DNA from: Shouchella miscanthi
GTDB taxonomy: Bacteria; Bacillota; Bacilli; Bacillales; Bacillaceae_D
Direction of reading: 5' to 3'
NCBI RefSeq assembly: GCF_007725405.1
Contig: NZ_CP042163.1
Location: forward strand, 3,968,001 to 4,032,000
DNA length: 64,000 nucleotides
The notes under the pieces were generated by a model. It saw nothing but the letters and a program-made list of their open reading frames with translations, ran no database searches and had not been told where the DNA came from. The position numbers and the translations under genes are program-made. Shown here piece after piece: positions 1-64,000 of the stretch (the first letter of the stretch is position 1; each line of letters starts with the position of its first letter).

Positions 1-278
1 TCTACGATTCGTTTATGGGCAGAAGACATCGTTAGTACTTTGTCCGCCCATTGAATGAGTTCATCCGATAAAGGTTGCGACGCGTGATCTAGTTCAATTC
101 CTTCTTTTTCTAAAACCCTTTTAGAACCGCTAGAAATTGCATGTCCATACGCAGCACTTACGCCTGCAGATTTAACATTTACGTGCTCACTTCCATATTT
201 CTTTAAATAAGCTTCAGCTAATGGTGAGCGACACGTATTTCCTGTACAAACAACTAAAACATTTTTCTTCTTTTTCAT
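1..278 (-). CDS. ywlE: Protein-arginine-phosphatase YwlE (3' part cut by window edge)
   Basis: Low-molecular-weight phosphotyrosine-phosphatase fold protein. The N-terminus shows the P-loop VVCTGNTCRSP, the Cys-X5-Arg-Ser signature. The Thr inside the loop (where tyrosine phosphatases usually have Ile) is the residue known to give YwlE its preference for phosphoarginine, so this should remove the McsB-added arginine phosphate from cytosolic proteins. About 92 codons are present; the C-terminal part, including the catalytic Asp loop, lies outside the window. The start at 278 is preceded by a good AAGGAGTGG Shine-Dalgarno. It lies 64 bases downstream of mntP on the same strand, the same pair order as ywlD-ywlE in B. 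subtilis, and is probably co-transcribed. Confidence 0.9.
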   Translation of the reverse strand, partial: MKKKKNVLVVCTGNTCRSPLAEAYLKKYGSEHVNVKSAGVSAAYGHAISSGSKRVLEKEGIELDHASQPLSDELIQWADKVLTMSSAHKRIV

Positions 279-342
279 GGTTCCACTCCTTCACTTTACA
301 TCAATGTTTCACTAGTTTAGCACATGTGTACCAGTTGATTCA

Positions 343-885
343 TCAAAGTGGGAGCATGATTTTCAAACCAAATCCAATTAAAATAACCCCGCCTAATAGT
401 TCTCCATAAGAACCAATGAGTTTATGAAATTTAGAGCCAATTAACAAACCCAACCAAGCTAATACCATACTGACAGCTCCAATACTTACTACTGTCAACA
501 TGACTTTCGTTCCTAAAATACCAAACGACAAGCCAGCGGAAAAACTGTCTAAACTTACACCCAAGGCAAACAATAATAACCCAATACCTACTGGCCTTAA
601 TTTTGAGTTTTCTTCTTCCGAAAAAGAAGCTAACAGCATTTGCACACCTATAACCAGGAGAAGACCTCCACCTATGTAGGTTGCGATAACATCATACTTA
701 CCAGAAAGCCATTGACCCGTAATCATACCGAGTAACGGCATAAAGACGTGAAAAGCACCGATCGTAAGACCAATGCGGAACACTTGCTTTCCCGTAAGAC
801 CAAGCATCCCCATTCCTAAGGTTACTGAAAAGGCATCCATTCCTAAAGCTGCTGCCATAATCATTATCGTCACAATCTCGTGCAT
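343..885 (-). CDS. mntP: MntP-family manganese efflux pump
   Basis: A 180-residue, very hydrophobic protein with about six membrane segments and the internally duplicated MntP/YwlD pattern. The two repeats carry GMDAFSVTLGMGM near residue 16 and SLDSFSAGLSFGI near residue 111, with the paired Asp residues typical of this manganese exporter family. It should pump Mn(II) out across the cytoplasmic membrane. GGGAGGAG lies 10 bases before the ATG. I see no yybP-ykoY (manganese) riboswitch signature and no clear MntR box in the 100 bases upstream, so control is unknown. Family membership is clear; the substrate is taken from the family. Confidence 0.9.
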   Translation of the reverse strand: MHEIVTIMIMAAALGMDAFSVTLGMGMLGLTGKQVFRIGLTIGAFHVFMPLLGMITGQWLSGKYDVIATYIGGGLLLVIGVQMLLASFSEEENSKLRPVGIGLLLFALGVSLDSFSAGLSFGILGTKVMLTVVSIGAVSMVLAWLGLLIGSKFHKLIGSYGELLGGVILIGFGLKIMLPL

Positions 886-985
886 TGTTTAACTCCTCCC
901 GCAAAAACATGCTATTCGAATGTATGCACGTCCGAGAGATTTTAGACAGGCTAATAGGCATGGTCATAAAAATGGTAACAGCAAA

Positions 986-1014
986 GAACCTCCCATTCGT
1001 AAAATGAGAGGTTC
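986..1014 (-). terminator. Intrinsic terminator after the RraB-like gene
   Basis: Twelve-base arms (986-997 and 1003-1014) pair around a 5-base loop, with one mismatch. Read on the minus strand, a short T-rich stretch follows. It lies 20 bases past the stop of the gene at 1034-1837. Confidence 0.7.
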
Positions 1015-1033
1015 CATCTATAGCTAGGTAGCC

Positions 1034-1837
1034 TTAATCCACCATTGCTCCCCAGCCGTCTATTTTCACTTCGTATTTCGCCGTTATTTCTTCTAAATCG
1101 TGTTGTTGCTTCACAATTTCAGCATGAGTGAGAGAAATCACTTTTTTGCACACCAGAACAAATTCCTCATGTCCTTCATCTTCGTCAACGTCAACTACAT
1201 ACCCTTCAAGTTCAACCAACTTCGCTACTTTTCGAGCAATTCGTCGATTAGGACAAAGCAAAATAAACTCCACTTCCCGTGGCTTACTCATATCAACACC
1301 AGAGTCTTTTAAACTCTGCAAAACAGCGCCATCATCATCATTAGGGAAATCAACAGGGGTAATATAGGTTACATTGTAAAAGTAAAATGATTGCTGTTCT
1401 TCTTCTGAAGAAAGCATTTCTTCAAATCCTAATTCTTCTAGAATCATGCAAAAACGTTCACTTTCAGCTTGTTTATGAGAGACGATAAAGCCAATATCTT
1501 TCACATTGGAAAGATAGAAATAGCGCTGCCATTGCTGTAACCAATCTGCAAATGATTCCATCCGAATAATGTCATCACGCATTTGAGGAAACACGACAAC
1601 GGTATCGAGTAAACGATCGGATTCCGTATAAAAAAACTCAAGCATTCCCAATAAATCATTAACACCGGGCTTGTCTGCAAAAGAATCCTCGTCTACTGCG
1701 AATACTTCATCCGATATTAAGTAATATGGAACATCCATCGCTTTTCGATCCGTCATAATCGTTACATGGCCATAAATGATTTCTGTTTCCGGATCCACTT
1801 CTGTTTTATAAGAAAACACTTGTTTTGAACGCTCCAT
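1034..1837 (-). CDS. RraB-like (RNase E inhibitor-type) domain protein
   Basis: A 267-residue soluble acidic protein. The C-terminal ~95 residues match the RraB pattern: a ferredoxin-like strand (VEFILLCPNRRIARKVAKL), an acidic turn, a second strand, a helix rich in charged residues and the terminal IDGWG motif. The N-terminal ~150 residues resemble the DUF695-type domain often fused to RraB in Firmicutes, starting with a strand pair around EIIYGHVTIMTD. The start at 1837 has AAAAGGAGCGG just upstream; an in-frame upstream ATG 21 codons earlier lacks such a site. In E. coli RraB binds RNase E, but Bacillaceae normally use RNase Y, so the partner here is unknown. It is not part of the usual ywl gene order and may be an insertion. 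Confidence 0.65.
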   Translation of the reverse strand: MERSKQVFSYKTEVDPETEIIYGHVTIMTDRKAMDVPYYLISDEVFAVDEDSFADKPGVNDLLGMLEFFYTESDRLLDTVVVFPQMRDDIIRMESFADWLQQWQRYFYLSNVKDIGFIVSHKQAESERFCMILEELGFEEMLSSEEEQQSFYFYNVTYITPVDFPNDDDGAVLQSLKDSGVDMSKPREVEFILLCPNRRIARKVAKLVELEGYVVDVDEDEGHEEFVLVCKKVISLTHAEIVKQQHDLEEITAKYEVKIDGWGAMVD

Positions 1838-2043
1838 TTTCCGCTCCTTTTCATCATAATGTCGTCGTTTTTCTTCATGCAGATTCAGTTGCGTGTGCAA
1901 CTAAACAGGGAGGCTATCTAATCATTCTTTTCTTTCTTGTTATCGGCAAAAACAGGCTTGTTTGTTAAGGTGTGAAAGCCAGCCTTCTCTACACTATTCA
2001 CCTTGTCCTTAAACCATTCCTGTTAAGTCCATACTCTTTTTCT

Positions 2044-3066
2044 TTATAGACGCTTGCCACCCGCTGCTTTTTCGAGTCGATTCATTATAGCGGCTCCAAC
2101 ACCTAGTGTCGGAACTGCTTCTACGAAAATGACCGTTACTGCTTTTTCATCAAATAAACGAAGCGTATAATAGAACGTCTGAGCTAAGTCATAAAGGGAG
2201 TGGACCACAATCGATTCATGTGCTTCTTTATAACTCTCGCTCGCCAATACACCTACCCGTAATCCACTTGCTTTTGCCCTTTGAATAGCGGAATGAAAAT
2301 GCTTTGGCTCCTCCACAATATACACGTCGGCTTCAGGTGCATAATGCGTATACTTCATTCCTGGTGATTTAGGTTGTTCATTTGTGCTTACTAACGCTTT
2401 ATCCACACCAATTGGTCCAACAACCCCTTCAATTTCTTCTTTCGTCACACCTCCAGGCCGATAAAGTACAGGGGTATCTTCAACGATGCTTAATACCGTC
2501 GATTCTAAACCAATGCCTGTTTGTCCCCCGTCAATCACGCCATCGATCCTTCCGTTCAGATCCTGTAACACATGGGCTGCTGTTGTAGGTGATGGGCGGC
2601 CTGATTGATTTGCACTAGGAGCGGCAATGGGCAGTTGGCACGCTTTTAAAAACGCTCTTGCCACCGGATTAGACGGCATCCGTATACCTACCGTTTCTAA
2701 GCCCGCTGTTACATGGGTCGACAAGACCGGCTTCGCTTTAAAAATTAACGTAAGTGCTCCTGGCCAAAAGGCCTCCATTAAACGATCCGCAACTTCAGGA
2801 ATGTCTGCTACTAATTCATTCAGCTGTGTTTTATCTCCTATGTGGACAATCAGTGGATTGTCACTCGGTCTTCCTTTTGCATAAAAGATTTTGCTGACTG
2901 CTTCATCAGATAATGCGTTCGCCCCTAAGCCGTACACCGTTTCAGTAGGGAACGCAATGAGCTTATTGTCCCTTATCCACATTGTCGGTTCTTGTAATAA
3001 TAAGGGTTCTCCCTTCTCTATATCATTGTTATCCACATTCCAAACCTTCGTCTGTTTATAACTCAC
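2044..3066 (-). CDS. ywlC: L-threonylcarbamoyladenylate synthase (Sua5/YwlC)
   Basis: A 340-residue protein of the long Sua5 type, with an N-terminal YrdC domain (residues ~20-215) and a C-terminal Sua5 domain (~225-335). The YrdC domain shows IAFPTETVYGLGANA, KGRPSDNPLIVHI and the SANQSGRPSPT nucleotide-binding loop. It makes threonylcarbamoyl-AMP from threonine, bicarbonate and ATP, the first step of t6A37 modification of ANN-reading tRNAs; TsaBDE completes the transfer. The start codon is GTG with GAGGCGA upstream. The family length and motifs are complete. In B. subtilis the same gene stands beside ywlB, as here, with a DnaA-box-bearing gap between them. Confidence 0.95.
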   Translation of the reverse strand: MSYKQTKVWNVDNNDIEKGEPLLLQEPTMWIRDNKLIAFPTETVYGLGANALSDEAVSKIFYAKGRPSDNPLIVHIGDKTQLNELVADIPEVADRLMEAFWPGALTLIFKAKPVLSTHVTAGLETVGIRMPSNPVARAFLKACQLPIAAPSANQSGRPSPTTAAHVLQDLNGRIDGVIDGGQTGIGLESTVLSIVEDTPVLYRPGGVTKEEIEGVVGPIGVDKALVSTNEQPKSPGMKYTHYAPEADVYIVEEPKHFHSAIQRAKASGLRVGVLASESYKEAHESIVVHSLYDLAQTFYYTLRLFDEKAVTVIFVEAVPTLGVGAAIMNRLEKAAGGKRL

Positions 3067-3174
3067 GATCTGTTCGCCTCTTTCATTCTAACGAAACTTT
3101 TTTCTTCAAATCTTCAAATGCCTATCCTATAAGGGTTCACTCTATTTTATCAGACTAATCTATCGATTGCACCA

Positions 3175-3215
3175 AAAGAAAAAACAGTTTATCCACGGCT
3201 GTGGATAAACTGTTT
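3175..3215 (-). terminator. Terminator of ywlB whose stem carries two DnaA boxes
   Basis: A perfect 15-bp stem (arm AAACAGTTTATCCAC at 3182-3196, partner at 3201-3215, 4-base loop) is followed on the minus strand by TTTTTTCTTTT. It lies 75 bases past the ywlB stop. Each arm also contains a DnaA-box sequence, see the next entry. Confidence 0.85.
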
Positions 3216-3296
3216 ATAAGTTGATAAATTCAGCTATAATTGAACTTTTCCGCGCTTATACACAAAACTTATACACAAATCCACAGGTCTTACACA
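3189..3296. promoter_or_regulatory. DnaA-box cluster in the ywlC-ywlB gap
   Basis: Boxes seen: TTATCCACG at 3189-3197 (plus), TTATCCACA at 3200-3208 (minus, perfect consensus), TTATACACA at 3256-3264 and again at 3269-3277 (plus). A weaker AAATCCACA lies at 3277-3285. Four near-consensus boxes within about 90 bp is far above chance. I recall that the ywlC-ywlB gap of B. subtilis is one of the few DnaA-box clusters outside oriC bound by DnaA in vivo and involved in control of initiation. Conservation of position in this organism supports the same role as a DnaA-titrating site. Confidence 0.75.
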
Positions 3297-3736
3297 ATAT
3301 GCGAACAGTTATAAGACCATGCAATCGTGTCATCTATGCTCGTTATATGTTGATAATGCTCTAATTGCTTGATTTCTTCAGGAATCGACTGTTTTGATAC
3401 TTGTTCAAAACCTAATGGCTCAAATAAAGACGCCTTTCCACTACTCAATGCATACACATGGTTTACACCTTCAGAATGAGCAAACGCCAATGCTAATTGA
3501 ATGAATTCAACTGCTGCCATGGCATGGGTTTTTTCGCTATCAATGACAAGTGTGCGTAACAGCCCTAGATCTAACACTTTGTCTAACCCGACTGTTCCCA
3601 CTAACATTCCTTCTTCATTCTCGACGACAACAAAGCTATCTATTTGATTCGGCGTTTTAGCAGAGCCAACCCGTGCAAATAAATGTTGAACTGCCAATAC
3701 ATCCGTTTCTTCCATTTTTCGAACCGTTAATGACAT
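3290..3736 (-). CDS. ywlB: GNAT-family N-acetyltransferase YwlB
   Basis: A 148-residue single-domain GNAT protein. It has the N-terminal strand-helix pattern VRKMEETDVLAVQHLF, a beta strand FVVVENEEGMLVGTVGL, the acetyl-CoA-binding helix region after LLRTLVID, and the C-terminal FEPLGFEQV that is typical of the last strands. The usual R/Q-x-x-G-x-G/A loop is degenerate here. The substrate is unknown. It sits between sua5 and spoIIR in the conserved B. subtilis order. GGAGG lies 9 bases before the ATG. The family is clear, the function is not. Confidence 0.8.
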   Translation of the reverse strand: MSLTVRKMEETDVLAVQHLFARVGSAKTPNQIDSFVVVENEEGMLVGTVGLDKVLDLGLLRTLVIDSEKTHAMAAVEFIQLALAFAHSEGVNHVYALSSGKASLFEPLGFEQVSKQSIPEEIKQLEHYQHITSIDDTIAWSYNCSHIV

Positions 3737-3791
3737 ATGAGACGTCCTCCTTTTTGTTCATTCTATGAGGAGGCTTGTACATATATGACTA

Positions 3792-4406
3792 TTATCCAAA
3801 TAACCGATCCCATACAGATTCAAACATATCAACTATAAAAAAAGATGTTTCGACTTCAGGATCTTCTTCGTTGGATTCTGATTCTACCTCTTTCGCTTCT
3901 GCATTGTCCATATCTAGAAAACATAATGGTGGAAATAGTACACACCACCAGTTTTCGCCTTCCCCTTCTCCAAGTGTTACAAGAACGGCTTGATAGGCTC
4001 CTGCGGGGTAAACAAGGTTACCGTAAAGCTTTGTCGGAAACGCAACCTCTTCGTTAAATTCAACGGTATAGTCTTGATTCTTGTTGTATTTGCTCAACTC
4101 ACGCGCAACGATCGCTTCCATTTCATCCATGTTGCTTTCAATGATTGCTACTGCTTCCTCAAACGTTTTCACTTCTTGAACCCATTTTGTAATTTCTGCA
4201 TTTATTTCATCACGGATATCCCGTTTTAACATTTGGTCACTAACGGAATCACTGTTTGCTAAAATGCGTAAGCGAATTGCCTCTTCTTCATTTACTTCTT
4301 GATGAAACTGACTAACTGCTTGTGCATTTTGTGATTCCCAACTCATTAGTCCTACAAATAAAGAGATTAATAGATAAATAATTGCTTTTGCCTTCATTAC
4401 GAGCAC
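3792..4406 (-). CDS. spoIIR: Stage II sporulation protein R
   Basis: A secreted forespore signalling protein that activates the SpoIIGA protease in the mother cell membrane, so that pro-sigma-E is cleaved. After a short start a hydrophobic signal segment (AIIYLLISLFVGLMSW) is followed by the family motif EEEAIRLRILANSDS and a conserved central domain. The C-terminal ~50 residues are acidic and variable. I take the GTG at 4406 as start: AGGAGGG lies 8 bases before it, whereas the ATG three codons later is 17 bases away. The protein is then 204 residues, close to the usual length. Gene order ywlB-spoIIR-prmC-prfA matches B. subtilis. Confidence 0.92.
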   Translation of the reverse strand: MLVMKAKAIIYLLISLFVGLMSWESQNAQAVSQFHQEVNEEEAIRLRILANSDSVSDQMLKRDIRDEINAEITKWVQEVKTFEEAVAIIESNMDEMEAIVARELSKYNKNQDYTVEFNEEVAFPTKLYGNLVYPAGAYQAVLVTLGEGEGENWWCVLFPPLCFLDMDNAEAKEVESESNEEDPEVETSFFIVDMFESVWDRLFG

Positions 4407-4476
4407 CGCCCCTTCCCTCCTAGCATGGTCAGGGCAAGCACCGTTTAAACACAAAATCGTTCGACATTCTCTTTAG

Positions 4477-5316
4477 CTATAATCGAACATCAATCAATAC
4501 AATTCGATCTTTTTCATTAATATCAAAACGGACTTCAATAGTGGCTTTTGGAAATTGTTTCTGAAATAACTGCTTGACCGCGCTTCCCTGTCCTGCTCCG
4601 ATTTCAAGAGCGATGAGTGATCCATCATGGACATACTCATGAAGTTCAAGCGCTAAACGACGATAAACAGCTAGTCCGTCATCTCCGGCAAATAAAGCGA
4701 GCTCAGGCTCATATTCCCTTACTTGTTCAGCTAATGAAGCACGATCTCCTACCGGTATATAAGGAGGATTTGACACAATGACGTCGAAATACTCCGCTTT
4801 AACGGGTCTACATAAATCACCTAGTTTAAACCGGACCTTCGCACCTAATGTTTTTGCGTTTTCCTTGGCAACGTTTAAAGCCTTTTCTGATACATCGACC
4901 GCCGTCACTTCTGTATGTGGAGATTCTAATTGTAGAGTAATAGCAATAGCTCCACTTCCCGTACCTATGTCAACAATTCGTTCCGTTCCCTTTAGCCTCT
5001 CAAGAACCGCTTGAACCAGTTCCTCAGTCTCTGGTCGAGGAATGAGCACATCCCCTGATACGTTAAATATGCGTCCATAAAACGATTCAGAGCCAATGAT
5101 ATGCTGCACCGGTATACCTGAAGTTAACGTCTCGACATCTGCTTTAAAAGCTAGCCAAACGTCATCACGCACTTCATCGTGAAAACTGGCTAATAGGGCG
5201 GCACGATTTTTGTTCAGATGGTGACGTAGCAACCACTCTCCTGCCGGCTCCTCAAGACCATGACTTCGTAAAAAAGACGAAGCCCAGTTCAGAGCTTCGT
5301 ATACCGTCTTCTTCAT
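4477..5316 (-). CDS. prmC: Peptide chain release factor N5-glutamine methyltransferase
   Basis: A 279-residue AdoMet-dependent methyltransferase that methylates the Gln of the GGQ motif in release factors. The N-terminal helical domain (to ~residue 80) precedes the Rossmann domain with IVDIGTGSGAIAITL (AdoMet loop) and the catalytic motif VSNPPYIP. Its start codon overlaps the prfA stop by one base (TAATG), so translation is coupled to the gene for its substrate. Everything expected for the family is present. Confidence 0.97.
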   Translation of the reverse strand: MKKTVYEALNWASSFLRSHGLEEPAGEWLLRHHLNKNRAALLASFHDEVRDDVWLAFKADVETLTSGIPVQHIIGSESFYGRIFNVSGDVLIPRPETEELVQAVLERLKGTERIVDIGTGSGAIAITLQLESPHTEVTAVDVSEKALNVAKENAKTLGAKVRFKLGDLCRPVKAEYFDVIVSNPPYIPVGDRASLAEQVREYEPELALFAGDDGLAVYRRLALELHEYVHDGSLIALEIGAGQGSAVKQLFQKQFPKATIEVRFDINEKDRIVLIDVRL

Positions 5317-6386
5317 TACGATTCCGCATTCTTCATTGCTTCAGATTGCTCTTCCACAATAAGTGCATCAATAATTTCATCGAGTTGACCTTGCAAGATT
5401 TGCTCAAGCTTTTGAATCGTCAAGCCAATGCGGTGATCCGTTACGCGACTTTGAGGGAAATTATAGGTACGAATCCGCTCAGAACGATCGCCAGTGCCGA
5501 TTGCGGTTTTACGTGCATCTGCGTATTCCGCCTGCGCTTCTTGCTGCACTTTATCGAAAATACGCGCTCGAAGCACTTTCATTGCTTTTTCTTTGTTTTT
5601 AATTTGTGATTTTTCATCTTGGCACGAAACAACTGTATTCGTAGGTAAATGAGTTAAACGAACGGCTGACATCGTCGTATTTACACTTTGCCCACCAGGA
5701 CCACTTGAAGTGAACGTATCCACTCGAATGTCTTTTTCATGAATGTCAATTTCCACTTCTTCGGCTTCAGGCAATACAGCCACCGTTGCAGTAGACGTAT
5801 GAATACGTCCGCCAGATTCTGTCTTTGGTACACGCTGTACACGGTGAGCACCGTTTTCGTATTTGAGTTTTGAGTAAGCCCCTGTTCCATTGACCATAAA
5901 GATGACTTCTTTATAGCCGCCAATTTCATTTGCCTGGGCTTCAATAATCTCTGTTTTCCATCCTTGCATCTCAGCAAAACGATAGTACATTTTAAATAGG
6001 TCCGATGCGAAGAGCTGAGCTTCGTCTCCGCCAGCAGCTCCACGAATTTCAACAATAACGTTCTTGTCGTCATTCGGATCTTTCGGTAAAAGCAAAATCT
6101 TCAAACGAGCTTCCAATTCTTCTTTTCGACTTGAAAGCTCATCCAGCTCTTCTTTTACCATTTGGTACATCTCATCGTCTAATTTATCTTCAAGCATGGC
6201 TTTCGCTTCATTTAATTGTTCGTGAACTTCTTTATAGTCACGGTATGCTTGCACGGTTTCCTCTATTTGTGCTTGTTCCTTTGAGTACTCACGTAATTTA
6301 TTGGTATCACTAATTACATCTGGATCACTTAGTTGTTCGTTTAAAAAATCATAACGATCTTCAACAGATTGTAAACGATCTAACAC
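5316..6386 (-). CDS. prfA: Peptide chain release factor 1
   Basis: A 356-residue class I release factor recognising UAA and UAG. The catalytic loop [12 protein letters not shown] carries the GGQ that triggers peptidyl-tRNA hydrolysis, and the decoding loop lies before it. Domain 1 is the N-terminal coiled helical part (residues 1-100), rich in Glu and Lys. The start is GTG with GAGGTGA upstream. It is the first gene of the prfA-prmC-spoIIR direction and has a sigma-A-type promoter just upstream (6426-6455). Confidence 0.97.
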
Positions 6387-6425
6387 GACGTCACCTCATC
6401 TTTATTTCCGCTACATATCCTTACT

Positions 6426-6455
6426 ATTATAGTATATGGCACTTCTAATGGTCAA
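6426..6455 (-). promoter_or_regulatory. Sigma-A promoter of prfA
   Basis: Read on the minus strand: -35 TTGACC (6450-6455), 18-base spacer, -10 TATAAT (6426-6431), 40 bases upstream of the prfA start. Confidence 0.7.
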
Positions 6456-6542
6456 TGCACCCTATTCGAACGGTTTGCACGCACTTCCTGTTGGGAATAC
6501 TACATAGAATAGATTTGAGTTTTCTAAAAAGGCGGGATAAAG

Positions 6543-7862
6543 GTGAACTATGTCATTATAGGCGGTGATGCCGCAGGAATGAGTGCAGCGATGCAGCTTG
6601 TTCGAAACGACGCACAAGCCGACATTACAGTGCTCGAAAAAGGGCTTTATTATTCATATGCACAATGCGGTCTTCCTTATTGGATTGGTGGCGATATTGA
6701 AAAGGAAGAAAAGCTCGTTGCCAGAGATGCAGATACGTATCGGATTAAGCACGGCATTGACGCCAGAACAGAGCACGAAGTAACATCAATCGATGTGAAC
6801 GAAAAGCGTGTCATCGGAAAGAATTTTGAGATTGACTATGATAAATTATTGATCGCTTCTGGCGCTAGACCTTTCGTACCTGATTGGAACAACAACCACC
6901 TTAAAGGAATCTATACATTAAAAACAATTCCTGACGCAAAGAAAATTATTCAGCGACTAAAGGGGAAACGACGAAATATTACCGTTATTGGCGGCGGTTC
7001 CATTGGGCTTGAAATTGCTGAAAATGTATGTAAAGCAGGTCATAAAGTTCGAATTCTTGAACGTTCAGCTCGACTTGCAATGAACTTTGATAAGGAAATG
7101 ACCGATCATATCCACGAAAAAGCGATTGAAGAAGGGATTCAACTTGATTTAAATCATGACATTATCGGTTTTGAAGGAGATGAGGAGGGCAACGTCACCT
7201 CCGTTATCACCAATCTGTCTACATGCAAAACCGATTTAGTCATTGTTGCTGTTGGCGTTCGTCCAAATACCGACTTTTTAACAAATACAGGTATACACCT
7301 CGATGAGCATGGTGCCATTAAAGTGAATCGTTATATGGAAACAAACTTGAAAGATGTTTATGCGGCTGGGGATTGCGCCACTCATTACCATCGTATTACC
7401 GACAAAGACACGTACCTCCCCCTCGGTACGCACGCAAATAAGCAAGGGCGTATAGCGGGATTAAACATGTGCGGAAAGCCACGGGTGTTTAAAGGCATTG
7501 TCGGCACACAAATTTATCAGTTTTTCGACTTAACGTTGGCGAGAACAGGATTATCTTCCCGTGAAATTGAAGAACTAGGATATGCCTATAAATGCGTGCA
7601 GGCCAAACTTCCCCACGTCGCTGCTTATTATCCTACACACGAACCCATTTTGATTCGTCTTCAATACAACGAAAAAACAGGGGAAGTGTTAGGGGGACAA
7701 TTTATTGGCACAAAAGGTGTCGATAAACGATGTGATGTATTGGCGACAGCCCTCTATCACCGAATGACCATGCAAGATCTAGAGGAATTAGATCTTGGCT
7801 ACTCTCCCCCATTTAACAGCGTCTGGGATCCACTTCAACAAACCGCAAGAAGACGATCGTAA
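6543..7862 (+). CDS. cdr: CoA-disulfide reductase-like flavoprotein
   Basis: A 439-residue FAD/NAD(P)-dependent oxidoreductase of the CoA-disulfide reductase / NADH oxidase group. Visible parts: the FAD-binding IIGGDAAGMSAA at the N-terminus, the active site YAQCGLPYWIGG with the single redox Cys at residue 42, the NAD(P)-binding ITVIGGGSIGLEIAEN near residue 146, and AGDCATHYH near residue 275. The C-terminal dimerisation domain is present. A single Cys in this position is typical of enzymes that form a mixed disulfide with CoA and reduce CoA disulfide or polysulfide. No rhodanese domain is fused. The start is GTG. It stands alone, divergent from prfA, and is followed by a bidirectional terminator. 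Confidence 0.85.
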   Translation: MNYVIIGGDAAGMSAAMQLVRNDAQADITVLEKGLYYSYAQCGLPYWIGGDIEKEEKLVARDADTYRIKHGIDARTEHEVTSIDVNEKRVIGKNFEIDYDKLLIASGARPFVPDWNNNHLKGIYTLKTIPDAKKIIQRLKGKRRNITVIGGGSIGLEIAENVCKAGHKVRILERSARLAMNFDKEMTDHIHEKAIEEGIQLDLNHDIIGFEGDEEGNVTSVITNLSTCKTDLVIVAVGVRPNTDFLTNTGIHLDEHGAIKVNRYMETNLKDVYAAGDCATHYHRITDKDTYLPLGTHANKQGRIAGLNMCGKPRVFKGIVGTQIYQFFDLTLARTGLSSREIEELGYAYKCVQAKLPHVAAYYPTHEPILIRLQYNEKTGEVLGGQFIGTKGVDKRCDVLATALYHRMTMQDLEELDLGYSPPFNSVWDPLQQTARRRS

Positions 7863-7868
7863 CGATAA

Positions 7869-7906
7869 AAAACTGACCCGAAGATGAATAATCTCGGGTC
7901 AGTTTT
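7869..7906. terminator. Bidirectional terminator
   Basis: Thirteen-bp perfect stem (7869-7881 with 7894-7906) between the convergent genes at 6543-7862 and 7909-8334, with T/A runs on both sides. Confidence 0.85.
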
Positions 7907-7908
7907 CG

Positions 7909-8334
7909 TTAACGAAGATGGACTTGGTAGCGTGGAATTCCCCTCTCGAGCGCCTTCTCTAATTCTCTCGTATGCTGCTCTTGTTCTGCTTTATCCCATT
8001 CATGGTCTGGATGAGCTTTTGCATAGATATGCCCACCATTCACAATGGCAATGCCAGATCTGAATCCATGCTCCTCAATTATTTCTTCAACAAGCTGCCC
8101 ATCTTCTTCTAACGTTCTGTGTTCGGCACTCGGATTCACATAACTTGCGCCAAGATTCGTTTGTCCTTGCGGGTATGAATCCTGTTCATGCTTCATATGC
8201 TCAAAGTTTAAAGGACCTGGTCCAAAGGCACCCATGCCACGATCATGCTTCTCGTGAACATCCGCTGCACCCATGTCACTCCCACAACCTGCCATAACGA
8301 ACAAAGCAACGAAACCAGTTGCGATCTTCTTCAT
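7909..8334 (-). CDS. Small lipoprotein, possibly YhcN/YlaJ-like
   Basis: A 141-residue protein with a typical lipoprotein signal (KKIATGFVALFVMAGCGSD), the lipobox Cys lying near residue 17. The mature part starts with a His/Met/Gly-rich linker and ends in a domain of about 75 residues containing VEEIIEEHGFRSGIAIVNGGHIYAK. A conserved-looking strand is followed by an acidic helix and a final strand. This layout recalls the YhcN/YlaJ sporulation lipoproteins, but the match is loose. The start at 8334 follows a GGGGGAGAAG site; an ATG 10 codons upstream is less likely. It is anchored outside the cytoplasmic membrane. Function unknown. Confidence 0.7.
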   Translation of the reverse strand: MKKIATGFVALFVMAGCGSDMGAADVHEKHDRGMGAFGPGPLNFEHMKHEQDSYPQGQTNLGASYVNPSAEHRTLEEDGQLVEEIIEEHGFRSGIAIVNGGHIYAKAHPDHEWDKAEQEQHTRELEKALERGIPRYQVHLR

Positions 8335-8417
8335 GCTTCTCCCCCTTTTGCGCCGTACAGTCATACGGCTCCTTTAGGGTTCCACAAGAACTTTTTTTCC
8401 ATACTCCTATACTAAAC

Positions 8418-8990
8418 TTACAAAGGCGGATGACGGTGACATTTACGGCAGACAGGGTAGTATTGGTCATTGCCACCAATTTGAATTTGATCCCCTGTAT
8501 AAATAGGTTTTCCATGTTCATCTACACGTAAATTCATAATTGCTTTTTTATGGCAGAACCAGCAGATGGTTTTCATTTCTTCAATTTTATCTGCTTGAAT
8601 GAGCATTTGCTTACTTCCTTCAAATAACTCATTTTGAAAATCATTTTTTAGTCCAAAAGCCATTACTGGAATTGTCAATTCGTCCACAATTTTAGCTAAT
8701 TGCAGCACATGCTCTCTTGAAAGAAACTGCACCTCATCAATGAGTACACAATAAGGTTTCTGCTCAGCATGCTTTACAACGTCAAAAAGGTTAGTATCGT
8801 TAAACACAGAAATAGCTGCTCTCCTTAATCCTACACGACTTGATACATAGCCGACTTCATCTCGCGTATCAATGCCAGAAGTAAATAGTAAAACAGGTTT
8901 ATTCTGCTCTTCATAGTTCGAAGCCACCTTTAAGATTTCAAATGATTTTCCACTATTCATTGCACCATATTTAAAAAATAGCTGTGCCAT
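8418..8990 (-). CDS. tdk: Thymidine kinase
   Basis: A 190-residue type II thymidine kinase that phosphorylates thymidine (and deoxyuridine) with ATP for salvage. It shows the P-loop [11 protein letters not shown] near the N-terminus, the Walker B/active-site VLIDEVQFL, and the two CxxC pairs of the zinc-binding lasso domain (CWFCHKKA and CRKCH). The start at 8990 has AGGAGGG 5-6 bases upstream; the reading frame extends nine codons further without a good site. In B. subtilis tdk also lies just downstream of rpmE. Confidence 0.96.
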
Positions 8991-9017
8991 TTGTCCCTCC
9001 TCATGCGCGTGCGTCAT

Positions 9018-9050
9018 AAAAAAAGACAGGCATTATGACTGCCTGTCTTT
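9018..9050 (-). terminator. Terminator of rpmE2
   Basis: Eleven-bp perfect stem (9022-9032 with 9040-9050) followed on the minus strand by seven T. It separates rpmE2 from tdk. Confidence 0.9.
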
Positions 9051-9056
9051 TGCTGC

Positions 9057-9299
9057 TTATAGGTTGTATTTCTTTTTGAATTTATCAACACGGCCACCTG
9101 CATCAGCAAGCTTTTGCTTACCAGTGTAGAATGGGTGTGAATCCGAAGAAATCTCAACTTTAATAAGTGGATAAGTGTTGCCATCTTCCCACTCAACTGT
9201 CTCATTAGAACCACGAGTAGAACCAGTTAGAAACTTGAAGCCCGTGCTTGTATCTAAGAATACAACTTTTTGGTACGTTGGATGGATTTCAGCTTTCAT
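9057..9299 (-). CDS. rpmE2: Ribosomal protein L31, type B (zinc-free)
   Basis: An 80-residue L31 of the type B form: it begins [20 protein letters not shown] and ends DKFKKKYNL. It contains no Cys, so it lacks the zinc-binding CxxC pairs of type A L31. In B. subtilis the gene at this place between rho and tdk is the zinc-containing rpmE, while the type B form (ytiA) is elsewhere and is induced by zinc starvation through Zur. No obvious Zur box is seen here, so this copy may be constitutive. The ATG follows GGAGATG at 8 bases. Confidence 0.93.
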
Positions 9300-9398
9300 T
9301 GCATTTCATCTCCTTTTGCCCTGAATCTATTCGAAACAGAGTTTTCCTCACATAATCGAAATTATATCAAGCCCACACCAAATTTGCAAGATCAACTT

Positions 9399-10667
9399 TT
9401 ACGATCGACGCTTGCCTGTCATTTCTGCTTGCATTTCCTCAAAAAACTCGACGTTTGTCTTCGTTTCCTTCACACGGCGAATAAATTGATCGGTAAAATC
9501 AGGTGATTCGTTCATTGTTTTACGAATTGTCCACAGTTTATCAAGCTGAGATTTTGGCATAAGCAGCTCTTCTTTTCGTGTACCAGAACGACGAATATCA
9601 ATTGATGGGAAGATTCTTCTTTCAGCAAGACGGCGGTCTAAATGAAGCTCCATATTACCTGTTCCCTTAAATTCTTCGTAAATGACGTCGTCCATTCTTG
9701 AGCCTGTATCGACCAGGGCTGTCGCTAAAATCGTTAAACTTCCACCCTCTTCGATATTTCGAGCTGCTCCAAAAAAGCGTTTTGGACGGTGAAAAGCAGC
9801 TGGATCAATCCCCCCAGATAACGTACGTCCACTTGGTGGAATGACAAGGTTGTACGCGCGAGCAAGACGCGTAATGGAATCCATTAAAATAACGACATCT
9901 TTCTTATGCTCGACGAGACGCATCGCTCTCTCTAACACAAGCTCAGCTACCTTAATGTGGTTTTCTGGCACTTCATCAAATGTTGAACTTACAACTTCCC
10001 CTTTGATTGAACGTTCCATGTCCGTTACTTCTTCTGGACGCTCGTCGATTAACAGAACAATCAGCTCAACAGAGGGGTGTTTTTCCGCTATGCTATTGGC
10101 GACTTCTTTCATTAATGAAGTCTTCCCTGCTTTCGGCGGCGCAACAATTAGTCCACGTTGACCAAAACCAACTGGTGACACCATATCAATAATACGCGAC
10201 GAAACACGACCGGGCTTAGATTCTAAATCGATCTTCACATCTGGATATAAAGGGGTAAGTGCTGGAAAATGAGGACGGTCTCTTGATGTTTCAGGCGAAT
10301 CACCATTAACCGCTTCTACATGTAGCAGCCCGTGATAGCGCTCATTGTCTTTTGGTGGCCGAACCTTTCCAGAAACCTTATCTCCATTTCTTAAATCAAA
10401 TCGACGAATTTGCGATGCGGAAATATAAATATCTTCTGTACTAGGCAAATAATTAATTGGTCTCAGAAATCCAAAGCCTTCACTTTGAATAATTTCTAAT
10501 ACACCTTCCATAAATAAAAGCCCGTCTTGCTCCGCTTGTCCTTTTAAAATAGCAAAGATAAGTTCTCGTTTTGTTAGTTTGCTGTAATAAGAGACTTTAA
10601 ACGTTTTCGCTTGTTCATATAGCTCTTTTAACGTCATATTCTCTAATTCTGTTATATTTACGCTCAT
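9399..10667 (-). CDS. rho: Transcription termination factor Rho
   Basis: A 422-residue hexameric RNA-dependent ATPase/helicase. The N-terminal Rho domain ([17 protein letters not shown]) is followed by the OSB cold-shock-like RNA-binding domain ([20 protein letters not shown]) and the RecA-like ATPase core with P-loop [17 protein letters not shown]. Walker [17 protein letters not shown] comes before the Q-loop/R-loop region around [15 protein letters not shown]. The start at 10667 has GTGGTGA upstream; an ATG four codons earlier overlaps this site. Length and motifs are standard for Bacillus Rho. Confidence 0.97.
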
Positions 10668-10714
10668 CAAAGTCACCACGCTTTATCATTATCGTTCTAC
10701 TTATTCCTTTTTAT

Positions 10715-10735
10715 AGACAATGAACGAAATTGTCT
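10715..10735. repeat. Short inverted repeat upstream of rho
   Basis: Arms AGACAAT (10715-10721) and ATTGTCT (10729-10735) flank a 7-base spacer, about 50 bases upstream of the rho start. No T-run follows, so it is not an ordinary terminator. It may be a leader hairpin or an operator; I have no evidence for either. Confidence 0.35.
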
Positions 10736-10867
10736 TTGTTCTCATATAAAATTTACTCATTTAACTTTAGTCATGAATTTTTAACAGGGAAGGAAAATGG
10801 AGAAAAGTTATTATAGAAGGAAAGTAACTAAACTTTATTTTAACCATATTTAGTAGAATTAATCAAT

Positions 10868-10892
10868 AAAAAAAGGGAGAAAACCTCCCTTT
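10868..10892 (-). terminator. Terminator of the murA2-glpX transcript
   Basis: Nine-bp stem (AAAAGGGAG with CTCCCTTTT) followed by a T-run on the minus strand, 45 bases past the glpX stop. Confidence 0.8.
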
Positions 10893-10937
10893 TCACTATT
10901 CGACAAAAATTCACACCAGCTTCAAGAAACCGTTGTG

Positions 10938-11903
10938 TTAGCGCATAACCAGATCAGGCTTCTTTTTCATACTATGTGTTCCCTCGACGAAGCGAACTGT
11001 ACCTGATTTTGCTCGCATAACAATGGATTGCGTATTGGCTTTTGTCCCTTTATACCGTACGCCTGTTAGCAATTCACCATCGGTTACACCTGTTGCTGCA
11101 AAAATACAGTCATCGCCACGCACGAGATCTTCCATACGAAGAATTTTATTTACATCAGCGATGCCCATTTCCTTACAACGAGAAAGCTCAAGCTCCGACT
11201 GAGGCAATAATTTCCCTTGAAAATCTCCACCTAGACATTTTAAACCTACCGCAGCCAAAACGCCCTCTGGCGCACCACCCGAGCCCATTAACAGATCTAC
11301 ACCTGTGTCATCAAAGCCTGTATTTACAGCAGCAGCGACATCTCCATCAGATAGTAATTTAATTCGCGCACCAGCTTTTCGAATGTCATGAATTAATTTC
11401 TCATGGCGAGGTCGATTTAATAAGACAACAACTAAGTCTTCAATATCCTTATTTTTTGCTTTCGCAACAGCCTTTAGATTATCAAGAACAGGTGCATCAA
11501 TATCGACATTTCCAACCGCTTCTGGACCAACGGCAAGTTTATCCATGTACATATCAGGAGCGTGTAATAAATTTCCGTGATCTGCAACAGCAAGAACAGC
11601 AAGTGCATTCCACTGACCGTACGCAAGAATATTTGTTCCCTCAAGTGGGTCAACCGCTACGTCTACACGAGGACCATAGCCATTTCCTAGTTTCTCTCCG
11701 ATATAAAGCATTGGCGCTTCATCCATTTCACCTTCACCAATAACGACCGTACCCTTCATTGGTATCGTATCAAAAACATCCCTCATTGCTTCTGTTGCCG
11801 CTCGATCAGCCTCTTCTTTATTTCCTCTGCCCATCCAACGACCTGAAGCAAGTGCGGCTGCTTCTGTTACTCGGACAAGTTCCATTGACAAACTGCGTTC
11901 CAT
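10938..11903 (-). CDS. glpX: Fructose-1,6-bisphosphatase class II (GlpX)
   Basis: A 321-residue enzyme that removes the 1-phosphate of fructose-1,6-bisphosphate in gluconeogenesis. Metal- and substrate-binding motifs are visible: [14 protein letters not shown] near residue 55, [11 protein letters not shown] near residue 85, and [14 protein letters not shown] near residue 190. B. subtilis has glpX (ywjI) in the same position between rho and murA2. The ATG is preceded by GGGAGG at 10 bases. The gene starts 29 bases past the murA2 stop and is likely in one transcript with it. Confidence 0.96.
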
Positions 11904-11932
11904 ACTCTGTTATCCTCCCGATTCTAATACCC

Positions 11933-13219
11933 CTATGATTGATTCACTTGTTCAATTTCTTCTTCATTTAACTCTTCGCGCCATACAATCGCACCTAAGT
12001 TTCGAAGTTTCTCTTCTAAATGTTCATATCCGCGATCAATATGCTCAAGACCGGAAATCTCCGTAACCCCTTCAGCCATTAATCCCGCTACGATAAGCGC
12101 TGCTCCTGCTCGTAAATCACTAGCACGGACGTTAGCCCCTTGTAATGGAGAGCGCCCATTCACAATGGCGGACCGCCCTTCTACTTTGACATTGGCACCC
12201 ATGCGCCTAAGTTCATCGACGTGCTTGAAACGCGCATCATAAATGGTGTCCGTCACAATACTAGTACCCTTTGCACTAACTAAAAGACTTGTAAATGGTT
12301 GTTGTAAATCAGTAGGAAAACCTGGATAAACAAGCGTCTTAATGTCGACACCTTTTTTGTCCAACATTCCTTCCACAATCATTTGATCATCTTTTTCTTC
12401 AACCTTCGTGCCCATCTCTCTAAGCTTTGCGGTAATGGAATCCAAATGAGTTGGGATAACATTATCAATTTGCACTCGTTGTCCCATCGCCGCAGCCATT
12501 ATCATGTATGTACCAGCCTCGATCCGGTCTGGAATAATGGAGTGGGTGCAGCCCTTCAGATGATTCACGCCTTCTATTCGTATCACGTTCGTTCCAGCGC
12601 CTTTAATTTTAGCACCCATGCTTGTTAAAAGTGTGGCGACATCAATAATTTCTGGTTCTTTTGCGGCGTTTTCAATAATGGTTTGCCCTTTTGCTCTGAC
12701 AGCAGCAAGCATAATATTAATCGTTGCGCCTACGCTGACAACGTCAAGGTAAATCTTCGCTCCTTGTAGTTCATCCGCACGCAAATAAATGGCTCCCTGT
12801 TCATTTGTCACACGAGCGCCAAGTGCTTCAAATCCTTTTATATGCTGATCAATCGGTCTTGGACCTAAATTACACCCACCAGGCAAACCAATAACAGCTT
12901 TTTTAAATTTCCCAAGCATGGCACCCATTAAATAATACGATGCGCGTAATTTTTTCACTCGTCCGTTTGGCAATGGCATAGCAACCATGTTTTCTGGTTT
13001 AATTTCCATCTGTTGATCGTCCATTGTAACCTCTCCACCGATCTCACGTAAAAGCTCCGCTAAAAGCTCTACGTCAGATATAGATGGTAAGTTGTCAATC
13101 ACAACTGGACTATCTGCTAGAATGGCAGCGGGAATAAGTGCGACTGCACTATTCTTTGCGCCACTGATCTGCACAGAACCTTCAAGGGTTTGCCCACCTT
13201 TTATTAGCAGTTTATGCAT
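11933..13219 (-). CDS. murAB: UDP-N-acetylglucosamine 1-carboxyvinyltransferase 2
   Basis: A 428-residue enolpyruvyl transferase making UDP-GlcNAc-enolpyruvate, the first committed step of peptidoglycan synthesis. It shows [19 protein letters not shown] at the N-terminus and the catalytic loop [16 protein letters not shown] with the fosfomycin-sensitive Cys at residue 116. Gene position, between transaldolase and glpX, identifies it as the second MurA (MurAB/MurZ of B. subtilis) and not the main MurAA near atp. Confidence 0.95.
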
Positions 13220-13303
13220 GATAATCCCTTCCTTTTATACCTAGTCCCTTTTGAGTAAGTATGTTCAGAGTTATTCTTGATGCACAAATCCAATTTTCTC
13301 ACA

Positions 13304-13939
13304 TTATTTATTCCAGTCAGAAAGAAATTGCTCAATGCCTTTATCTGTGAGTGGGTGTTGTGTCAGTTGTTTGATGACTTTGAGTGGAATCGTTGCAATA
13401 TGTGCGCCACGTTTTGCAGCCTCGTTTACATGAATCGGGTGACGAACACTAGCAGCGATAATTTGAGTATCCAATCCATGAGTGTCGAAAATGGTCCGAA
13501 CATCAGTAACTAAATTGAGTCCATCATGTCCAATATCATCTAAGCGACCTAGAAATGGTGACACATACGTAGCACCTGCACGCGCCGCTAATAATGCTTG
13601 AGCAGCTGAAAAGATCAGCGTAACGTTTGTTTGGATTCCAGCTTCCGTTAACGCATGAACAGCTTTCAAACCATCGACTGTCATGGGAACTTTTACAGTT
13701 ATGTTCTCTGCAATCGCTGCAAGCTCTTTTCCTTCACGAATCATTTCTTCTGCCTCTAATGAAATAACCTCTGCACTTACACTTCCTGGAACGACCGCTG
13801 CAATTTCTTTGATGCGATCATGGAATTCTACATTTTCTTTTGCTACAAGACTAGGGTTTGTTGTTACACCGTCCAAAATACCAAGTTCGTGTGCTTCTTT
13901 AATTTCAGAAAGGTTTGCCGTATCGATAAAAAATTTCAT
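13304..13939 (-). CDS. tal: Transaldolase, fructose-6-phosphate aldolase type
   Basis: A 211-residue single-domain TIM-barrel enzyme of the short transaldolase/FSA family, starting [16 protein letters not shown]. The strand with the Schiff-base Lys is [14 protein letters not shown], and [25 protein letters not shown] is typical of the family. It transfers dihydroxyacetone units in the pentose phosphate pathway. The start at 13939 has AGGGGGA at 6 bases; 19 codons of open frame upstream have no good site. It lies between murA2 and fbaA as ywjH does in B. subtilis. Confidence 0.94.
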
Positions 13940-13984
13940 TTCATATCCCCCTATAAAAAAACGGTTACATTCATAAATGGAAAT

Positions 13985-14007
13985 AAAAGCAGTCATGGAC
14001 TGCTTTT
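13985..14007 (-). terminator. Terminator of fbaA
   Basis: Ten-bp perfect stem AAAAGCAGTC/GACTGCTTTT with a 3-base loop and a T-rich tail on the minus strand, just past the fbaA stop. Confidence 0.75.
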
Positions 14008-14025
14008 ATTAAGTTTCGTCTCACC

Positions 14026-14889
14026 TTACGCTTTATTTGAAGAACCAAATTCTCTCATTTTTCCAGCGACAGTTGCTTTAATCGCGTCACGAGCTGGTCC
14101 TAAATATTTACGTGGGTCATATTGCTCAGGTTGAGCTGCCAATGTTTCACGAACAGCTTTAGCTGATGAAATTTGACTTTCTGTATTTACATTGATTTTG
14201 GCATGGCCAAATTCAATCGCTTTTTGAATATCCTTTGTCGGAATTCCAGTTCCGCCATGAAGGACAAGTGGAATACCAACAAGTGAATCGATCGTTTTCA
14301 TATGATCGAAACCAAGGTTTGGTTCACCTTTATACGGTCCATGTACAGAACCAAGTGCAGGAGCAAAGCAATCAACGTTGGTTGCTTCGACTAGCTCTTT
14401 ACACTCTTCAGGAATAGCGTATGCCGCTTCCGCATCATCCACAATTAAGTCGTCTTCTTGTCCACCAATACGACCTAGTTCTGCTTCAACAGAAACACCA
14501 AGCGCGTGTGCAACTTCAACAACCTTTTTCGTTAACGCGATATTTTCTTCTAATGGGTAGTGAGAGCCGTCAATCATAACAGATGTAAATCCAGCATGAA
14601 TGGCTTCTACACATTTCTCAAAGCTTGAACCGTGATCTAAGTGAATCGCTACTGGAACAGTTACATTGTACTCTTCCATTAGGTTTTCTACTAATCCAAC
14701 GATTGTTTTAAATCCACCCATGTAACGAGCCGCACCTTCGGAAACACCAAGAATAACTGGTGATTTCTCTTCTTCTGCAGCTTGTAGGATTGCTTGAGTA
14801 AACTCTAAGTTGTTTAAATTAAATTGACCAACCGCGTAGCTTTCTGCTTTCGCTTTGTTCAACATGTCTTTCATCGATACTAAAGGCAT
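14026..14889 (-). CDS. fbaA: Fructose-bisphosphate aldolase class II
   Basis: A 287-residue zinc-dependent aldolase splitting fructose-1,6-bisphosphate in glycolysis. Visible: [14 protein letters not shown] with the catalytic Asp and a zinc-binding His, [15 protein letters not shown], the second metal His in [11 protein letters not shown] and [18 protein letters not shown] precedes the ATG. The promoter lies about 150 bases upstream (extended -10 TGCTATAAT at 15035-15043). Order fbaA-spo0F matches B. subtilis. Confidence 0.97.
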
Positions 14890-15118
14890 GATTGTCCTCC
14901 TTCATTTCTCTTACCATAGGTGGAATAAGTCCATCTTCATTTATTGTTAAAATAACCTTATATTCGAAAGTTATGTAAAGAAATAAATATAAAATAACTA
15001 TTCTACCTAGGCACACGAATCTTTAATCGAATCTATTATAGCATATCTTTTTTCGATTTGACCTAGGAAAGAGTTAGAAATTAAATGTAAACGGATCCAT
15101 TTTCAAACTTTGACACTT

Positions 15119-15475
15119 TTAGAGATTATGACGAATTACTTGCCTTACATCTTCAATGTCAAACGGCTTGGCCATATAACTAATTGCTCCGTTTTCCAAT
15201 GCTTCATTCACCATCTTTAACTCACCGTAAGCTGTCATCATGACAACTTTAATACTTGGTTGGCGTTCTTTCATCTTTTTGAGAATTTCTACACCGTCCA
15301 TACCAGGAATCTTCATGTCTAACAGAACAATGTCAATTTCTTCAAGTTCTTGTATATCAAGCGCTTCTTTCCCGTTAGCGGCTTGGTACATTTGATAGCC
15401 ATCTTTTTGCAAGATTTCCGTTAATAATACTCGTATTCCAAATTGATCATCTACAATCATAACATTATGCACCAT
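15119..15475 (-). CDS. spo0F: Sporulation phosphorelay response regulator Spo0F
   Basis: A 118-residue single-domain receiver that takes phosphate from sporulation kinases and passes it to Spo0B. It has the acidic pair in VMIVDDQFGIRVLL, the phosphoacceptor Asp53 in VLLDMKIPGMDG, the Thr switch in VVMMTAYGEL and the conserved Lys in MAKPFD. There is no output domain. AGGAGGAG precedes the ATG. A sigma-H promoter (15514-15538) explains induction at the start of stationary phase. Confidence 0.97.
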   Translation of the reverse strand: MVHNVMIVDDQFGIRVLLTEILQKDGYQMYQAANGKEALDIQELEEIDIVLLDMKIPGMDGVEILKKMKERQPSIKVVMMTAYGELKMVNEALENGAISYMAKPFDIEDVRQVIRHNL

Positions 15476-15513
15476 CGTACACTCCTCCTAGTCATCCTCT
15501 CCATTGTAAACTT

Positions 15514-15538
15514 ATTCGTGTTGTTTCGTGGGTTTCCT
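15514..15538 (-). promoter_or_regulatory. Sigma-H promoter of spo0F
   Basis: Minus strand: -35 AGGAAAC (15532-15538), a 14-base spacer and -10 GAAT (15514-15517). This matches the sigma-H pattern known for spo0F in B. subtilis. I did not see a clear Spo0A box. Confidence 0.65.
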
Positions 15539-15607
15539 TTATTAATTTGCATTTTATCTATCAGGAAACTAGAATAATAACAAGTAATTCGTGAGAGAGG
15601 TACAGAT

Positions 15608-16120
15608 ATGGATAAGATTTACACAACTCAACTTATTGGTTTATTAAAAAAGATAAATGATACTCAACCAGATGAACTCGAAAATGCCGCTAGACTCTTA
15701 TCACAATCGATCATGGCAAATGGCACCATCTATGTCAAGGGGATAGCAGAACTTAAAGCACTAGAATATGCAACGACAGCAAGCTTTGAATCATTACCAA
15801 ATGGAGTGATTTACAGCAAGCAATCCTTTTCTTCTACCGACCGCTTCCTTCTCTTTTCACCTGATGCAAGCGACTCTGAAACAAAAGAACTTTTAAAGGT
15901 TTGTAACGAAGAAAGCGTACCTGTCGTATTGATTGTCACTGGGGCTTATGGTGGTAGCGAGGTCGATGCTGATAGCTTAATAGAGCTTGGCCTTACAAAA
16001 GGGCTGACTCCTAACGAGCAAGGAGAGCGTGTTGGACACCCTGGATTGATTGCCACACTCTTTATGTATAATCAGCTCTATTTAAACACGCTTGATATTG
16101 TAAATGAACTGAAAGACTAA
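15608..16120 (+). CDS. ywjG: DUF2529 protein YwjG
   Basis: A 170-residue soluble protein of the DUF2529 family. It has an SIS-like alternation of strands and helices: GTIYVKGIAELKALEY, RFLLFSPDASDSET and VPVVLIVTGAYG. It begins MDKIYTTQLIGLL. The function of the family is unknown. It is transcribed away from spo0F and toward pyrG, exactly as ywjG in B. subtilis, and its stop codon lies inside the stem of its own terminator. Confidence 0.85.
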   Translation: MDKIYTTQLIGLLKKINDTQPDELENAARLLSQSIMANGTIYVKGIAELKALEYATTASFESLPNGVIYSKQSFSSTDRFLLFSPDASDSETKELLKVCNEESVPVVLIVTGAYGGSEVDADSLIELGLTKGLTPNEQGERVGHPGLIATLFMYNQLYLNTLDIVNELKD

Positions 16121-16150
16121 AGGTGGAACAATTTCCTTTAGTCTTTTTTT
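16112..16150 (+). terminator. Terminator of ywjG
   Basis: Twelve-bp perfect stem (16112-16123 with 16135-16146) followed by T7. The ywjG stop codon is within the first arm. Confidence 0.9.
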
Positions 16151-16244
16151 CACTTTTCCAACGTATTGTTCTCCTTTAACCACTGACACCATAGACTGAA
16201 CTGGGTTAAAGCTTCACCTTAGCTGTGGACGGAACTTTCCGATT

Positions 16245-16294
16245 AAAAAGAGGCTGAGCCTATAAGGAATGAAACATCACCTTTTGACCCAGCC
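16245..16294 (-). terminator. Probable terminator of pyrG
   Basis: Minus strand: arms GGCTGGGTC and GGCTCAGCC pair over 9 bp with two G-T wobbles around a 25-base loop, then TCTTTTT. The long loop makes this only moderately certain. Confidence 0.5.
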
Positions 16295-16306
16295 ACTTAA
16301 CTACTT

Positions 16307-17938
<1,632 letters not shown>

Positions 17939-17968
17939 TTAAGGGGATCTTGCTCGAACATGTCTATC

Positions 17969-18024
17969 AAAAAAAAAACAAAAGTGACACGTCGCCATAG
18001 GCATACTATGGGGCGCACTTTTGT
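17969..18024 (-). terminator. pyrG leader attenuator (CTP-sensing)
   Basis: Minus strand: outer stem ACAAAAGTG/CACTTTTGT (18016-18024 with 17979-17987), an inner stem, then T10 before the pyrG Shine-Dalgarno. The 5' arm contains GCGCCCC, which can pair with a run of G at the 5' end of the transcript. In B. subtilis, low CTP makes RNA polymerase add extra G residues at the GGGC start, and the poly-G pairs with the terminator to prevent its formation. All parts of that mechanism are present here. Confidence 0.85.
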
Positions 18025-18056
18025 TTATTATTTCCATTATATAAGCTCATGATAAG

Positions 18057-18095
18057 CCCAAAAATGATTTTACCTAGTTATCACGTAGAAGTCAA
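18057..18095 (-). promoter_or_regulatory. pyrG promoter with GGGCT start
   Basis: Minus strand: -35 TTGACT (18090-18095), 17-base spacer, -10 TAAAAT (18067-18072), then 7 bases and GGGCT starting at 18059. The GGGC start is the sequence required for reiterative G addition at low CTP. Confidence 0.85.
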
Positions 18096-18104
18096 GCAGA
18101 CTTT

Positions 18105-18623
18105 TTAATCTTCCTCTTCTTCGCTTGAAGCTTCCTCGTCATCGTCAAAATCACCTAAGTCTTCATCTTCATCTTTATCCGTGAAATCATCGTCATCGTC
18201 TTCTTCTTCGTCATGGTCTTCCTCGTCAGCCAATTCGTCGAGCTCATCTTCCAAGTCTTCAAATTCGTCCTCTTCAAGCTCATCAATCGCATCAAAGTCC
18301 TCTTCATCATCGTCTGTTTTACGACGCTTCGGTTTAACAGAATGCGTAATCTCTTCTTCAGACTGCTCGTGTGGGTACCATGCTTTCAGACCCCATTGGT
18401 TATCACCAAGCGTTAGAAAACGCCCATCGATATTTAAATCAGTATATAAGAAAGAAATTCTAGCCTCTGCTTCTGATCTCGACAGACCTTTTAATTTCGC
18501 TACTTCCTCTAGTAAATCATAGAAATTAAACGCCTTTTTCTGATCCACCATAATTGCAAACGCTGCTTCTACCATGGACATTTCATCGAGCTGTTCTTGA
18601 TTCAAAGATTGCAAATCAACCAT
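18105..18623 (-). CDS. rpoE: RNA polymerase delta subunit
   Basis: A 172-residue protein with an N-terminal HARE-HTH domain (residues ~10-90, [25 protein letters not shown]) and a C-terminal tail of about 75 residues made almost wholly of Asp and Glu. Delta binds core RNA polymerase, helps recycle it and lowers nonspecific RNA binding. The start at 18623 has GGAGGGTG at 9 bases; a GTG four codons earlier is too close to that site. It lies just upstream of pyrG as usual. Confidence 0.95.
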
Positions 18624-18741
18624 AATCGGGCACACCCTCCATCATCTTCATAAATCGTACCATCTATTAGTGTAAGCCATTTACTGCTAAAATCATACGT
18701 TCCATTATAAACAAGATTTACGTTTATTTCTAGCCATAATG

Positions 18742-18771
18742 AAAAACTCGCAGCAACCAATTACTACGAGT
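18742..18771 (-). terminator. Terminator of the fatty-acid operon
   Basis: Eight-bp stem (18764-18771 with 18746-18753) and TTTTTC on the minus strand, overlapping the stop of the TetR gene. Confidence 0.75.
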
Positions 18772-19396
18772 CTAACAAAACATACGAAGAAAGTAACTGT
18801 TTAATTTGTAAATCACTGTATTCGTCGATATCCAACTGCTTTTGCATGGACCAACGCCTAAACGTCCACATCTGTCCTAAAACGAGAATATTATGAGCCA
18901 GTAAATGCTGCTGCTTCTCACTTATTTGCATATCTCCATTTTGAACACAAGCCCGAATAAAGGATTCCATTAGTGTTACCATCTCTAATTCTTTCTTTAA
19001 AACATATGGCAACGTTTCCTTTGGAAGAGACTTTGTTTCTTGATACATAACAAGCACTTCGTCTTGCTTTTCATCGACAACCGCTAAATACGCGCGAATC
19101 GCAATTTTTAAGCGATCTAACGGGGTACCGCTCTCATCAAGCAGCCGCTTCACACTCTCCATTACTTCATCGTAAATGGAGTCACAGACAAGATAGAGCA
19201 CATCTTCTTTCGTCCCAATGTATTCATAAAGCGTGCCTATACTGAAACCTGATTCTTTTGCAATTTCCCTTGTTGTCGTTCGATGAAATCCTTTTTCTAT
19301 AAAAAGACTTACAGCACCTTTAATCATTTGCTGACGACGTTTTTTTATTAGTTTTTCATCTTTCACCATTGAAGGAATTACTTTTTTCCCAGCCAC
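18764..19396 (-). CDS. TetR/AcrR-family regulator of the beta-oxidation operon
   Basis: A 210-residue TetR regulator. The N-terminal helix-turn-helix is clear: MIKGAVSLFIEKGFHRTTTREIAKESGFSIGTLYEYIGTKEDVLYLV in segments around residues 25-75. The C-terminal ligand domain is of the TetR_C FadR-like kind, with no residues that fix the ligand. It is the last gene of the cluster thiolase-hydroxyacyl dehydrogenase-acyl-CoA dehydrogenase, 64 bases after it, so it probably senses an acyl-CoA and represses the operon. The likely operator is the palindrome at 22651-22664. I place the start at a GTG with AGGAG at 8 bases; a TTG six codons upstream overlaps the site. Confidence 0.85.
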   Translation of the reverse strand: MAGKKVIPSMVKDEKLIKKRRQQMIKGAVSLFIEKGFHRTTTREIAKESGFSIGTLYEYIGTKEDVLYLVCDSIYDEVMESVKRLLDESGTPLDRLKIAIRAYLAVVDEKQDEVLVMYQETKSLPKETLPYVLKKELEMVTLMESFIRACVQNGDMQISEKQQHLLAHNILVLGQMWTFRRWSMQKQLDIDEYSDLQIKQLLSSYVLLDS

Positions 19397-19460
19397 TACA
19401 CCCACTCCTGTCAATACGATTCTACCATTTTAACACGGAGGGAATAAGCGCAAATCGTCT

Positions 19461-20603
19461 TTACGAGGAAAGTTGTCTCGATATAACCATTTGCTGGATT
19501 TCACTCGTCCCTTCGTAAATCTCGCAAACCTTGGCATCTCGGAAATAACGCTCTACAGGGTATTCTTTCATATAACCATACCCACCATAAACTTGAATGG
19601 CTTTCGTGGCAACATCCATTGCGGCTCGAGAGGCAAATAACTTAGCCATACTCGCTTCTTTTGCACAAGGAATATTCTTGTCTTTAAGAAACGCAGCAGA
19701 ATACGTTAATTGTTTGGCTGCCTCTGTATCTGTTGCCATATCTGCTAATTTAAACGCAAGCCCTTGATGCTGATTTAATTTCTTTCCAAATTGTTTTCGT
19801 TCATTTGCATAATTTGTCGCCGCTTCAAGAGCAGCTTCTGCAATTCCTAGAGATTGCGCTGCGATCCCAATGCGCCCTGAATTCAAGTTAGCAAGGGCAA
19901 TTTTCAACCCTTCGCCTTCTTCTCCTAAACGTTGGTCCTTTGAAATCCGACATTGTTCTAAGATAATTTCCGTTGTGGACGAACCGTACAGACCAAGCTT
20001 CTTTTCTTTTTTGCCAATAATGAGTCCTGGTGTACCGTCTTCTACAATAAAACACGATATTCCTTTTGAACCCGCTGTTGGATCAGTCACGGCAAAAATA
20101 AGGTAGGTCCCTGCCTCCCCACCATTTGTAATAAAGACTTTCGAGCCATCTAGCACATAGTCATCGCCGTCTTTTACTGCTCTTGTTTGTAACGCCTTTG
20201 CATCACTGCCTGCATTTGGCTCAGTTAAACAAAACGCACCAATCCATTCCCCTGCTGCAAGTTTTGGGACGTACTTTTTCTTTTGCGCTTCTGTGCCATA
20301 TAAAACAATTGGAATGGTTCCCACTGAAGTGTGCACACTCATAATTAAGCCAATACTTGCGCTTACTTTCGAAATTTCATGAACGGCAATGATATAGGAA
20401 ACAAAGTCCATTCCTGCGCCACCATATTTCTCGGGTACAGGAACCCCCATTAAACCTAGCTCACCCATTTGTTTGAGAATATCACGCGGGAACCAGTCTT
20501 CCTCTTCCATCTTTTCGACTTTAGGCGCAATTTGTTCTCGTGCAAACTCTTGCACCATTTTTTTCATCATTACTTGCTCTTCATTAAAGAAAACACTACT
20601 CAT
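19461..20603 (-). CDS. acdA: Acyl-CoA dehydrogenase
   Basis: A 380-residue FAD-dependent acyl-CoA dehydrogenase doing the first oxidation of beta-oxidation. Signatures: GAFCLTEPNAGSDA (first family signature), the FAD/acyl site around KVFITNGGEAG, and the C-terminal CEIYEGTSEIQ with the catalytic Glu. Electrons would pass through ETF to the FadF-like protein encoded upstream. The start at 20603 overlaps the end of the hydroxyacyl dehydrogenase gene by 8 bases, which indicates translational coupling; 11 upstream codons in frame are less likely. Confidence 0.93.
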   Translation of the reverse strand: MSSVFFNEEQVMMKKMVQEFAREQIAPKVEKMEEEDWFPRDILKQMGELGLMGVPVPEKYGGAGMDFVSYIIAVHEISKVSASIGLIMSVHTSVGTIPIVLYGTEAQKKKYVPKLAAGEWIGAFCLTEPNAGSDAKALQTRAVKDGDDYVLDGSKVFITNGGEAGTYLIFAVTDPTAGSKGISCFIVEDGTPGLIIGKKEKKLGLYGSSTTEIILEQCRISKDQRLGEEGEGLKIALANLNSGRIGIAAQSLGIAEAALEAATNYANERKQFGKKLNQHQGLAFKLADMATDTEAAKQLTYSAAFLKDKNIPCAKEASMAKLFASRAAMDVATKAIQVYGGYGYMKEYPVERYFRDAKVCEIYEGTSEIQQMVISRQLSS

Positions 20604-21447
20604 ATTGGAAGAACCCCCTGCCTGCTTTTTTTCCAAGCCAACCTGCTTGCACGTATTTTTTTAGTAACGGACACGGGCGGTACTTATCATCACCAAATCC
20701 TTCATGCAGCACGTTCATAATGGATAAACACGTATCTAATCCGATAAAATCAGCCAGCGTTAATGGGCCCATCGGGTGGTTCATACCAAGCTTCATGACG
20801 GTATCAATATCTTCAGCTGTGGCAACACCTTCATAAAGAGTAAAAACCGCCTCGTTAATCATTGGCATTAAAATGCGATTTGAGACAAAACCAGGAAAAT
20901 CCTCTGAACAAACAGGCACTTTATCAAGCTGATAAGAGAGCGTTTCGATCGTTTGAAAGACTTCCTCGCTTGTAGCTAAGCCACGGATAATTTCAATTAA
21001 TTTCATCCTCGGTACAGGGTTCATAAAGTGCATGCCAATAACGGCTTCTGGCCGATTGGTTACACTTGCTAAGTCCGTAATTGGTAAGGAAGATGTATTG
21101 GTAGCCAGAATCGCGCCCTCTTTGGCATAGCGATCCAACTCCTTAAAGATAAGCTTCTTAATGTCAACGTTTTCTGTAGCCGCTTCAATAATAAGATCAG
21201 CCGCTGCAGCTTGGCGCATATCCGAAATTGGCGTAATCTGAGCAAGAGTTGACGTGACATCTGTCTGCTCGATGTACCCTTTATCAACTAGTCGTTGCAG
21301 CCTTTTTTCCATACCGTCCACACCTGCTTGCGAAAGCTCTTGCTTTTGATCATGCAGCAAAACGACGTACCCTTTTGCTGCAAATACTTCCGCAATGCCA
21401 GACCCCATTTGCCCGGCACCGATTACCATTATTGTTTTTGTTTTCAT
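20596..21447 (-). CDS. hbd: 3-hydroxybutyryl-CoA dehydrogenase
   Basis: A 283-residue NAD(P)-dependent 3-hydroxyacyl-CoA dehydrogenase. The N-terminal Rossmann motif IMVIGAGQMGSGIAEVFA is followed by AATENVDIKKLIFKELD and IGMHFMNPVPRMKLIEII, containing the catalytic His, and ends in the helical dimer domain with LGMNHPMGPLTLADFIGLD. It oxidises 3-hydroxyacyl-CoA to 3-ketoacyl-CoA. It overlaps the thiolase stop by one base and the acyl-CoA dehydrogenase start by eight. The closest B. subtilis counterpart is MmgB. Confidence 0.94.
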   Translation of the reverse strand: MKTKTIMVIGAGQMGSGIAEVFAAKGYVVLLHDQKQELSQAGVDGMEKRLQRLVDKGYIEQTDVTSTLAQITPISDMRQAAAADLIIEAATENVDIKKLIFKELDRYAKEGAILATNTSSLPITDLASVTNRPEAVIGMHFMNPVPRMKLIEIIRGLATSEEVFQTIETLSYQLDKVPVCSEDFPGFVSNRILMPMINEAVFTLYEGVATAEDIDTVMKLGMNHPMGPLTLADFIGLDTCLSIMNVLHEGFGDDKYRPCPLLKKYVQAGWLGKKAGRGFFQYE

Positions 21448-22634
21448 TAAGCAGTCTCCTCTACGTACAATAGCACGGCATCCCCTTGGCCACCGCCGCT
21501 ACATATAGAAGCAATGCCATATCCGCCACCAATTCGCTTTAATTCATACGCCAATGTAAGAATGATTCTGGCACCACTAGCCCCAATTGGATGACCGTAA
21601 GCAACCGCTCCACCATTAACATTTACTTTTGTTTCGTCTAACTCGGCTAGTTGATTACTTGCCAGGGCAACAGCGGCAAACGCTTCATTAATTTCAAATC
21701 GCTTAATATCACTTAAGGACACAGACGCTTTATCAAGAAGTTTGTTAATGACCAGACCCGGTGTTTTCGGAAAATCCTTTGGTTCCACAGCAATACGTTC
21801 ATGACTAACAATCGTTGCAAGTGGAGACTTCCCTTCTTTTTTAGCACGTTCATCACTCATAATGAGCATGGCGCACGCACCATCATTGACACCTGGTGCA
21901 TTTCCAGCCGTAATCGTACCGTCACGTCCAAATACTGGTTTTAATTCGTTAAGGCTTTCCACTGTTGTACCTTTACGTGGGCTTTCGTCTTGTTCAATGA
22001 TTGTCTTCTCGCCTTTACGCCCTTTCACTTCAACAGAAACGATTTCCTCTTTTGTGATACCGCTTTCAATTGCTTTGTTAGCTAATTCTTGGCTTCGTGC
22101 AGCCCAGCGATCTTGTTCTTCTCGTGACAGGTTTAGATCTTCAGCAGTACTATTCCCATAAACCCCCATATGGACATTTGTAAATGAACATGTTAATCCA
22201 TCATAAACCATTCCATCAATAAGCGTGGTATCGCCCATCCTTGCTCCAAAGCGCGCTTTCGGCATATAGTAAGGCGCATTAGACATGGATTCCATACCTC
22301 CTGCTAGAACCACTTCAGCTTCTCCAGAACGAATCGATAGATCTGCCATTGTTACTGCACGCATACCGGAAGCACACACTTTATTAATTGTCTCTGTTTT
22401 CACTTCCCAAGGAATTCCCGCTGCATGCATTGCCTGTCTGGAAGGTAATTGTCCTACTCCTGCTTGGAGGACATTGCCCATAATGACTTCATCAACAGCT
22501 TCCGGGTCTAGCTGACTTCGGTTTAATGCCTCTTTTAAAGCAAATCCACCTAAATCGGTTGCTTTGAATGAAGCCAATGCTCCACCCATTTTTCCAATTG
22601 GTGTTCGTGCACCATCAATGATTACCGATTTCAT
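21447..22634 (-). CDS. Acetyl-CoA C-acetyltransferase (thiolase)
   Basis: A 395-residue thiolase. The acyl-accepting Cys lies in NKVCASGMRA near residue 88; the His of EINEAFAAVALA, the GHPIGASGAR motif and the second Cys of GIASICSGGGQGDA are all present. It cleaves 3-ketoacyl-CoA with CoA, or works in the reverse direction. It is the first gene of the tightly coupled thl-hbd-acd-tetR group, with AAGGAG before the ATG and an operator-like palindrome directly upstream. Confidence 0.95.
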   Translation of the reverse strand: MKSVIIDGARTPIGKMGGALASFKATDLGGFALKEALNRSQLDPEAVDEVIMGNVLQAGVGQLPSRQAMHAAGIPWEVKTETINKVCASGMRAVTMADLSIRSGEAEVVLAGGMESMSNAPYYMPKARFGARMGDTTLIDGMVYDGLTCSFTNVHMGVYGNSTAEDLNLSREEQDRWAARSQELANKAIESGITKEEIVSVEVKGRKGEKTIIEQDESPRKGTTVESLNELKPVFGRDGTITAGNAPGVNDGACAMLIMSDERAKKEGKSPLATIVSHERIAVEPKDFPKTPGLVINKLLDKASVSLSDIKRFEINEAFAAVALASNQLAELDETKVNVNGGAVAYGHPIGASGARIILTLAYELKRIGGGYGIASICSGGGQGDAVLLYVEETA

Positions 22635-22650
22635 AAGACACTCTCCTTAT

Positions 22651-22673
22651 CGAGCGAACGCTCGGTCATTTTA
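22651..22673 (-). promoter_or_regulatory. Operator-like palindrome over the thiolase promoter
   Basis: CGAGCGAACGCTCG (22651-22664) is a palindrome with 6-bp arms, 3 bases upstream of the thiolase Shine-Dalgarno. A possible -10 TAAAAT lies at 22668-22673 on the minus strand, so the palindrome would cover the start site. The gene for a TetR repressor ends this operon, making it the natural ligand. Confidence 0.6.
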
Positions 22674-22681
22674 TTAAGCAG

Positions 22682-22708
22682 ATAAGATTCGCTTTACGCG
22701 AATCTTAT
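22682..22708. repeat. Perfect hairpin between fadF and thiolase genes
   Basis: Arms ATAAGATTCGC (22682-22692) and GCGAATCTTAT (22698-22708) form an 11-bp stem with a 5-base loop right at the fadF stop. No T-run follows on the minus strand, so it is more likely an mRNA processing or stability element than a full terminator. Confidence 0.6.
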
Positions 22709-24798
22709 TATGCTGGTTCTTCTAGAGACTTCTCTAAAATTTCAGCAACATCCATTGTCTGTACATCATCTTCTTTTTCCAATGCCTTCGTGCCATCGCT
22801 GAGCATGGTTAAGCAGTACGGACATGCACTACCAATCACAGATGGAGCAACTGCAAGGGCTTGCTCAGCCCGGGCAACGTTTACTCGTTGGCCTTTGTCT
22901 TCCTCCATCCACATCATGCCACCACCAGCTCCACAGCACATACCATTTTCACGATTACGCTCCATCTCTACAACATTCACACCCGGAATATGCTTCAAAA
23001 TTTCTCTCGGCGGATCATACACATCGTTATATCGACCTAAATAACAAGAATCATGGAACACAATCGTTTCATTTACTTCTTTCGTCGGCGTCAGCCTTCC
23101 TTCCTGCAATAATGTTGCAAGAAGTTCTGTGTGGTGATAAACTTCGACATCTTCCAACCCGAAATCTGGGTATTCATTTTTCAATGTGTTGTATGCGTGC
23201 GGGTCAATTGTAACAATTTTCTTCACATTATGCTTCTGAAATAACTCGATGTTAGCGCTTGCAAGTTCTTGGAACAAAAACTCATTTCCTAGTCGTCTTG
23301 GCGTATCACCGGAATTCTTTTCTTTATTCCCAATAATCGCAAATGAAACACCAGCAAGGTTAAGCAACTTCGCGAATGATTGTGCGACTTTTTGACTCCG
23401 GTTATCGTAAGCACCCATTGAGCCCGCAAAGAATAGGTATTCAAACTCTTCCCCTTTTTTACTTAATTCTTTTACTGTTGGTACATAAATATCTTCACGC
23501 CCATCTCGCCAATTTTCACGTTCCTTTCGGCTGATTCCCCATGGATTCCCCTGTCGCTCAATGTTTTGCATCGCACGTTGGGCATCGGGATCCATTTTTC
23601 CTTCTGTTAAAACAAGGTAACGGCGCAAGTCAATAATTTTATCCACATGTTCGTTCATCACAGGACATTGATCTTCACAGTTACGACATGTTGTACATGC
23701 CCAAATTTCATCTTCTGTAATGACATCTCCAATCAAACTGACATCATAACTAGCAGCTGCTTCTTCATGGCCTTTCGCCGCTAAGGAATTGGCTGCTGTA
23801 TTTGAAAATGCGTAGGAAGGCATCCAAGGCGAACGTGACGTAATCGCGGCACCTTTTTCGGTTAAATGATCGCGCATTCTTAATAATAAATCCATTGGCG
23901 ACAGCATTTTTCCTGTTCCCGTTGCTGGACACATATTGGTACATCGACCACATTCAACACATGCATACAAATCAAGTAGCTGCTTTTGATTGAAGTCTTC
24001 AATTTTACCAACTCCAAAGCTTTCCGCATCCTCATCTTCAAAATTCACTTTTGCTAGTCTTCCGACTTTATGTGTCCGACCTAGAAAGACATTCGCAGGA
24101 CCAGCAATTAAGTGCGCATGTTTTGACTGAGGGACATAGACTAGAAAGCTTAATAAAAAGAGAAGGTGCATCCACCAAAAAACAAAGAATAGTCCACCTG
24201 CAACCGTAACAGGGATCCAGCTCGTTACAAACGCCACAGAGGAGGCCAGAGGTTCAAAAAACGTTAATTCCTTTCCGAGCCATATCATTTCCATTCCTTT
24301 TGCAATCGTCTTTGAAACCATTAATCCACCGATAAAAATAAGCACTAACCCAGCTTTCCAATTCCGCTTGAGACGTACTATTTTTTCAACATAGCGTCTA
24401 TAAAAGGCCCATACGACGGCAATTAGAATCATCGCAACGACGAGTTCTTGGAATAAGACAAAGAACGGATAAACAGGGCCTAAGGGTAAATGACTACCAG
24501 GGTTTAACCCTTTCCATATTAAGTCCATTGCACCTAGTTGAACCATTAAGAAACCATAAAAAAACATGAGATGAATAATGCCGCTTTTTTTGTCTTTCAT
24601 TAACTTCTTATGGCCAAATACATTTTTCCAGATGGCTTGCATACGTTCGTTTAGCGTATGTTCAAATTCTGCTTTTTTGCCCAATTTAATAAATGTCATT
24701 CTCGTCCAGATGAGATTTGCAAAAAGATACACCGCGTAACCGGTTACAAGAAGAAATAAAACCCAATTCACCGTGAGTAGAGCTGTGCTAACTCCCAT
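22708..24798 (-). CDS. fadF: FadF-like iron-sulfur membrane oxidoreductase
   Basis: A 696-residue protein related to heterodisulfide reductase and glycerol-3-phosphate dehydrogenase subunits. Five or six membrane helices in the first ~230 residues resemble the nitrate reductase gamma domain. They are followed by two ferredoxin-type clusters (CVECGRCTNMCP and CTTCRNCEDQCP) and two CCG domains (HDSCYLGRYN and MCCGAGGG). It probably passes electrons from acyl-CoA dehydrogenase through ETF to the quinone pool. The start at 24798 has AGGAGGT at 6 bases. In B. subtilis fadF (ywjF) is next to acdA and divergent from ywjE, as here. Confidence 0.92.
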   Translation of the reverse strand: MGVSTALLTVNWVLFLLVTGYAVYLFANLIWTRMTFIKLGKKAEFEHTLNERMQAIWKNVFGHKKLMKDKKSGIIHLMFFYGFLMVQLGAMDLIWKGLNPGSHLPLGPVYPFFVLFQELVVAMILIAVVWAFYRRYVEKIVRLKRNWKAGLVLIFIGGLMVSKTIAKGMEMIWLGKELTFFEPLASSVAFVTSWIPVTVAGGLFFVFWWMHLLFLLSFLVYVPQSKHAHLIAGPANVFLGRTHKVGRLAKVNFEDEDAESFGVGKIEDFNQKQLLDLYACVECGRCTNMCPATGTGKMLSPMDLLLRMRDHLTEKGAAITSRSPWMPSYAFSNTAANSLAAKGHEEAAASYDVSLIGDVITEDEIWACTTCRNCEDQCPVMNEHVDKIIDLRRYLVLTEGKMDPDAQRAMQNIERQGNPWGISRKERENWRDGREDIYVPTVKELSKKGEEFEYLFFAGSMGAYDNRSQKVAQSFAKLLNLAGVSFAIIGNKEKNSGDTPRRLGNEFLFQELASANIELFQKHNVKKIVTIDPHAYNTLKNEYPDFGLEDVEVYHHTELLATLLQEGRLTPTKEVNETIVFHDSCYLGRYNDVYDPPREILKHIPGVNVVEMERNRENGMCCGAGGGMMWMEEDKGQRVNVARAEQALAVAPSVIGSACPYCLTMLSDGTKALEKEDDVQTMDVAEILEKSLEEPA

Positions 24799-24845
24799 TA
24801 TATACCTCCTCAAGTTTCGTTAAGCGTAGTATATCACAACTTTAA

Positions 24846-24863
24846 TGAATGAGCATTCAGTCA
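24846..24863. promoter_or_regulatory. FadR-type operator between fadF and clsB
   Basis: TGAATGAGCATTCAGTCA differs at two defined positions from the Bacillus FadR consensus TGAATGANTANTCATTCA. It lies 48 bases upstream of the fadF start. Its inner TGAATG/CATTCA arms are perfect. This predicts repression of fadF relieved by long-chain acyl-CoA. Confidence 0.6.
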
Positions 24864-24940
24864 ACAAAACTTTTTTCTCTATTTTTGGATGGTTTACCTT
24901 CTCTTCGGTAACGATAAAGAAGCAGAAAGGAGCATGCCCT

Positions 24941-26134
24941 ATGTTACTATTGCTCATGATTATCACCATTGGTTGTGCCATTTTCTTCTGGCTTCGGTTT
25001 GATTACCAGTTCGGACTAACCCATTTACGTAAGCATGAATCGGGTAACATTACCTCTTCTTATCCAAGCACAGCATCGTTACTTTCCGATGGTGAAGCGC
25101 TATTCGCCTGTTTACTAGCTGACATTGCAAAAGCAAAAGACCATATCCATATTCAGTTCTATATTTTTAGAAGCGATGGCATTGGTAAACGCGTGATACA
25201 GGCACTTTGTGATAAAGCTGAACAAGGCATAACGGTTCGCTTACTAATCGATCAATTTGGATGTAAACTTTCGAAATCAGATAAGAAAGCATTAAAGCAA
25301 GCAGGCGTACATTTTCAAACTTCTTCTAGAATACAAACGCCATGGATCTTTTTTTCAATGAACCGAAGAAATCATAGAAAACTTTCCTGTATTGATGGCC
25401 GTATTGGCTACATAGGAGGTTTCAATGTCGGGGATGAATATTTAGGTCGTAATCCATTTTTTGGCCATTGGCGAGATTTTCACATTCGATTAACCGGTAC
25501 AGGTGTGCATGCGATTCAATCACAGTTTATGAGTGACTTTGAAAAAGTAGAAGCAATCCCTAATCAGTCTAGACTCTTTCCCCAATTAGAAGAAGGCTCT
25601 CAACACATACAGTTTTTCAGTACTCAAGGAGTGGGACTCGAAAAACAGTACTTAGACCTTATTCATTCAGCAACACAATCTATATCCATTGGAACGCCTT
25701 ATTTTATTCCAACAAAGGCACTTCAAAAAGCGTTGGTCGAAGCTTGTCAGCGAGGCGTACAAGTAACCATCCTACTACCTGAAAAAGCCGATCATCCTTT
25801 TGTGAAACATGCTGCAACGCCATTTATCATTACCATCATCCAAGCCGGGGCTATTGTCCATCATTACTACCGTGGCTTCTATCACGTGAAGGTACTTATT
25901 GTTGACCATGCTACTTGTCTTATTGGTACTGCTAACTTTGATCAACGTAGCTTACATTTGAATAATGAGATGAGCTGTGTCACGAATAATGAAGCATTCA
26001 TAAACGATGTCGAAATACTTTTTCAGCGTGACCTCGAACGATCCATTACCATAACAGAGGAATCGTTAAAAAAGCGACCCAAACTGGATCGCTTAAAAGA
26101 AAAAGCTACAAAGCCTCTTATCAATTTCTTATAG
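24941..26134 (+). CDS. clsB: Cardiolipin synthase, phospholipase D family (YwjE-type)
   Basis: A 397-residue membrane-bound phospholipase D superfamily protein, almost the same length as B. subtilis YwjE (ClsB). One N-terminal membrane segment (MLLLLMIITIGCAIFFWL) precedes two HKD motifs: HRKLSCIDGRIGYIGGFN and HVKVLIVDHATCLIGTANF. It would condense phosphatidylglycerols into cardiolipin. I start it at 24941, where AAAGGAG lies 7 bases upstream; the frame is open back to 24845 through the FadR-type operator. It is divergent from fadF as in B. subtilis and ends in a bidirectional terminator. Confidence 0.9.
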   Translation: MLLLLMIITIGCAIFFWLRFDYQFGLTHLRKHESGNITSSYPSTASLLSDGEALFACLLADIAKAKDHIHIQFYIFRSDGIGKRVIQALCDKAEQGITVRLLIDQFGCKLSKSDKKALKQAGVHFQTSSRIQTPWIFFSMNRRNHRKLSCIDGRIGYIGGFNVGDEYLGRNPFFGHWRDFHIRLTGTGVHAIQSQFMSDFEKVEAIPNQSRLFPQLEEGSQHIQFFSTQGVGLEKQYLDLIHSATQSISIGTPYFIPTKALQKALVEACQRGVQVTILLPEKADHPFVKHAATPFIITIIQAGAIVHHYYRGFYHVKVLIVDHATCLIGTANFDQRSLHLNNEMSCVTNNEAFINDVEILFQRDLERSITITEESLKKRPKLDRLKEKATKPLINFL

Positions 26135-26135
26135 C

Positions 26136-26188
26136 AAAGCGCTAGAGTCAGACGTTCTCAGAACTGAATTCGTCGTCATAGCGCTTTT
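26136..26188. terminator. Bidirectional terminator
   Basis: Nine-bp stem AAAGCGCTA/TAGCGCTTT with a long inner region that also pairs (GACG/CGTC), between convergent clsB and the DUF456 gene. Confidence 0.7.
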
Positions 26189-26197
26189 GTTTCTGCC

Positions 26198-26680
26198 TTA
26201 ATTTAACCATACTTCAATAAAGAACCAAATGATCATCACCGTTTGTACAACGGCTTTAGCAAACGATCCGCTTAAAAACGCGAGAAAGGAAGCAAATGCA
26301 ATTTTAATAGCTTCATTAAACGTTTTTTGCTGTAACAATTCCACTGCCAAGACGAGCACGAAGGGAACGAGAATTAAACCAAACGGTGGATAGATAAACG
26401 CACCAATGATTACACCGACTAACGCCATTCGTTCGCCCCATTTAGATCCTCCTGTACGTTTTACAAAGATAACATTTGCTAGAAAATCAACAACTAATAA
26501 AAAGAACGTCAACACAGCCATACCGACCCAAAACCATGTGCTTAGGCTTCCCGACAACCCAAAAAGGTAAATAAGGAAGCCACCCCATAGTACGAGGACA
26601 GATGGAATAATGGGTACAATCAGTCCGACGTAGCTTGCAACGAAAAAGACGACAATCAGAAGCCACCAAAGGATTTCCAT
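26198..26680 (-). CDS. DUF456 membrane protein
   Basis: A 160-residue integral membrane protein with about four hydrophobic segments. The glycine/proline pattern VGLIVPIIPSVLVLWGGFLIY near the N-terminus and the central GERMALVGVIIGAFIYPPFGL are typical of DUF456 (B. subtilis YqgC-like) proteins. Function unknown. It starts two bases after the argS stop and has only a weak GAGAAG Shine-Dalgarno, so it is probably translated by coupling to argS. Confidence 0.8.
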   Translation of the reverse strand: MEILWWLLIVVFFVASYVGLIVPIIPSVLVLWGGFLIYLFGLSGSLSTWFWVGMAVLTFFLLVVDFLANVIFVKRTGGSKWGERMALVGVIIGAFIYPPFGLILVPFVLVLAVELLQQKTFNEAIKIAFASFLAFLSGSFAKAVVQTVMIIWFFIEVWLN

Positions 26681-26682
26681 TG

Positions 26683-28353
26683 TTACATCTTCTCAGGTGC
26701 ATGAACGCCTAATAGAGCCAGTGCGTTCTTGATCGTTAGTTGTGTTGCTCTCATGAGTGCCAATCGTGCATAAGAAAGAGCTTCATTGTCCCCATCAACA
26801 ACACGATTGCCGTTATAAAAACTGTGCAGTGTTTGTGCAAGATCGTACGTATAATTGGCCATTCGTTGTGGGTTTTGCTTCTTCGCTGCATCAGCAACAG
26901 CTATTGGGAAGTCACCAATTACTTTTAATAACTCGTATTCCTTCTCACCATTAAGCAGTGTTAAATCAGCTTGATTGTAATCGGTCATACCTGCTTCTTC
27001 CCCTTGGCGAAGGATAGAAGAGATTCGAGCGTGAGCATATTGAATATAATAAACCGGGTTTTCATTTGATTTTGAAACAGCAAGGTCCATATCGAAGTCC
27101 ATATGCGTATCAGCACTTCTCATTGCAAAGAAGTAACGCGTCGCATCAATTCCCACTTCGTCCATTAAATCCCTTAGTGTAACGGCTTTTCCAGTACGCT
27201 TACTCATTTTCACTTTTTCGCCGCCTTGGTACAAGCTAACCATTTGAATAATCTCAACATCAAAACGGGAGGCATCATAGCCTAATGCTTGAATGGCTGC
27301 TCGCATTCGTGGGATGTAGCCGTGGTGATCGGCTCCTAGAATGTCAATTAAACGATCATGTCCACGATCATACTTATCGAGATGATACGAAATATCTGGC
27401 GTTAAATACGTATAGCTGCCGTCATTTTTTACAAGAACACGGTCTTTATCATCACCATACTCAGTTGAGCGTAACCATGTCGCCCCGTCTTGCTCGTAGG
27501 TTTTTCCTTTTTCTTTCAATACGTCAAGTCCTCTTTCTACTTGACCAGACTCGTAAAGGGATGTTTCTGAAAACCAGTGGTCAAACGACACCCGATACAC
27601 GCTTAAGTCTTTTTTAATTTTCTCTAGCTCTTTGTTTAGTCCGTAGTGTCGCAAAATTTCTAGTCTTTCCTGTTCTTCTAATGTAGCATACTCATCGCCA
27701 ACTTCCGCCTTTAACTGTGCGGCAATATCAATAATGTCGGCACCTTGATACCCATCTTCCGGCATAGGAAAATCATGCCCGAGCGCCTGCATATAGCGAG
27801 CTTGCAACGACAAAGCTAGATTATCAATTTGGTTTCCAGCATCATTAATATAGTATTCGCGTGAGACATTGTAACCGGCTTTTGCCATAATGTTTGCTAA
27901 AGAATCTCCAACCGCTGCGCCACGGGCATGTCCTAAATGCAAATCACCTGTTGGATTAGCAGAGACAAACTCGATTAATACTTTCTCTTGTTCACCAGCA
28001 TCACTCTCACCATAACGCTCACCTGCAGCAAGCACCGTTGGAATAATGTCTCGTAAATAACTATTGTCTAAAAAGAAATTTACAAAGCCTGGTCCAGCAA
28101 TTTCCATTTTTTCAATTTTAGCTTTTTCTTTATTTATTTGCGCAGTAAAGCTTTCTGCAATTTGACGTGGTGCTTTTTTCGCAATACGAGCCAGTTGCAT
28201 CGCAATATTTGTAGCATAGTCACCATGGGCTTTCTCTTTTGGTACTTCCAAAAATACTTCCGGTACCTCTTCTTCCGTTGCTAGCCCGGCCTTTATAATG
28301 GCATGCTTAATTTCTGTTTGTAGTGACTGTTTCATTTGATCTAATGGATTCAT
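26683..28353 (-). CDS. argS: Arginyl-tRNA synthetase
   Basis: A 556-residue class I aminoacyl-tRNA synthetase charging tRNA-Arg. It has the N-terminal Arg-S additional domain (to ~residue 110), the HIGH-type motif [17 protein letters not shown], the KMSKS-type VKMSKRTG, and the DALR anticodon-binding C-terminus ending [10 protein letters not shown]. The start MNPLDQMKQ at 28353 matches the B. subtilis start and has AAGGAAG upstream; nine codons upstream in frame are unlikely. No T-box leader is seen; it lies 70 bases after ywiB. Confidence 0.96.
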
Positions 28354-28423
28354 GTTAGACTTCCTTTCCTTTACACTCATAGAAAAGGCAAGGGAACAAT
28401 CCCTTGCTCTTTTGACCTGTCAT

Positions 28424-28858
28424 TTATTCTTCTTTGCGCTCAATGTTCAACCGAATCTCATGCTCGCCTGTTGCTTGCCCTTGTAAGAAGAAATGGTAGC
28501 GCACATAGATCTTCCCTTTGTTTTTATTTGCTTTAGGAAGTTGCACAATAAGGGTTTCAGTAATCGCTTTTGTTTCCCATGAAGCTTCGGGTGTGACATA
28601 ACGTCCAAACGTTTCTTGTTTCGGTGCAAAACTCTGACGCATAATAATCCCACCTTGGCGAATCAGCATCAGTTCTTCACCATCCCATTTCATTGTTGAA
28701 TACACATCTTGTCCATGAGTATGGGCTTCTTTAAAACGCAAATAAGAGGCGTTGTTTTTTATATAATAATCGCCTTCCGTTACAAAAGAGAAGGAATCAG
28801 GTGGCTGACCTTCTAAATATGTCATGGTTTGAAAAGAGATCTGGACTTTCCTCTTCAT
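28424..28858 (-). CDS. ywiB: DUF1934 beta-barrel protein YwiB
   Basis: A 144-residue lipocalin-like protein of the DUF1934 family, mostly predicted beta strands: VQISFQTMTY, DSFSFVTEGDYYIKNNASYLRF, STMKWDGEELMLIRQGGIIMRQSF. It begins MKRKVQISFQT. The family's role is unknown, but it is nearly always beside argS, as here (70-base gap). It is cytoplasmic, with no signal peptide. Confidence 0.85.
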   Translation of the reverse strand: MKRKVQISFQTMTYLEGQPPDSFSFVTEGDYYIKNNASYLRFKEAHTHGQDVYSTMKWDGEELMLIRQGGIIMRQSFAPKQETFGRYVTPEASWETKAITETLIVQLPKANKNKGKIYVRYHFFLQGQATGEHEIRLNIERKEE

Positions 28859-28972
28859 GATTTGTTCATTCCATTCTATTATTCATACAATCATTACTTC
28901 CTTATCCATTTTACTTCGTTTATATACGTCTTGCAATTGAATAGAGTTTCCATTCTCAAAAAAAGGGCAATA

Positions 28973-29027
28973 AATGAAAAAGCGCTAGCAGTAAGTACTC
29001 CTCTACCGGAAACCTACCTTTAGCACT
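28973..29027 (-). terminator. Probable terminator of speE-speB
   Basis: Seven-bp stem AGTGCTA/TAGCGCT with one wobble, then TTTTTCATTT on the minus strand. The loop is long (33 bases). Confidence 0.45.
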
Positions 29028-29039
29028 TAACAGGTGTAT

Positions 29040-29918
29040 TTATCGTTTGTTTACCCATCCTAATAGCATTTCGCGCACAAACTTACTAGCTGCAATGGTC
29101 GTTTGTTCCGTTGGATCATAGGCAGGAGCCACCTCAACAAGGTCTGCGCCAACAATAGAAAGATCTGCTTTTGCTAAATGAATTTGTGCTTCAAGCAATT
29201 CTTTTGATGTAATACCGCCAGCCTCAGCAGTGCCCGTACCTGGAGCATACGCCGGATCAAGTACGTCAATATCAATCGTTACGTAAACATGTCTCCCTTT
29301 TAGCTTAGGCAATACTCGCTTCAACGGCTCAACAACATCAAACTTAAAGAGATTCATCCCTGATTCCTTTGCATACGCAAATTCTTCACGCATACCCGAA
29401 CGAATGCCAAATGAATAGACGTTTTCTGGTCCAATTAATTCACACGCCTTACGAATTGGGGTGGAATGAGATAATACCTCTCCTTCATACTCCTCACGTA
29501 AATCTGCGTGTGCGTCAATATGAATAATCGCTAAATCTGGATATTTACGATACATGGCTTTAAAAATTGGCCATGATAAAAGGTGTTCGCCACCTAAACC
29601 GAGGGGGAACTTGCCGTCATTTAAAAGACCTTCCACGTATTCTTCAACCATGTCTAAACTCTTTGCTGCATTTCCAAATGGAAGCGGGATATCACCAGCA
29701 TCAAAATACGCAACCTCTTCTAAATGCTTGTCTGCGTAAGGGCTGTATTCTTCTAATCCAAGAGAAGATTCTCGGATGCGGGCTGGACCAAAACGGGAAC
29801 CTGGACGAAAGGAAACGGTCCAATCCATCGGCATTCCGTAAATGACAGCATCAGCTTCTTCATAAGTTGCCCGGCTCATAATAAAGACCTTGCCAGAATA
29901 AGATTCATCAAATCGCAT
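29040..29918 (-). CDS. speB: Agmatinase
   Basis: A 292-residue ureohydrolase that splits agmatine into putrescine and urea. Binuclear manganese motifs are intact: LGGEHLLSW, IIHIDAHADLR and VTIDIDVLDPAYAPGTGT. The start MRFDESYSGKVF at 29918 is as in B. subtilis SpeB, with AAGGAG at 8 bases; an ATG three codons earlier is too close to this site. It is 12 bases downstream of speE in one operon, so putrescine is made beside the enzyme that uses it. Confidence 0.97.
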   Translation of the reverse strand: MRFDESYSGKVFIMSRATYEEADAVIYGMPMDWTVSFRPGSRFGPARIRESSLGLEEYSPYADKHLEEVAYFDAGDIPLPFGNAAKSLDMVEEYVEGLLNDGKFPLGLGGEHLLSWPIFKAMYRKYPDLAIIHIDAHADLREEYEGEVLSHSTPIRKACELIGPENVYSFGIRSGMREEFAYAKESGMNLFKFDVVEPLKRVLPKLKGRHVYVTIDIDVLDPAYAPGTGTAEAGGITSKELLEAQIHLAKADLSIVGADLVEVAPAYDPTEQTTIAASKFVREMLLGWVNKR

Positions 29919-29930
29919 ACATGTCACTCC

Positions 29931-30758
29931 TTACTTCAATAAATCTTGCACAAATTTGGGTAATACAAAAGCAGCGTTGTGAATGTCTTTTGTATAGTAT
30001 TTTGTGTCAATCTCATGAAAACGAGTCGCTTCCACTTTTAAAGGATCGTGTTTTTTTGAACCGATTGTGAATGTCCACATGCCACTAGGATATGTAGGGA
30101 TGTTGCATGTATACAAACGTGTAATCGGGAAAATTTCTTGTACATCTTTATATACATTTGTAATAAGGTCTTGATGGAACCAAGGGTTATCGGTCTGCGC
30201 TACGAAAATCCCGTCTTCTTTCAATGCTTTTGAGATCCCTTCATAAAAACCTCGTTCAAATAATTTAGCAGCAGGACCAACTGGCTCTGTTGAATCAACC
30301 ATAATGACATCATATTCGTTTTCTGATTTTGCAATATGCATAAACCCATCGTCTACTTGAACATCCACACGAGCATCCTCAAGGGCACAAGCAATGGTTG
30401 GTAAATATTTTTTTGAGTACTCAATTACTTTTCCATCAATATCAACAAGAGTGGCTTTTTCAACTGATGGATGCTTAATGACCTCGCGAATCGCTCCGCC
30501 ATCTCCACCACCTACTACTAGGACATGCTTTGGATTAGGGTGTGTGAATAATGGAACGTGTGTCACCATTTCGTGATACACAAATTCATCCTTTTCTGTT
30601 GTCATCACCATACCATCTAATAACAACATATTTCCGAATTCTTCTGTTTCCACCATATCTAGTTGCTGAAACGCCGTCTTTTCAGAATGCAGCGTGCGTT
30701 TAATTTTCATCGTAATGCCAAATCGTTCTGTTTGTTTTTCTGTAAACCAAAATTCCAC
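29931..30758 (-). CDS. speE: Spermidine synthase
   Basis: A 275-residue aminopropyltransferase moving the aminopropyl group of decarboxylated AdoMet to putrescine. Visible: the N-terminal beta hairpin domain ([21 protein letters not shown] in part), the cofactor loop [14 protein letters not shown] and the catalytic region [14 protein letters not shown] prefer the GTG at 30758 as start because GAGGTG lies 6 bases before it; the GTG three codons earlier overlaps that site. It is followed by speB. Confidence 0.96.
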
Positions 30759-30884
30759 TATTGTCACCTCATTTAGTTAAAACCATGTGTACATGATTTC
30801 TTTGCTAAGAGCAAGTATAGCGGATGGGAGCGGAATTGCAACTCTTGTTTAAAAATCTGCTTTTTTTTCCAAACTAGTAAAGAG

Positions 30885-33002
30885 ATGATGAACGAAAGGG
30901 TGAGCAAGTTGATTCCAGCAACAAGAGGTCAAAAAAAACGCTTTAAACAAGTAAAATCGCTGGCTAAATACTGCCTAATTACGATTATGTGCATCATTAT
31001 AAGCATCCTTGCTCTCTTATCCTATGCCAGAATGCAAGGTCCACCACCAATTGAACTTGCTTTCCCTAATCAATTCTTAGCGAACGATGGTTCCATCATT
31101 GATAGTGAAGAAGCAGGTCAAAATCGAAAAACCGTCCCGTTAAACGAGGTATCACCCTATTTAATAGATGCTACAATTGCTGTGGAAGACCGGAAATTTT
31201 ATTCCCACTATGGATTTGACCTTAAACGTATTGGTGGAGCGCTCCTAGCGAACCTGCGATCTGGTTCAAAAGGACAAGGTGCCAGCACAATTACACAGCA
31301 ATACGCTCGTAACTTATATTTATCCCATGAGAAAACGTATGTGCGCAAGTGGAATGAGCTTGTTTACTCTCTTCGATTAGAAATGAATTATTCGAAAGAC
31401 GAGATTTTAGCAGGCTACTTAAATACCATTTACTACGGCCATGGTAACTACGGTATTGAAGCGGCTTCTTCTCACTTCTTCGACAAAAATGCGAAGAATC
31501 TCTCTTTAGCAGAAGCGGCTATGCTAGCAGGTGTGCCGAAAGGACCAAGCTATTATTCACCATTAAATGACTTGGAACGAGCGACGTCCCGCCAGCATAC
31601 CATCTTAAACAGCATGGTGGAGGCAGGCTTTATTACAACCGAAGAAGCTTCCTTAGCGAAAGAAGAAAAACTCCAATTTACCGATCAAAAGGATCTTGAA
31701 GCACAAGAGCTTGCTCCTTATTTTCAAGACCATGTAAAAGCCTTCATGAAAGACTACACTCAACTTACAGAACAACAGTTAAAAGTAGGAGGATTAAGCG
31801 TTCAGACGACACTTGACCCCACTCTTCAGCAACAAGCAGAAGATCTTGTTGCGCACTATATGCCGGAAAGTGATTTGCAAGTGGCACTTGTTGCAATGGA
31901 TCCTCGAACAAGCGAAGTGAAAGCACTTGTAGGCGGAAAAGACTATGAAGATAGTTCATATAATCGAGCGACTCAGTCTAAGCGACACCCTGGATCAACA
32001 ATGAAACCATTTCTTTACTACGCAGCACTTGAGAATGGCTTCACGCCAATGACAACATTCCTTAGTGAACCGACCTCTTTCACATTTGACGAAGGACGGG
32101 ATTCATACGAGCCTAGTAATTATAACGATATTTATGCGAACGATTTTATTACAATGCTCGAAGCGATTTCCTACTCTGATAACATTTACGCGGTGAAAAC
32201 CCATCTGTCTATTGGGGAGGAAGAACTGGTTCGAGTTGCAGAAACCGTTGGCTTAGGTAAACTTAAACAACTACCCTCTCTTGCACTTGGTGCACAGCCC
32301 GTATCCATTATTGATATGGCAAATGCCTATACAGCGCTAGCAAACGGGGGAAAGATGAGTGAGCCTGTGTTTATTCGTCATATTACGGATGGAGAAGGTA
32401 AGAAAATCTTTGAACCAAACAGCCCACAACGGCAAGTACTTCGGGCTGACACGGCGTATATTTTAACGGATATGATGAAGGGTGTTTTTGAACCTGAACT
32501 AAATAGCTACACGTCGGTAACTGGTGGCAGTGTAGCAAAGAAACTGACTCATCCGACTGCTGGTAAGTCAGGGTCTACGCCGCGAGATAGCTGGATGATT
32601 GGCTATACGCCACAGCTTGTCACAGTTGTTTGGACTGGCTACGATGAGAAGAAAGACATTAATCAATTTACAGAAGGCCAAATTGCTAAACGAATTTGGG
32701 CAGATTTCATGCAGTCAGCCATGGAAGATGAACTAACGCTTCCATTCACTCGTCCTCCTGGGGTTGTTATGAAAACAGTCGACCCTCATACTGGATTGCT
32801 CACGAATGAATCTTGCCCTGGTGGAAGACCTACCGCTTTCTTAATGGGGACCGAACCGCTCGAACCCTGTAGTAAGCTGGAAGAATCAGAACCAATTGAT
32901 GAAGAGCCAGAACAAGACAAAGGCATTTTCCGACGCTTCTTTCGCTGGATTGGTGGAAATGAAGTCGAAACGGAGCAATGGGAACGACGAGATCAAGAGT
33001 AG
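30885..33002 (+). CDS. pbpG: Class A penicillin-binding protein (PBP2D-type)
   Basis: A 705-residue bifunctional PBP. A cytosolic basic start and one membrane helix (residues ~28-50) precede the glycosyltransferase domain (ATIAVEDRKFYSHYGFD, GASTITQQYARNLYL, AGVPKGPSYYSP). The transpeptidase domain has HPGSTMKP (active Ser), SYSDNIYAV and GKSGSTP. Position next to speE identifies it with B. subtilis pbpG (ywhE), a forespore-expressed PBP. The first codon is uncertain: ATG at 30885 has a poor Shine-Dalgarno, whereas a TTG eight codons later has GAAAGGGTGA just upstream. The C-terminal ~50 residues are acidic and charged. Confidence 0.9.
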   Translation: MMNERVSKLIPATRGQKKRFKQVKSLAKYCLITIMCIIISILALLSYARMQGPPPIELAFPNQFLANDGSIIDSEEAGQNRKTVPLNEVSPYLIDATIAVEDRKFYSHYGFDLKRIGGALLANLRSGSKGQGASTITQQYARNLYLSHEKTYVRKWNELVYSLRLEMNYSKDEILAGYLNTIYYGHGNYGIEAASSHFFDKNAKNLSLAEAAMLAGVPKGPSYYSPLNDLERATSRQHTILNSMVEAGFITTEEASLAKEEKLQFTDQKDLEAQELAPYFQDHVKAFMKDYTQLTEQQLKVGGLSVQTTLDPTLQQQAEDLVAHYMPESDLQVALVAMDPRTSEVKALVGGKDYEDSSYNRATQSKRHPGSTMKPFLYYAALENGFTPMTTFLSEPTSFTFDEGRDSYEPSNYNDIYANDFITMLEAISYSDNIYAVKTHLSIGEEELVRVAETVGLGKLKQLPSLALGAQPVSIIDMANAYTALANGGKMSEPVFIRHITDGEGKKIFEPNSPQRQVLRADTAYILTDMMKGVFEPELNSYTSVTGGSVAKKLTHPTAGKSGSTPRDSWMIGYTPQLVTVVWTGYDEKKDINQFTEGQIAKRIWADFMQSAMEDELTLPFTRPPGVVMKTVDPHTGLLTNESCPGGRPTAFLMGTEPLEPCSKLEESEPIDEEPEQDKGIFRRFFRWIGGNEVETEQWERRDQE

Positions 33003-33006
33003 CACG

Positions 33007-33045
33007 AAAAAGAGTATGGATCTATTTAAGATTCATACTCTTTAT
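33007..33045. terminator. Bidirectional terminator
   Basis: Ten-bp stem AAAGAGTATG/CATACTCTTT between convergent pbpG and the acetyltransferase gene. Confidence 0.85.
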
Positions 33046-33046
33046 T

Positions 33047-33868
33047 TCATGCTTTATAACGATAATATGCTTGGGCACCTTCTACAGTGAACCCACATTT
33101 TTTATATAATGACAACGCCTGCTCGTTTGAGGTCACAACATCTAACCAAACTGTTTTTCCGTTTCGAACTTCACGATGGACAATATCCGTTAACACAGCT
33201 CGACCAATACCTTTACCGCGCTCCTCTTTCTTAATGACGAAACCGTAAATCCAACTTTCATCTTTTTGACGCTGCACTCTTAATTTCCCAACTACTTCAC
33301 CAGCAGCTTCAACGATATAAGTTCCATTTACTTCGTCTGGTCTCAAATGATTTGTTTCTTCCATCGATAAACCAAAACCCTCTTTATCTAAGCATTGAAT
33401 GGATGCTTGATCACTCGAAACAGCTGGACGAATTCGAATGCCCTCCTTTGAACAAGGCATTGGTATTTCGCGACAAACCATTTGATGCTCAGAAAATTGA
33501 TAGACAGCACCAACTGCCCGACAGAAAGCATGACCACTCGTAGCGTTTTCAGGAGTATTAATGAGAAAAGGCGCTGCCTGCTGATGCCAATTGCTGAGCG
33601 CTTGAGTCATTAAATGGCGGGCAATGCCTCTCCGTCTGTATTCTGGGTCAACAAGACACAAACATTCGACTTTTTTCCCAAATGAAAAAACCGCCAAATA
33701 ACCAAGTAACGTACCTTTTTCGTCATAATGAAAGTAATCTTCCGTTTTCGACTCGGAACGATTTTGTTGTGCAAGCATATCCCAATTCATTTTTAACTTC
33801 GTCTTATCATAGTGTTCTACCTTTTGCTGCAGCGCGTGAATTGCTTTTCGTTGCTCTGGGGCAAGCAT
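33047..33868 (-). CDS. Tandem GNAT-domain acetyltransferase
   Basis: A 273-residue protein with two GNAT domains. Domain 1 (~residues 1-140) has the acetyl-CoA loop RRRGIARHL; domain 2 (~145-273) has RGKGIGRAVL and the C-terminal LYKKCGFTVEG. Both look able to bind acetyl-CoA. The layout resembles the tandem-GNAT acetyltransferases related to mycothiol synthase, though bacilli make bacillithiol instead. The substrate cannot be told. The start at 33868 is chosen from AAGGTGG at 8 bases. Confidence 0.8.
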   Translation of the reverse strand: MLAPEQRKAIHALQQKVEHYDKTKLKMNWDMLAQQNRSESKTEDYFHYDEKGTLLGYLAVFSFGKKVECLCLVDPEYRRRGIARHLMTQALSNWHQQAAPFLINTPENATSGHAFCRAVGAVYQFSEHQMVCREIPMPCSKEGIRIRPAVSSDQASIQCLDKEGFGLSMEETNHLRPDEVNGTYIVEAAGEVVGKLRVQRQKDESWIYGFVIKKEERGKGIGRAVLTDIVHREVRNGKTVWLDVVTSNEQALSLYKKCGFTVEGAQAYYRYKA

Positions 33869-34152
33869 CCTTTTCACCACCTTTTCTCATCAGTATAGCA
33901 CAGAAAACAATTGTAATTTTCTTTTTAATTACGTATGTTCATCTCTTTTTCAAAAGATTTGAATGTTTCCGCATCTTTTGTCAAGAGATTAATCTGCCTA
34001 AAATGTTGATTTCAGTGAGGCATATTTCCGTTTAAAAGAAACGATTCGTTTCCTTTTATCTAATCCCGAAGCAGTTTTAAAGAAATCTCTAATTAACAGG
34101 ATTCCATTCTCTTAGTCAGAATAAAAGTTAGGATTTTTTAGCTATCCTTTAT

Positions 34153-34323
34153 TTATCCGTTTCTTTGATCATTCACTTTTTCTTTATGCGCATAGAAAAA
34201 TAATACGCCATATACTGGGATTACAGATATAAATATCATTATCCTATCTACTATTATTGATATTACTAGTGAAATTACAAGTATTACTATTCCTAAGTAA
34301 GAATACATCTTTGCTTTAGACAT
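34153..34323 (-). CDS. Small two-segment membrane protein (56 aa)
   Basis: A short unrecognised ORF: it begins MSKAKMYSYLGIVILVISL, has two hydrophobic segments (residues ~8-25 and ~29-46) and ends in a charged tail HKEKVNDQRNG. AGAGGTG lies 10 bases before the ATG, and 7 bases before an alternative in-frame TTG one codon upstream. It is rich in ATA and TTA codons and lies in the most AT-rich part of the window, unlike its neighbours. No homologue is recognised, and function is unknown. The coding case rests on the Shine-Dalgarno and the clean membrane pattern. Confidence 0.55.
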   Translation of the reverse strand: MSKAKMYSYLGIVILVISLVISIIVDRIMIFISVIPVYGVLFFYAHKEKVNDQRNG

Positions 34324-34716
34324 CAATTAACACACCTCTTTACAATAATGGAATAAGACGTAGATACAGCAGAATGTAGCTAGAGAACCATCAAAAATAT
34401 TGGATCTATTTAAAATCGTATAGCTTCATCTCGATTCTTCTCACTGACGCAAACTTTTTATTTTTTGCTTTGATTCACTTACACTAGATATTTACGCCTC
34501 ATAACAACTCTCGAACTTATAATAAAAGTTCAATATGTAACTCATTCAACGATAAAAAGTATATTCCTTTCTAATAAATACAAACGTTCAACAAAAACAC
34601 TTTTTAGAAGCTGTCAAATTACCATAAATGTTTTTAAAATCTCAGATTCAAACATAATTTACCGCTTGCGTGCTACACTAGAACGAATACGCTATTAACT
34701 TCGAAGGGGTGTCTAG
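34324..34716. other. AT-rich gap upstream of pepF
   Basis: A 393-base noncoding stretch. It holds a short inverted repeat GAACTT/AAGTTC (34513-34518 with 34526-34531) and an extended -10 (TGCTACACT, 34671-34679) suitable for pepF. I see no RNA gene, riboswitch or mobile element. Confidence 0.5.
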
Positions 34717-36504
34717 ATGACGACATATTCAACACGAAAAGAAGTCCCTGATCACGAAAAGTGGGATTTGACCGATTTATTTAACAATGAACAGGAATGG
34801 CGCGCTAAATTAGAAGAATGCGAAAGCATCTGTGACAAATTACAAACATATGATGGCGCTATTACTAGTGGCTCCGATTTGTTAGCCTACTTAAAAACAC
34901 AAGAAGAGCTTTCGTTTCATTTGCGAAAAGTATTTGCGTATACCATGTTTTTAACCGACATTGATACGAGGGATTCTCATGCGCAAACGTTAAGTGATCG
35001 CACAACAAAGCTTGGGGTGAAAGTAAGTGAATCAACCGCTTTTTTTATGCCATTCCTCTTAAGCTTAAATGAGGAAACACTTCGTTCTTACTTAAAAGAA
35101 GAAAAAGAACTCGAATATTTCGAAGACGAACTATGGAAATCGTTTCGGTTTAAAGACCACGTTCTTTCAAAAGAAAAAGAAGAATTGCTTTCGCAACTGA
35201 GCGAATCGTTTCAAGCTCCTGGCGCAACATTTAGTATGTTGAATAATGCAGATATACAATTTGGTGATGTAACCGACGATAAAGGGAAAAAAGTTCAATT
35301 AACAAGAGGCATGTATGCAAAGTTGATTGAAGACGAGGATCGAAATAAGAGAAAAGAAGCGTACAAAGCTTACTATAAGCCGTACATTGAACTAAATAAT
35401 ACGATTGCTACAACACTCGGTGCGGAAATTAAAAAGAATGCAACCATGGCGAAAGTACGCAACTATGAGTCCGCTCTGCAAAAAGCTCTTTTTGCGGACG
35501 ACATTGATCCAGCTGTATATGATCAGTTAATTGAGGCAGCGAGAAACCATATTCAACCATTACATGAATACAGCCGATTACGTAAGGAAAAGCTTGGTGT
35601 TGATGAACTGCGCCAATACGACTTAAATGCATCGATTGTACCTGGTGTCAAAGCAGACATTCCGTATGAGGAAGCATACAGCACGATGATTCACGCTTTA
35701 CAGCCATTAGGTGAAGAGTACGTTGAGCGATTAAAAGAGTTTAAAGATAAACGCTATATTGACGTAAGGGAAACACCTGCAAAGCGTTCAGGCGCTTACA
35801 ATATGGGCGTTTATGGTGTCCACCCATTTGTTCTTTTAAATCATCACGATGATTTAAATAGCTTATTTACACTTGTTCATGAAATGGGTCATGCACTACA
35901 CAGTCATTATTCAAGCAAGCACCAGCCACAAATAACCGCAAGCTATCGCATTTTTGTTGCCGAAGTAGCATCAACGGTAAACGAAGTTTTGCTAATTAAC
36001 TATTTGTTAAATGAAACGACGGATGAGAAAATGCGAGCTTACTTATTAAATCATTTCATCGAACAATTCCGCGGTACCTTTTTCACGCAAGTAATGTTTG
36101 CTGATTTTGAGAAGCAAACCCATGAAAAAGCAGAAAACGGTGAATCGCTAAATGCAGAAAACTTAAATACACTATATGAAGAGCTTTTCCGCCTTTATAA
36201 CGGTCCAGATATTGTATTTGATGATGAGGTGAAATACGGATGGTCTCGCATCCCTCACTTCTATCGTGCCTTTTATGTATACCAATACGCAACAGGATTC
36301 GCCTCAGCCATTCAAATTGCCACTAAGATTTTAGAAGGCGATAAAGACGTCCTTGAGTCGTATTTAACGTTCCTTAAAAGTGGAAGCTCAGCCGATCCAT
36401 TGGAGCTCCTTAAAGCGGTAGGAGTCGATTTAACCACTCCTGAACCAATCGAAGCAGCAATGAAAAAATTCGCAGAGCTTGTAGACGAATTGAAAAAACT
36501 ATAA
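34717..36504 (+). CDS. pepF: Oligoendopeptidase F
   Basis: A 595-residue M3-family zinc metallopeptidase that cleaves peptides of about 7-17 residues in the cytoplasm. The zinc site is LVHEMGHALHS with the HExxH His at residue 388 and the third ligand Glu in VAEVASTVNEVLL. The N-terminal helical domain begins DHEKWDLTDLF, typical of PepF. GAAGGGGTG precedes the ATG. It is monocistronic, with its own terminator. Confidence 0.95.
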   Translation: MTTYSTRKEVPDHEKWDLTDLFNNEQEWRAKLEECESICDKLQTYDGAITSGSDLLAYLKTQEELSFHLRKVFAYTMFLTDIDTRDSHAQTLSDRTTKLGVKVSESTAFFMPFLLSLNEETLRSYLKEEKELEYFEDELWKSFRFKDHVLSKEKEELLSQLSESFQAPGATFSMLNNADIQFGDVTDDKGKKVQLTRGMYAKLIEDEDRNKRKEAYKAYYKPYIELNNTIATTLGAEIKKNATMAKVRNYESALQKALFADDIDPAVYDQLIEAARNHIQPLHEYSRLRKEKLGVDELRQYDLNASIVPGVKADIPYEEAYSTMIHALQPLGEEYVERLKEFKDKRYIDVRETPAKRSGAYNMGVYGVHPFVLLNHHDDLNSLFTLVHEMGHALHSHYSSKHQPQITASYRIFVAEVASTVNEVLLINYLLNETTDEKMRAYLLNHFIEQFRGTFFTQVMFADFEKQTHEKAENGESLNAENLNTLYEELFRLYNGPDIVFDDEVKYGWSRIPHFYRAFYVYQYATGFASAIQIATKILEGDKDVLESYLTFLKSGSSADPLELLKAVGVDLTTPEPIEAAMKKFAELVDELKKL

Positions 36505-36547
36505 AAAAACAGCCGAGGGGTATACGTACACCCTCGGCTGCTTTTTT
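36503..36547. terminator. Bidirectional terminator
   Basis: Ten-bp GC-rich stem CAGCCGAGGG/CCCTCGGCTG flanked by A7 and T6, right at the pepF stop. Confidence 0.92.
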
Positions 36548-36619
36548 GTCCTAGCACTAGTAAGCGTAAAACAAAGACATTAAAAGAACAATAGATCTTA
36601 TCATTTATTCACAATTTGT

Positions 36620-37165
36620 TCAAATTTTTAACGCTTCTTGCAACGTTGATGATGCATTCCAAATGTCTTCACTATGTCCTTTTAAGAAATCAGCTAACAC
36701 TTTACGAGAAGAGGCATCCATATCTTCAACCGATACTTTTCCTTTTAATGCTTTGTCCATCTGATTCACATGCTCTGGCATGCTTTTATAGCCACGTTTT
36801 GCTCCTTTGTTTACTGTCATATAGCAGGCGGAAACGCCACTGTAATAAGGTTTTTTATCTTTTGTCTCAATTGTAATCCAAACTAGCCAATAACGCTTCA
36901 TGCCTTCTGTTGGGACATCTTCGAGGGTTGGAATAAACTTCACTCGTTTTTCAACAGCAGAACGTGCATGAAGCGCCCCCATATCAACAAACGCCTCTTG
37001 TTCATCAATATTAATAAACAATGGCGTCATATGATCTAAGTTAATGAGACCAGCTCCGTATCCACCATGGCCATCTGTCGCATCAGAATCGTTACTAAGA
37101 ATCGTAAAGTTTGAAGACTTCTTCGCCTTCTTCAAATTATTATTATTGAGCAAATCCACGATCAT
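36620..37165 (-). CDS. ywhD: YwhD-family protein
   Basis: A 181-residue soluble protein of the YwhD family. Conserved features are NFTILSNDSDATDGHGGYGAG in its first part, INLDHMTPLFINI and KRYWLVWITIE. Function unknown. In B. subtilis ywhD lies just beside pbpG; here pepF and the acetyltransferase gene come between. The ATG at 37165 is close to its AAAGGG site, and a GTG two codons later would fit better; the difference is only two residues. Confidence 0.85.
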   Translation of the reverse strand: MIVDLLNNNNLKKAKKSSNFTILSNDSDATDGHGGYGAGLINLDHMTPLFINIDEQEAFVDMGALHARSAVEKRVKFIPTLEDVPTEGMKRYWLVWITIETKDKKPYYSGVSACYMTVNKGAKRGYKSMPEHVNQMDKALKGKVSVEDMDASSRKVLADFLKGHSEDIWNASSTLQEALKI

Positions 37166-37405
37166 CCGCCCTTTCTAGTTTCATCATTCATGATTTCATT
37201 GTATCATAAGTTGATTTTCAGATCAGCCAGTATGCCACACACGAATAATTTGGAGCATTTAGAAGGATTTTGTCGCATTTCTGTGCATATGCGAACTAAT
37301 TCTAAAGTTTTTCTAAAATTTTCGATATTATGATGACAAATGAAGGGATATCACTATATAATTACCTTGCAAGAAAAATATGACAACTGAATATAGGAGG
37401 AACAC

Positions 37406-38491
37406 ATGAAAAAATTATTGTCCTTATCACTTATTTTTACATTGCTTTTATCTCTTATTGCACCGAGTCTTAGTTTTGCCCACTCATTAGATCAGGACGA
37501 GCTAAATGAGTACTTAGCGTACATAGACATGACTGAAGAAGAGCTTGAAATATATTTAAATGATCGCTGGCAAACCGCTTTAGACGAGTTTAGTACAGTC
37601 GAAGAATTAGAGGATTATTTAGGTGACTTATTAACTGAAGAAAGTTATTATCAACTTTTAGAAGATTACGGAGTTTCTGAAGACGACTTCTTAGCTTTAT
37701 TAGAAGAGTTAATGATTTCAATGGATTACTTTATTTTCTATGATGACTTAGATATGTTCCTATGGGCACATTTTGGTGATGATGACTGGTATGAGTTTCC
37801 TGACTTATCGGGTTACTTAAAAGAGTTTAGCCTTAGTGATGAAGAATTATGGAACTTAATGATGCACTTCCTTGAAGTAAGAGAAACAAACCCACATTTA
37901 TCAGCAGACTTAAACGCATTAAAAGAGCGTGGTTTTGCTTTCCGTGATGGCGCTTTTGAATCCATTACAGAATTAAACGCACAAGAAATCGCTGAACTTT
38001 TCGCAATTGGCGAAAAAGCAATTGATTTACTAAAATTACAACCAGCTTATTACGTTGACAAAGCTGGACAAGACAAAAAACCAGTCGATTTAGCTGCTTT
38101 AGCAAAATCCGGCATTGAAAAAGAATATAAGCTTCTTGTTGAATTGTATAATGAATCTGGCGACTTCTTAGCTGATTTTTATATCACTCCAGAGATGTTT
38201 AACTCCCATTTCATTAAAGATATTTTAGATGATGTGAACAACATCGGTAAAGAAGTAGAAGAATCATTAAAAGAAACGCCGAAAAACGGTGGCGAAGCAC
38301 CAGCTAAAAAAGCACCTGTATCAGGTGGTCAAGATAGTAGCGACACATCTAAAAAGCTGACAAAAACGGTTGATGGTGCGAAAATGCCTAAAACATCAAG
38401 CAACTACCCACTTTTCGCTTTACTTGGTCTTGGATTAATGGGCGCTGGCTTACTTGTATTCCGTCGTTCGATGAAAAAAGAGGCTGTATAA
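37406..38491 (+). CDS. Processed acidic surface protein with sortase signal
   Basis: A 361-residue exported protein. A signal peptide (MKKLLSLSLIFTLLLSLIAP, cleaved near FAHS) leads into a very acidic domain of Asp/Glu-rich helices to ~residue 210. A Lys/Ser/Gly linker follows, then the sorting signal MPKTS at ~residue 333, a hydrophobic segment and the basic tail RRSMKKEAV. It fits the processed acidic surface protein family of bacilli, which are anchored by class D sortases at LPxTA/S-type signals; the Met in place of Leu is unusual. The gene for a sortase follows after 3 bases. A perfect AGGAGG precedes the ATG. Likely attached to the wall; role unknown, perhaps buffering surface charge at high pH. 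Confidence 0.85.
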   Translation: MKKLLSLSLIFTLLLSLIAPSLSFAHSLDQDELNEYLAYIDMTEEELEIYLNDRWQTALDEFSTVEELEDYLGDLLTEESYYQLLEDYGVSEDDFLALLEELMISMDYFIFYDDLDMFLWAHFGDDDWYEFPDLSGYLKEFSLSDEELWNLMMHFLEVRETNPHLSADLNALKERGFAFRDGAFESITELNAQEIAELFAIGEKAIDLLKLQPAYYVDKAGQDKKPVDLAALAKSGIEKEYKLLVELYNESGDFLADFYITPEMFNSHFIKDILDDVNNIGKEVEESLKETPKNGGEAPAKKAPVSGGQDSSDTSKKLTKTVDGAKMPKTSSNYPLFALLGLGLMGAGLLVFRRSMKKEAV

Positions 38492-38494
38492 GTC

Positions 38495-39172
38495 GTGGCA
38501 CGTTTTAAAAAGCGGAAACGAAACGTTAAAAAGACGGTCTTAACGATTTTTGCTGTTCTGTTAATCGCTTTTGGTGCTTATCTTACAACAACAACCGGGT
38601 TCAAAATACTACATGGCTATGTCCTTTACAAGTTCATGCCTGCGGAAGAAACGTTAGTCGCCCACACCCTTTCAGGAAAAGGAGAGAGCGAGCCTGCTCT
38701 TGCCTCAACAATAAACCCTGAAGTGAGTGAGTGGCAGCCTGAAATCGGTGAAGTTATGGGGAAATTGAGCATTCCAGTCTTAGACTCAAGCTGGCCAATC
38801 ATTCATGGCACTGGTGATGAGGAGCTTGATCGAGGGGTCGGGCATTTCGATGGAAGTGTACTCCCTGGCGAAAATGACAACAGCGTCTTATCCGGTCATA
38901 ACAACACCGTCTTTCATCATTTAGGTGATGTAGGTGAAGGAGACGAGATTATCGTCGAAACGAAGAGCGGTGTGTTTACCTACAAAGTCCATACCGTTCG
39001 CATTGTTGACGAGGATGATCGGACAGTCATTGTCTCCACAGACGATGCGCAATTAACGTTAACGACTTGTTATCCATTTCACGTTGTCGGTTTCGCGCCT
39101 GAACGTTATGTTCTTGTTGCAGATCTCGTTGATTCACAGTTTAATCAGTCTTTAGCCCTTTTTACTGAATAA
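38495..39172 (+). CDS. Class D sortase
   Basis: A 225-residue membrane-anchored transpeptidase. A basic N-terminus and one membrane helix (residues ~13-30) precede the sortase barrel with catalytic His135 (SGHNNT), Cys192 (LTTCYPF) and Arg204 (APERYV). The TLTTC context is typical of class D. It should cut the MPKTS signal of the preceding gene product and join it to peptidoglycan. The start is GTG, three bases after the substrate gene, with a weak Shine-Dalgarno in the substrate's last codons; the two are surely co-expressed. Confidence 0.92.
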   Translation: MARFKKRKRNVKKTVLTIFAVLLIAFGAYLTTTTGFKILHGYVLYKFMPAEETLVAHTLSGKGESEPALASTINPEVSEWQPEIGEVMGKLSIPVLDSSWPIIHGTGDEELDRGVGHFDGSVLPGENDNSVLSGHNNTVFHHLGDVGEGDEIIVETKSGVFTYKVHTVRIVDEDDRTVIVSTDDAQLTLTTCYPFHVVGFAPERYVLVADLVDSQFNQSLALFTE

Positions 39173-39175
39173 AAG

Positions 39176-39227
39176 AAAACTCCTTTCTGGTATACTCAAC
39201 GTATGCTATAAGAAGGGAGTTTTTTTC
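39176..39227 (+). terminator. Sortase terminator overlapping the ywhB ribosome site
   Basis: Arms AAAACTCCTTTCT (39176-39188) and AGAAGGGAGTTTT (39211-39223) pair over 13 bp with one wobble, followed by T. The second arm contains the GGGAG Shine-Dalgarno of ywhB. An extended -10 (TGCTATAAG, 39204-39212) lies in the loop and may start a separate ywhB transcript. Confidence 0.7.
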
Positions 39228-39413
39228 ATGCCAATTGTAACAATTCAAATGCTTGAAGGTCGCAGTGATGATCAAAAGCGAGCACTCGTGGAGCAAGTAA
39301 CTGCAGCGGTCTCGGAAACAACACAAGCTCCAAAAGAGCGTATCTCGGTTATCATTGATGAAATGAAGCCGACTAACTTCGGTGTTGCAGGGGTTCGACA
39401 AAGCGATCAATAA
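39228..39413 (+). CDS. ywhB: 4-oxalocrotonate tautomerase-family protein
   Basis: A 61-residue tautomerase with the catalytic Pro right after the initiator Met (MPIVTIQMLEGRSDDQKRAL). The tail EMKPTNFGVAG matches the YwhB group. Such proteins form hexamers and catalyse keto-enol shifts; B. subtilis YwhB acts on 2-hydroxymuconate and phenylenolpyruvate in vitro, but the natural substrate is unknown. GGGAG lies 7-8 bases before the ATG, inside the arm of the preceding terminator. Confidence 0.92.
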   Translation: MPIVTIQMLEGRSDDQKRALVEQVTAAVSETTQAPKERISVIIDEMKPTNFGVAGVRQSDQ

Positions 39414-39415
39414 AA

Positions 39416-39454
39416 GTAAAAAGGAGCGTTCCCATTATGGACACTCCTTTTTAC
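39416..39454. terminator. Bidirectional terminator
   Basis: Eleven-bp stem GTAAAAAGGAG/CTCCTTTTTAC between convergent ywhB and the next small gene; the stop codon of the latter is in the loop. Confidence 0.8.
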
Positions 39455-39620
39455 TATGCGCATCTCTATGATGTTTGCGCACGTAGTGAGATATAAAAAA
39501 CCAATTTAACAGAATGACCGCAACCACAGTCAATCCCATCATTGGTGACGATAAAATTAAGATTAGAATTAACGGGATGCCCACAGCGAACATAAGTAGC
39601 ATAAATGTAAAGCTGAGCAA
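39435..39620 (-). CDS. Small membrane protein
   Basis: An unrecognised protein of about 61 residues with two hydrophobic segments (TFMLLMFAVGIPLILILIL and MGLTVVAVILLNWFFI) and a His/Lys-rich tail SHYVRKHHRDAH. I place the start at a TTG with AAAGGTGG about 8 bases upstream. The frame stays open 19 codons further to another TTG, giving 80 residues with a basic N-terminus, but without a good Shine-Dalgarno. Function unknown. Confidence 0.55.
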   Translation of the reverse strand: MLSFTFMLLMFAVGIPLILILILSSPMMGLTVVAVILLNWFFISHYVRKHHRDAHSKKECP

Positions 39621-39723
39621 AGATGGCGCCACCTTTCTTCTCTTGTCATGGTGTTCTCTTGCTTTTAGTGTATACAACGATACGCGCCATAACTACAAAA
39701 CTGCTGTAAAATAAAATGTAAGA

Positions 39724-40224
39724 CTATGAACCTTCATAGAATATTTGACGCTCTCTTAGCATTGTTAAATAGGTTTCTGCATGAAGCCACTCTTGATCTG
39801 AATAGCGAGAGATGAGATGAGGATCACGAACACCATCGCCTTCCATTTGTTGAAAATACAGCAATGCCGCCATTTGTTCGAGGGTCGCTAGCGGCTGCTC
39901 ATTTAACGCTTTATACATAGGGGTAAAGCTGTCTTCTCCTCTCTTTGTACGTAATGTATGTAAAAACCCTTCACCCTCTTCTGTTAGTACATAAACAGAA
40001 TCAATGTCATGCTGTTCCTCTTGAAGAAAGTGGAGGTTGCACAGCTCTTCCAATCGTACGAATAAATCCTCTGAATATGGACCTAATCGATGATAGCGAT
40101 ATTTTTCCGCAAACGGGGCCCCAAAAGACTTAGCAATATAAATGATTTTCTGCAGTTTCTTATGTTCAATCGTATTCTCACATAAGGAAAAAAGGTTCAA
40201 TACTTGTGCATGATGGGTTAGCAC
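39724..40224 (-). CDS. ywgA: YwgA-family protein
   Basis: A 166-residue protein, the same length as B. subtilis YwgA. It starts MLTHHAQVLNLFSLCEN from a GTG with AGGAGGG upstream, then shows KKLQKIIYIAKSFGAPFAEKYRYHRLGPYSEDL. The last part (YHRLGPYS) and winged-helix-like pattern resemble SocA/antitoxin-like DUF4065-type domains, but function is unknown. It follows the HD-domain gene ywfO after 11 bases, the same pairing as in B. subtilis. Confidence 0.85.
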   Translation of the reverse strand: MLTHHAQVLNLFSLCENTIEHKKLQKIIYIAKSFGAPFAEKYRYHRLGPYSEDLFVRLEELCNLHFLQEEQHDIDSVYVLTEEGEGFLHTLRTKRGEDSFTPMYKALNEQPLATLEQMAALLYFQQMEGDGVRDPHLISRYSDQEWLHAETYLTMLRERQIFYEGS

Positions 40225-40235
40225 GTTAGCCCTCC

Positions 40236-41516
40236 TCACATTTGTTTCAGAATGGATTCGATTTTAAGCCTAATAGACGAATCAAGTGATGCAATCGTAT
40301 CAGCTGGGTAATAAAGCTTATGATCCGTTCGTTTCTTCCCTGAGATCGATTCAACTACATCTGATTCGCTTGAAAGCTCCTTTAATTGACCGTTTTTCAT
40401 TAGCAGTTGAATCGGTACCCTCTGTTCTTCTCCTGGCCTGTACACGTCGTATGGCAAGTCTGAAGAGGAATCTATTTCCAAATAATAATCGGCATCCATT
40501 CCAGCTTCCCAAAAAAGTTCTTGAAGAGCCATTATATCGGTTAACCGCTCGTTTGGATGGCATTCTACATATGCAAACAAACGACGATTTAAAAACCGAT
40601 GACATAAGTCTTCTAAGATTGGATCATCTTCTTTTTGCCAACACTGAAAATAATAATGCATGACAGATTCATCTAATTGTAAGTAATCGTTGATTGTCAT
40701 TGCGCCTGAGAAAATGGACTCAAAATGATGCGGAGGCTGTTTGAATGGATACCCCTCTTCGTGCAACGCTTTTACCCGTTTTAGAATTTTACTCAGGATC
40801 ACTTCAGAGCTTCTCGTAACCGGATGAAAATATACTTGCCAGTACATTTGGTAGCGACTCATAATATAGTCTTCTACGGCGTGCATGCCACTTGCTTTCA
40901 CAACGACTTGATCGTCCATCGGTCGCATCACCCGCAAAATTCGCTCCAGATCAAATTGACCGTAGCTCACACCGGTATAATAGGCATCCCTTAATAAATA
41001 ATCCATGCGATCCGCATCAATCTGACTTGAAATCATACTCGTTACAAGCTTGTTTGCAGACGTTTTCTCAATGACAGCGGCAACTTCTTTCGGGAAGTCT
41101 GCATGCACGTGACGGAGCACTTCATTCACCTCTGTATCGCCGAGGATGATTAGCCTCGTCCATTCCTCGTGATCGGTATCAAATACTTTTTCAAACGAAT
41201 GGGAGAACGGTCCGTGTCCAATGTCATGGAGTAAGGCTGCGCTAAGCGCTAGAAGTCGATCCTCATCATTCCACATCGGTTTATCGCTAAAGTTGGTAAT
41301 CAATCGCCTCATAATCTCATACACACCTAAAGAGTGATTAAAGCGGGAATGCTCCGCACCATGAAAGGTAAACGATGTCGTCCCTAATTGACGAACCCTT
41401 CGCAAACGCTGAAATTCACTCGTCCCAATTAAATCCCATAGTAACTTGTCCTGCACATGTATGTAGCGATGAACAGGATCTTTAAACACTTTTTCTTCTG
41501 TTAGCCTTATGGACAT
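40236..41516 (-). CDS. ywfO: HD-domain phosphohydrolase YwfO (dNTPase-like)
   Basis: A 426-residue HD-superfamily enzyme. The metal ligands are seen in AEHSRFNHSLG (first His), ALLHDIGHGPFSHSFE (HD pair) and further Asp/His in SQIDADRMDYLLRDA. This matches the dNTP triphosphohydrolase-like group typified by EF1143 of Enterococcus faecalis, which hydrolyses dNTPs in a nucleotide-regulated way. The start at 41516 has GGGGGGAG upstream; 22 codons of open frame before it are not used. It is in one operon with ywgA. Confidence 0.9.
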   Translation of the reverse strand: MSIRLTEEKVFKDPVHRYIHVQDKLLWDLIGTSEFQRLRRVRQLGTTSFTFHGAEHSRFNHSLGVYEIMRRLITNFSDKPMWNDEDRLLALSAALLHDIGHGPFSHSFEKVFDTDHEEWTRLIILGDTEVNEVLRHVHADFPKEVAAVIEKTSANKLVTSMISSQIDADRMDYLLRDAYYTGVSYGQFDLERILRVMRPMDDQVVVKASGMHAVEDYIMSRYQMYWQVYFHPVTRSSEVILSKILKRVKALHEEGYPFKQPPHHFESIFSGAMTINDYLQLDESVMHYYFQCWQKEDDPILEDLCHRFLNRRLFAYVECHPNERLTDIMALQELFWEAGMDADYYLEIDSSSDLPYDVYRPGEEQRVPIQLLMKNGQLKELSSESDVVESISGKKRTDHKLYYPADTIASLDSSIRLKIESILKQM

Positions 41517-41581
41517 GCTTCTCCCCCCTTTTATCCTCTTATTATAAAGTTTCTCCTCCTTTAAAAAAAGGCTTGATCTCA

Positions 41582-41616
41582 TAAAAAAAAACTCAAACCG
41601 AAGGATCGGTTTGAGT
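41582..41616 (-). terminator. Terminator of the symporter gene
   Basis: Eleven-bp perfect stem ACTCAAACCGA/TCGGTTTGAGT with a 4-base loop and nine T on the minus strand. Confidence 0.93.
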
Positions 41617-41629
41617 CTCGTTATTCATG

Positions 41630-42865
41630 TTAAGCAGAGATTTCTCCCCGCCGCTTTTCGTTTCGATCAACAATAACAGCTAGAACCGCATCACCTGTAA
41701 TGTTTACAGCTGTTCTCATCATATCAAGTAAACGGTCAATACCAATAATTAATCCAATTGCATCTGGTGGCAACCCTACTGAAGTTAAGACCATCGCAAG
41801 CATAATCATGCCGACACCAGGCACCCCTGCTGTTCCGATACTTGCCAGTGTCGCCGTTAAGACGATAATAAGCATTTGAGTGATCGTTAAATCGACCCCG
41901 TACACTTGGGCAATAAAGACTGTGGCAACAGCTTGCATAATGCCTGTTCCATCCATGTTGATTGTTGCTCCAAGAGGCTGAACAAATCCAGAAACCTGTT
42001 TAGAGACACCTAAGTTTTCTTGAGCAGATTTCATTGATAAGGGTAGCACAGCATTTGAGCTTGACAAGCTAAATGCCATTGTCATTGCTGGCGCAAAGCC
42101 TTTAAAGAACTTCACAGGACTCATTTTTCCTAAGAAGTACACAATCAACCCATATACGATAATACCATGGAAAATTAATACACCTGTAACGGTAAGGAAG
42201 TAAGACAACAGTGAACCAACTGCTCCCCACCCTGCTTCACCAAGAGCAGATGCAATTAGTGCAAACGCACCAATTGGAGCAAATGCCATGACAAACGTAA
42301 CAATTTTCATCATAATGTCGTTAGCTTGTACAAAGAATACTTTGACTGTTTCTACTTTTTTACCGAGCATGGCCATAGCAAGTCCAACAAATATAGCAAA
42401 CGAGATAATTTGAAGCATTTCCATATTCGCCATTGATTCAATTGGGTTATTTGGAATAATATTGACTAACGTATCCATAATTGGTACAGAATCGGCTACT
42501 TCATAATCCTCAGCAATACCATCACCAAGAAGGCCCGGTGAACCTGGCTGAACGATTTGAGCGGCAATAATTCCAATAGTTAATGAGATAGCAGAAGTAG
42601 CGAGAAAAAAGATAACCGTTTGTATCCCCATTCGTCCAAGTTGCTTTGGGCTCCCTAAATCAGAAATACCTACAACTAGCGAGAAGAATACAAGCGGAAC
42701 AACCACCATCATTATGAGACGTAAAAAGACCGTACCGGCTGGATCCAGGAGGTACTGGTTTAGCCAGTTAAATGCATCTTGCGAAAAATAAGGTAAAATT
42801 AGACCTAGTAATGCACCAAATAATAAACCTAATAAAATATTTCGTGTAAGCTTATTCTTATCCAC
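41630..42865 (-). CDS. Dicarboxylate/amino acid:cation symporter
   Basis: A 411-residue DAACS-family transporter (GltP/GltT/DctA-like). It has about eight membrane helices and two re-entrant loops. The signature motifs are MAFSLSSSNAVLPLS (hairpin 1), the NMDGT motif, and the transport-domain helix with IDRLLDMMRTAVNITGDA. The Arg in the last helix (MMRTAVN) suggests acidic amino acid transport, but the SSSN instead of SSSS and the exact substrate need a functional test. The start is GTG with GGGGGA at 7 bases. It stands alone with a strong terminator. Confidence 0.9.
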   Translation of the reverse strand: MDKNKLTRNILLGLLFGALLGLILPYFSQDAFNWLNQYLLDPAGTVFLRLIMMVVVPLVFFSLVVGISDLGSPKQLGRMGIQTVIFFLATSAISLTIGIIAAQIVQPGSPGLLGDGIAEDYEVADSVPIMDTLVNIIPNNPIESMANMEMLQIISFAIFVGLAMAMLGKKVETVKVFFVQANDIMMKIVTFVMAFAPIGAFALIASALGEAGWGAVGSLLSYFLTVTGVLIFHGIIVYGLIVYFLGKMSPVKFFKGFAPAMTMAFSLSSSNAVLPLSMKSAQENLGVSKQVSGFVQPLGATINMDGTGIMQAVATVFIAQVYGVDLTITQMLIIVLTATLASIGTAGVPGVGMIMLAMVLTSVGLPPDAIGLIIGIDRLLDMMRTAVNITGDAVLAVIVDRNEKRRGEISA

Positions 42866-43063
42866 TTAATTTCCCCCAAACGTATTCGACATTCTTTCTA
42901 TTCCGTTTACTATTTTCTACAATCTTCACAAACATTTACTAAATCGCTTACTTTTTGTAAAACTTTTTTCAGTATAACGGCTGGATTGAAATTGCGCAAC
43001 TTCCTTTTTATAGGAAGGCTATTTACATGGTATACTAGTAGCGGCATGAAAGGAATGATTTTA

Positions 43064-43891
43064 TTGGCTAATGTATCACCATTCCAGTCTAAAGTGAGTA
43101 CGTGGAAGCTTGTTGATCACAGCAAAGAATACTTACAAACCAGTGCTTTACATTCTTTTGCTTATGACGATTTGCTGTGCACTCTAGCCGGCAAAAAAAA
43201 CCAACCTTCCCTCCGATTTTGGGTTCATCAAAATACAATTGTATTAGGGACACAAGACTCACGCTTAGACTCTATAAACGAAGCAATTACGTTTCTAGAA
43301 AAAAATAATTACCAAGTTGTTGTCCGTAATTCAGGCGGTTTAGCCGTTCTGTTAGACGATGGTGTTCTTAATCTTTCTCTTATTTTTCCTGGTGAAACAA
43401 CATCTTCTATAGATGGTGGATACGAGCGTATGGTTGCGTTGATTCGGGCCATGTTTCCTCAAGCGACTATTCATACAGGTGAAGTGGTCGGATCCTACTG
43501 CCCTGGAAGCTACGACTTGAGTATTGACGGCAAGAAATTTGCAGGCATTTCACAACGGAGAATACGTGGCGGAATTGCTGTGCAAATTTATTTATGTGTC
43601 ACAGGCAGTGGAGCCCAAAGAGCTCACATCGTAAAACAAATGTATGAGCATGGGATTGGACAGTCAAAACCTTCTTATACCGTTCCTTCCATTGATCCAG
43701 CCGTAATGGGTTCAATAAATGAATTACTAAATACGACCTATACGGTCGAAGAAATTGTTCAACGTACAATCGACACTGCGCTAACCTTTGGTATTACGCT
43801 TGAACACCACGTGCTTTCAGAAGAAGAAGAGCTGCTTTTTGAAGCACAGCTTGAACGAGTAACGCAACGTCAAAATCGTTGTCTTCATTAA
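43064..43891 (+). CDS. lipL: Octanoyl-[GcvH]:protein N-octanoyltransferase
   Basis: A 275-residue amidotransferase that moves octanoyl (or lipoyl) groups from GcvH to the E2 subunits of oxo-acid dehydrogenases. It has the LplA/LipB fold with RFWVHQNTIVLGTQDSR, VVVRNSGGLAVLLDDGV and the catalytic Cys146 in GSYCPGSYDLSIDGKKFAG. I start it at the TTG at 43064 (MANVSPF), which has AAAGGA upstream and matches the MAN start of B. subtilis LipL (YwfL). The frame runs open to 42986 across the promoter (extended -10 TGGTATACT at 43027-43035), so the longer version is unlikely. Confidence 0.93.
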   Translation: MANVSPFQSKVSTWKLVDHSKEYLQTSALHSFAYDDLLCTLAGKKNQPSLRFWVHQNTIVLGTQDSRLDSINEAITFLEKNNYQVVVRNSGGLAVLLDDGVLNLSLIFPGETTSSIDGGYERMVALIRAMFPQATIHTGEVVGSYCPGSYDLSIDGKKFAGISQRRIRGGIAVQIYLCVTGSGAQRAHIVKQMYEHGIGQSKPSYTVPSIDPAVMGSINELLNTTYTVEEIVQRTIDTALTFGITLEHHVLSEEEELLFEAQLERVTQRQNRCLH

Positions 43892-43896
43892 GAAAA

Positions 43897-43928
43897 TAAG
43901 CTTTCGGAATGTAATCCGAAAGCTTTTT
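43897..43928. terminator. Bidirectional terminator
   Basis: Eleven-bp perfect stem AAGCTTTCGGA/TCCGAAAGCTT between convergent lipL and pta. Confidence 0.88.
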
Positions 43929-43929
43929 C

Positions 43930-44925
43930 TTATGCTTTTTGCGTTTCTGTTTGCGTAATAGCTTGCATAGCTGTAATCAAACTTAACTTATACACATCGT
44001 CTACGTTACAACCACGTGATAAATCGTTCACTGGTTTATTTAAACCTTGTAAGATTGGTCCAATTGCATCGTAGCCACCAAGTCTTTGAGCAATTTTATA
44101 GCCAAGGTTACCTGACTCTAGGCTAGGGAAAATAAAGACATTCGCTTCACCTTTTAACGGTGAATCCGGCGCTTTCTTCTGCGCAACTGCAGGGACAAAC
44201 GCTGCATCAAACTGGAACTCTCCATCAATAACAAGGTCAGGACGGCTTTCTTGAGCGATCTTCGTAGCCGCAGATACCTTTTGTGTTTCTTGAGACGATG
44301 CAGAACCAAGGGTTGAGAATGACAACATGGCTACCTTTGGATCAATCCCAAACAATTTAGCCGTGTCTGCCGTTGCCGTTGCAATCTCAGCTAACTCTTC
44401 TTCATTTGGTGAAATATTAATCGCACAATCACCGAACACAAACTTTTTGTCTTCCTTTACCATCACAAACACACCAGATGTGCGTTTAATGCCAGGTAAT
44501 GTTTTAATAATTTGTAAAGCTGGACGAACCGTATCTCCAGTTGAATGGGCAGCACCGCTCACTAAGCCATCTGCTTTTTCCATGTAAACAAGCATCGTCC
44601 CAAAATAATTTACGTCCATAAGAAGTTCACGCGCCTGCTCTTCCGTTGCTTTTCCTTTACGTCTTTCAACGAAAGCTTCGACCATGGCATCAAGGTGTGC
44701 ATACGTCTTTGGATTATAAATAGTTACATCATCGATCTTTACGTTTATTTTATCAGCAAGAGACGCAATCTCGTCTGGATTTCCAATTAAAATCGGTTCA
44801 ACTACGTTATCCGCTGCAAGCTTAACCGCAGCTTCAAGAACACGTTCATCGGTTCCTTCTGGCAATACGATACTTGGTTTATGAGACCCTACCTGCTGCT
44901 TAATATCAGCAAATAAATTACTCAC
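43930..44925 (-). CDS. pta: Phosphate acetyltransferase
   Basis: A 331-residue enzyme converting acetyl-CoA and phosphate to acetyl phosphate in overflow metabolism. Family motifs: IVLPEGTDERVLEAA at the N-terminus, GAAHSTGDTVRPALQII, FGDCAINISP and the C-terminal LQGLNKPVNDLSRGCNVDD. A cre box upstream (45035-45048) points to CcpA control, as known for B. subtilis pta. GAAGGAGGT precedes the ATG. Confidence 0.96.
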   Translation of the reverse strand: MSNLFADIKQQVGSHKPSIVLPEGTDERVLEAAVKLAADNVVEPILIGNPDEIASLADKINVKIDDVTIYNPKTYAHLDAMVEAFVERRKGKATEEQARELLMDVNYFGTMLVYMEKADGLVSGAAHSTGDTVRPALQIIKTLPGIKRTSGVFVMVKEDKKFVFGDCAINISPNEEELAEIATATADTAKLFGIDPKVAMLSFSTLGSASSQETQKVSAATKIAQESRPDLVIDGEFQFDAAFVPAVAQKKAPDSPLKGEANVFIFPSLESGNLGYKIAQRLGGYDAIGPILQGLNKPVNDLSRGCNVDDVYKLSLITAMQAITQTETQKA

Positions 44926-45025
44926 GTTAAATAACCTCCTTCAGTTTTCGTTCTTCCTCTATTTTAGGATACCCTGCTTTAGAAGAAAAGGAAACAGACT
45001 CCTATAAAGCGTTAATTTTAAAAAT

Positions 45026-45054
45026 TGACACATTGATTACGCTTACACATAAAT
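45026..45054. promoter_or_regulatory. cre box inside the promoter spacer of the crotonase gene
   Basis: Read on the minus strand, TGTAAGCGTAATCA (45035-45048) fits the CcpA consensus WTGNAARCGNWWNCA. On the plus strand it fills the 17-base gap between TTGACA (45026-45031) and CATAAA (45049-45054), a likely promoter for the gene at 45112. The position would block that promoter, while for pta it is upstream, in an activating position. Confidence 0.7.
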
Positions 45055-45111
45055 AAAGGGTTTTCATTTGTTATGATCGAATTATGTAGAAAACCATTCT
45101 AGGAGGATTTT

Positions 45112-45861
45112 ATGAGTGACCAACTGGTAAAACTAGCTATTAAGAACAATGTCGCAACGATTACCTTAAATCGACCAGAAGTAAGAAATGCTTTAAACGA
45201 TGAGGCTCACGAACAACTTTATAGAGCATTTGAAGAGGCCGACGAACATAGTGAGGTTCGAGTTATTGTGTTAACAGGAAGTGGAAATGCTTTTTGTTCT
45301 GGAGCCGACTTAAAATCCATTGACCCAGATGATCTAGAAAATGTAAATTACGGAAGAATTTTAAGAGAAACGTACAATAAATTAATTACCCTTATGGCTC
45401 ATATTGGCAAACCCATTATCGCTCATATGAATGGTGTTGCCGTAGGAGCAGGTCTTAGTATCGCACTTGCCTGTGATTACCGCGTTGCAGATAAAGAAGC
45501 CAGTTTTGGTTTAGGATTTTTGAAAATAGGTCTTGTTCCTGATGCAGGAATGTCTTACTATCTACCCCGGTTAGTTGGCTATCCTAAAGCATTAGAGCTC
45601 GCTATAATGAATACCATTTCTAGTGAGAAAGCATTAGAAATCGGTCTAATTAGTAGTATTGATGATATTGATACAACGATACAAAACTGTTTGGCGCTGC
45701 CACCAACGGCTTATCGGCTAATGAAGAACAATTTCAGGGAGAGCTTCGATCATCATTTAGCAGAGCTATTAGAAATGGAAGTAACCGCTCAACGAGAAGC
45801 TAGTGAATCAAAAGAACACCGTGTAGCTCTTGACTATTTTGTGAATAAAAGCAAGCGATAA
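45112..45861 (+). CDS. Enoyl-CoA hydratase/isomerase (PaaG-like crotonase)
   Basis: A 249-residue crotonase. It has NRPEVRNALNDEAHEQL, the oxyanion-hole strand NAFCSGADLKSI, GVAVGAGLSIALACDYRVAD (second oxyanion Gly) and LKIGLVPDAGMSYYLPRLVG. The Asp in GLVPDAG with no Glu at the hydratase position suits isomerases of the PaaG group rather than a classic hydratase. Substrate unknown. CTAGGAGG precedes the ATG. It is divergent from pta with a shared cre box and stands 72 bases before hemQ. Confidence 0.85.
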   Translation: MSDQLVKLAIKNNVATITLNRPEVRNALNDEAHEQLYRAFEEADEHSEVRVIVLTGSGNAFCSGADLKSIDPDDLENVNYGRILRETYNKLITLMAHIGKPIIAHMNGVAVGAGLSIALACDYRVADKEASFGLGFLKIGLVPDAGMSYYLPRLVGYPKALELAIMNTISSEKALEIGLISSIDDIDTTIQNCLALPPTAYRLMKNNFRESFDHHLAELLEMEVTAQREASESKEHRVALDYFVNKSKR

Positions 45862-45933
45862 CGTTTCTCATTCAGTATTTATCCCTCCTTATGGTATAGT
45901 GTATAGAGAGATCGTTAGAGGAGGATTTGTACG

Positions 45934-46683
45934 ATGAATGAAGCAGCTAAAACCCTTGATGGTTGGTATGTTTTGCACGATTTTCGCAAGATCGACTGGA
46001 GCTCATGGAAGGCGGTTCCACAAAGTGAGCGAGATGGTATGATTGAGGAATTCACGTCCCTATTAAACCAATGGAGCGATACAGAAGCAAATGGTAAAGG
46101 AAGCCACGCATTGTATTCAATCGTTGGTCAAAAAGCAGATCTTATGATCATGCTTCTTCGTCCAACGATGGAAGAATTAAATCACATTGAGCTTGCTTTC
46201 GATAAGTCTGGACTAGCCGATTACACGCTTCCGACTTATTCGTATGTTTCTGTTGTTGAATTAAGCAACTATTTAGCAAAAGAATCTGATGAAGATCCTT
46301 ACGAAAACCCTTATGTTCGCTCACGTCTTTACCCTGAACTACCTAAATGGAAGCATGTTTGTTTCTACCCGATGGACAAACGTCGTGAAGGCAACGATAA
46401 CTGGTACATGCTGCCGATGGATGAGCGTAAAGACTTAATGCGTAGCCATGGCATGATTGGGCGCAGCTATGCAGGCAAAGTAAAACAAATCATTTCCGGT
46501 TCTGTTGGTTTTGACGACTGGGAATGGGGCGTGACATTATTTTCTGACGATGTCCTTCAGTTTAAGAAATTGGTTTATGAAATGCGTTTTGACGAAGTGT
46601 CGGCGCGTTACGGAGAGTTTGGCTCTTTCTATGTCGGCAATCTATTAGAGACAGATGCGCTCTCTAAGTATTTTCATCTATAA
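45934..46683 (+). CDS. hemQ: Coproheme decarboxylase HemQ
   Basis: A 249-residue chlorite dismutase-family protein that oxidatively decarboxylates coproheme III to heme b, the last step of the Gram-positive heme pathway. The catalytic Tyr145 ([10 protein letters not shown]) and the proximal heme ligand His172 ([14 protein letters not shown]) are in the same numbers as in Geobacillus HemQ. GAGGAGG precedes the ATG. In B. subtilis (ywfI) it also lies next to pta. Confidence 0.97.
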
Positions 46684-46687
46684 GTAA

Positions 46688-46722
46688 AAAGGTTCATCGC
46701 CTATGGCGATGAACCTTTCTTT
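46688..46722. terminator. Bidirectional terminator
   Basis: Fourteen-bp perfect stem AAAGGTTCATCGCC/GGCGATGAACCTTT with a 3-base loop between convergent hemQ and yidC. Confidence 0.92.
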
Positions 46723-47516
46723 TATGCACGATCTTTTTCAACATCTTCTTTATTCAAATTCGGACGTACAATAATGAAGTAGGTTTGAACAATCATAAAG
46801 ATGTTACCAATTACCCAGTAAAGCGCTAATGCTGATGGTAATGTTAATCCGGCAATGATAATCATCACAGGCATAATCCACAGCATAATGTTCATTGGAT
46901 TTGGCATTCCTTCACCTAACGGATTAGCAGGCATTTGACTCATCGACATTTTGAATTGAACAAAAGTCGTTATACCAGCAATAAACGGAAGCACTGGGTC
47001 CATTTGTCCGAGATTAAACCAAAGGAAATCACTTTCAGGTCCTTGCCCAATCGCTTCCGTTCGCATTATCGCAAAATAAAGCGCCATAACAATTGGAATT
47101 TGCACAAGTGCAGGTAAACAACCAGCGGCTGGATTAACGCCATGCTTTTGGTACATACCAATCATTTCTGACTGCACTTCTCGTTGTTTCTCGGGGTTCC
47201 CCTGTGCTTTTTTCATGCGCTCTTGAATTTCCTGCATTTCAGGTCTTAACGCCTGCATCGCTCGAGAACTCTTTTGTGATTTTAACGCAAGTGGCAAGAT
47301 CAGCAAACGAATCAGGATTGTTACAATGACAATCCCCCAGCCAAAATGACCTCCCGTCAAATCAGAGAAGAATTGAATTAAGAATGACATTGGATAGACG
47401 AAAAATGAGTTCCAAAAGCCTTCAGAGTCAGCCGTTATAGGCTCGTCTATTCCACAGGCAGCTAGCACCACTGCCATAAAAAGTAAGCTTGTTGTTAAAA
47501 GAATTTTTCTTTTCAT
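46722..47516 (-). CDS. yidC: YidC/Oxa1-family membrane protein insertase (lipoprotein)
   Basis: A 264-residue Oxa1-family insertase. A lipoprotein signal ([11 protein letters not shown], lipobox Cys21) precedes five membrane segments. The hydrophilic groove Arg70 in [15 protein letters not shown] and the conserved cytoplasmic hairpin ([20 protein letters not shown]) are present, as is [19 protein letters not shown]. It is neither at the rnpA locus near oriC (spoIIIJ) nor in the yqjG neighbourhood, so it is likely an inducible second copy. Its AAAGGAGG Shine-Dalgarno is 14 bases before the ATG, which is long, and half of it lies in a hairpin with the end of the leader ORF at 47561-47821. Confidence 0.95.
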
Positions 47517-47534
47517 ACGTTTCTCTATTTCCTC

Positions 47535-47573
47535 CTTTGTTGTCTCACATCGCTGTTTCTTTAGACAACAAAG
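47535..47573 (-). promoter_or_regulatory. Hairpin masking the yidC Shine-Dalgarno
   Basis: Minus strand: arm CTTTGTTGTCT (47573-47563), 17-base loop, arm AGACAACAAAG (47545-47535), a perfect 11-bp stem. The first arm encodes the last codons (Phe-Val-Val) and the first base of the stop codon of the leader ORF. The second arm contains the AAAG of the yidC Shine-Dalgarno (47531-47538). No T-run follows, so it is not a terminator. A ribosome halted on the last codons of the leader would open it. Confidence 0.75.
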
Positions 47574-47821
47574 TACAGTTCATCGTCATCTTGACAGCTC
47601 TTATCTCGAAAGTACGGAATCTTCGGGCGTACGCGAGTAGTAACTGGCGACGGAGGAAGATCAATGATTCTTCCTGTATTTAACGTTTTACGAACAGGAC
47701 GTTTCATCTTCACATGCATTCTGTGGAGCTTAATATTTTCATATGCTAAACAAGCAAGAATAGGAAGCAATATACCAACATGAATCCATATAAACGATAG
47801 CTCTAGAAATAAATCAATCAT
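47561..47821 (-). CDS. Candidate ribosome-arrest leader peptide upstream of yidC
   Basis: An 86-residue ORF with AGGAGGTGA just before the ATG, so it is certainly well translated. The first residues are acidic ([10 protein letters not shown]), then comes one membrane segment ([17 protein letters not shown], ~11-27), a strongly basic part ([15 protein letters not shown]) and a tail [20 protein letters not shown] ending YFVV. By the positive-inside rule the N-terminus would face out, an insertion type that depends on YidC. MifM of B. subtilis has the same design: N-terminal membrane segment, stalling in an acidic stretch near the C-terminus, and a hairpin over the insertase gene's ribosome site. 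There is no clear sequence identity to MifM. Role inferred from architecture only; that it is a real gene is well supported. Confidence 0.75.
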
Positions 47822-47860
47822 CCTCCATCACCTCCTCCGATACCTTTTCACAATATTCCC

Positions 47861-47889
47861 ATCTTACCATACTCACTGAGCAAGAACAA
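47861..47889 (-). promoter_or_regulatory. Promoter of the leader-yidC unit
   Basis: Minus strand: -35 TTGTTC (47884-47889), 17-base spacer, -10 TAAGAT (47861-47866), preceded by TGG as an extended element. It lies in the gap after yhaP, so leader and yidC form their own transcript. Confidence 0.6.
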
Positions 47890-47905
47890 ATCCGTTTTCA
47901 TGTAT

Positions 47906-49159
47906 TTATTTTTCTTTTTTAGACATCGCAAGGGCTTGTTTAATATTTTTCTTAAAGGACAACTTTCCGTACATGAGCACGCCACCTTTGTATACACGTG
48001 CTGCAATAACATTGATAATAATTGCGCTTATGACCATGATGGCAATTAACAACGCAATTTCAACTGGAGCAATTGAACCAACGCCCACACGTAAAATTAA
48101 CAGTTGAGGTGTAAAAAATGGAATGTACGAGGCCACCGTAACAAAAGGAGCATCTGGTGAACCTTGACTGAATGACACAATAAAAAATCCAATCAATGCA
48201 AGGAAAATTAACGGCTGTACAGACTGATTAACCTCTTCCGTTCGACTGACAAGAGCGCCAAGCATAGCGGCAATCCCACCAAAAATAAAGTAGCCAAGAA
48301 CAATCGATACAATCCCATAACCAATAAGTGTTAAATCAATCACATCAGATGATAGAAACTCTGTAAGGTTTTCACCAGCAATCGTCATACCAATAACAAA
48401 CGCAACAAGCAACGTAAGCAAGTTTACGACACCAGCAAGGGCAATTCCTGTTAATTTACCAAACATCTGGACAACTGGATTGACACTTGAAACGAGTAGT
48501 TCCATCACTCGAGACGATTTCTCTGTAGCAACCTCTGTTGCAATCATTGTGCTAAAAAGAATAACAATAAAGAAAATCACATACGTAATCCCGAAGACGG
48601 TAAAAAAGGAAGCCGCGCTTTCTTCTTCACTTTCTACTGCTTCGCCCTCTTCTATTGAAAGCTGTTCAAAGGCAATCGGCTGATAAACAGCAGCAAGTTG
48701 CTCTTCGTCAATATCTAGCTCACTCGTCAACACACCTTCTTTTAATCGCTGGATCTGCTGTTCAACATCCATAGCCACTGTAGTAGAATCATTATATAAA
48801 GAAACATTTAACGAATCAGTTGTACCTGTTAGTTGCACGACCCCATCATATGTACCTTCCTCAGCTTCATTTAAAGCGTCTTCTAGAGATTGATTATCCA
48901 TTAGCACAAAGGTTGTCTCTTCATCAAGTTCGCTCGGTGCTGTTAAACTTTGTGCGATAATACCTGCATCTTCGCTATCATCCACGACTGCGATCTTCGT
49001 AGCGCTATCGCCATCTCCATCCGAAAATAAATCTATAATAGTTGTAATATTCGTTAAGCCAATAATAAGAAGCATCATAAATGCCGATGATATTAAAAAT
49101 GATTTCGTGCGGATTTTTGCGCTTAATGTATGTGCGACAATTGTACCGAAATTATTCAT
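47906..49159 (-). CDS. yhaP: ABC transporter permease, YhaP/NatB-like
   Basis: A 417-residue membrane protein, close to the length of B. subtilis YhaP. One N-terminal helix (SFLISSAFMMLLIIGLT), a large extracellular domain (~residues 45-170, acidic) and five to six C-terminal helices follow the ABC-2 type layout, with the conserved TEVATEKSSRVMELLVSSVNP. It pairs with the ATPase gene just upstream. NatAB exports sodium; YhaQP is similar, so Na+ efflux is possible here. The start at 49159 (AGGAGG at 8 bases) lies inside the end of yhaQ, overlapping 8 bases. Confidence 0.88.
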   Translation of the reverse strand: MNNFGTIVAHTLSAKIRTKSFLISSAFMMLLIIGLTNITTIIDLFSDGDGDSATKIAVVDDSEDAGIIAQSLTAPSELDEETTFVLMDNQSLEDALNEAEEGTYDGVVQLTGTTDSLNVSLYNDSTTVAMDVEQQIQRLKEGVLTSELDIDEEQLAAVYQPIAFEQLSIEEGEAVESEEESAASFFTVFGITYVIFFIVILFSTMIATEVATEKSSRVMELLVSSVNPVVQMFGKLTGIALAGVVNLLTLLVAFVIGMTIAGENLTEFLSSDVIDLTLIGYGIVSIVLGYFIFGGIAAMLGALVSRTEEVNQSVQPLIFLALIGFFIVSFSQGSPDAPFVTVASYIPFFTPQLLILRVGVGSIAPVEIALLIAIMVISAIIINVIAARVYKGGVLMYGKLSFKKNIKQALAMSKKEK

Positions 49160-50054
49160 TTGCATCTCCTCCTACTTTGTCGATAAAGATATCGTGTAAG
49201 CTTGGTTCTTCCACTTCAAACTTACGGACAAACCCTTTGTCGGCTAGAGTGTTAAAAATCTCTTTCGCCGCGTCTTCATTCTCGACTTGAATTTTTACAC
49301 CATTCTTCGTTTCCGTATAGTGGGTGACCTGGTGCTGGTCTTTTAAGAAACTCAAATCATAATCAGCAGAAATGGAAACGGTTTTAATACCGTATCCGCG
49401 TTTAATTTCGGTTAGATTTCCTTGCAGAACGGCTTTTCCACGTTTTAACATAATAATGTCTTCACACATCTCTTCTACATTATTCATTTGATGGCTAGAG
49501 AACACAATGGTTGTTCCTTGATCTTGAATATGTCGCACTGCTGCTTTCAACATATCCGAATTTACTGGATCGAGACCACTGAATGGTTCATCTAATATGA
49601 GCAATTCCGGCTTATGTAAGACAGCTGCGATAAACTGAATCTTTTGCTGATTTCCTTTAGAAAGCTCTTCTACCTTCTTTGTTTCATATTCCGTCACTTT
49701 AAAACGTTCTAGCCATGAACGCATTTCATCAATAATGACATTCTTTTTCATTCCTTTTAGCTTTCCTAAATAAATCAGTTGGTCTCTAACTGTAAGCTTA
49801 GGATAGAGCCCTCTTTCTTCTGGCAAATAGCCAATAAGATTTGTGTACTTGTACGAAAGCTTTTGTCCGTTCCATGTCACCGTTCCGTTTGATGGTTCTA
49901 ATAGACCAATAATCATTCGAAACGTCGTTGTTTTACCTGCGCCGTTTGCCCCGAGCATGCCAAACATTTGCCCTTTTTCTACGCTTACTGAAATACCATC
50001 CACTGCTGTATGATTTCCAAACTGTTTTTCTACGTTATCAATAATTAACGTCAT
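49152..50054 (-). CDS. yhaQ: ABC transporter ATP-binding protein, YhaQ/NatA-like
   Basis: A 300-residue ATPase subunit. Walker A GANGAGKTTTFRMI, Q-loop region NLIGYLPEERGLYPKL, signature LSKGNQQKIQF, Walker B LLILDEPFSGLDP and the switch His in FSSHQMNN are intact. The C-terminal ~80 residues form the extra domain typical of NatA/YhaQ. It forms an exporter with the overlapping permease gene. GGAGATGA precedes the ATG. Confidence 0.92.
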   Translation of the reverse strand: MTLIIDNVEKQFGNHTAVDGISVSVEKGQMFGMLGANGAGKTTTFRMIIGLLEPSNGTVTWNGQKLSYKYTNLIGYLPEERGLYPKLTVRDQLIYLGKLKGMKKNVIIDEMRSWLERFKVTEYETKKVEELSKGNQQKIQFIAAVLHKPELLILDEPFSGLDPVNSDMLKAAVRHIQDQGTTIVFSSHQMNNVEEMCEDIIMLKRGKAVLQGNLTEIKRGYGIKTVSISADYDLSFLKDQHQVTHYTETKNGVKIQVENEDAAKEIFNTLADKGFVRKFEVEEPSLHDIFIDKVGGDANE

Positions 50055-50401
50055 TCAGGTCATCTCCTTCTATTTTTAATTCAGCTATTCACCACATAAA
50101 CGGCTATCGTTTATCAGCCTTCTTTTGTTATTACGGTTCATTTCCCATATAGGTTTCACTCTTTTAGTATCACTCCTTATTAACACTGCAATTGAAGATG
50201 GTCATTTTGGCTTAAAAAATGAATTAGCCCTCTCTATTTTACAGACTATTCTTCTTTTTTTCTATCTTAATTCATTTTTGATCTTTTAACGAGTAGACAT
50301 ATTTGTAACCCTTTATTCATATGATGGAACGAACCTATATGTGGTTTAACTCGACTTCCACTAACGAACAACGTCAGTCTATCTTTGCGGAGGTGTAAGG
50401 A
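50055..50401. other. Noncoding gap between yhaQ and cwlJ
   Basis: 347 bases without a gene. It contains an inverted repeat AAAAATGAATTA (50215-50226) / TAATTCATTTTT (50268-50279) with a 41-base pyrimidine-rich loop, and the sigma-E promoter of cwlJ. I see nothing else. Confidence 0.6.
50297..50325 (+). promoter_or_regulatory. Sigma-E promoter of cwlJ-gerQ
   Basis: -35 ACATATT (50297-50303), 14-base spacer, -10 CATATGAT (50318-50325). It agrees with the sigma-E consensus (ATATT, 14, CATACANT), and cwlJ is sigma-E-dependent in B. subtilis. Confidence 0.7.
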
Positions 50402-50833
50402 ATGGCCGTTATAAAAGCAAATTCCAGTGACATTGATGTGTTAGCACGATTAATGCGGGCAGAAGCAGAAGGAGAAGGAGAAGAGGGTATGCTCATGGCG
50501 GGGAACGTCATGGTGAACCGTACAAGAGTGAGATGTTTAGACTTTGGAGGAGTTAATAGCATTCCCGACATGGCTTATCAGTCCCCAGGTGGTTTTGAAG
50601 CTGTTCAAAAAAGCTATTTTTATCAGCGAGCTCGTGAGCGAGATAGACGTTTGGCGAGAAGGGTTATTAATGGCGAGCGGTTCTATCCAGCTGAATTTGC
50701 TTTATGGTTCTTCCGTCCAGACGGCCCTTGTCCAGCCGAATGGTGGGGACAGTGGAACACGGGGCGTTACAAAGCACACTGCTTTTATCAACCAACACCA
50801 GCTGAATGCGAAGAAGTCTTTAATACGTTTTAA
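50402..50833 (+). CDS. cwlJ: Spore cortex-lytic enzyme CwlJ
   Basis: A 143-residue cell wall hydrolase of the SleB/CwlJ family without signal peptide, made in the mother cell and placed at the spore coat, where it degrades cortex during calcium-dipicolinate-triggered germination. It has LARLMRAEAEGEGEEGM with the catalytic Glu21, GNVMVNRTRVRC and the C-terminal RYKAHCFYQPTPAEC. GCGGAGGTG precedes the ATG. It is 20 bases before gerQ, which is needed for its retention in the spore. Confidence 0.96.
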   Translation: MAVIKANSSDIDVLARLMRAEAEGEGEEGMLMAGNVMVNRTRVRCLDFGGVNSIPDMAYQSPGGFEAVQKSYFYQRARERDRRLARRVINGERFYPAEFALWFFRPDGPCPAEWWGQWNTGRYKAHCFYQPTPAECEEVFNTF

Positions 50834-50853
50834 GATAAAAAAGGAGTGATTAC

Positions 50854-51360
50854 ATGTACCAAAATCAGTGGCAAAATCAAGGCGGTCAACAAGGTCAAGG
50901 CAGCGGGCAGGAGCATCACCAAGGTCAGCCTATGCAAGGTCAGCCTATGCAAGGCCAACCCATGTATGGTCAGCAATCTATGCAACAGCAATCTCCTCAG
51001 CCTTACTTCTCCTCACAAAATTACCAGACTCCAGGCTTTGTTCAACAGCAAATGTCTGGTGTAGACGCAAGCATGTTGCCAATTGAGCAATCGTTTATTG
51101 AGAACATTTTGCGTTTAAACCGTGGCAAACTTGTAACGGTTCATCAGACATTTGAAGGCAATAGCGAATGGAATGCCCGAGTTTTTCGTGGGCGCATTGA
51201 AGAAGCTGGACGTGACCACATTATTATCGGCAATCCAGAAACAGGAGAGTATTATTTACTTTTAATGGTAAATTTAGATTTTATCACATTTGATGAGCCA
51301 ATTGACTATACATACCAATATGGGTATGAACCAAGTTTATCCCAATACTCACCTCGATAA
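50854..51360 (+). CDS. gerQ: Spore coat protein GerQ
   Basis: A 168-residue coat protein required for CwlJ localisation; in B. subtilis it is cross-linked by the transglutaminase Tgl. The N-terminal ~65 residues are Gln/Gly/Met-rich with an imperfect pentapeptide repeat (GQPMQ, 50929-50977). The C-terminal domain (~75-150) is conserved: LPIEQSFIENILRLNRGK, RVFRGRIEEAGRDHIII and YLLLMVNLDFITFDEPI. AAAAAGGAG precedes the ATG. The Gln residues of the repeat are natural Tgl targets. Confidence 0.95.
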   Translation: MYQNQWQNQGGQQGQGSGQEHHQGQPMQGQPMQGQPMYGQQSMQQQSPQPYFSSQNYQTPGFVQQQMSGVDASMLPIEQSFIENILRLNRGKLVTVHQTFEGNSEWNARVFRGRIEEAGRDHIIIGNPETGEYYLLLMVNLDFITFDEPIDYTYQYGYEPSLSQYSPR

Positions 51361-51364
51361 CACA

Positions 51365-51396
51365 AAACACCCCCTTCTACATTGAAGAGGGTGTTT
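51365..51396. terminator. Bidirectional terminator
   Basis: Thirteen-base arms (51365-51377 with 51384-51396) pair with one mismatch between convergent gerQ and ywdK. Confidence 0.8.
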
Positions 51397-51407
51397 CTGC
51401 TGCTTTA

Positions 51408-51782
51408 TTACAAGTGCCGCATAGCCGCAATCCCTAGCAATACCCAACCAACAATAAAAGCAAGTCCGCCAATAGGTGTAATGGCACCAAGCTTCGTTAT
51501 GCCGGTTAGCGCCATAACGTATAGGCTCCCTGAGAATAGGACAATACCAATTAAAAACGCCCAACCTGCTCCATGAACCATTTGATTGCCGAGCATTTTT
51601 AACGACAGTATTCCTACAAACAGTAAACCAATACCGTGAATCATATGATACTGTACGCCTGTCTGGTAATTTTTCAACATTCGCTCGCTAATGCGCCCTT
51701 CCAATCCGTGCGCGCCAAATGCACCAATTGCTACTGATAACGCCATGACAATCGCACCAATGAAGATAAATAATCTTCCCAT
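51408..51782 (-). CDS. ywdK: DUF423 membrane protein YwdK
   Basis: A 124-residue four-helix membrane protein of the DUF423 family. Conserved parts: AVAIGAFGAHGLEGR near the N-terminus, YHMIHGIGLLFVGIL in the middle, and GSLYVMALTGITKLGAITPIGG toward the end. Function unknown. In B. subtilis ywdK lies close to gerQ (ywdL), as here. GAAGGAGTG precedes the ATG. Confidence 0.88.
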   Translation of the reverse strand: MGRLFIFIGAIVMALSVAIGAFGAHGLEGRISERMLKNYQTGVQYHMIHGIGLLFVGILSLKMLGNQMVHGAGWAFLIGIVLFSGSLYVMALTGITKLGAITPIGGLAFIVGWVLLGIAAMRHL

Positions 51783-51890
51783 TTTCTAGCACTCCTTCAC
51801 ATTCAACACTTTTCACTCTTAAATCCCCATCCGTCGCCTTCCGTCAAGCCCCATGCTATGATAGGAAAAACGAAAAATGGAGGGAATGGT

Positions 51891-52496
51891 ATGATTCGCG
51901 TTCGTCCTTATACTGTAGCTGATTTCGATGGTTTATTACAAGTCCAAAAAGAAGCATTTCCACCACCTTATCCAGCGGAGCAACTCTGGAATAAAGACGA
52001 CATCTCAGCTCATGTTGACACCTTTCCAGAAGGGGCACTTCTTGCTGAATACAATAACATAATTGTTGGTTCGGCTACATCGCTATTAACAAATGCTGCT
52101 GACCGTTCTCATTCTTGGAGTGACATAAGTGATAACGGAACCATTCGACAAACCCATGACCCTAATGGTCAGACGTTGTATGGGATTGATTTATGTGTTC
52201 GCCCGACGTATCGAAAGCTCGGGGTTGCAAAAGCCCTTTATGATGCAAGAAAAGAAACCGTGCGAACGTTACAATTGCAACGCTATGCCGCTGGTAGTCG
52301 GTTACCAGGTTACCATCACTATGCACAAACATTAGCAATAGAAGAATACGTCGAACGCGTACAAGCTGGTAAGAGAACCGACCCTGTTCTTTCCTTTATG
52401 TTAAAACAAGGGTTAACCGTTGTTCGCATTGAAAAAGATTATTTACCTGACGAGGAATCACACCATTATGGTGTAATTGTTGAATGGCGGCCTTGA
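51891..52496 (+). CDS. GNAT-family acetyltransferase
   Basis: A 201-residue GNAT protein: VRPYTVADFDGLLQVQKEAFP at the N-terminus, the acetyl-CoA strand GIDLCVRPTYRKLGVAKALYDARKE in segments, and AAGSRLPGYHHYA with IEEYVERV. This last region is typical of the N-terminal domain found fused to a carbon-nitrogen hydrolase in other bacteria. Here it stands alone. Substrate unknown. The start at 51891 has GGAGGGAA upstream. Confidence 0.8.
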   Translation: MIRVRPYTVADFDGLLQVQKEAFPPPYPAEQLWNKDDISAHVDTFPEGALLAEYNNIIVGSATSLLTNAADRSHSWSDISDNGTIRQTHDPNGQTLYGIDLCVRPTYRKLGVAKALYDARKETVRTLQLQRYAAGSRLPGYHHYAQTLAIEEYVERVQAGKRTDPVLSFMLKQGLTVVRIEKDYLPDEESHHYGVIVEWRP

Positions 52497-52511
52497 ATAT
52501 CCTGTATATGT

Positions 52512-52553
52512 AAAAAAGGCGACCATCCACTTAAGGATAATCGCCTTTTTTCC
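52512..52553. terminator. Bidirectional terminator
   Basis: Eleven-bp perfect stem AAAAAAGGCGA/TCGCCTTTTTT between the convergent acetyltransferase gene and ywdI. Confidence 0.88.
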
Positions 52554-52565
52554 AATCAATCTTGT

Positions 52566-52859
52566 CTAAAAATCAAGCAAATTGCGTTTTTCTTCTCGTT
52601 CATCTGCTTCTGTCGTTGGTTGTTTAAGTACTGGTTTTTGTGGAGCCGGCTGCACAGGAGACTGCATAACTGGTTTTTGCGGTGCTGGTGCTTGCAGCGG
52701 TTCATCTACTTGCTGACTGCCCTTTATTACGTGACAGTAACTTTCAATAATGGAGGCTGCTTCTTTAACATCCACCCAATTGTCCCTGTTTGTCGCTCCC
52801 TTCATGTTCTCTATTTGTCGTTCCATTTGTTCAATGAGATGTTCAACTTTAATGAGCAT
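52566..52859 (-). CDS. ywdI: YwdI (DUF5327) protein
   Basis: A 97-residue protein of the YwdI/DUF5327 family. The N-terminal half is an amphipathic helical pair (MLIKVEHLIEQMERQIENM, then DVKEAASIIESYCHVI). The second half is a Pro/Gln-rich linker with an internal repeat (QAPAPQKPVMQ, QPAPQKPVLKQ) and ends RNLLDF. Function unknown. GAAAGGAGG precedes the ATG. It lies downstream of the amtB-DUF294-exonuclease genes. Confidence 0.82.
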   Translation of the reverse strand: MLIKVEHLIEQMERQIENMKGATNRDNWVDVKEAASIIESYCHVIKGSQQVDEPLQAPAPQKPVMQSPVQPAPQKPVLKQPTTEADEREEKRNLLDF

Positions 52860-52923
52860 AGTGTCCTCCTTTCGAACACAGCTCTATGATAGCATGCTTC
52901 AACCGTTCAATGCGAGAGTGTGG

Positions 52924-53637
52924 CTACTTTTTAGCAGCAAGCGCTTTGTATAAGTCAGATAGAGTTGAGTAGCCAGCATGATCGGCAACCACTAGGTGCT
53001 TCACCCATAATTGAGCGGCCATATGCGCATCTGCAAGAGCATGATGACGATTCCCTACTACAATATCGTACGCATGACACCACTCTTCTAACTGTTCAAA
53101 CGACTGATGTGCTGCTGTAAGCTGCGTCAAAAAGGATGTATCAATTAATCGATGTGTGAACGTTCGACCGAGTTCATGCCATGTAGCATGCCGCATAAAT
53201 CGTCGCTCATGGGCAGCATGGTGAGCAATAAGGGTTGATGAACCAACAAACTGGTAAAATGCCAATAAAACGTCCTTTAACGCCTCTGATTGTTCTAACT
53301 CTGCCGTAGTTAACCCGGTTAGTTGTAAAATTTCTGCAGATGGGGTCCGTTTTGGCTTAATCGTTTTATAGAAATGGTCATGTAAGATTGAAGAACCTTT
53401 AATTTTCACTGCTCCGATTGAAAGAATCGAATCACCATAATCTGGCTGAAATCCACTTGTCTCTAGGTCAAAAACAACCATTGGTAGTTCATGTAGCGGT
53501 TCATCCAGCACATCCTTTTGCGCTTCCTTTTGATAATGACGAAAGCGCGCCATTTGACTTGCTTGATCGGAGTTTGAGGACGAAACACCTGAAGTAAATC
53601 GTGCCGAAATTTGCCGCATGATTGTCATTAAGTTCAT
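52924..53637 (-). CDS. DnaQ-family 3'-5' exonuclease
   Basis: A 237-residue DEDDh exonuclease related to DNA polymerase III epsilon. Exo I is MVVFDLETSGFQ, Exo II contains LIAHHAAHERRF and Exo III ends HHALADAHMAAQLW. The N-terminal ~45 residues are an extra basic stretch. It follows a DUF294 nucleotidyltransferase-like gene after 12 bases; such exonuclease plus nucleotidyltransferase pairs are common in bacteria, usually next to a transporter. The cellular substrate is unknown. It is not the replicative proofreading subunit (PolC has its own). Confidence 0.85.
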   Translation of the reverse strand: MNLMTIMRQISARFTSGVSSSNSDQASQMARFRHYQKEAQKDVLDEPLHELPMVVFDLETSGFQPDYGDSILSIGAVKIKGSSILHDHFYKTIKPKRTPSAEILQLTGLTTAELEQSEALKDVLLAFYQFVGSSTLIAHHAAHERRFMRHATWHELGRTFTHRLIDTSFLTQLTAAHQSFEQLEEWCHAYDIVVGNRHHALADAHMAAQLWVKHLVVADHAGYSTLSDLYKALAAKK

Positions 53638-53649
53638 CGTACCACACGC

Positions 53650-54546
53650 CTATTCATGACTTTGTTGAATGCCCCGATAAAACGATCGCCCTTCTCGAAT
53701 ACATGCTTTAAGAAATTTCCGCTCCTCTTTTGTAAGGTTATTCGGAAAAACATGTGTAAATGTTCCATGATTCTCTCCCCATAGCACACGTTTATTTTGA
53801 ATCTCTAAAAAAGATGCCATTACATGTTGTTCGCTTGTCATAAATGCACTTTGCTGCATACGCGCCCATGTCGATGCCGATTCAATACCTTCCTGCAATG
53901 CAAGTAATCGCATCCCATTCACATAAGGAAAAAGCACCTGTTCTTTTAAATTGATCGTCCCTTGATACTCACCATAGTTATCTTCCAGCAATTGACCAAA
54001 CCCATTCAAACCCTTAGGGATTCTACCTGTATTTTCCGTAAAGCGACTCATCGGAATGTGCCCTTTTCTTATCTCAAAAAAGAGACGTTGCTTTAGGCGC
54101 TTGAGCCACTGATCATCACCTAACACAGTCCTAGCATCAAAGAACGTTAACAAATAGCGGACATGCTCAAATTGATTCTCTTTTATCCAAAAGTTAAGTT
54201 GTTCATTCCACTCCTCATAGGATCGACACCAGCCCTTATTTGAGGCCATAACCCCTCCTGTACACCGTTCGTATCCCTTATCTTCCAGTGCTTTAACGAT
54301 CTCCTCTCCTAAAAAGAGAAAATATCGTTGACACGCTTCTTCCCCGTCGTAAATGATGCCGTGATCTTGATCTGTTTGATAAAGCTGTTCCTCTCTTCCT
54401 GCACTACCCATAAAGAAAAACGCAAAGGGAGCAGGGATTTCTCCCAGCTCCTTAATCGTTTTATCTAAAGCAACTTGCACAGCATCGTTACGTCGCTGTT
54501 CTTGCTCACATAACCGCTGCTTCATTAATTCTGACATCTCCACCAT
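53650..54546 (-). CDS. DUF294 nucleotidyltransferase-like protein
   Basis: A 298-residue cytosolic protein. The nucleotidyltransferase signature FFMGSAGREEQLYQTDQDHG near residue 45 matches the GlnD-like DUF294 domain (GS-x-GR-x-E-Q-x3-TDQD). The C-terminal half fits the DUF294_C helical domain (around FGQLLEDNYGEYQGTINLKE). CBS and cNMP domains found in many relatives are missing. Its ATG overlaps the amtB stop by one base (TAATG), giving translational coupling. By resemblance to GlnD it may nucleotidylylate a regulator, but no PII gene is present nearby. Inferred, untested. Confidence 0.82.
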   Translation of the reverse strand: MVEMSELMKQRLCEQEQRRNDAVQVALDKTIKELGEIPAPFAFFFMGSAGREEQLYQTDQDHGIIYDGEEACQRYFLFLGEEIVKALEDKGYERCTGGVMASNKGWCRSYEEWNEQLNFWIKENQFEHVRYLLTFFDARTVLGDDQWLKRLKQRLFFEIRKGHIPMSRFTENTGRIPKGLNGFGQLLEDNYGEYQGTINLKEQVLFPYVNGMRLLALQEGIESASTWARMQQSAFMTSEQHVMASFLEIQNKRVLWGENHGTFTHVFPNNLTKEERKFLKACIREGRSFYRGIQQSHE

Positions 54547-55826
54547 TATGAGCCTGTCTTAGAAGAACGTTCTTGTTCTTGTTGCACATTTTCAGGATAG
54601 CCGTACGAACCATGTTCACTCATATCTAGACCAAGAATCTCTTCCTCTTCAGTCACACGTAACGTACCACCAACAAGACTCTTTGTAAGTAAAAGCAATA
54701 CGTAAGAAGCACCAAATGCAAATGCGGCACATACTACAACGCTTAAAGCTTGCACGCCTAATTGATCGAATCCACCGCCATAGAATAAACCAGCTCGACC
54801 ACCATTTAATGCTGCAAGTTCTGGTGTAGCGAAAAAACCTGTTGAAAGTGTGCCCCAAACGCCTGCCACTCCGTGTACGCTAAGCGCAAAAATAGGATCA
54901 TCAATTTTTAACTTGTCAAACATTCTCATACTAACTACTACTATTAGTCCACCAATCATACCAATCACAACCGCAGCCCAAGGATCAACGAAAGCACACG
55001 ATGCAGTAATGGCAACAAGACCTGCTAAAGCCCCGTTTAATGTAGTTGGAACATCAGCTTTACCACTCATTGCCCAAACTAAGAATAACGCTGCGATGGT
55101 TCCTGCACCTGCTGCTAGTTGTGTATTTAACGCAACAAAGCCAAAAAATGCTCCATCAAGTCCACCTGTTGAACCGGCATTAAACCCAAACCAACCAACC
55201 CAAAGGATTAATACACCTAAAGCTGTGTATACTTGGTTATGTCCAGATAAATCGTTCACTTTTCCGTTCTTACCATATTTACCGAGGCGAGGTTTTAATA
55301 AAATAGTCGCTGCAAGTGCCGCCATCGCACCTGTTAAGTGAACAACTGTTGAGCCTGCAAAGTCTTGCTTCCCTAAATCAGCAAGCCAACCTTGATCTGA
55401 CCAAATCCAGTGTGCCACTAATGGATATACAAATGCTGAAAATAAAACCGCAAAGATTGCGTAAGCAGCAAGCTTTCCTCTCTCAGCAAATCCGCCGAAG
55501 GCAATGGTTAATGCAATCGCCGCAAATGTTAATTGAAAGAAGAAATCGACAGAACCAATTCCATCCGCCGCACTACCGTAAAAGAAATTAGAAAGACCTA
55601 TAATTGCATTTCCTTCTCCATATATAAATCCGTAACCTACTGCCCAGAATACTAATGAAGCGACCCCTACCGTAAAAATAGTCTTTCCAGCAATATGACC
55701 AGCATTCTTCATTCGGGTAGAACCTGCTTCAAGAAGAATAAATCCCCCTTGCATTAATAGAACTAGGACGGCCGCAACCGTTAGCCACAAATTATCTACT
55801 AATACCAATGCTTCATCTCCACTCAT
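54546..55826 (-). CDS. amtB: Ammonium transporter
   Basis: A 426-residue Amt/Rh-family channel with eleven membrane helices. The twin pore His are in VHLTGAMAALAA and SVHGVAGVWG, the signature DFAGSTVVHLTGA is intact, and the N-terminal GGFILLEAGSTRMKNAG is typical of AmtB. The cytosolic tail after the last helix is about 40 residues, acidic. GAGGGGG precedes the ATG. A TnrA box and promoter lie upstream, so expression should rise on nitrogen limitation. Unlike B. subtilis nrgAB, no glnK follows. Confidence 0.95.
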   Translation of the reverse strand: MSGDEALVLVDNLWLTVAAVLVLLMQGGFILLEAGSTRMKNAGHIAGKTIFTVGVASLVFWAVGYGFIYGEGNAIIGLSNFFYGSAADGIGSVDFFFQLTFAAIALTIAFGGFAERGKLAAYAIFAVLFSAFVYPLVAHWIWSDQGWLADLGKQDFAGSTVVHLTGAMAALAATILLKPRLGKYGKNGKVNDLSGHNQVYTALGVLILWVGWFGFNAGSTGGLDGAFFGFVALNTQLAAGAGTIAALFLVWAMSGKADVPTTLNGALAGLVAITASCAFVDPWAAVVIGMIGGLIVVVSMRMFDKLKIDDPIFALSVHGVAGVWGTLSTGFFATPELAALNGGRAGLFYGGGFDQLGVQALSVVVCAAFAFGASYVLLLLTKSLVGGTLRVTEEEEILGLDMSEHGSYGYPENVQQEQERSSKTGS

Positions 55827-55866
55827 CTACAATCCCCCTCGTATAAAATGGTTTATCTATAAAGTC

Positions 55867-55917
55867 ATTATAAGCGGATGTCAAAATTGTTCCATAAGTC
55901 CGTCAGTTTATCTGACA
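55867..55917 (-). promoter_or_regulatory. TnrA box and promoter of amtB
   Basis: TGTCAGATAAACTGACG (55901-55917, minus) differs at two defined positions from the TnrA consensus TGTNANAWWWTMTNACA. A -10 TATAAT lies at 55867-55872, so a start site near 55860 puts the box centre about 49 bp upstream, the usual activating distance. A TTGACA with a 17-base spacer to TATAGA overlaps it as an alternative promoter. Confidence 0.7.
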
Positions 55918-55942
55918 TTCTTTCTTCCTTTTTTTGACCAAC

Positions 55943-55970
55943 ATAGGATTGGTTTTGGATACATACACTA
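55943..55970 (+). promoter_or_regulatory. Sporulation promoter of the coat gene
   Basis: CATACACT(A) at 55962-55970 fits the -10 of sigma-E (CATACANT) and sigma-K (CATANNNTA). A partial -35 ATAGG lies at 55943-55947 with 14-base spacing. Mother-cell expression is expected; which factor is not certain. Confidence 0.5.
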
Positions 55971-56011
55971 TACTCGGCTTGATCAACACATTTTGCATAG
56001 GGGGCATTTAA

Positions 56012-56650
56012 ATGATGAATCAACAACCATCAGGACACGTTCACTCTTCACAGGTAGCACCTACGTTAAACCACGGAGGACATGATTTATTCGACAGCCA
56101 CGAAATTATAGCTGGGATGATCAATGTGCTTGATCAATATATGATCTTTCGCACGTTTATGACTGATCAAGAACTTATCTCTTTACTGGATCGTCAATAT
56201 ACCTTTATTGAAAGCCAGTATAATGTTCTTGCTGAAGCGTTCTCCACTGGTCAACCACCAAGCCAGTCAACAGGTGTATATAAAATGACGCTTTCTCACG
56301 ATGTTCAGTTTGGTCTTACACCAAGTCAGCCGAAAAAGCCAAACCGAAACATTTCAGAAGTGAAAGAGGCAGGGTTGTCTGCTCATATGCTCGGTTTGAT
56401 TAAAGGACAAGCATCATTAATGGGGATGGCTGCTTCTGAAATTACCAACCCAATTGTTCGCCGAATCGTAGCAGATACGGTACCAAACTTCATCGAATTA
56501 GCCTATGAAATTTTTCTGTATCAAAATAAGCATCAGTATTATCAAGTTCCACAGCTCAACGACCGTGATGCCCAAGCTATGACAAGTGCGTATCAGCCAG
56601 TTATTGGCCAAAAGGCAACAATGCCACAGCCAAAGACACCTATACAGTAA
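56012..56650 (+). CDS. CotF-like spore coat protein
   Basis: A 212-residue protein related to the CotF family. It begins with a His/Gln-rich segment (MMNQQPSGHVHSSQ) and contains a ferritin-like helical bundle: IIAGMINVLDQYMIF, QYTFIESQYNVLAEAF, LSAHMLGLIKGQASLMGMAA and FIELAYEIFLYQNKHQYY. The C-terminus is Gln/Pro-rich. AGGGGGC lies upstream of the start. The mother-cell-type promoter supports a role in the spore coat. Exact placement is unknown. Confidence 0.78.
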   Translation: MMNQQPSGHVHSSQVAPTLNHGGHDLFDSHEIIAGMINVLDQYMIFRTFMTDQELISLLDRQYTFIESQYNVLAEAFSTGQPPSQSTGVYKMTLSHDVQFGLTPSQPKKPNRNISEVKEAGLSAHMLGLIKGQASLMGMAASEITNPIVRRIVADTVPNFIELAYEIFLYQNKHQYYQVPQLNDRDAQAMTSAYQPVIGQKATMPQPKTPIQ

Positions 56651-56653
56651 TAA

Positions 56654-56690
56654 AAACAGCTGCTTTTCTAGGAAAAGCAGCTGTTTCTTT
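56654..56690. terminator. Bidirectional terminator
   Basis: Fifteen-bp perfect stem (56654-56668 with 56672-56686), 3-base loop, T-rich tails on both sides, between the coat gene and the AbrB-family gene. Confidence 0.92.
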
Positions 56691-57723
56691 ATTGTTTTAT
56701 TGGTTTCTTCGCAAACCACTTTAATAAAAAAGGTAAGGCTAGAAACAGGCCAAGCACTCGTAACATTTGCAACGTCGCCACAACAGTCGCATCGAGCTGT
56801 AATGTCGCAGCGGTAGAGGCCATTTCAGCAGCTCCTGCTGGAACAATAGCTAGTAGCGTTGTATAAAACGGAAGCGGACTTAAAAAGAAGAAGATTAAAG
56901 CCAACCCTATACTCATGAAGACATACAACAAAAGCGTCACCGCACTAGCTCCACCAATTCGCTTTAATTCTTTCACTGTTTTCCGGTCAAACCTCATTCC
57001 GATCAACGAACCAATTAGCACTTGTGCCATCCCCATTACAACGTTTGGCATAGCATAATCTGGAACAACAAGTTGATGAGCAGTAAAGCCAAACAGAATC
57101 GCAACAAACATCGGCGCACCTGGAAAAGAAAGAAAACGACTAAGAAAGAACACCAGAATAGCTAAACCGAAGGCGAGTCCAATTAATCCTCCATCAGTCC
57201 ACAGCCCTTGTGGCTCTTCTATAATAGGTACAGCGTTAGCCCTTGAACCAACGCCAACGATCAACGGCACCGAAAACACAAATAAAGTAATGCGCGCTGT
57301 ATGAAATGCTGCAACAATTCGCTGATCAGCTTGGTACCGTTCACTAAGCGCAATGACTTCTGATGCTCCTCCTGGTAAACAACAAAAGAAAGCTGTATTC
57401 CCTTCAAGCTTCGTCCATCTACCAAACAGCTTCCCAAGAGCAATACCACCAATAAGCGTGAGTACTAATGATAAAAGGAAAGCTGGTAATAGTGTTCGAT
57501 ATGCCCAGACCTCTTCTGGAACAACCATAAACCCAATTACCACACCAACAAGAGCAAGAGATAACGTAAACAACTCGCTCCGAAAGATGAGCTTATCTAT
57601 GAAAAAAGACCAAACCATTCCTGTTAACAGGGCACCAAGCAGCCATCCAGCTGGTAGCCCAGCCCATTGAAAAAGCCAACCGATTAAAAAAGATGTTGTA
57701 AAAAAAAGCAGCTTACTCCCCAT
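56689..57723 (-). CDS. AbrB-family (PF05145) membrane protein
   Basis: A 344-residue membrane protein with about ten helices arranged as two similar halves, the AbrB duplication. Each half has a Gly/Pro-rich pair: [21 protein letters not shown] and [17 protein letters not shown]. It also has the [15 protein letters not shown] loop and its repeat [15 protein letters not shown]. The family carries an unfortunate name: it is not the DNA-binding AbrB. E. coli AbrB is of unknown transport role. The ATG overlaps the end of ung, with AAAGGA upstream, so the two genes form one operon. Confidence 0.85.
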
Positions 57724-58414
57724 TTGATCCTTTCCCCTCAATCGTTAATGGTAGCTGCCAATCAATGGGGGACTCCTCTATTGACACAAGCCACTCATTA
57801 ATTTTTGAGAATGGGCGACTTCCAAAAAAGCCTCTATGGGCCGAAAATGGACTCGGGTGTGGCGATTGGATAATAAAGTGCTTGCTCTCATCAATTAACG
57901 CTAATTTTGCTTGTGCATGCTTTCCCCACAGTACAAAAGCTACTGGTTTCTCACGTTTGTTTAGTGTAGCAATGACGTTATTTGTAAAGACTTCCCACCC
58001 TTTCCCTTGGTGAGAACCTGGTTGTTTTTGACGAACCGAGAGCACGGTATTCAATAACAACACGCCTTGATTGGCCCAGGACTCTAGAAAACCGTGTTCG
58101 GGTGGTTGACAACCTATATCCTCTTCTAGCTCTTTATACATATTTTTTAAAGAAGGGGGTGTTTTCACGTCAGGCTTAACGGAAAAGCTTAATCCATGAG
58201 CCTGATTTGGTCCATGGTAAGGATCTTGACCAAGAATAACCACCTTTACGTCTTTATAAGGAGTAAGATGAAGCGCATTAAATAAATCATGCATAGGTGG
58301 ATACACCACTTCATTTGCATATTCGTGCTTCAAAAATTCCCGTAGCTGAACATAATACTCTTTTGAAAACTCTTGACCGACATAGTCGTGCCAATCGTTA
58401 CGTAAAATCGTCAT
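57713..58414 (-). CDS. ung: Uracil-DNA glycosylase
   Basis: A 233-residue family 1 UDG that removes uracil from DNA. The catalytic water-activating motif is [20 protein letters not shown] with Asp near residue 69, and the DNA-intercalation loop is [21 protein letters not shown] with the catalytic His. Length is standard. GAAGGAG precedes the ATG. B. subtilis ung (ywdG) is also near ywdI and ywdK. Confidence 0.97.
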
Positions 58415-58512
58415 CTGTTTACTCCTTCCCTATCCGATTCACTTCAATCATACGCCTCTCCGCATATGTTGACAAACAGAAGAGAACTGACGCGATCCGC
58501 CAGTTCCCTGTC

Positions 58513-59865
58513 TTATAAAAGCAAATGCCCCATTAAAACAATAATTGGTAACGTAATAATGGTTCGAACCAAGAAGATCAACACAGCATCTAAAAATGTA
58601 ATTGGAATCTTAGAGGCAACAAGAACGCCACCTGTTTCCGACATGTAAATGAGCTGTGACACAGATAATGTTGCGATAACAAACAAGGTTAATTCACTTG
58701 TAATGCCAAAGGACTCTGCCAAGATAGCAGGCAGTAACATATCAGCAAACCCAATTAAAAGGGTTTGGCTGGCTGCAGCCGCTTCTGGTATGTTCATCCA
58801 TTCCAAAACCGGTACGAACGGTACTGCTAACCATTCAAAGACTGGCGTGAAGTTAGCAACACCTGCCGCAATCGTGCCAATTGCCATGACAACAGGCAGG
58901 ACTCCAAACCATAAATCAAAGACCGTTTTGAAGCCTGTTTGAAGATTCTTTCCTTGTTTAAAGCTTTCTTCAGCACGTAAGGATGCCTGAGCAAAGCCAT
59001 TTTTTATGACGTTTTTTTCTTTTGGCTCTTCTTGACCTTCGCTCCCATCAATATACGTATTGGCTTTACGCGATAACGGTGGAATCCTTGGCGTAATCAC
59101 TGCCGCTACAAAGCCAGCAATAAATAGTGTTAAAAAGAATTGCCAGAACAAATGAGAAATCCCTAATCGACCTAATATCGAAATACTAAACGTAATGGAA
59201 ACAACAGAAAAGGCAGAAGCAACGATAGCAGCCTCTCTCGCTGTATACTTTCCTGCTTCGTATTGGTTGTTGGACATCATTATACCTACTGTACCGTCTC
59301 CAACCCAAGAAGCCATAGAATCAATGGAAGCCCGACCTGGTAAACGGAACAGCGGTCTCATAACATTCTTTAACAATGAGCCGAAGAATTCCATTAATCC
59401 AAAATTCAATAGCAATGGTAAAAGCAAGCCTGCAAACAAAAAGATTGAGAATAGGAACGGTAGTAAGTCAGTTAACAATAATTGCCCTGTATCTTCCGAA
59501 ATTAAGAATTCGGGACCAACGTTCATAAACACAAGGATAGCTAGTATAGCACCTACGATTCGAACGACAATCCAAACAGGTGTTGTCGCAAAGATGCTTA
59601 CCCAGAAAGATTCCGTTTGGCTTTGTTTCTTCACACGAGTGGCAATGATGGAAACAATAGCTGTCACAATGAGGAGAATGGTCACAATAATTGTAATGAC
59701 CTCAACCGATAGCAAGTCCATTAAGAAATCAGAAGCAAACATGACAGGTAGCTGTACAGATCGACCGTCCTCTGTATCAATGGGGATTGGTGTCATAAAT
59801 AGAAAAATTCCAAGTATAGACGGAATGATAAACATTAATGCATTTTTAACTGTTACGTTATTCAT
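58513..59865 (-). CDS. YjiH-family membrane protein (nucleoside-gate domain)
   Basis: A 450-residue membrane protein with about ten helices and two Gate (nucleoside recognition) domains: FGLMEFFGSLLKNVMRPLF with SMASWVGDGTVGIMMSNNQY, and FADMLLPAILAESFG with LIYMSETGGVLVASKIPI. This is the YjiH family, whose substrate is unknown; in several genomes it lies beside hut genes, and here hutH is 2.4 kb away. GGAGGA precedes the ATG. Confidence 0.83.
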   Translation of the reverse strand: MNNVTVKNALMFIIPSILGIFLFMTPIPIDTEDGRSVQLPVMFASDFLMDLLSVEVITIIVTILLIVTAIVSIIATRVKKQSQTESFWVSIFATTPVWIVVRIVGAILAILVFMNVGPEFLISEDTGQLLLTDLLPFLFSIFLFAGLLLPLLLNFGLMEFFGSLLKNVMRPLFRLPGRASIDSMASWVGDGTVGIMMSNNQYEAGKYTAREAAIVASAFSVVSITFSISILGRLGISHLFWQFFLTLFIAGFVAAVITPRIPPLSRKANTYIDGSEGQEEPKEKNVIKNGFAQASLRAEESFKQGKNLQTGFKTVFDLWFGVLPVVMAIGTIAAGVANFTPVFEWLAVPFVPVLEWMNIPEAAAASQTLLIGFADMLLPAILAESFGITSELTLFVIATLSVSQLIYMSETGGVLVASKIPITFLDAVLIFLVRTIITLPIIVLMGHLLL

Positions 59866-59925
59866 AAAAAGTCCTCCGACCGGATAATAATAAGCAATAA
59901 TGAATCATTATACAACTTCTTGTCT

Positions 59926-61314
59926 TTAAGCGCTATGGGAAATCTCATTATTAACGTTTTCTTTTTCTTCACTCTCTTCTGTCGATGTCCTTTTTAGTAA
60001 AGCTGTCACCCTTGAAAGCTCTTCCACCGCCATCTCAATTGTCTTAACTTTTTTAATGACCTCTTCCATTATGCCTACTTGTTCACTCGCTAAGGCTACA
60101 CCATTTCTTGATTCTTCTCCACTTGCTTCACTTGCTTTTTTTAACGAATCAATTTGTTCTACTAACGCTAATGTACTAAAAGCAATTGATTGAGTAGAAG
60201 AAGAAACAGAATAAATATCACGATTTAAGCCGTTACACGCTAAATGAATCTCCCCTAATATTGTTTCGACTTCTGTATTAGCTGTAAGTCCATGCTGTAT
60301 ACCTTCGTTCCCACGGCTCACTTCATCTAGCACAGTTTGAACATCTCCCTGTACAGTTTCAATAACGGTTCCCATTTGACTTGCCGCTACTTGCGATTCA
60401 GCCGCTAGCTTTCTCACTTCTTCTGCTACTACTGCAAATCCCCTCCCTTGTTCTCCTGCATGTGCTGCTTCAATTTCTGCGTTTAGTGCAAGTAAGTTTG
60501 TTTGGTTCGCTATTGCAGAGACAGTTTGTACGGTTTCATACAAGCGCTTTGAGCGCTCATACAGATGATGAACCACTTCATATGTGCGTTTATTATTTTC
60601 TGCAATCGCTCCCATGTATGAGGTCGAATCATTTGCCTTTTTGTTTCCATCGGCAACAAGGTTCCGCACGGATTCTGTCGCATTTTCAGCAGCTGCCAAC
60701 GCAACTGTTATGTGTTCCACCTTTTCTGAAAGATCATCTGTAGAACGTACACTTTCTTGAGACGTTCGTACTTGATCTTGCACTGCATGCATCATTCTTT
60801 GATTTCCTTTTTCAATGGTAGCGGCAGATTGTAACGTTTTGTTAGACTGGTCTGTCAGGTAAGTGGTAGAAGAAATAAGGGTTTGTGCTACAGTAGATGC
60901 TCTTTCCATTGTTCTTTTTAATTCTTCCGTCATCTGATTAAACGCTTGTGTAAAATGGGCAAATTCATCCTCTCCAACTATTGGAAGAGGTTTGTGTGAG
61001 AAATCACCTATTGCAAGTTGATTTGCTCTTCTCACTAGACGCTTTAATGGAACAAGAATCATACGAGCTTGATGTCTCGCTATCCATGCACCAATGATAA
61101 TGAACGCGACAAGAACGACCCACAAAAATAGCAGCTGTACGGATAATGATTGCTGCAATGTGGTTAATTGCTCTACGTGCTCACTTCCTACTTCCCTAGA
61201 AAGTTGCTCTAGCGTTTGGTTCGTTGTTCTCATAAAAAATGTAATGAGTACACCAAACAAGATCAATAGTCCTGCTATCACACTGTACCCTTTCACTAAT
61301 TTCTTCTGTATCAA
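59926..61314 (-). CDS. Methyl-accepting chemotaxis-type receptor
   Basis: A 462-residue chemoreceptor. Two membrane helices (residues ~10-28 and ~58-78) enclose only about 30 extracellular residues. A HAMP domain (~residues 79-135, [20 protein letters not shown]) leads to the MCP signalling coiled coil with hairpin tip [33 protein letters not shown] (given in part). The small outer domain cannot hold a Cache or four-helix ligand domain, so it may sense membrane or cytosolic changes. The start is TTG with GGAGGAG at 5 bases. No other chemotaxis gene is near. Confidence 0.9.
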
Positions 61315-61452
61315 GACGTCTCCTCCTTAATCTACTGTTCTTCTCCTATATATCGGAAAATTGATCGATCCTTTCCATATGAGTAACATACTTTCCCTGT
61401 CGTTTTTTTTCTACTATAATAGACACAACAGAGATAAAGGAGAGACGAAATC

Positions 61453-62262
61453 ATGAAACGATACAAAGCGTTAACGATTGCAGGATCTGATACAAGTGGT
61501 GGAGCAGGTATTCAGGCCGACTTAAAAACGTTCCAAGAGTTACAAGTATACGGAATGAACGCCCTTACGACTATTGTTGCTCAAAATCCATTTGAAGGCT
61601 GGGCACACGAAGTCTTTCCACAAGATCCCGCTATTGTTGCTAAACAAATTGATACAGTATTAAAAGGCATTGGCGTAGATGCAGTCAAAACAGGAATGCT
61701 CGGTTCGATTGAGATTATCAACATCGTCGCTGAAAAAGTGGACCAATACGGCGTTGATCAACTCGTTGTTGATCCAGTAATGGTATGTAAAGGTGCGGAT
61801 GAGGCGTTAAATCCAGAAACGGATGCATGCTTACGAGACGTGCTTGTACCAAAAGCATTTGTGGTAACACCGAACTTATTTGAAGCGACACAATTATCTG
61901 GTGTAGCCATTTCTTCTCTTGAAGATATGAAAACCGCAGCAAAAGCCATTCATGGGCTTGGTGCTAAGCATGTGGTCATTAAAGGCGGTAGTAAGCTTGA
62001 ATCCAATCAAGCTGTTGATGTATGGTACGACGGTGAAGACTTCCACCTACTCGAATCAGATGAAATTAACACAACGTATACCCACGGTGCAGGCTGCACA
62101 TTCGCGGCTGCGATCGCCGCTTCATTAGCGAAAGGACACGATGTAAAAGAAGCGATTTATACAGCAAAAGCTTTCGTTACAGCTGCTATTAAACATGGTA
62201 GCCGATTAAATGACTACGTTGGCTCCGTTGCCCACGGTGCTTATAACGTTGAAAATAAGTAA
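61453..62262 (+). CDS. pdxK: Pyridoxal/pyridoxine kinase, ThiD-like
   Basis: A 269-residue ribokinase-fold kinase closest to B. subtilis PdxK (YwdB), a ThiD-related pyridoxal kinase. Seen: TIAGSDTSGGAGIQADLKTF at the N-terminus, VVDPVMVCKGA with the lid Cys, TPNLFEATQLSG and the anion-hole motif YTHGAGCTFAAAI with the second Cys. It phosphorylates pyridoxal/pyridoxine for PLP salvage and may act on hydroxymethylpyrimidine. A -10 TATAAT (61415-61420) and AAAGGAGAG precede the ATG. Confidence 0.93.
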   Translation: MKRYKALTIAGSDTSGGAGIQADLKTFQELQVYGMNALTTIVAQNPFEGWAHEVFPQDPAIVAKQIDTVLKGIGVDAVKTGMLGSIEIINIVAEKVDQYGVDQLVVDPVMVCKGADEALNPETDACLRDVLVPKAFVVTPNLFEATQLSGVAISSLEDMKTAAKAIHGLGAKHVVIKGGSKLESNQAVDVWYDGEDFHLLESDEINTTYTHGAGCTFAAAIAASLAKGHDVKEAIYTAKAFVTAAIKHGSRLNDYVGSVAHGAYNVENK

Positions 62263-62268
62263 GAACAG

Positions 62269-62303
62269 AAGAACGCATGATGACACGATTATGCGTTCTT
62301 TTC
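62269..62303. terminator. Bidirectional terminator
   Basis: Ten-bp perfect stem AAGAACGCAT/ATGCGTTCTT between convergent pdxK and hutH. Confidence 0.85.
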
Positions 62304-63776
62304 TTCCTTAAGCCACGTAGCAAGGGCCTCAATATCCTTGGCAAACATACGATCTTTTGTAATGGCGGAAACGATCTTCCTCATTTGAACGTGCCACCCA
62401 CTGGTAGCTGTCGCCATTTTCTCCGTACCTCGATAAGAAGTCGCCTCCATTGCGCAAATTGCTTCAATCGCATAAACATGCCTCACATTCGCAACGATTT
62501 CCAATGCATGACGAGCTCCAATTGTCCCCATACTCACATGGTCTTCTTGATTTCCCGAGGATGGGATTGAATCGACACTTGCAGGATGGGAGAGCGTTTT
62601 GTTCTCCGACACCAAGGCTGCCGCCACATACTGCATAATCATCGCACCAGACTGCAACCCAGGCTCTGGACTTAAAAATGGAGGCAAATCACTAAGCTGC
62701 GGATTCACTAACCGTTCAATTCGTCGTTCAGAAATATTCCCAAGCTCTGCCATCGCAATTGCCATAAAATCCATTGCCAATGCAATCGGCTGACCATGAA
62801 AATTCCCTCCTGAAATGACTTTTTTTCCACCTTCAAAAATAAGAGGATTATCAGTTGCTGCATTCATTTCAATGATGAGCTTCTCTTTTACATAGCCTAG
62901 AGTCTGCCATGTTGCCCCATGTACTTGCGGAATACAGCGTAATGAATAGGCGTCTTGAACCCGCTTTTTCCCTTGAGTGGTCACTAACTGACTATCCTTT
63001 AAATACGCTCTTATACGAGCTGCACAAGCCATTTGCTCTGGATACCCTCTAGCTCTATGAATAGATTCATCAAACGCATCCATAATTCCTTCTAATCCTT
63101 CTAAAGTTAAAGAAGCGATCTTCTCTGCATCATAAGCTAGCTTTTCTGCTTCTAAGTACGCTATAACACCTGTTGCAGTCATTGCTTGAGTACCATTAAT
63201 GAGCGCCAATCCTTCTTTTGCTTGTAAACGAATCGGTGCCATACCAAGCATTTGCAAGACCTCAAGAGTCGGTCTCTTTACACCTCTATACCACACGTCC
63301 CCTTCACCAATTAATGGCAGGGATAAATGAGCGAGCGGTGCTAAATCCCCACTAGCTCCAAGGGAACCTTTCTGAGGCACGCACGGATAGACATCCATAT
63401 TAACAAAATCAAGGAGCCGCTGTATCACCTCTATTCGAATGCCAGAGTACCCTTTTACAAGTGCATTTGCCCGTAACAGCATCATCGTCTTTGTTACAGC
63501 CTTCTCAAAGAACGGACCGACTCCACACGCATGGGACACTAACAAATTACGTTGTAACTCTTCTACATCCTCTTTGTCAATTCGGACATCACTAAACTTA
63601 CCAAAACCAGTATTGATTCCGTAAACCGTCCGTTGTTGATCCACAATTTCCTCGACAGCCGCCCGACTGTTATCAATGGATGGGATACATGAAGAATCAA
63701 TCGCCACTTGTTCGCTTTGCCGTAAAACCTTTTGCACATCTTCCATTCCTAATGTTTTTCCAGTTAAATAAATCAT
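62289..63776 (-). CDS. hutH: Histidine ammonia-lyase
   Basis: A 495-residue enzyme turning L-histidine into urocanate and ammonia. The MIO prosthetic group forms from Ala141-Ser142-Gly143 in [15 protein letters not shown]. Further motifs are [28 protein letters not shown] and [15 protein letters not shown]. It is complete and about the usual length. GAGGGGTGAAG precedes the ATG. No other hut gene lies downstream (pdxK is convergent); what follows upstream beyond the window is divergent. Its leader holds a terminator and a short ORF. Confidence 0.96.
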
Positions 63777-63805
63777 AGCTTCACCCCTCTAGTTCATTAA
63801 AGCTA

Positions 63806-63855
63806 TAAAAAAGAAGCTGCCCGCTGAAATGAACTTCATTTCAAAGCGAACAGCT
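63806..63855 (-). terminator. Leader terminator (attenuator) of hutH
   Basis: Minus strand: a long imperfect hairpin with outer arms AGCTG (63855-63851) and CAGCT (63819-63815), inner arms GAAATGAA/TTCATTTC, then TCTTTTTT, all between the promoter and hutH. A competing stem GAACAG/CTGTTC just upstream shares bases with the first arm, so two exclusive structures are possible. Confidence 0.75.
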
Positions 63856-63897
63856 CCTGTTCCTTATAACGAGATACCGACAAGATCGAACATTCAT
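63841..63897 (-). CDS. Short leader peptide in the hutH leader
   Basis: An 18-codon ORF, MNVRSCRYLVIRNRSCSL, with GGAGTGA 5 bases before its ATG. It ends inside the first arm of the leader terminator, so ribosome position could decide which hairpin forms. It is rich in Arg and Cys and has no His. Translation is plausible but not proven. Confidence 0.45.
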   Translation of the reverse strand: MNVRSCRYLVIRNRSCSL

Positions 63898-63932
63898 GTC
63901 TTTCACTCCATTTCGATCATTCTAATAACTAA

Positions 63933-63961
63933 AGTGTAGGGTTTCATGCTACAATTGTCAA
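63933..63961 (-). promoter_or_regulatory. Sigma-A promoter of hutH
   Basis: Minus strand: -35 TTGACA (63956-63961), 17-base spacer, -10 TACACT (63933-63938). A plus-strand extended -10 TGCTACAAT (63947-63955) for the divergent gene overlaps the spacer, so the two promoters face each other over the same DNA. Confidence 0.75.
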
Positions 63962-63988
63962 CGACTGACATGAAAGGGAGAACAACTG

Positions 63989-64000
63989 ATGACTCATCCT
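63989..64000 (+). CDS. Start of a divergent gene (cut by window edge)
   Basis: ATG at 63989 with AAAGGGAG 8 bases upstream begins MTHP and runs off the window. The product cannot be told from four codons; from its position it might be a hut regulator or another hut gene. Confidence 0.5.

Follow-up and report, generated by a model that had tools for sequence, protein, structure and literature searches.

In Bacillus subtilis, mifM precedes the second yidC paralog. In Shouchella miscanthi an 86-codon ORF lies directly ahead of a yidC gene, in a stretch of 64,000 nucleotides (contig NZ_CP042163.1, positions 3,968,001 to 4,032,000) that was analyzed as a whole and is called the window here. This raises the question of whether the product of the ORF is an arrest peptide through which the cell senses the activity of its YidC insertase. 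We consider that the leader is a monitoring-substrate of YidC of the MifM type, working like MifM, with a probability of about 0.87. This reading draws on the position of the ORF, a co-varying stem, a conserved peptide core, a predicted membrane segment together with its spacing, and a conserved promoter-like site, all of them read from sequence. We infer the stalling, the exact stall codon, the way in which YidC would release the ribosome, and whether yidC2 expression rises or falls in response.

The leader ORF and the yidC2 gene

The leader ORF is located at 47561-47821 on the reverse strand, and encodes 86 amino acids from an ATG start. An in-frame TGA is found three codons 5′ of this ATG, which is therefore the first possible start, and a Shine-Dalgarno (SD) sequence AGGAGG (47831-47836, −) is placed 9 nt before it. 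The leader stop codon is 44 nt from the ATG of yidC. On re-reading, the ORF, this distance and the C-terminal tail of the peptide are as the original prediction had them, and the single N-terminal membrane segment that it proposed is also predicted here. The prediction is from hydropathy only, at residues 8-26 (47744-47800, −). The charge is −2 before it and +6 in the 20 residues after it, and the positive-inside rule predicts an N-out/C-in orientation. The leader ORF gave no match in Pfam, NCBIfam (E up to 5) or the PDB sequences (E up to 10).

A probable sigma-A promoter lies at 47861-47889 (−), just past the stop codon of the upstream gene. It reads TTGTTC-17-TAAGAT, and a TG precedes its −10 element. 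The sequence TTGTYC-17-TAAGAT occurs 67-70 nt 5′ of the leader start in all eight Shouchella loci compared, and there are looser matches in the three loci compared from other genera. The site in the window scored below the threshold of a consensus promoter scan.

The gene that follows the leader (46722-47516, −) matches the YidC/Oxa1 insertase models TIGR03592 (E = 2.7e-58) and PF02096 (E = 3.1e-52). The YidC model matches at least two places in each of the 13 Shouchella genomes searched; G006 has three matches, two of which are pieces of one broken copy. The other copy in the window genome is at the end of the chromosome (G000:C1:4248758-4249480), among ORFs that we take to be jag-, rnpA- and rpmH-like. 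Genes of this kind mark the usual place of spoIIIJ. Since the other copy occupies that place, the yidC gene of the window is the second paralog, yidC2, and would be the regulated gene. Its SD sequence AAGGAGG is at 47531-47537 (−), and AAAGGAGG ends 14 nt before the ATG, which is a long spacing. Between yidC2 and the convergent gene there is a 14-bp inverted repeat (46688-46718), perhaps a shared terminator.

Pairing between the end of the leader and the yidC2 SD sequence

The sequence CTTTGTTGTCT (47573-47563, −) lies inside the last leader codons and includes the T of the stop codon. It pairs with AGACAACAAAG (47545-47535, −) to form a stem of 11 perfect base pairs with a 17-nt loop, so placing an anti-SD arm within the leader. 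The 3′ arm includes the AAAG of AAAGGAGG, and no T-run is found 3′ of the stem in the window, in agreement with the perfect stem originally described. Of 42,656 18-nt segments taken from both strands of the window at steps of 3, 16 pair as stably with the yidC2 SD region, and so do seven of the 384 possible synonymous codings of the terminal LYFVV. The stem of the window is not a chance one.

For comparison across loci 39 leaders were chosen, 34 with the RKIP-type core described below and five of MifM; near-duplicates and L143, L149, L150 and L151 had been left out before counting. Thirty-six of these (31 RKIP-type and five MifM) were analyzed, as L017, L118 and L121 were dropped because the rule for picking the SD placed it inside the ORF. 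In 29 of the 36 loci no more than 1% of segments of equal length from the same locus pair with the SD as well as the leader tail does, and in 33 no more than 5% do, leaving L114, L116 and MIF_L078 outside. Pairing is weak in L114, L116 and some of the MifM loci. When the tails of 34 loci were recoded synonymously, between 0 and 442 of 1000 recoded tails were as good as the native one.

Tails and SD regions were also reassigned between loci, using 26 groups with one locus each, three of them MifM. The window and L003, whose SD spacing is beyond the picking limit, were added by hand. The duplexes of the own pairs have a mean of −14.5 kcal/mol compared with −9.3 kcal/mol on reassignment. No reassigned set in 20,000 was as good as the own pairs, and the result was again 0 of 20,000 when AAGGAGG itself was left out. 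In an ungapped 13-pair register, which counts bulged stems too low, the mean over 47 loci was 10.7 pairs for own and 9.35 for foreign combinations (sd 1.22). Base pairs 6, 9 and 12 occur as T-A, A-T and G-C, and 6 and 12 also as C-G. These comparisons indicate a pairing that persists in most loci despite sequence change on both of its sides, which is the covariation among relatives that had been proposed as a check on the stem.

Ribosome position and access to the SD sequence

The effect of a ribosome on the stem was modeled as a footprint placed at successive codons of the leader. As the mean of the 36 loci, the predicted accessibility of the yidC2 SD stayed at 0.09-0.11 while the footprint lay between 24 and 4 codons short of the last acidic codon (0.10 at −4), and it was 0.20, 0.33 and 0.36 at −2, 0 and +2 codons respectively. 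A coarser test gave a rise of more than 0.1 in 28 of the 36 loci (mean 0.09 to 0.31), and a mean of 0.11 for a footprint 20 codons upstream. On the mean of the 36 loci the SD is predicted to open first when the ribosome reaches the acidic run. In the window alone, the accessibility is 0.24-0.37 even with the footprint 24 to 4 codons before the last acidic codon, and the value for a footprint 20 codons upstream is 0.35 versus 0.30. As upstream footprints also raise the accessibility there, the model is not specific to the acidic codons in the window. The idea that a ribosome on the DDDE codons covers the first arm of the stem is consistent with the mean of the 36 loci, but the window taken alone singles out no acidic codons.

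The mechanism that we propose is as follows. The N-out segment of the nascent leader would begin to enter the membrane by way of YidC. When the capacity of YidC is low, the ribosome would stall as the acidic run D78-E81 reaches the peptidyl-transferase center or its immediate vicinity. It would be held there by the R-P-K-I-P core, lying by then some 10-14 residues further up the exit tunnel. The stalled ribosome would mask the anti-SD arm, leaving the yidC2 SD free, and more insertase would be made. If insertion is successful the resulting pulling would free the ribosome, the stem would re-form and yidC2 would be shut.

In the same model a footprint near the stop codon also opens the stem (0.47 at +6 codons, mean of 36 loci), so that geometry alone cannot separate arrest from plain translational coupling. 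In that case ribosomes at the end of the leader would open the stem, with neither arrest nor sensing of YidC. In the model the stem is opened by every ribosome that has reached or passed the acidic codons, and a single promoter-like site precedes both genes, as coupling would have it. Yet coupling requires no membrane segment and no conserved core, and both have been kept, while the last codons change freely as protein. Moreover, the same layout in B. subtilis, with MifM, is based on arrest (PMC6037786). We therefore regard simple coupling as improbable.

Conservation of the peptide core

The conserved core comprises residues 63-81 (47579-47635, −), with the acidic run D78-E81 at 47579-47590. 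Residues P59, R65, P66, K67, P69, D78 and D79 are invariant in 15 aligned sequences, and conservation in the K67 and P69 columns stays at 90% or more across 27 more distant ones. In its general form the core reads K-[IV]-P; an acid often follows four positions later, and after that comes a run of two to six acidic residues. Of 34 RKIP-type sequences, 32 have the first acid of this run 9-12 residues past the K; L057 was measured from a different K, and in L112 the script found none. Thus R-P-K-I-P and an acidic run about 11 residues further on persist, and the rest of the leader diverges. This is the RVRPKIP...DDDE region that had been suggested as the arrest motif, and it is the conserved part across genera in the alignment of upstream regions.

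In 21 pairs drawn from seven Shouchella leaders, silent changes exceed replacements over residues 61-81 in 15 pairs, with a tie in three and fewer in three. The corresponding numbers of pairs with more silent changes are three of 21 for the linker and four of 21 for the membrane segment. Conservation of the C-terminal residues, which had been proposed as a check, extends to the core but not to the very last residues: the LYFVV end has no conservation at the protein level in the relatives. In L007-L010 the frame is altered past the acids, where it reads DDDGPYPCCMHQ..., and the ORF is longer; the pairing with the SD is kept in L007, the one of these that was tested. To judge from these sequences, the peptide past the acidic run is free to change.

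It might be supposed that the product of the ORF is a small membrane protein, stable and acting together with YidC, and that the stem is an incidental piece of regulation. Such a protein would suit the predicted membrane segment and the constant place beside yidC2, but then it is hard to see why, in most pairs, the membrane segment and linker should have more replacements than silent changes, why the C-terminus should tolerate a change of frame, or why in 33 of 36 loci the tail should outdo 95% of local stretches in pairing with the SD. We consider this very unlikely. Masking of the SD is predicted for the stem by itself, but an RNA-only switch responding to temperature, ligand or ion, in which the ORF is unimportant, is extremely unlikely given that no Rfam family matches the leader-yidC2 region at the gathering threshold, the peptide core is conserved and the pairing is kept while the paired letters change.

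Distribution of the leader

A search with the single protein gave matches in 18 of 60 related genomes, comprising the window genome (G000), 10 of the 11 other members of the genus, and seven from other genera. The named species with the leader are Shouchella oshimensis, xiaoxiensis, shacheensis, tritolerans, clausii and rhizosphaerae, Alkalicoccobacillus porphyridii, murimartini and gibsonii, and Alkalihalophilus marmarensis and pseudofirmus OF4, covering 11 loci. Within the family, 38 of 41 genomes match a leader profile at E ≤ 0.001. Comparison of coordinates shows that all 38 of these leaders adjoin the second yidC, at 32-81 nt from match edge to match edge. In L006 (G006) the frame of the leader is changed before the acids. 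The G006 assembly is 86% complete and its other yidC is broken, so a sequence error is possible in this case.

In the order as a whole 18 of 397 genomes match with profile A1 (E ≤ 0.001), 53 with A2 (E ≤ 0.1) and 49 with A4 (E ≤ 0.01). The weakest A2 and A4 matches, which are often partial or have internal stops, are probably due to chance. A YidC-like ORF is next in all 12 of the loci L110-L121 from the A2 set, and in nine of the 11 loci L141-L151 from the A4 set. The exceptions are L143 (G253), which has an in-frame stop in the leader and for which the script stopped short of the next gene, and L151. The latter (G311:C1:2844956-2846499) is a short ORF containing SSKIPFLNQRETKDDEE; it is a weak match to the profile, with no adjoining yidC in the stretch examined. 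Besides f1, the family of the window, at least five more families of the order have RKIP-type leaders beside yidC, namely f5, f12, f28, f35 and f42. In the f28 loci L118, L121 and L149 the leader continues for tens of residues past the acids, reaching into the next ORF found in the case of L121 and L149; regulation in f28 may be arranged differently.

Loss and replacement of the leader

Absence of both the C-terminus of the ORF and the stem from close relatives had been named as evidence that would count against the original prediction. It was found in one of the 13 genomes of the genus, as a single loss in which the promoter and yidC2 were kept. This is G007, a Shouchella of 2.6 Mb (L152, G007:C8:63258-65204), where the leader ORF is gone and the promoter-like site reads TTGTTC-17-TATGAT. 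Its YidC2 groups among those of Shouchella in the tree. The arm has gone as well, since the strongest pairing of any stretch of its short leader with the SD is only −6.5 kcal/mol, and 8.6% of stretches of the locus are as good. Without a leader ORF the SD is still predicted to be mostly paired (unpaired 0.21). A small hairpin is present where the leader ORF stood.

Two further genomes, G032 (L154) and G420 (L155), have no match to the RKIP profile; the leader that occupies this position in them has RRQTWLTCLTKRKESPEDDGD, or a sequence near to it, as its core. Instead of the RKIP core this reads TWL....KRKESPEDDGD in G032 and VWL....KRKESPEDDGD in G420, and it lines up by hand with W73 and D86-D89 of MifM. 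A profile of five MifM sequences misses both leaders (E ~110 and 7, below some shuffles and background). We call them MifM-like because of the hand-aligned core and the place, to which the YidC2 tree is added for G032. In this tree the YidC2 of G032 groups with three YidC2s of MifM loci against the other 39 sequences with support of 100/99. The YidC2s of MifM thus lie on the other side of this branch from those of RKIP type. The tree is unrooted, with a long MifM branch (1.27) and five Shouchella SpoIIIJ sequences on the RKIP side, and so makes no statement on which class is older. G420 is absent from it, as its yidC2 frames are broken. That a class of leader travels with its yidC2 is suggested by one swap, that of G032. 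In L154 and L155 the frame of the leader runs over the start of yidC2.

Relationship to MifM and other arrest peptides

The leader resembles MifM in being a small peptide with one N-terminal membrane segment that precedes the second yidC, in having an acidic run near the C-terminus, and in the pairing of its tail codons with the yidC2 SD. The distance from the end of the segment to the last acid is 55 residues, compared with 58-59 in five MifM sequences by the same measure and a published median of 54 for MifM (PMC10987492). The acidic run is required by MifM (PMC13183943). A 2024 survey gathered 572 Firmicutes ORFs into a MifM cluster, with negative charge as one of the grounds for selection, namely a local charge below −0.3 in residues 70-100 (PMC10987492); QDDDE at residues 77-81 of the leader has −0.8 per residue. 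That cluster may already include such ORFs, although neither Shouchella nor clausii is named in the main text of PMC10987492 or PMC7897499. The RKIP core motif was not found in the main texts of the open-access literature searched.

The two peptides differ in their cores. The residues of the MifM motif are R69, I70, W73 and I74, followed by M and N (PMC7897499, PMC4423224), here numbered M80 and N81 by counting along the motif. The pattern RIxxWIxxxxxMNxxxxDEED does not occur in the leader, where only the acidic end corresponds clearly; in its place is the proline-rich R-P-K-I-P about 11 residues before the acids. Since the residues of the MifM motif are not conserved in the leader, the contacts with the tunnel must differ at least in part.

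Profile comparisons were made between the two groups. The RKIP profile gave a best E of 0.026 against five MifM proteins, with shuffled sequences reaching 0.063 and four of the five within the shuffle range; the background of this search still contained a few members of the family. Alignment of 20 with five sequences by hhalign gave a probability of 19%, over 44 columns of the membrane segment. With G032 and G420 added on the MifM side the probability was 89% over 88 columns, which span most of the peptide, with a score of 34.2, compared with at most 28.4 in 150 block-shuffled controls. The C-terminal 41 columns scored 18.5, against no more than 16.4 in another 150 shuffles. The last of these comparisons favors a distant common origin of the leader and MifM, which we take as likely though short of proof. 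The original prediction was of a functional analogue of MifM with an arrest motif of its own. It does have a core of its own, but this is common to a large group, and the leader is probably a distant homologue.

A more far-reaching view is that the RKIP leaders are a separate and widespread class of insertase monitor, whose own stalling chemistry either arose independently or has diverged to the point of having little beyond architecture in common with MifM, and that whole leader-yidC2 cassettes of both classes interchange between species. The proline-rich K-[IV]-P core would then lie in the constriction of the tunnel with the acids at the catalytic center. This is a tentative proposal, to which we give somewhat less than an even chance. 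The arrest peptides before yidC have been counted as three, MifM, ApcA and CliM (PMC13183943, 2026), and the RKIP group would add a fourth stalling signature, which here spans six families within a single order. Its core comes in dozens of natural variants that lend themselves to a mutational reading, and one natural deletion (G007) and two natural replacements (G032 and G420) provide material on the evolution of the sensor.

Returning to the leader as a probable MifM-type monitor of YidC, it shares its position before yidC with the two other peptides. CliM of Clostridia (uC_KYxIW) also precedes a second yidC and was shown to monitor YidC (PMC13183943), but it has a KYxIW core, absent from the leader, and does not rely on acidic residues. 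ApcA of actinomycetes is likewise an arrest peptide before yidC (PMC13183943), but has an RAPG motif (PMC10987492). No RAPP/RAGP-like C-terminal motif (of the RAPP/RQH, ApcA or SecM type) is present in the leader or its aligned relatives.

The window also contains an L31-Firmicutes ribosomal protein leader at 9310-9341 (−) (Rfam RF03156, 41.2 bits).
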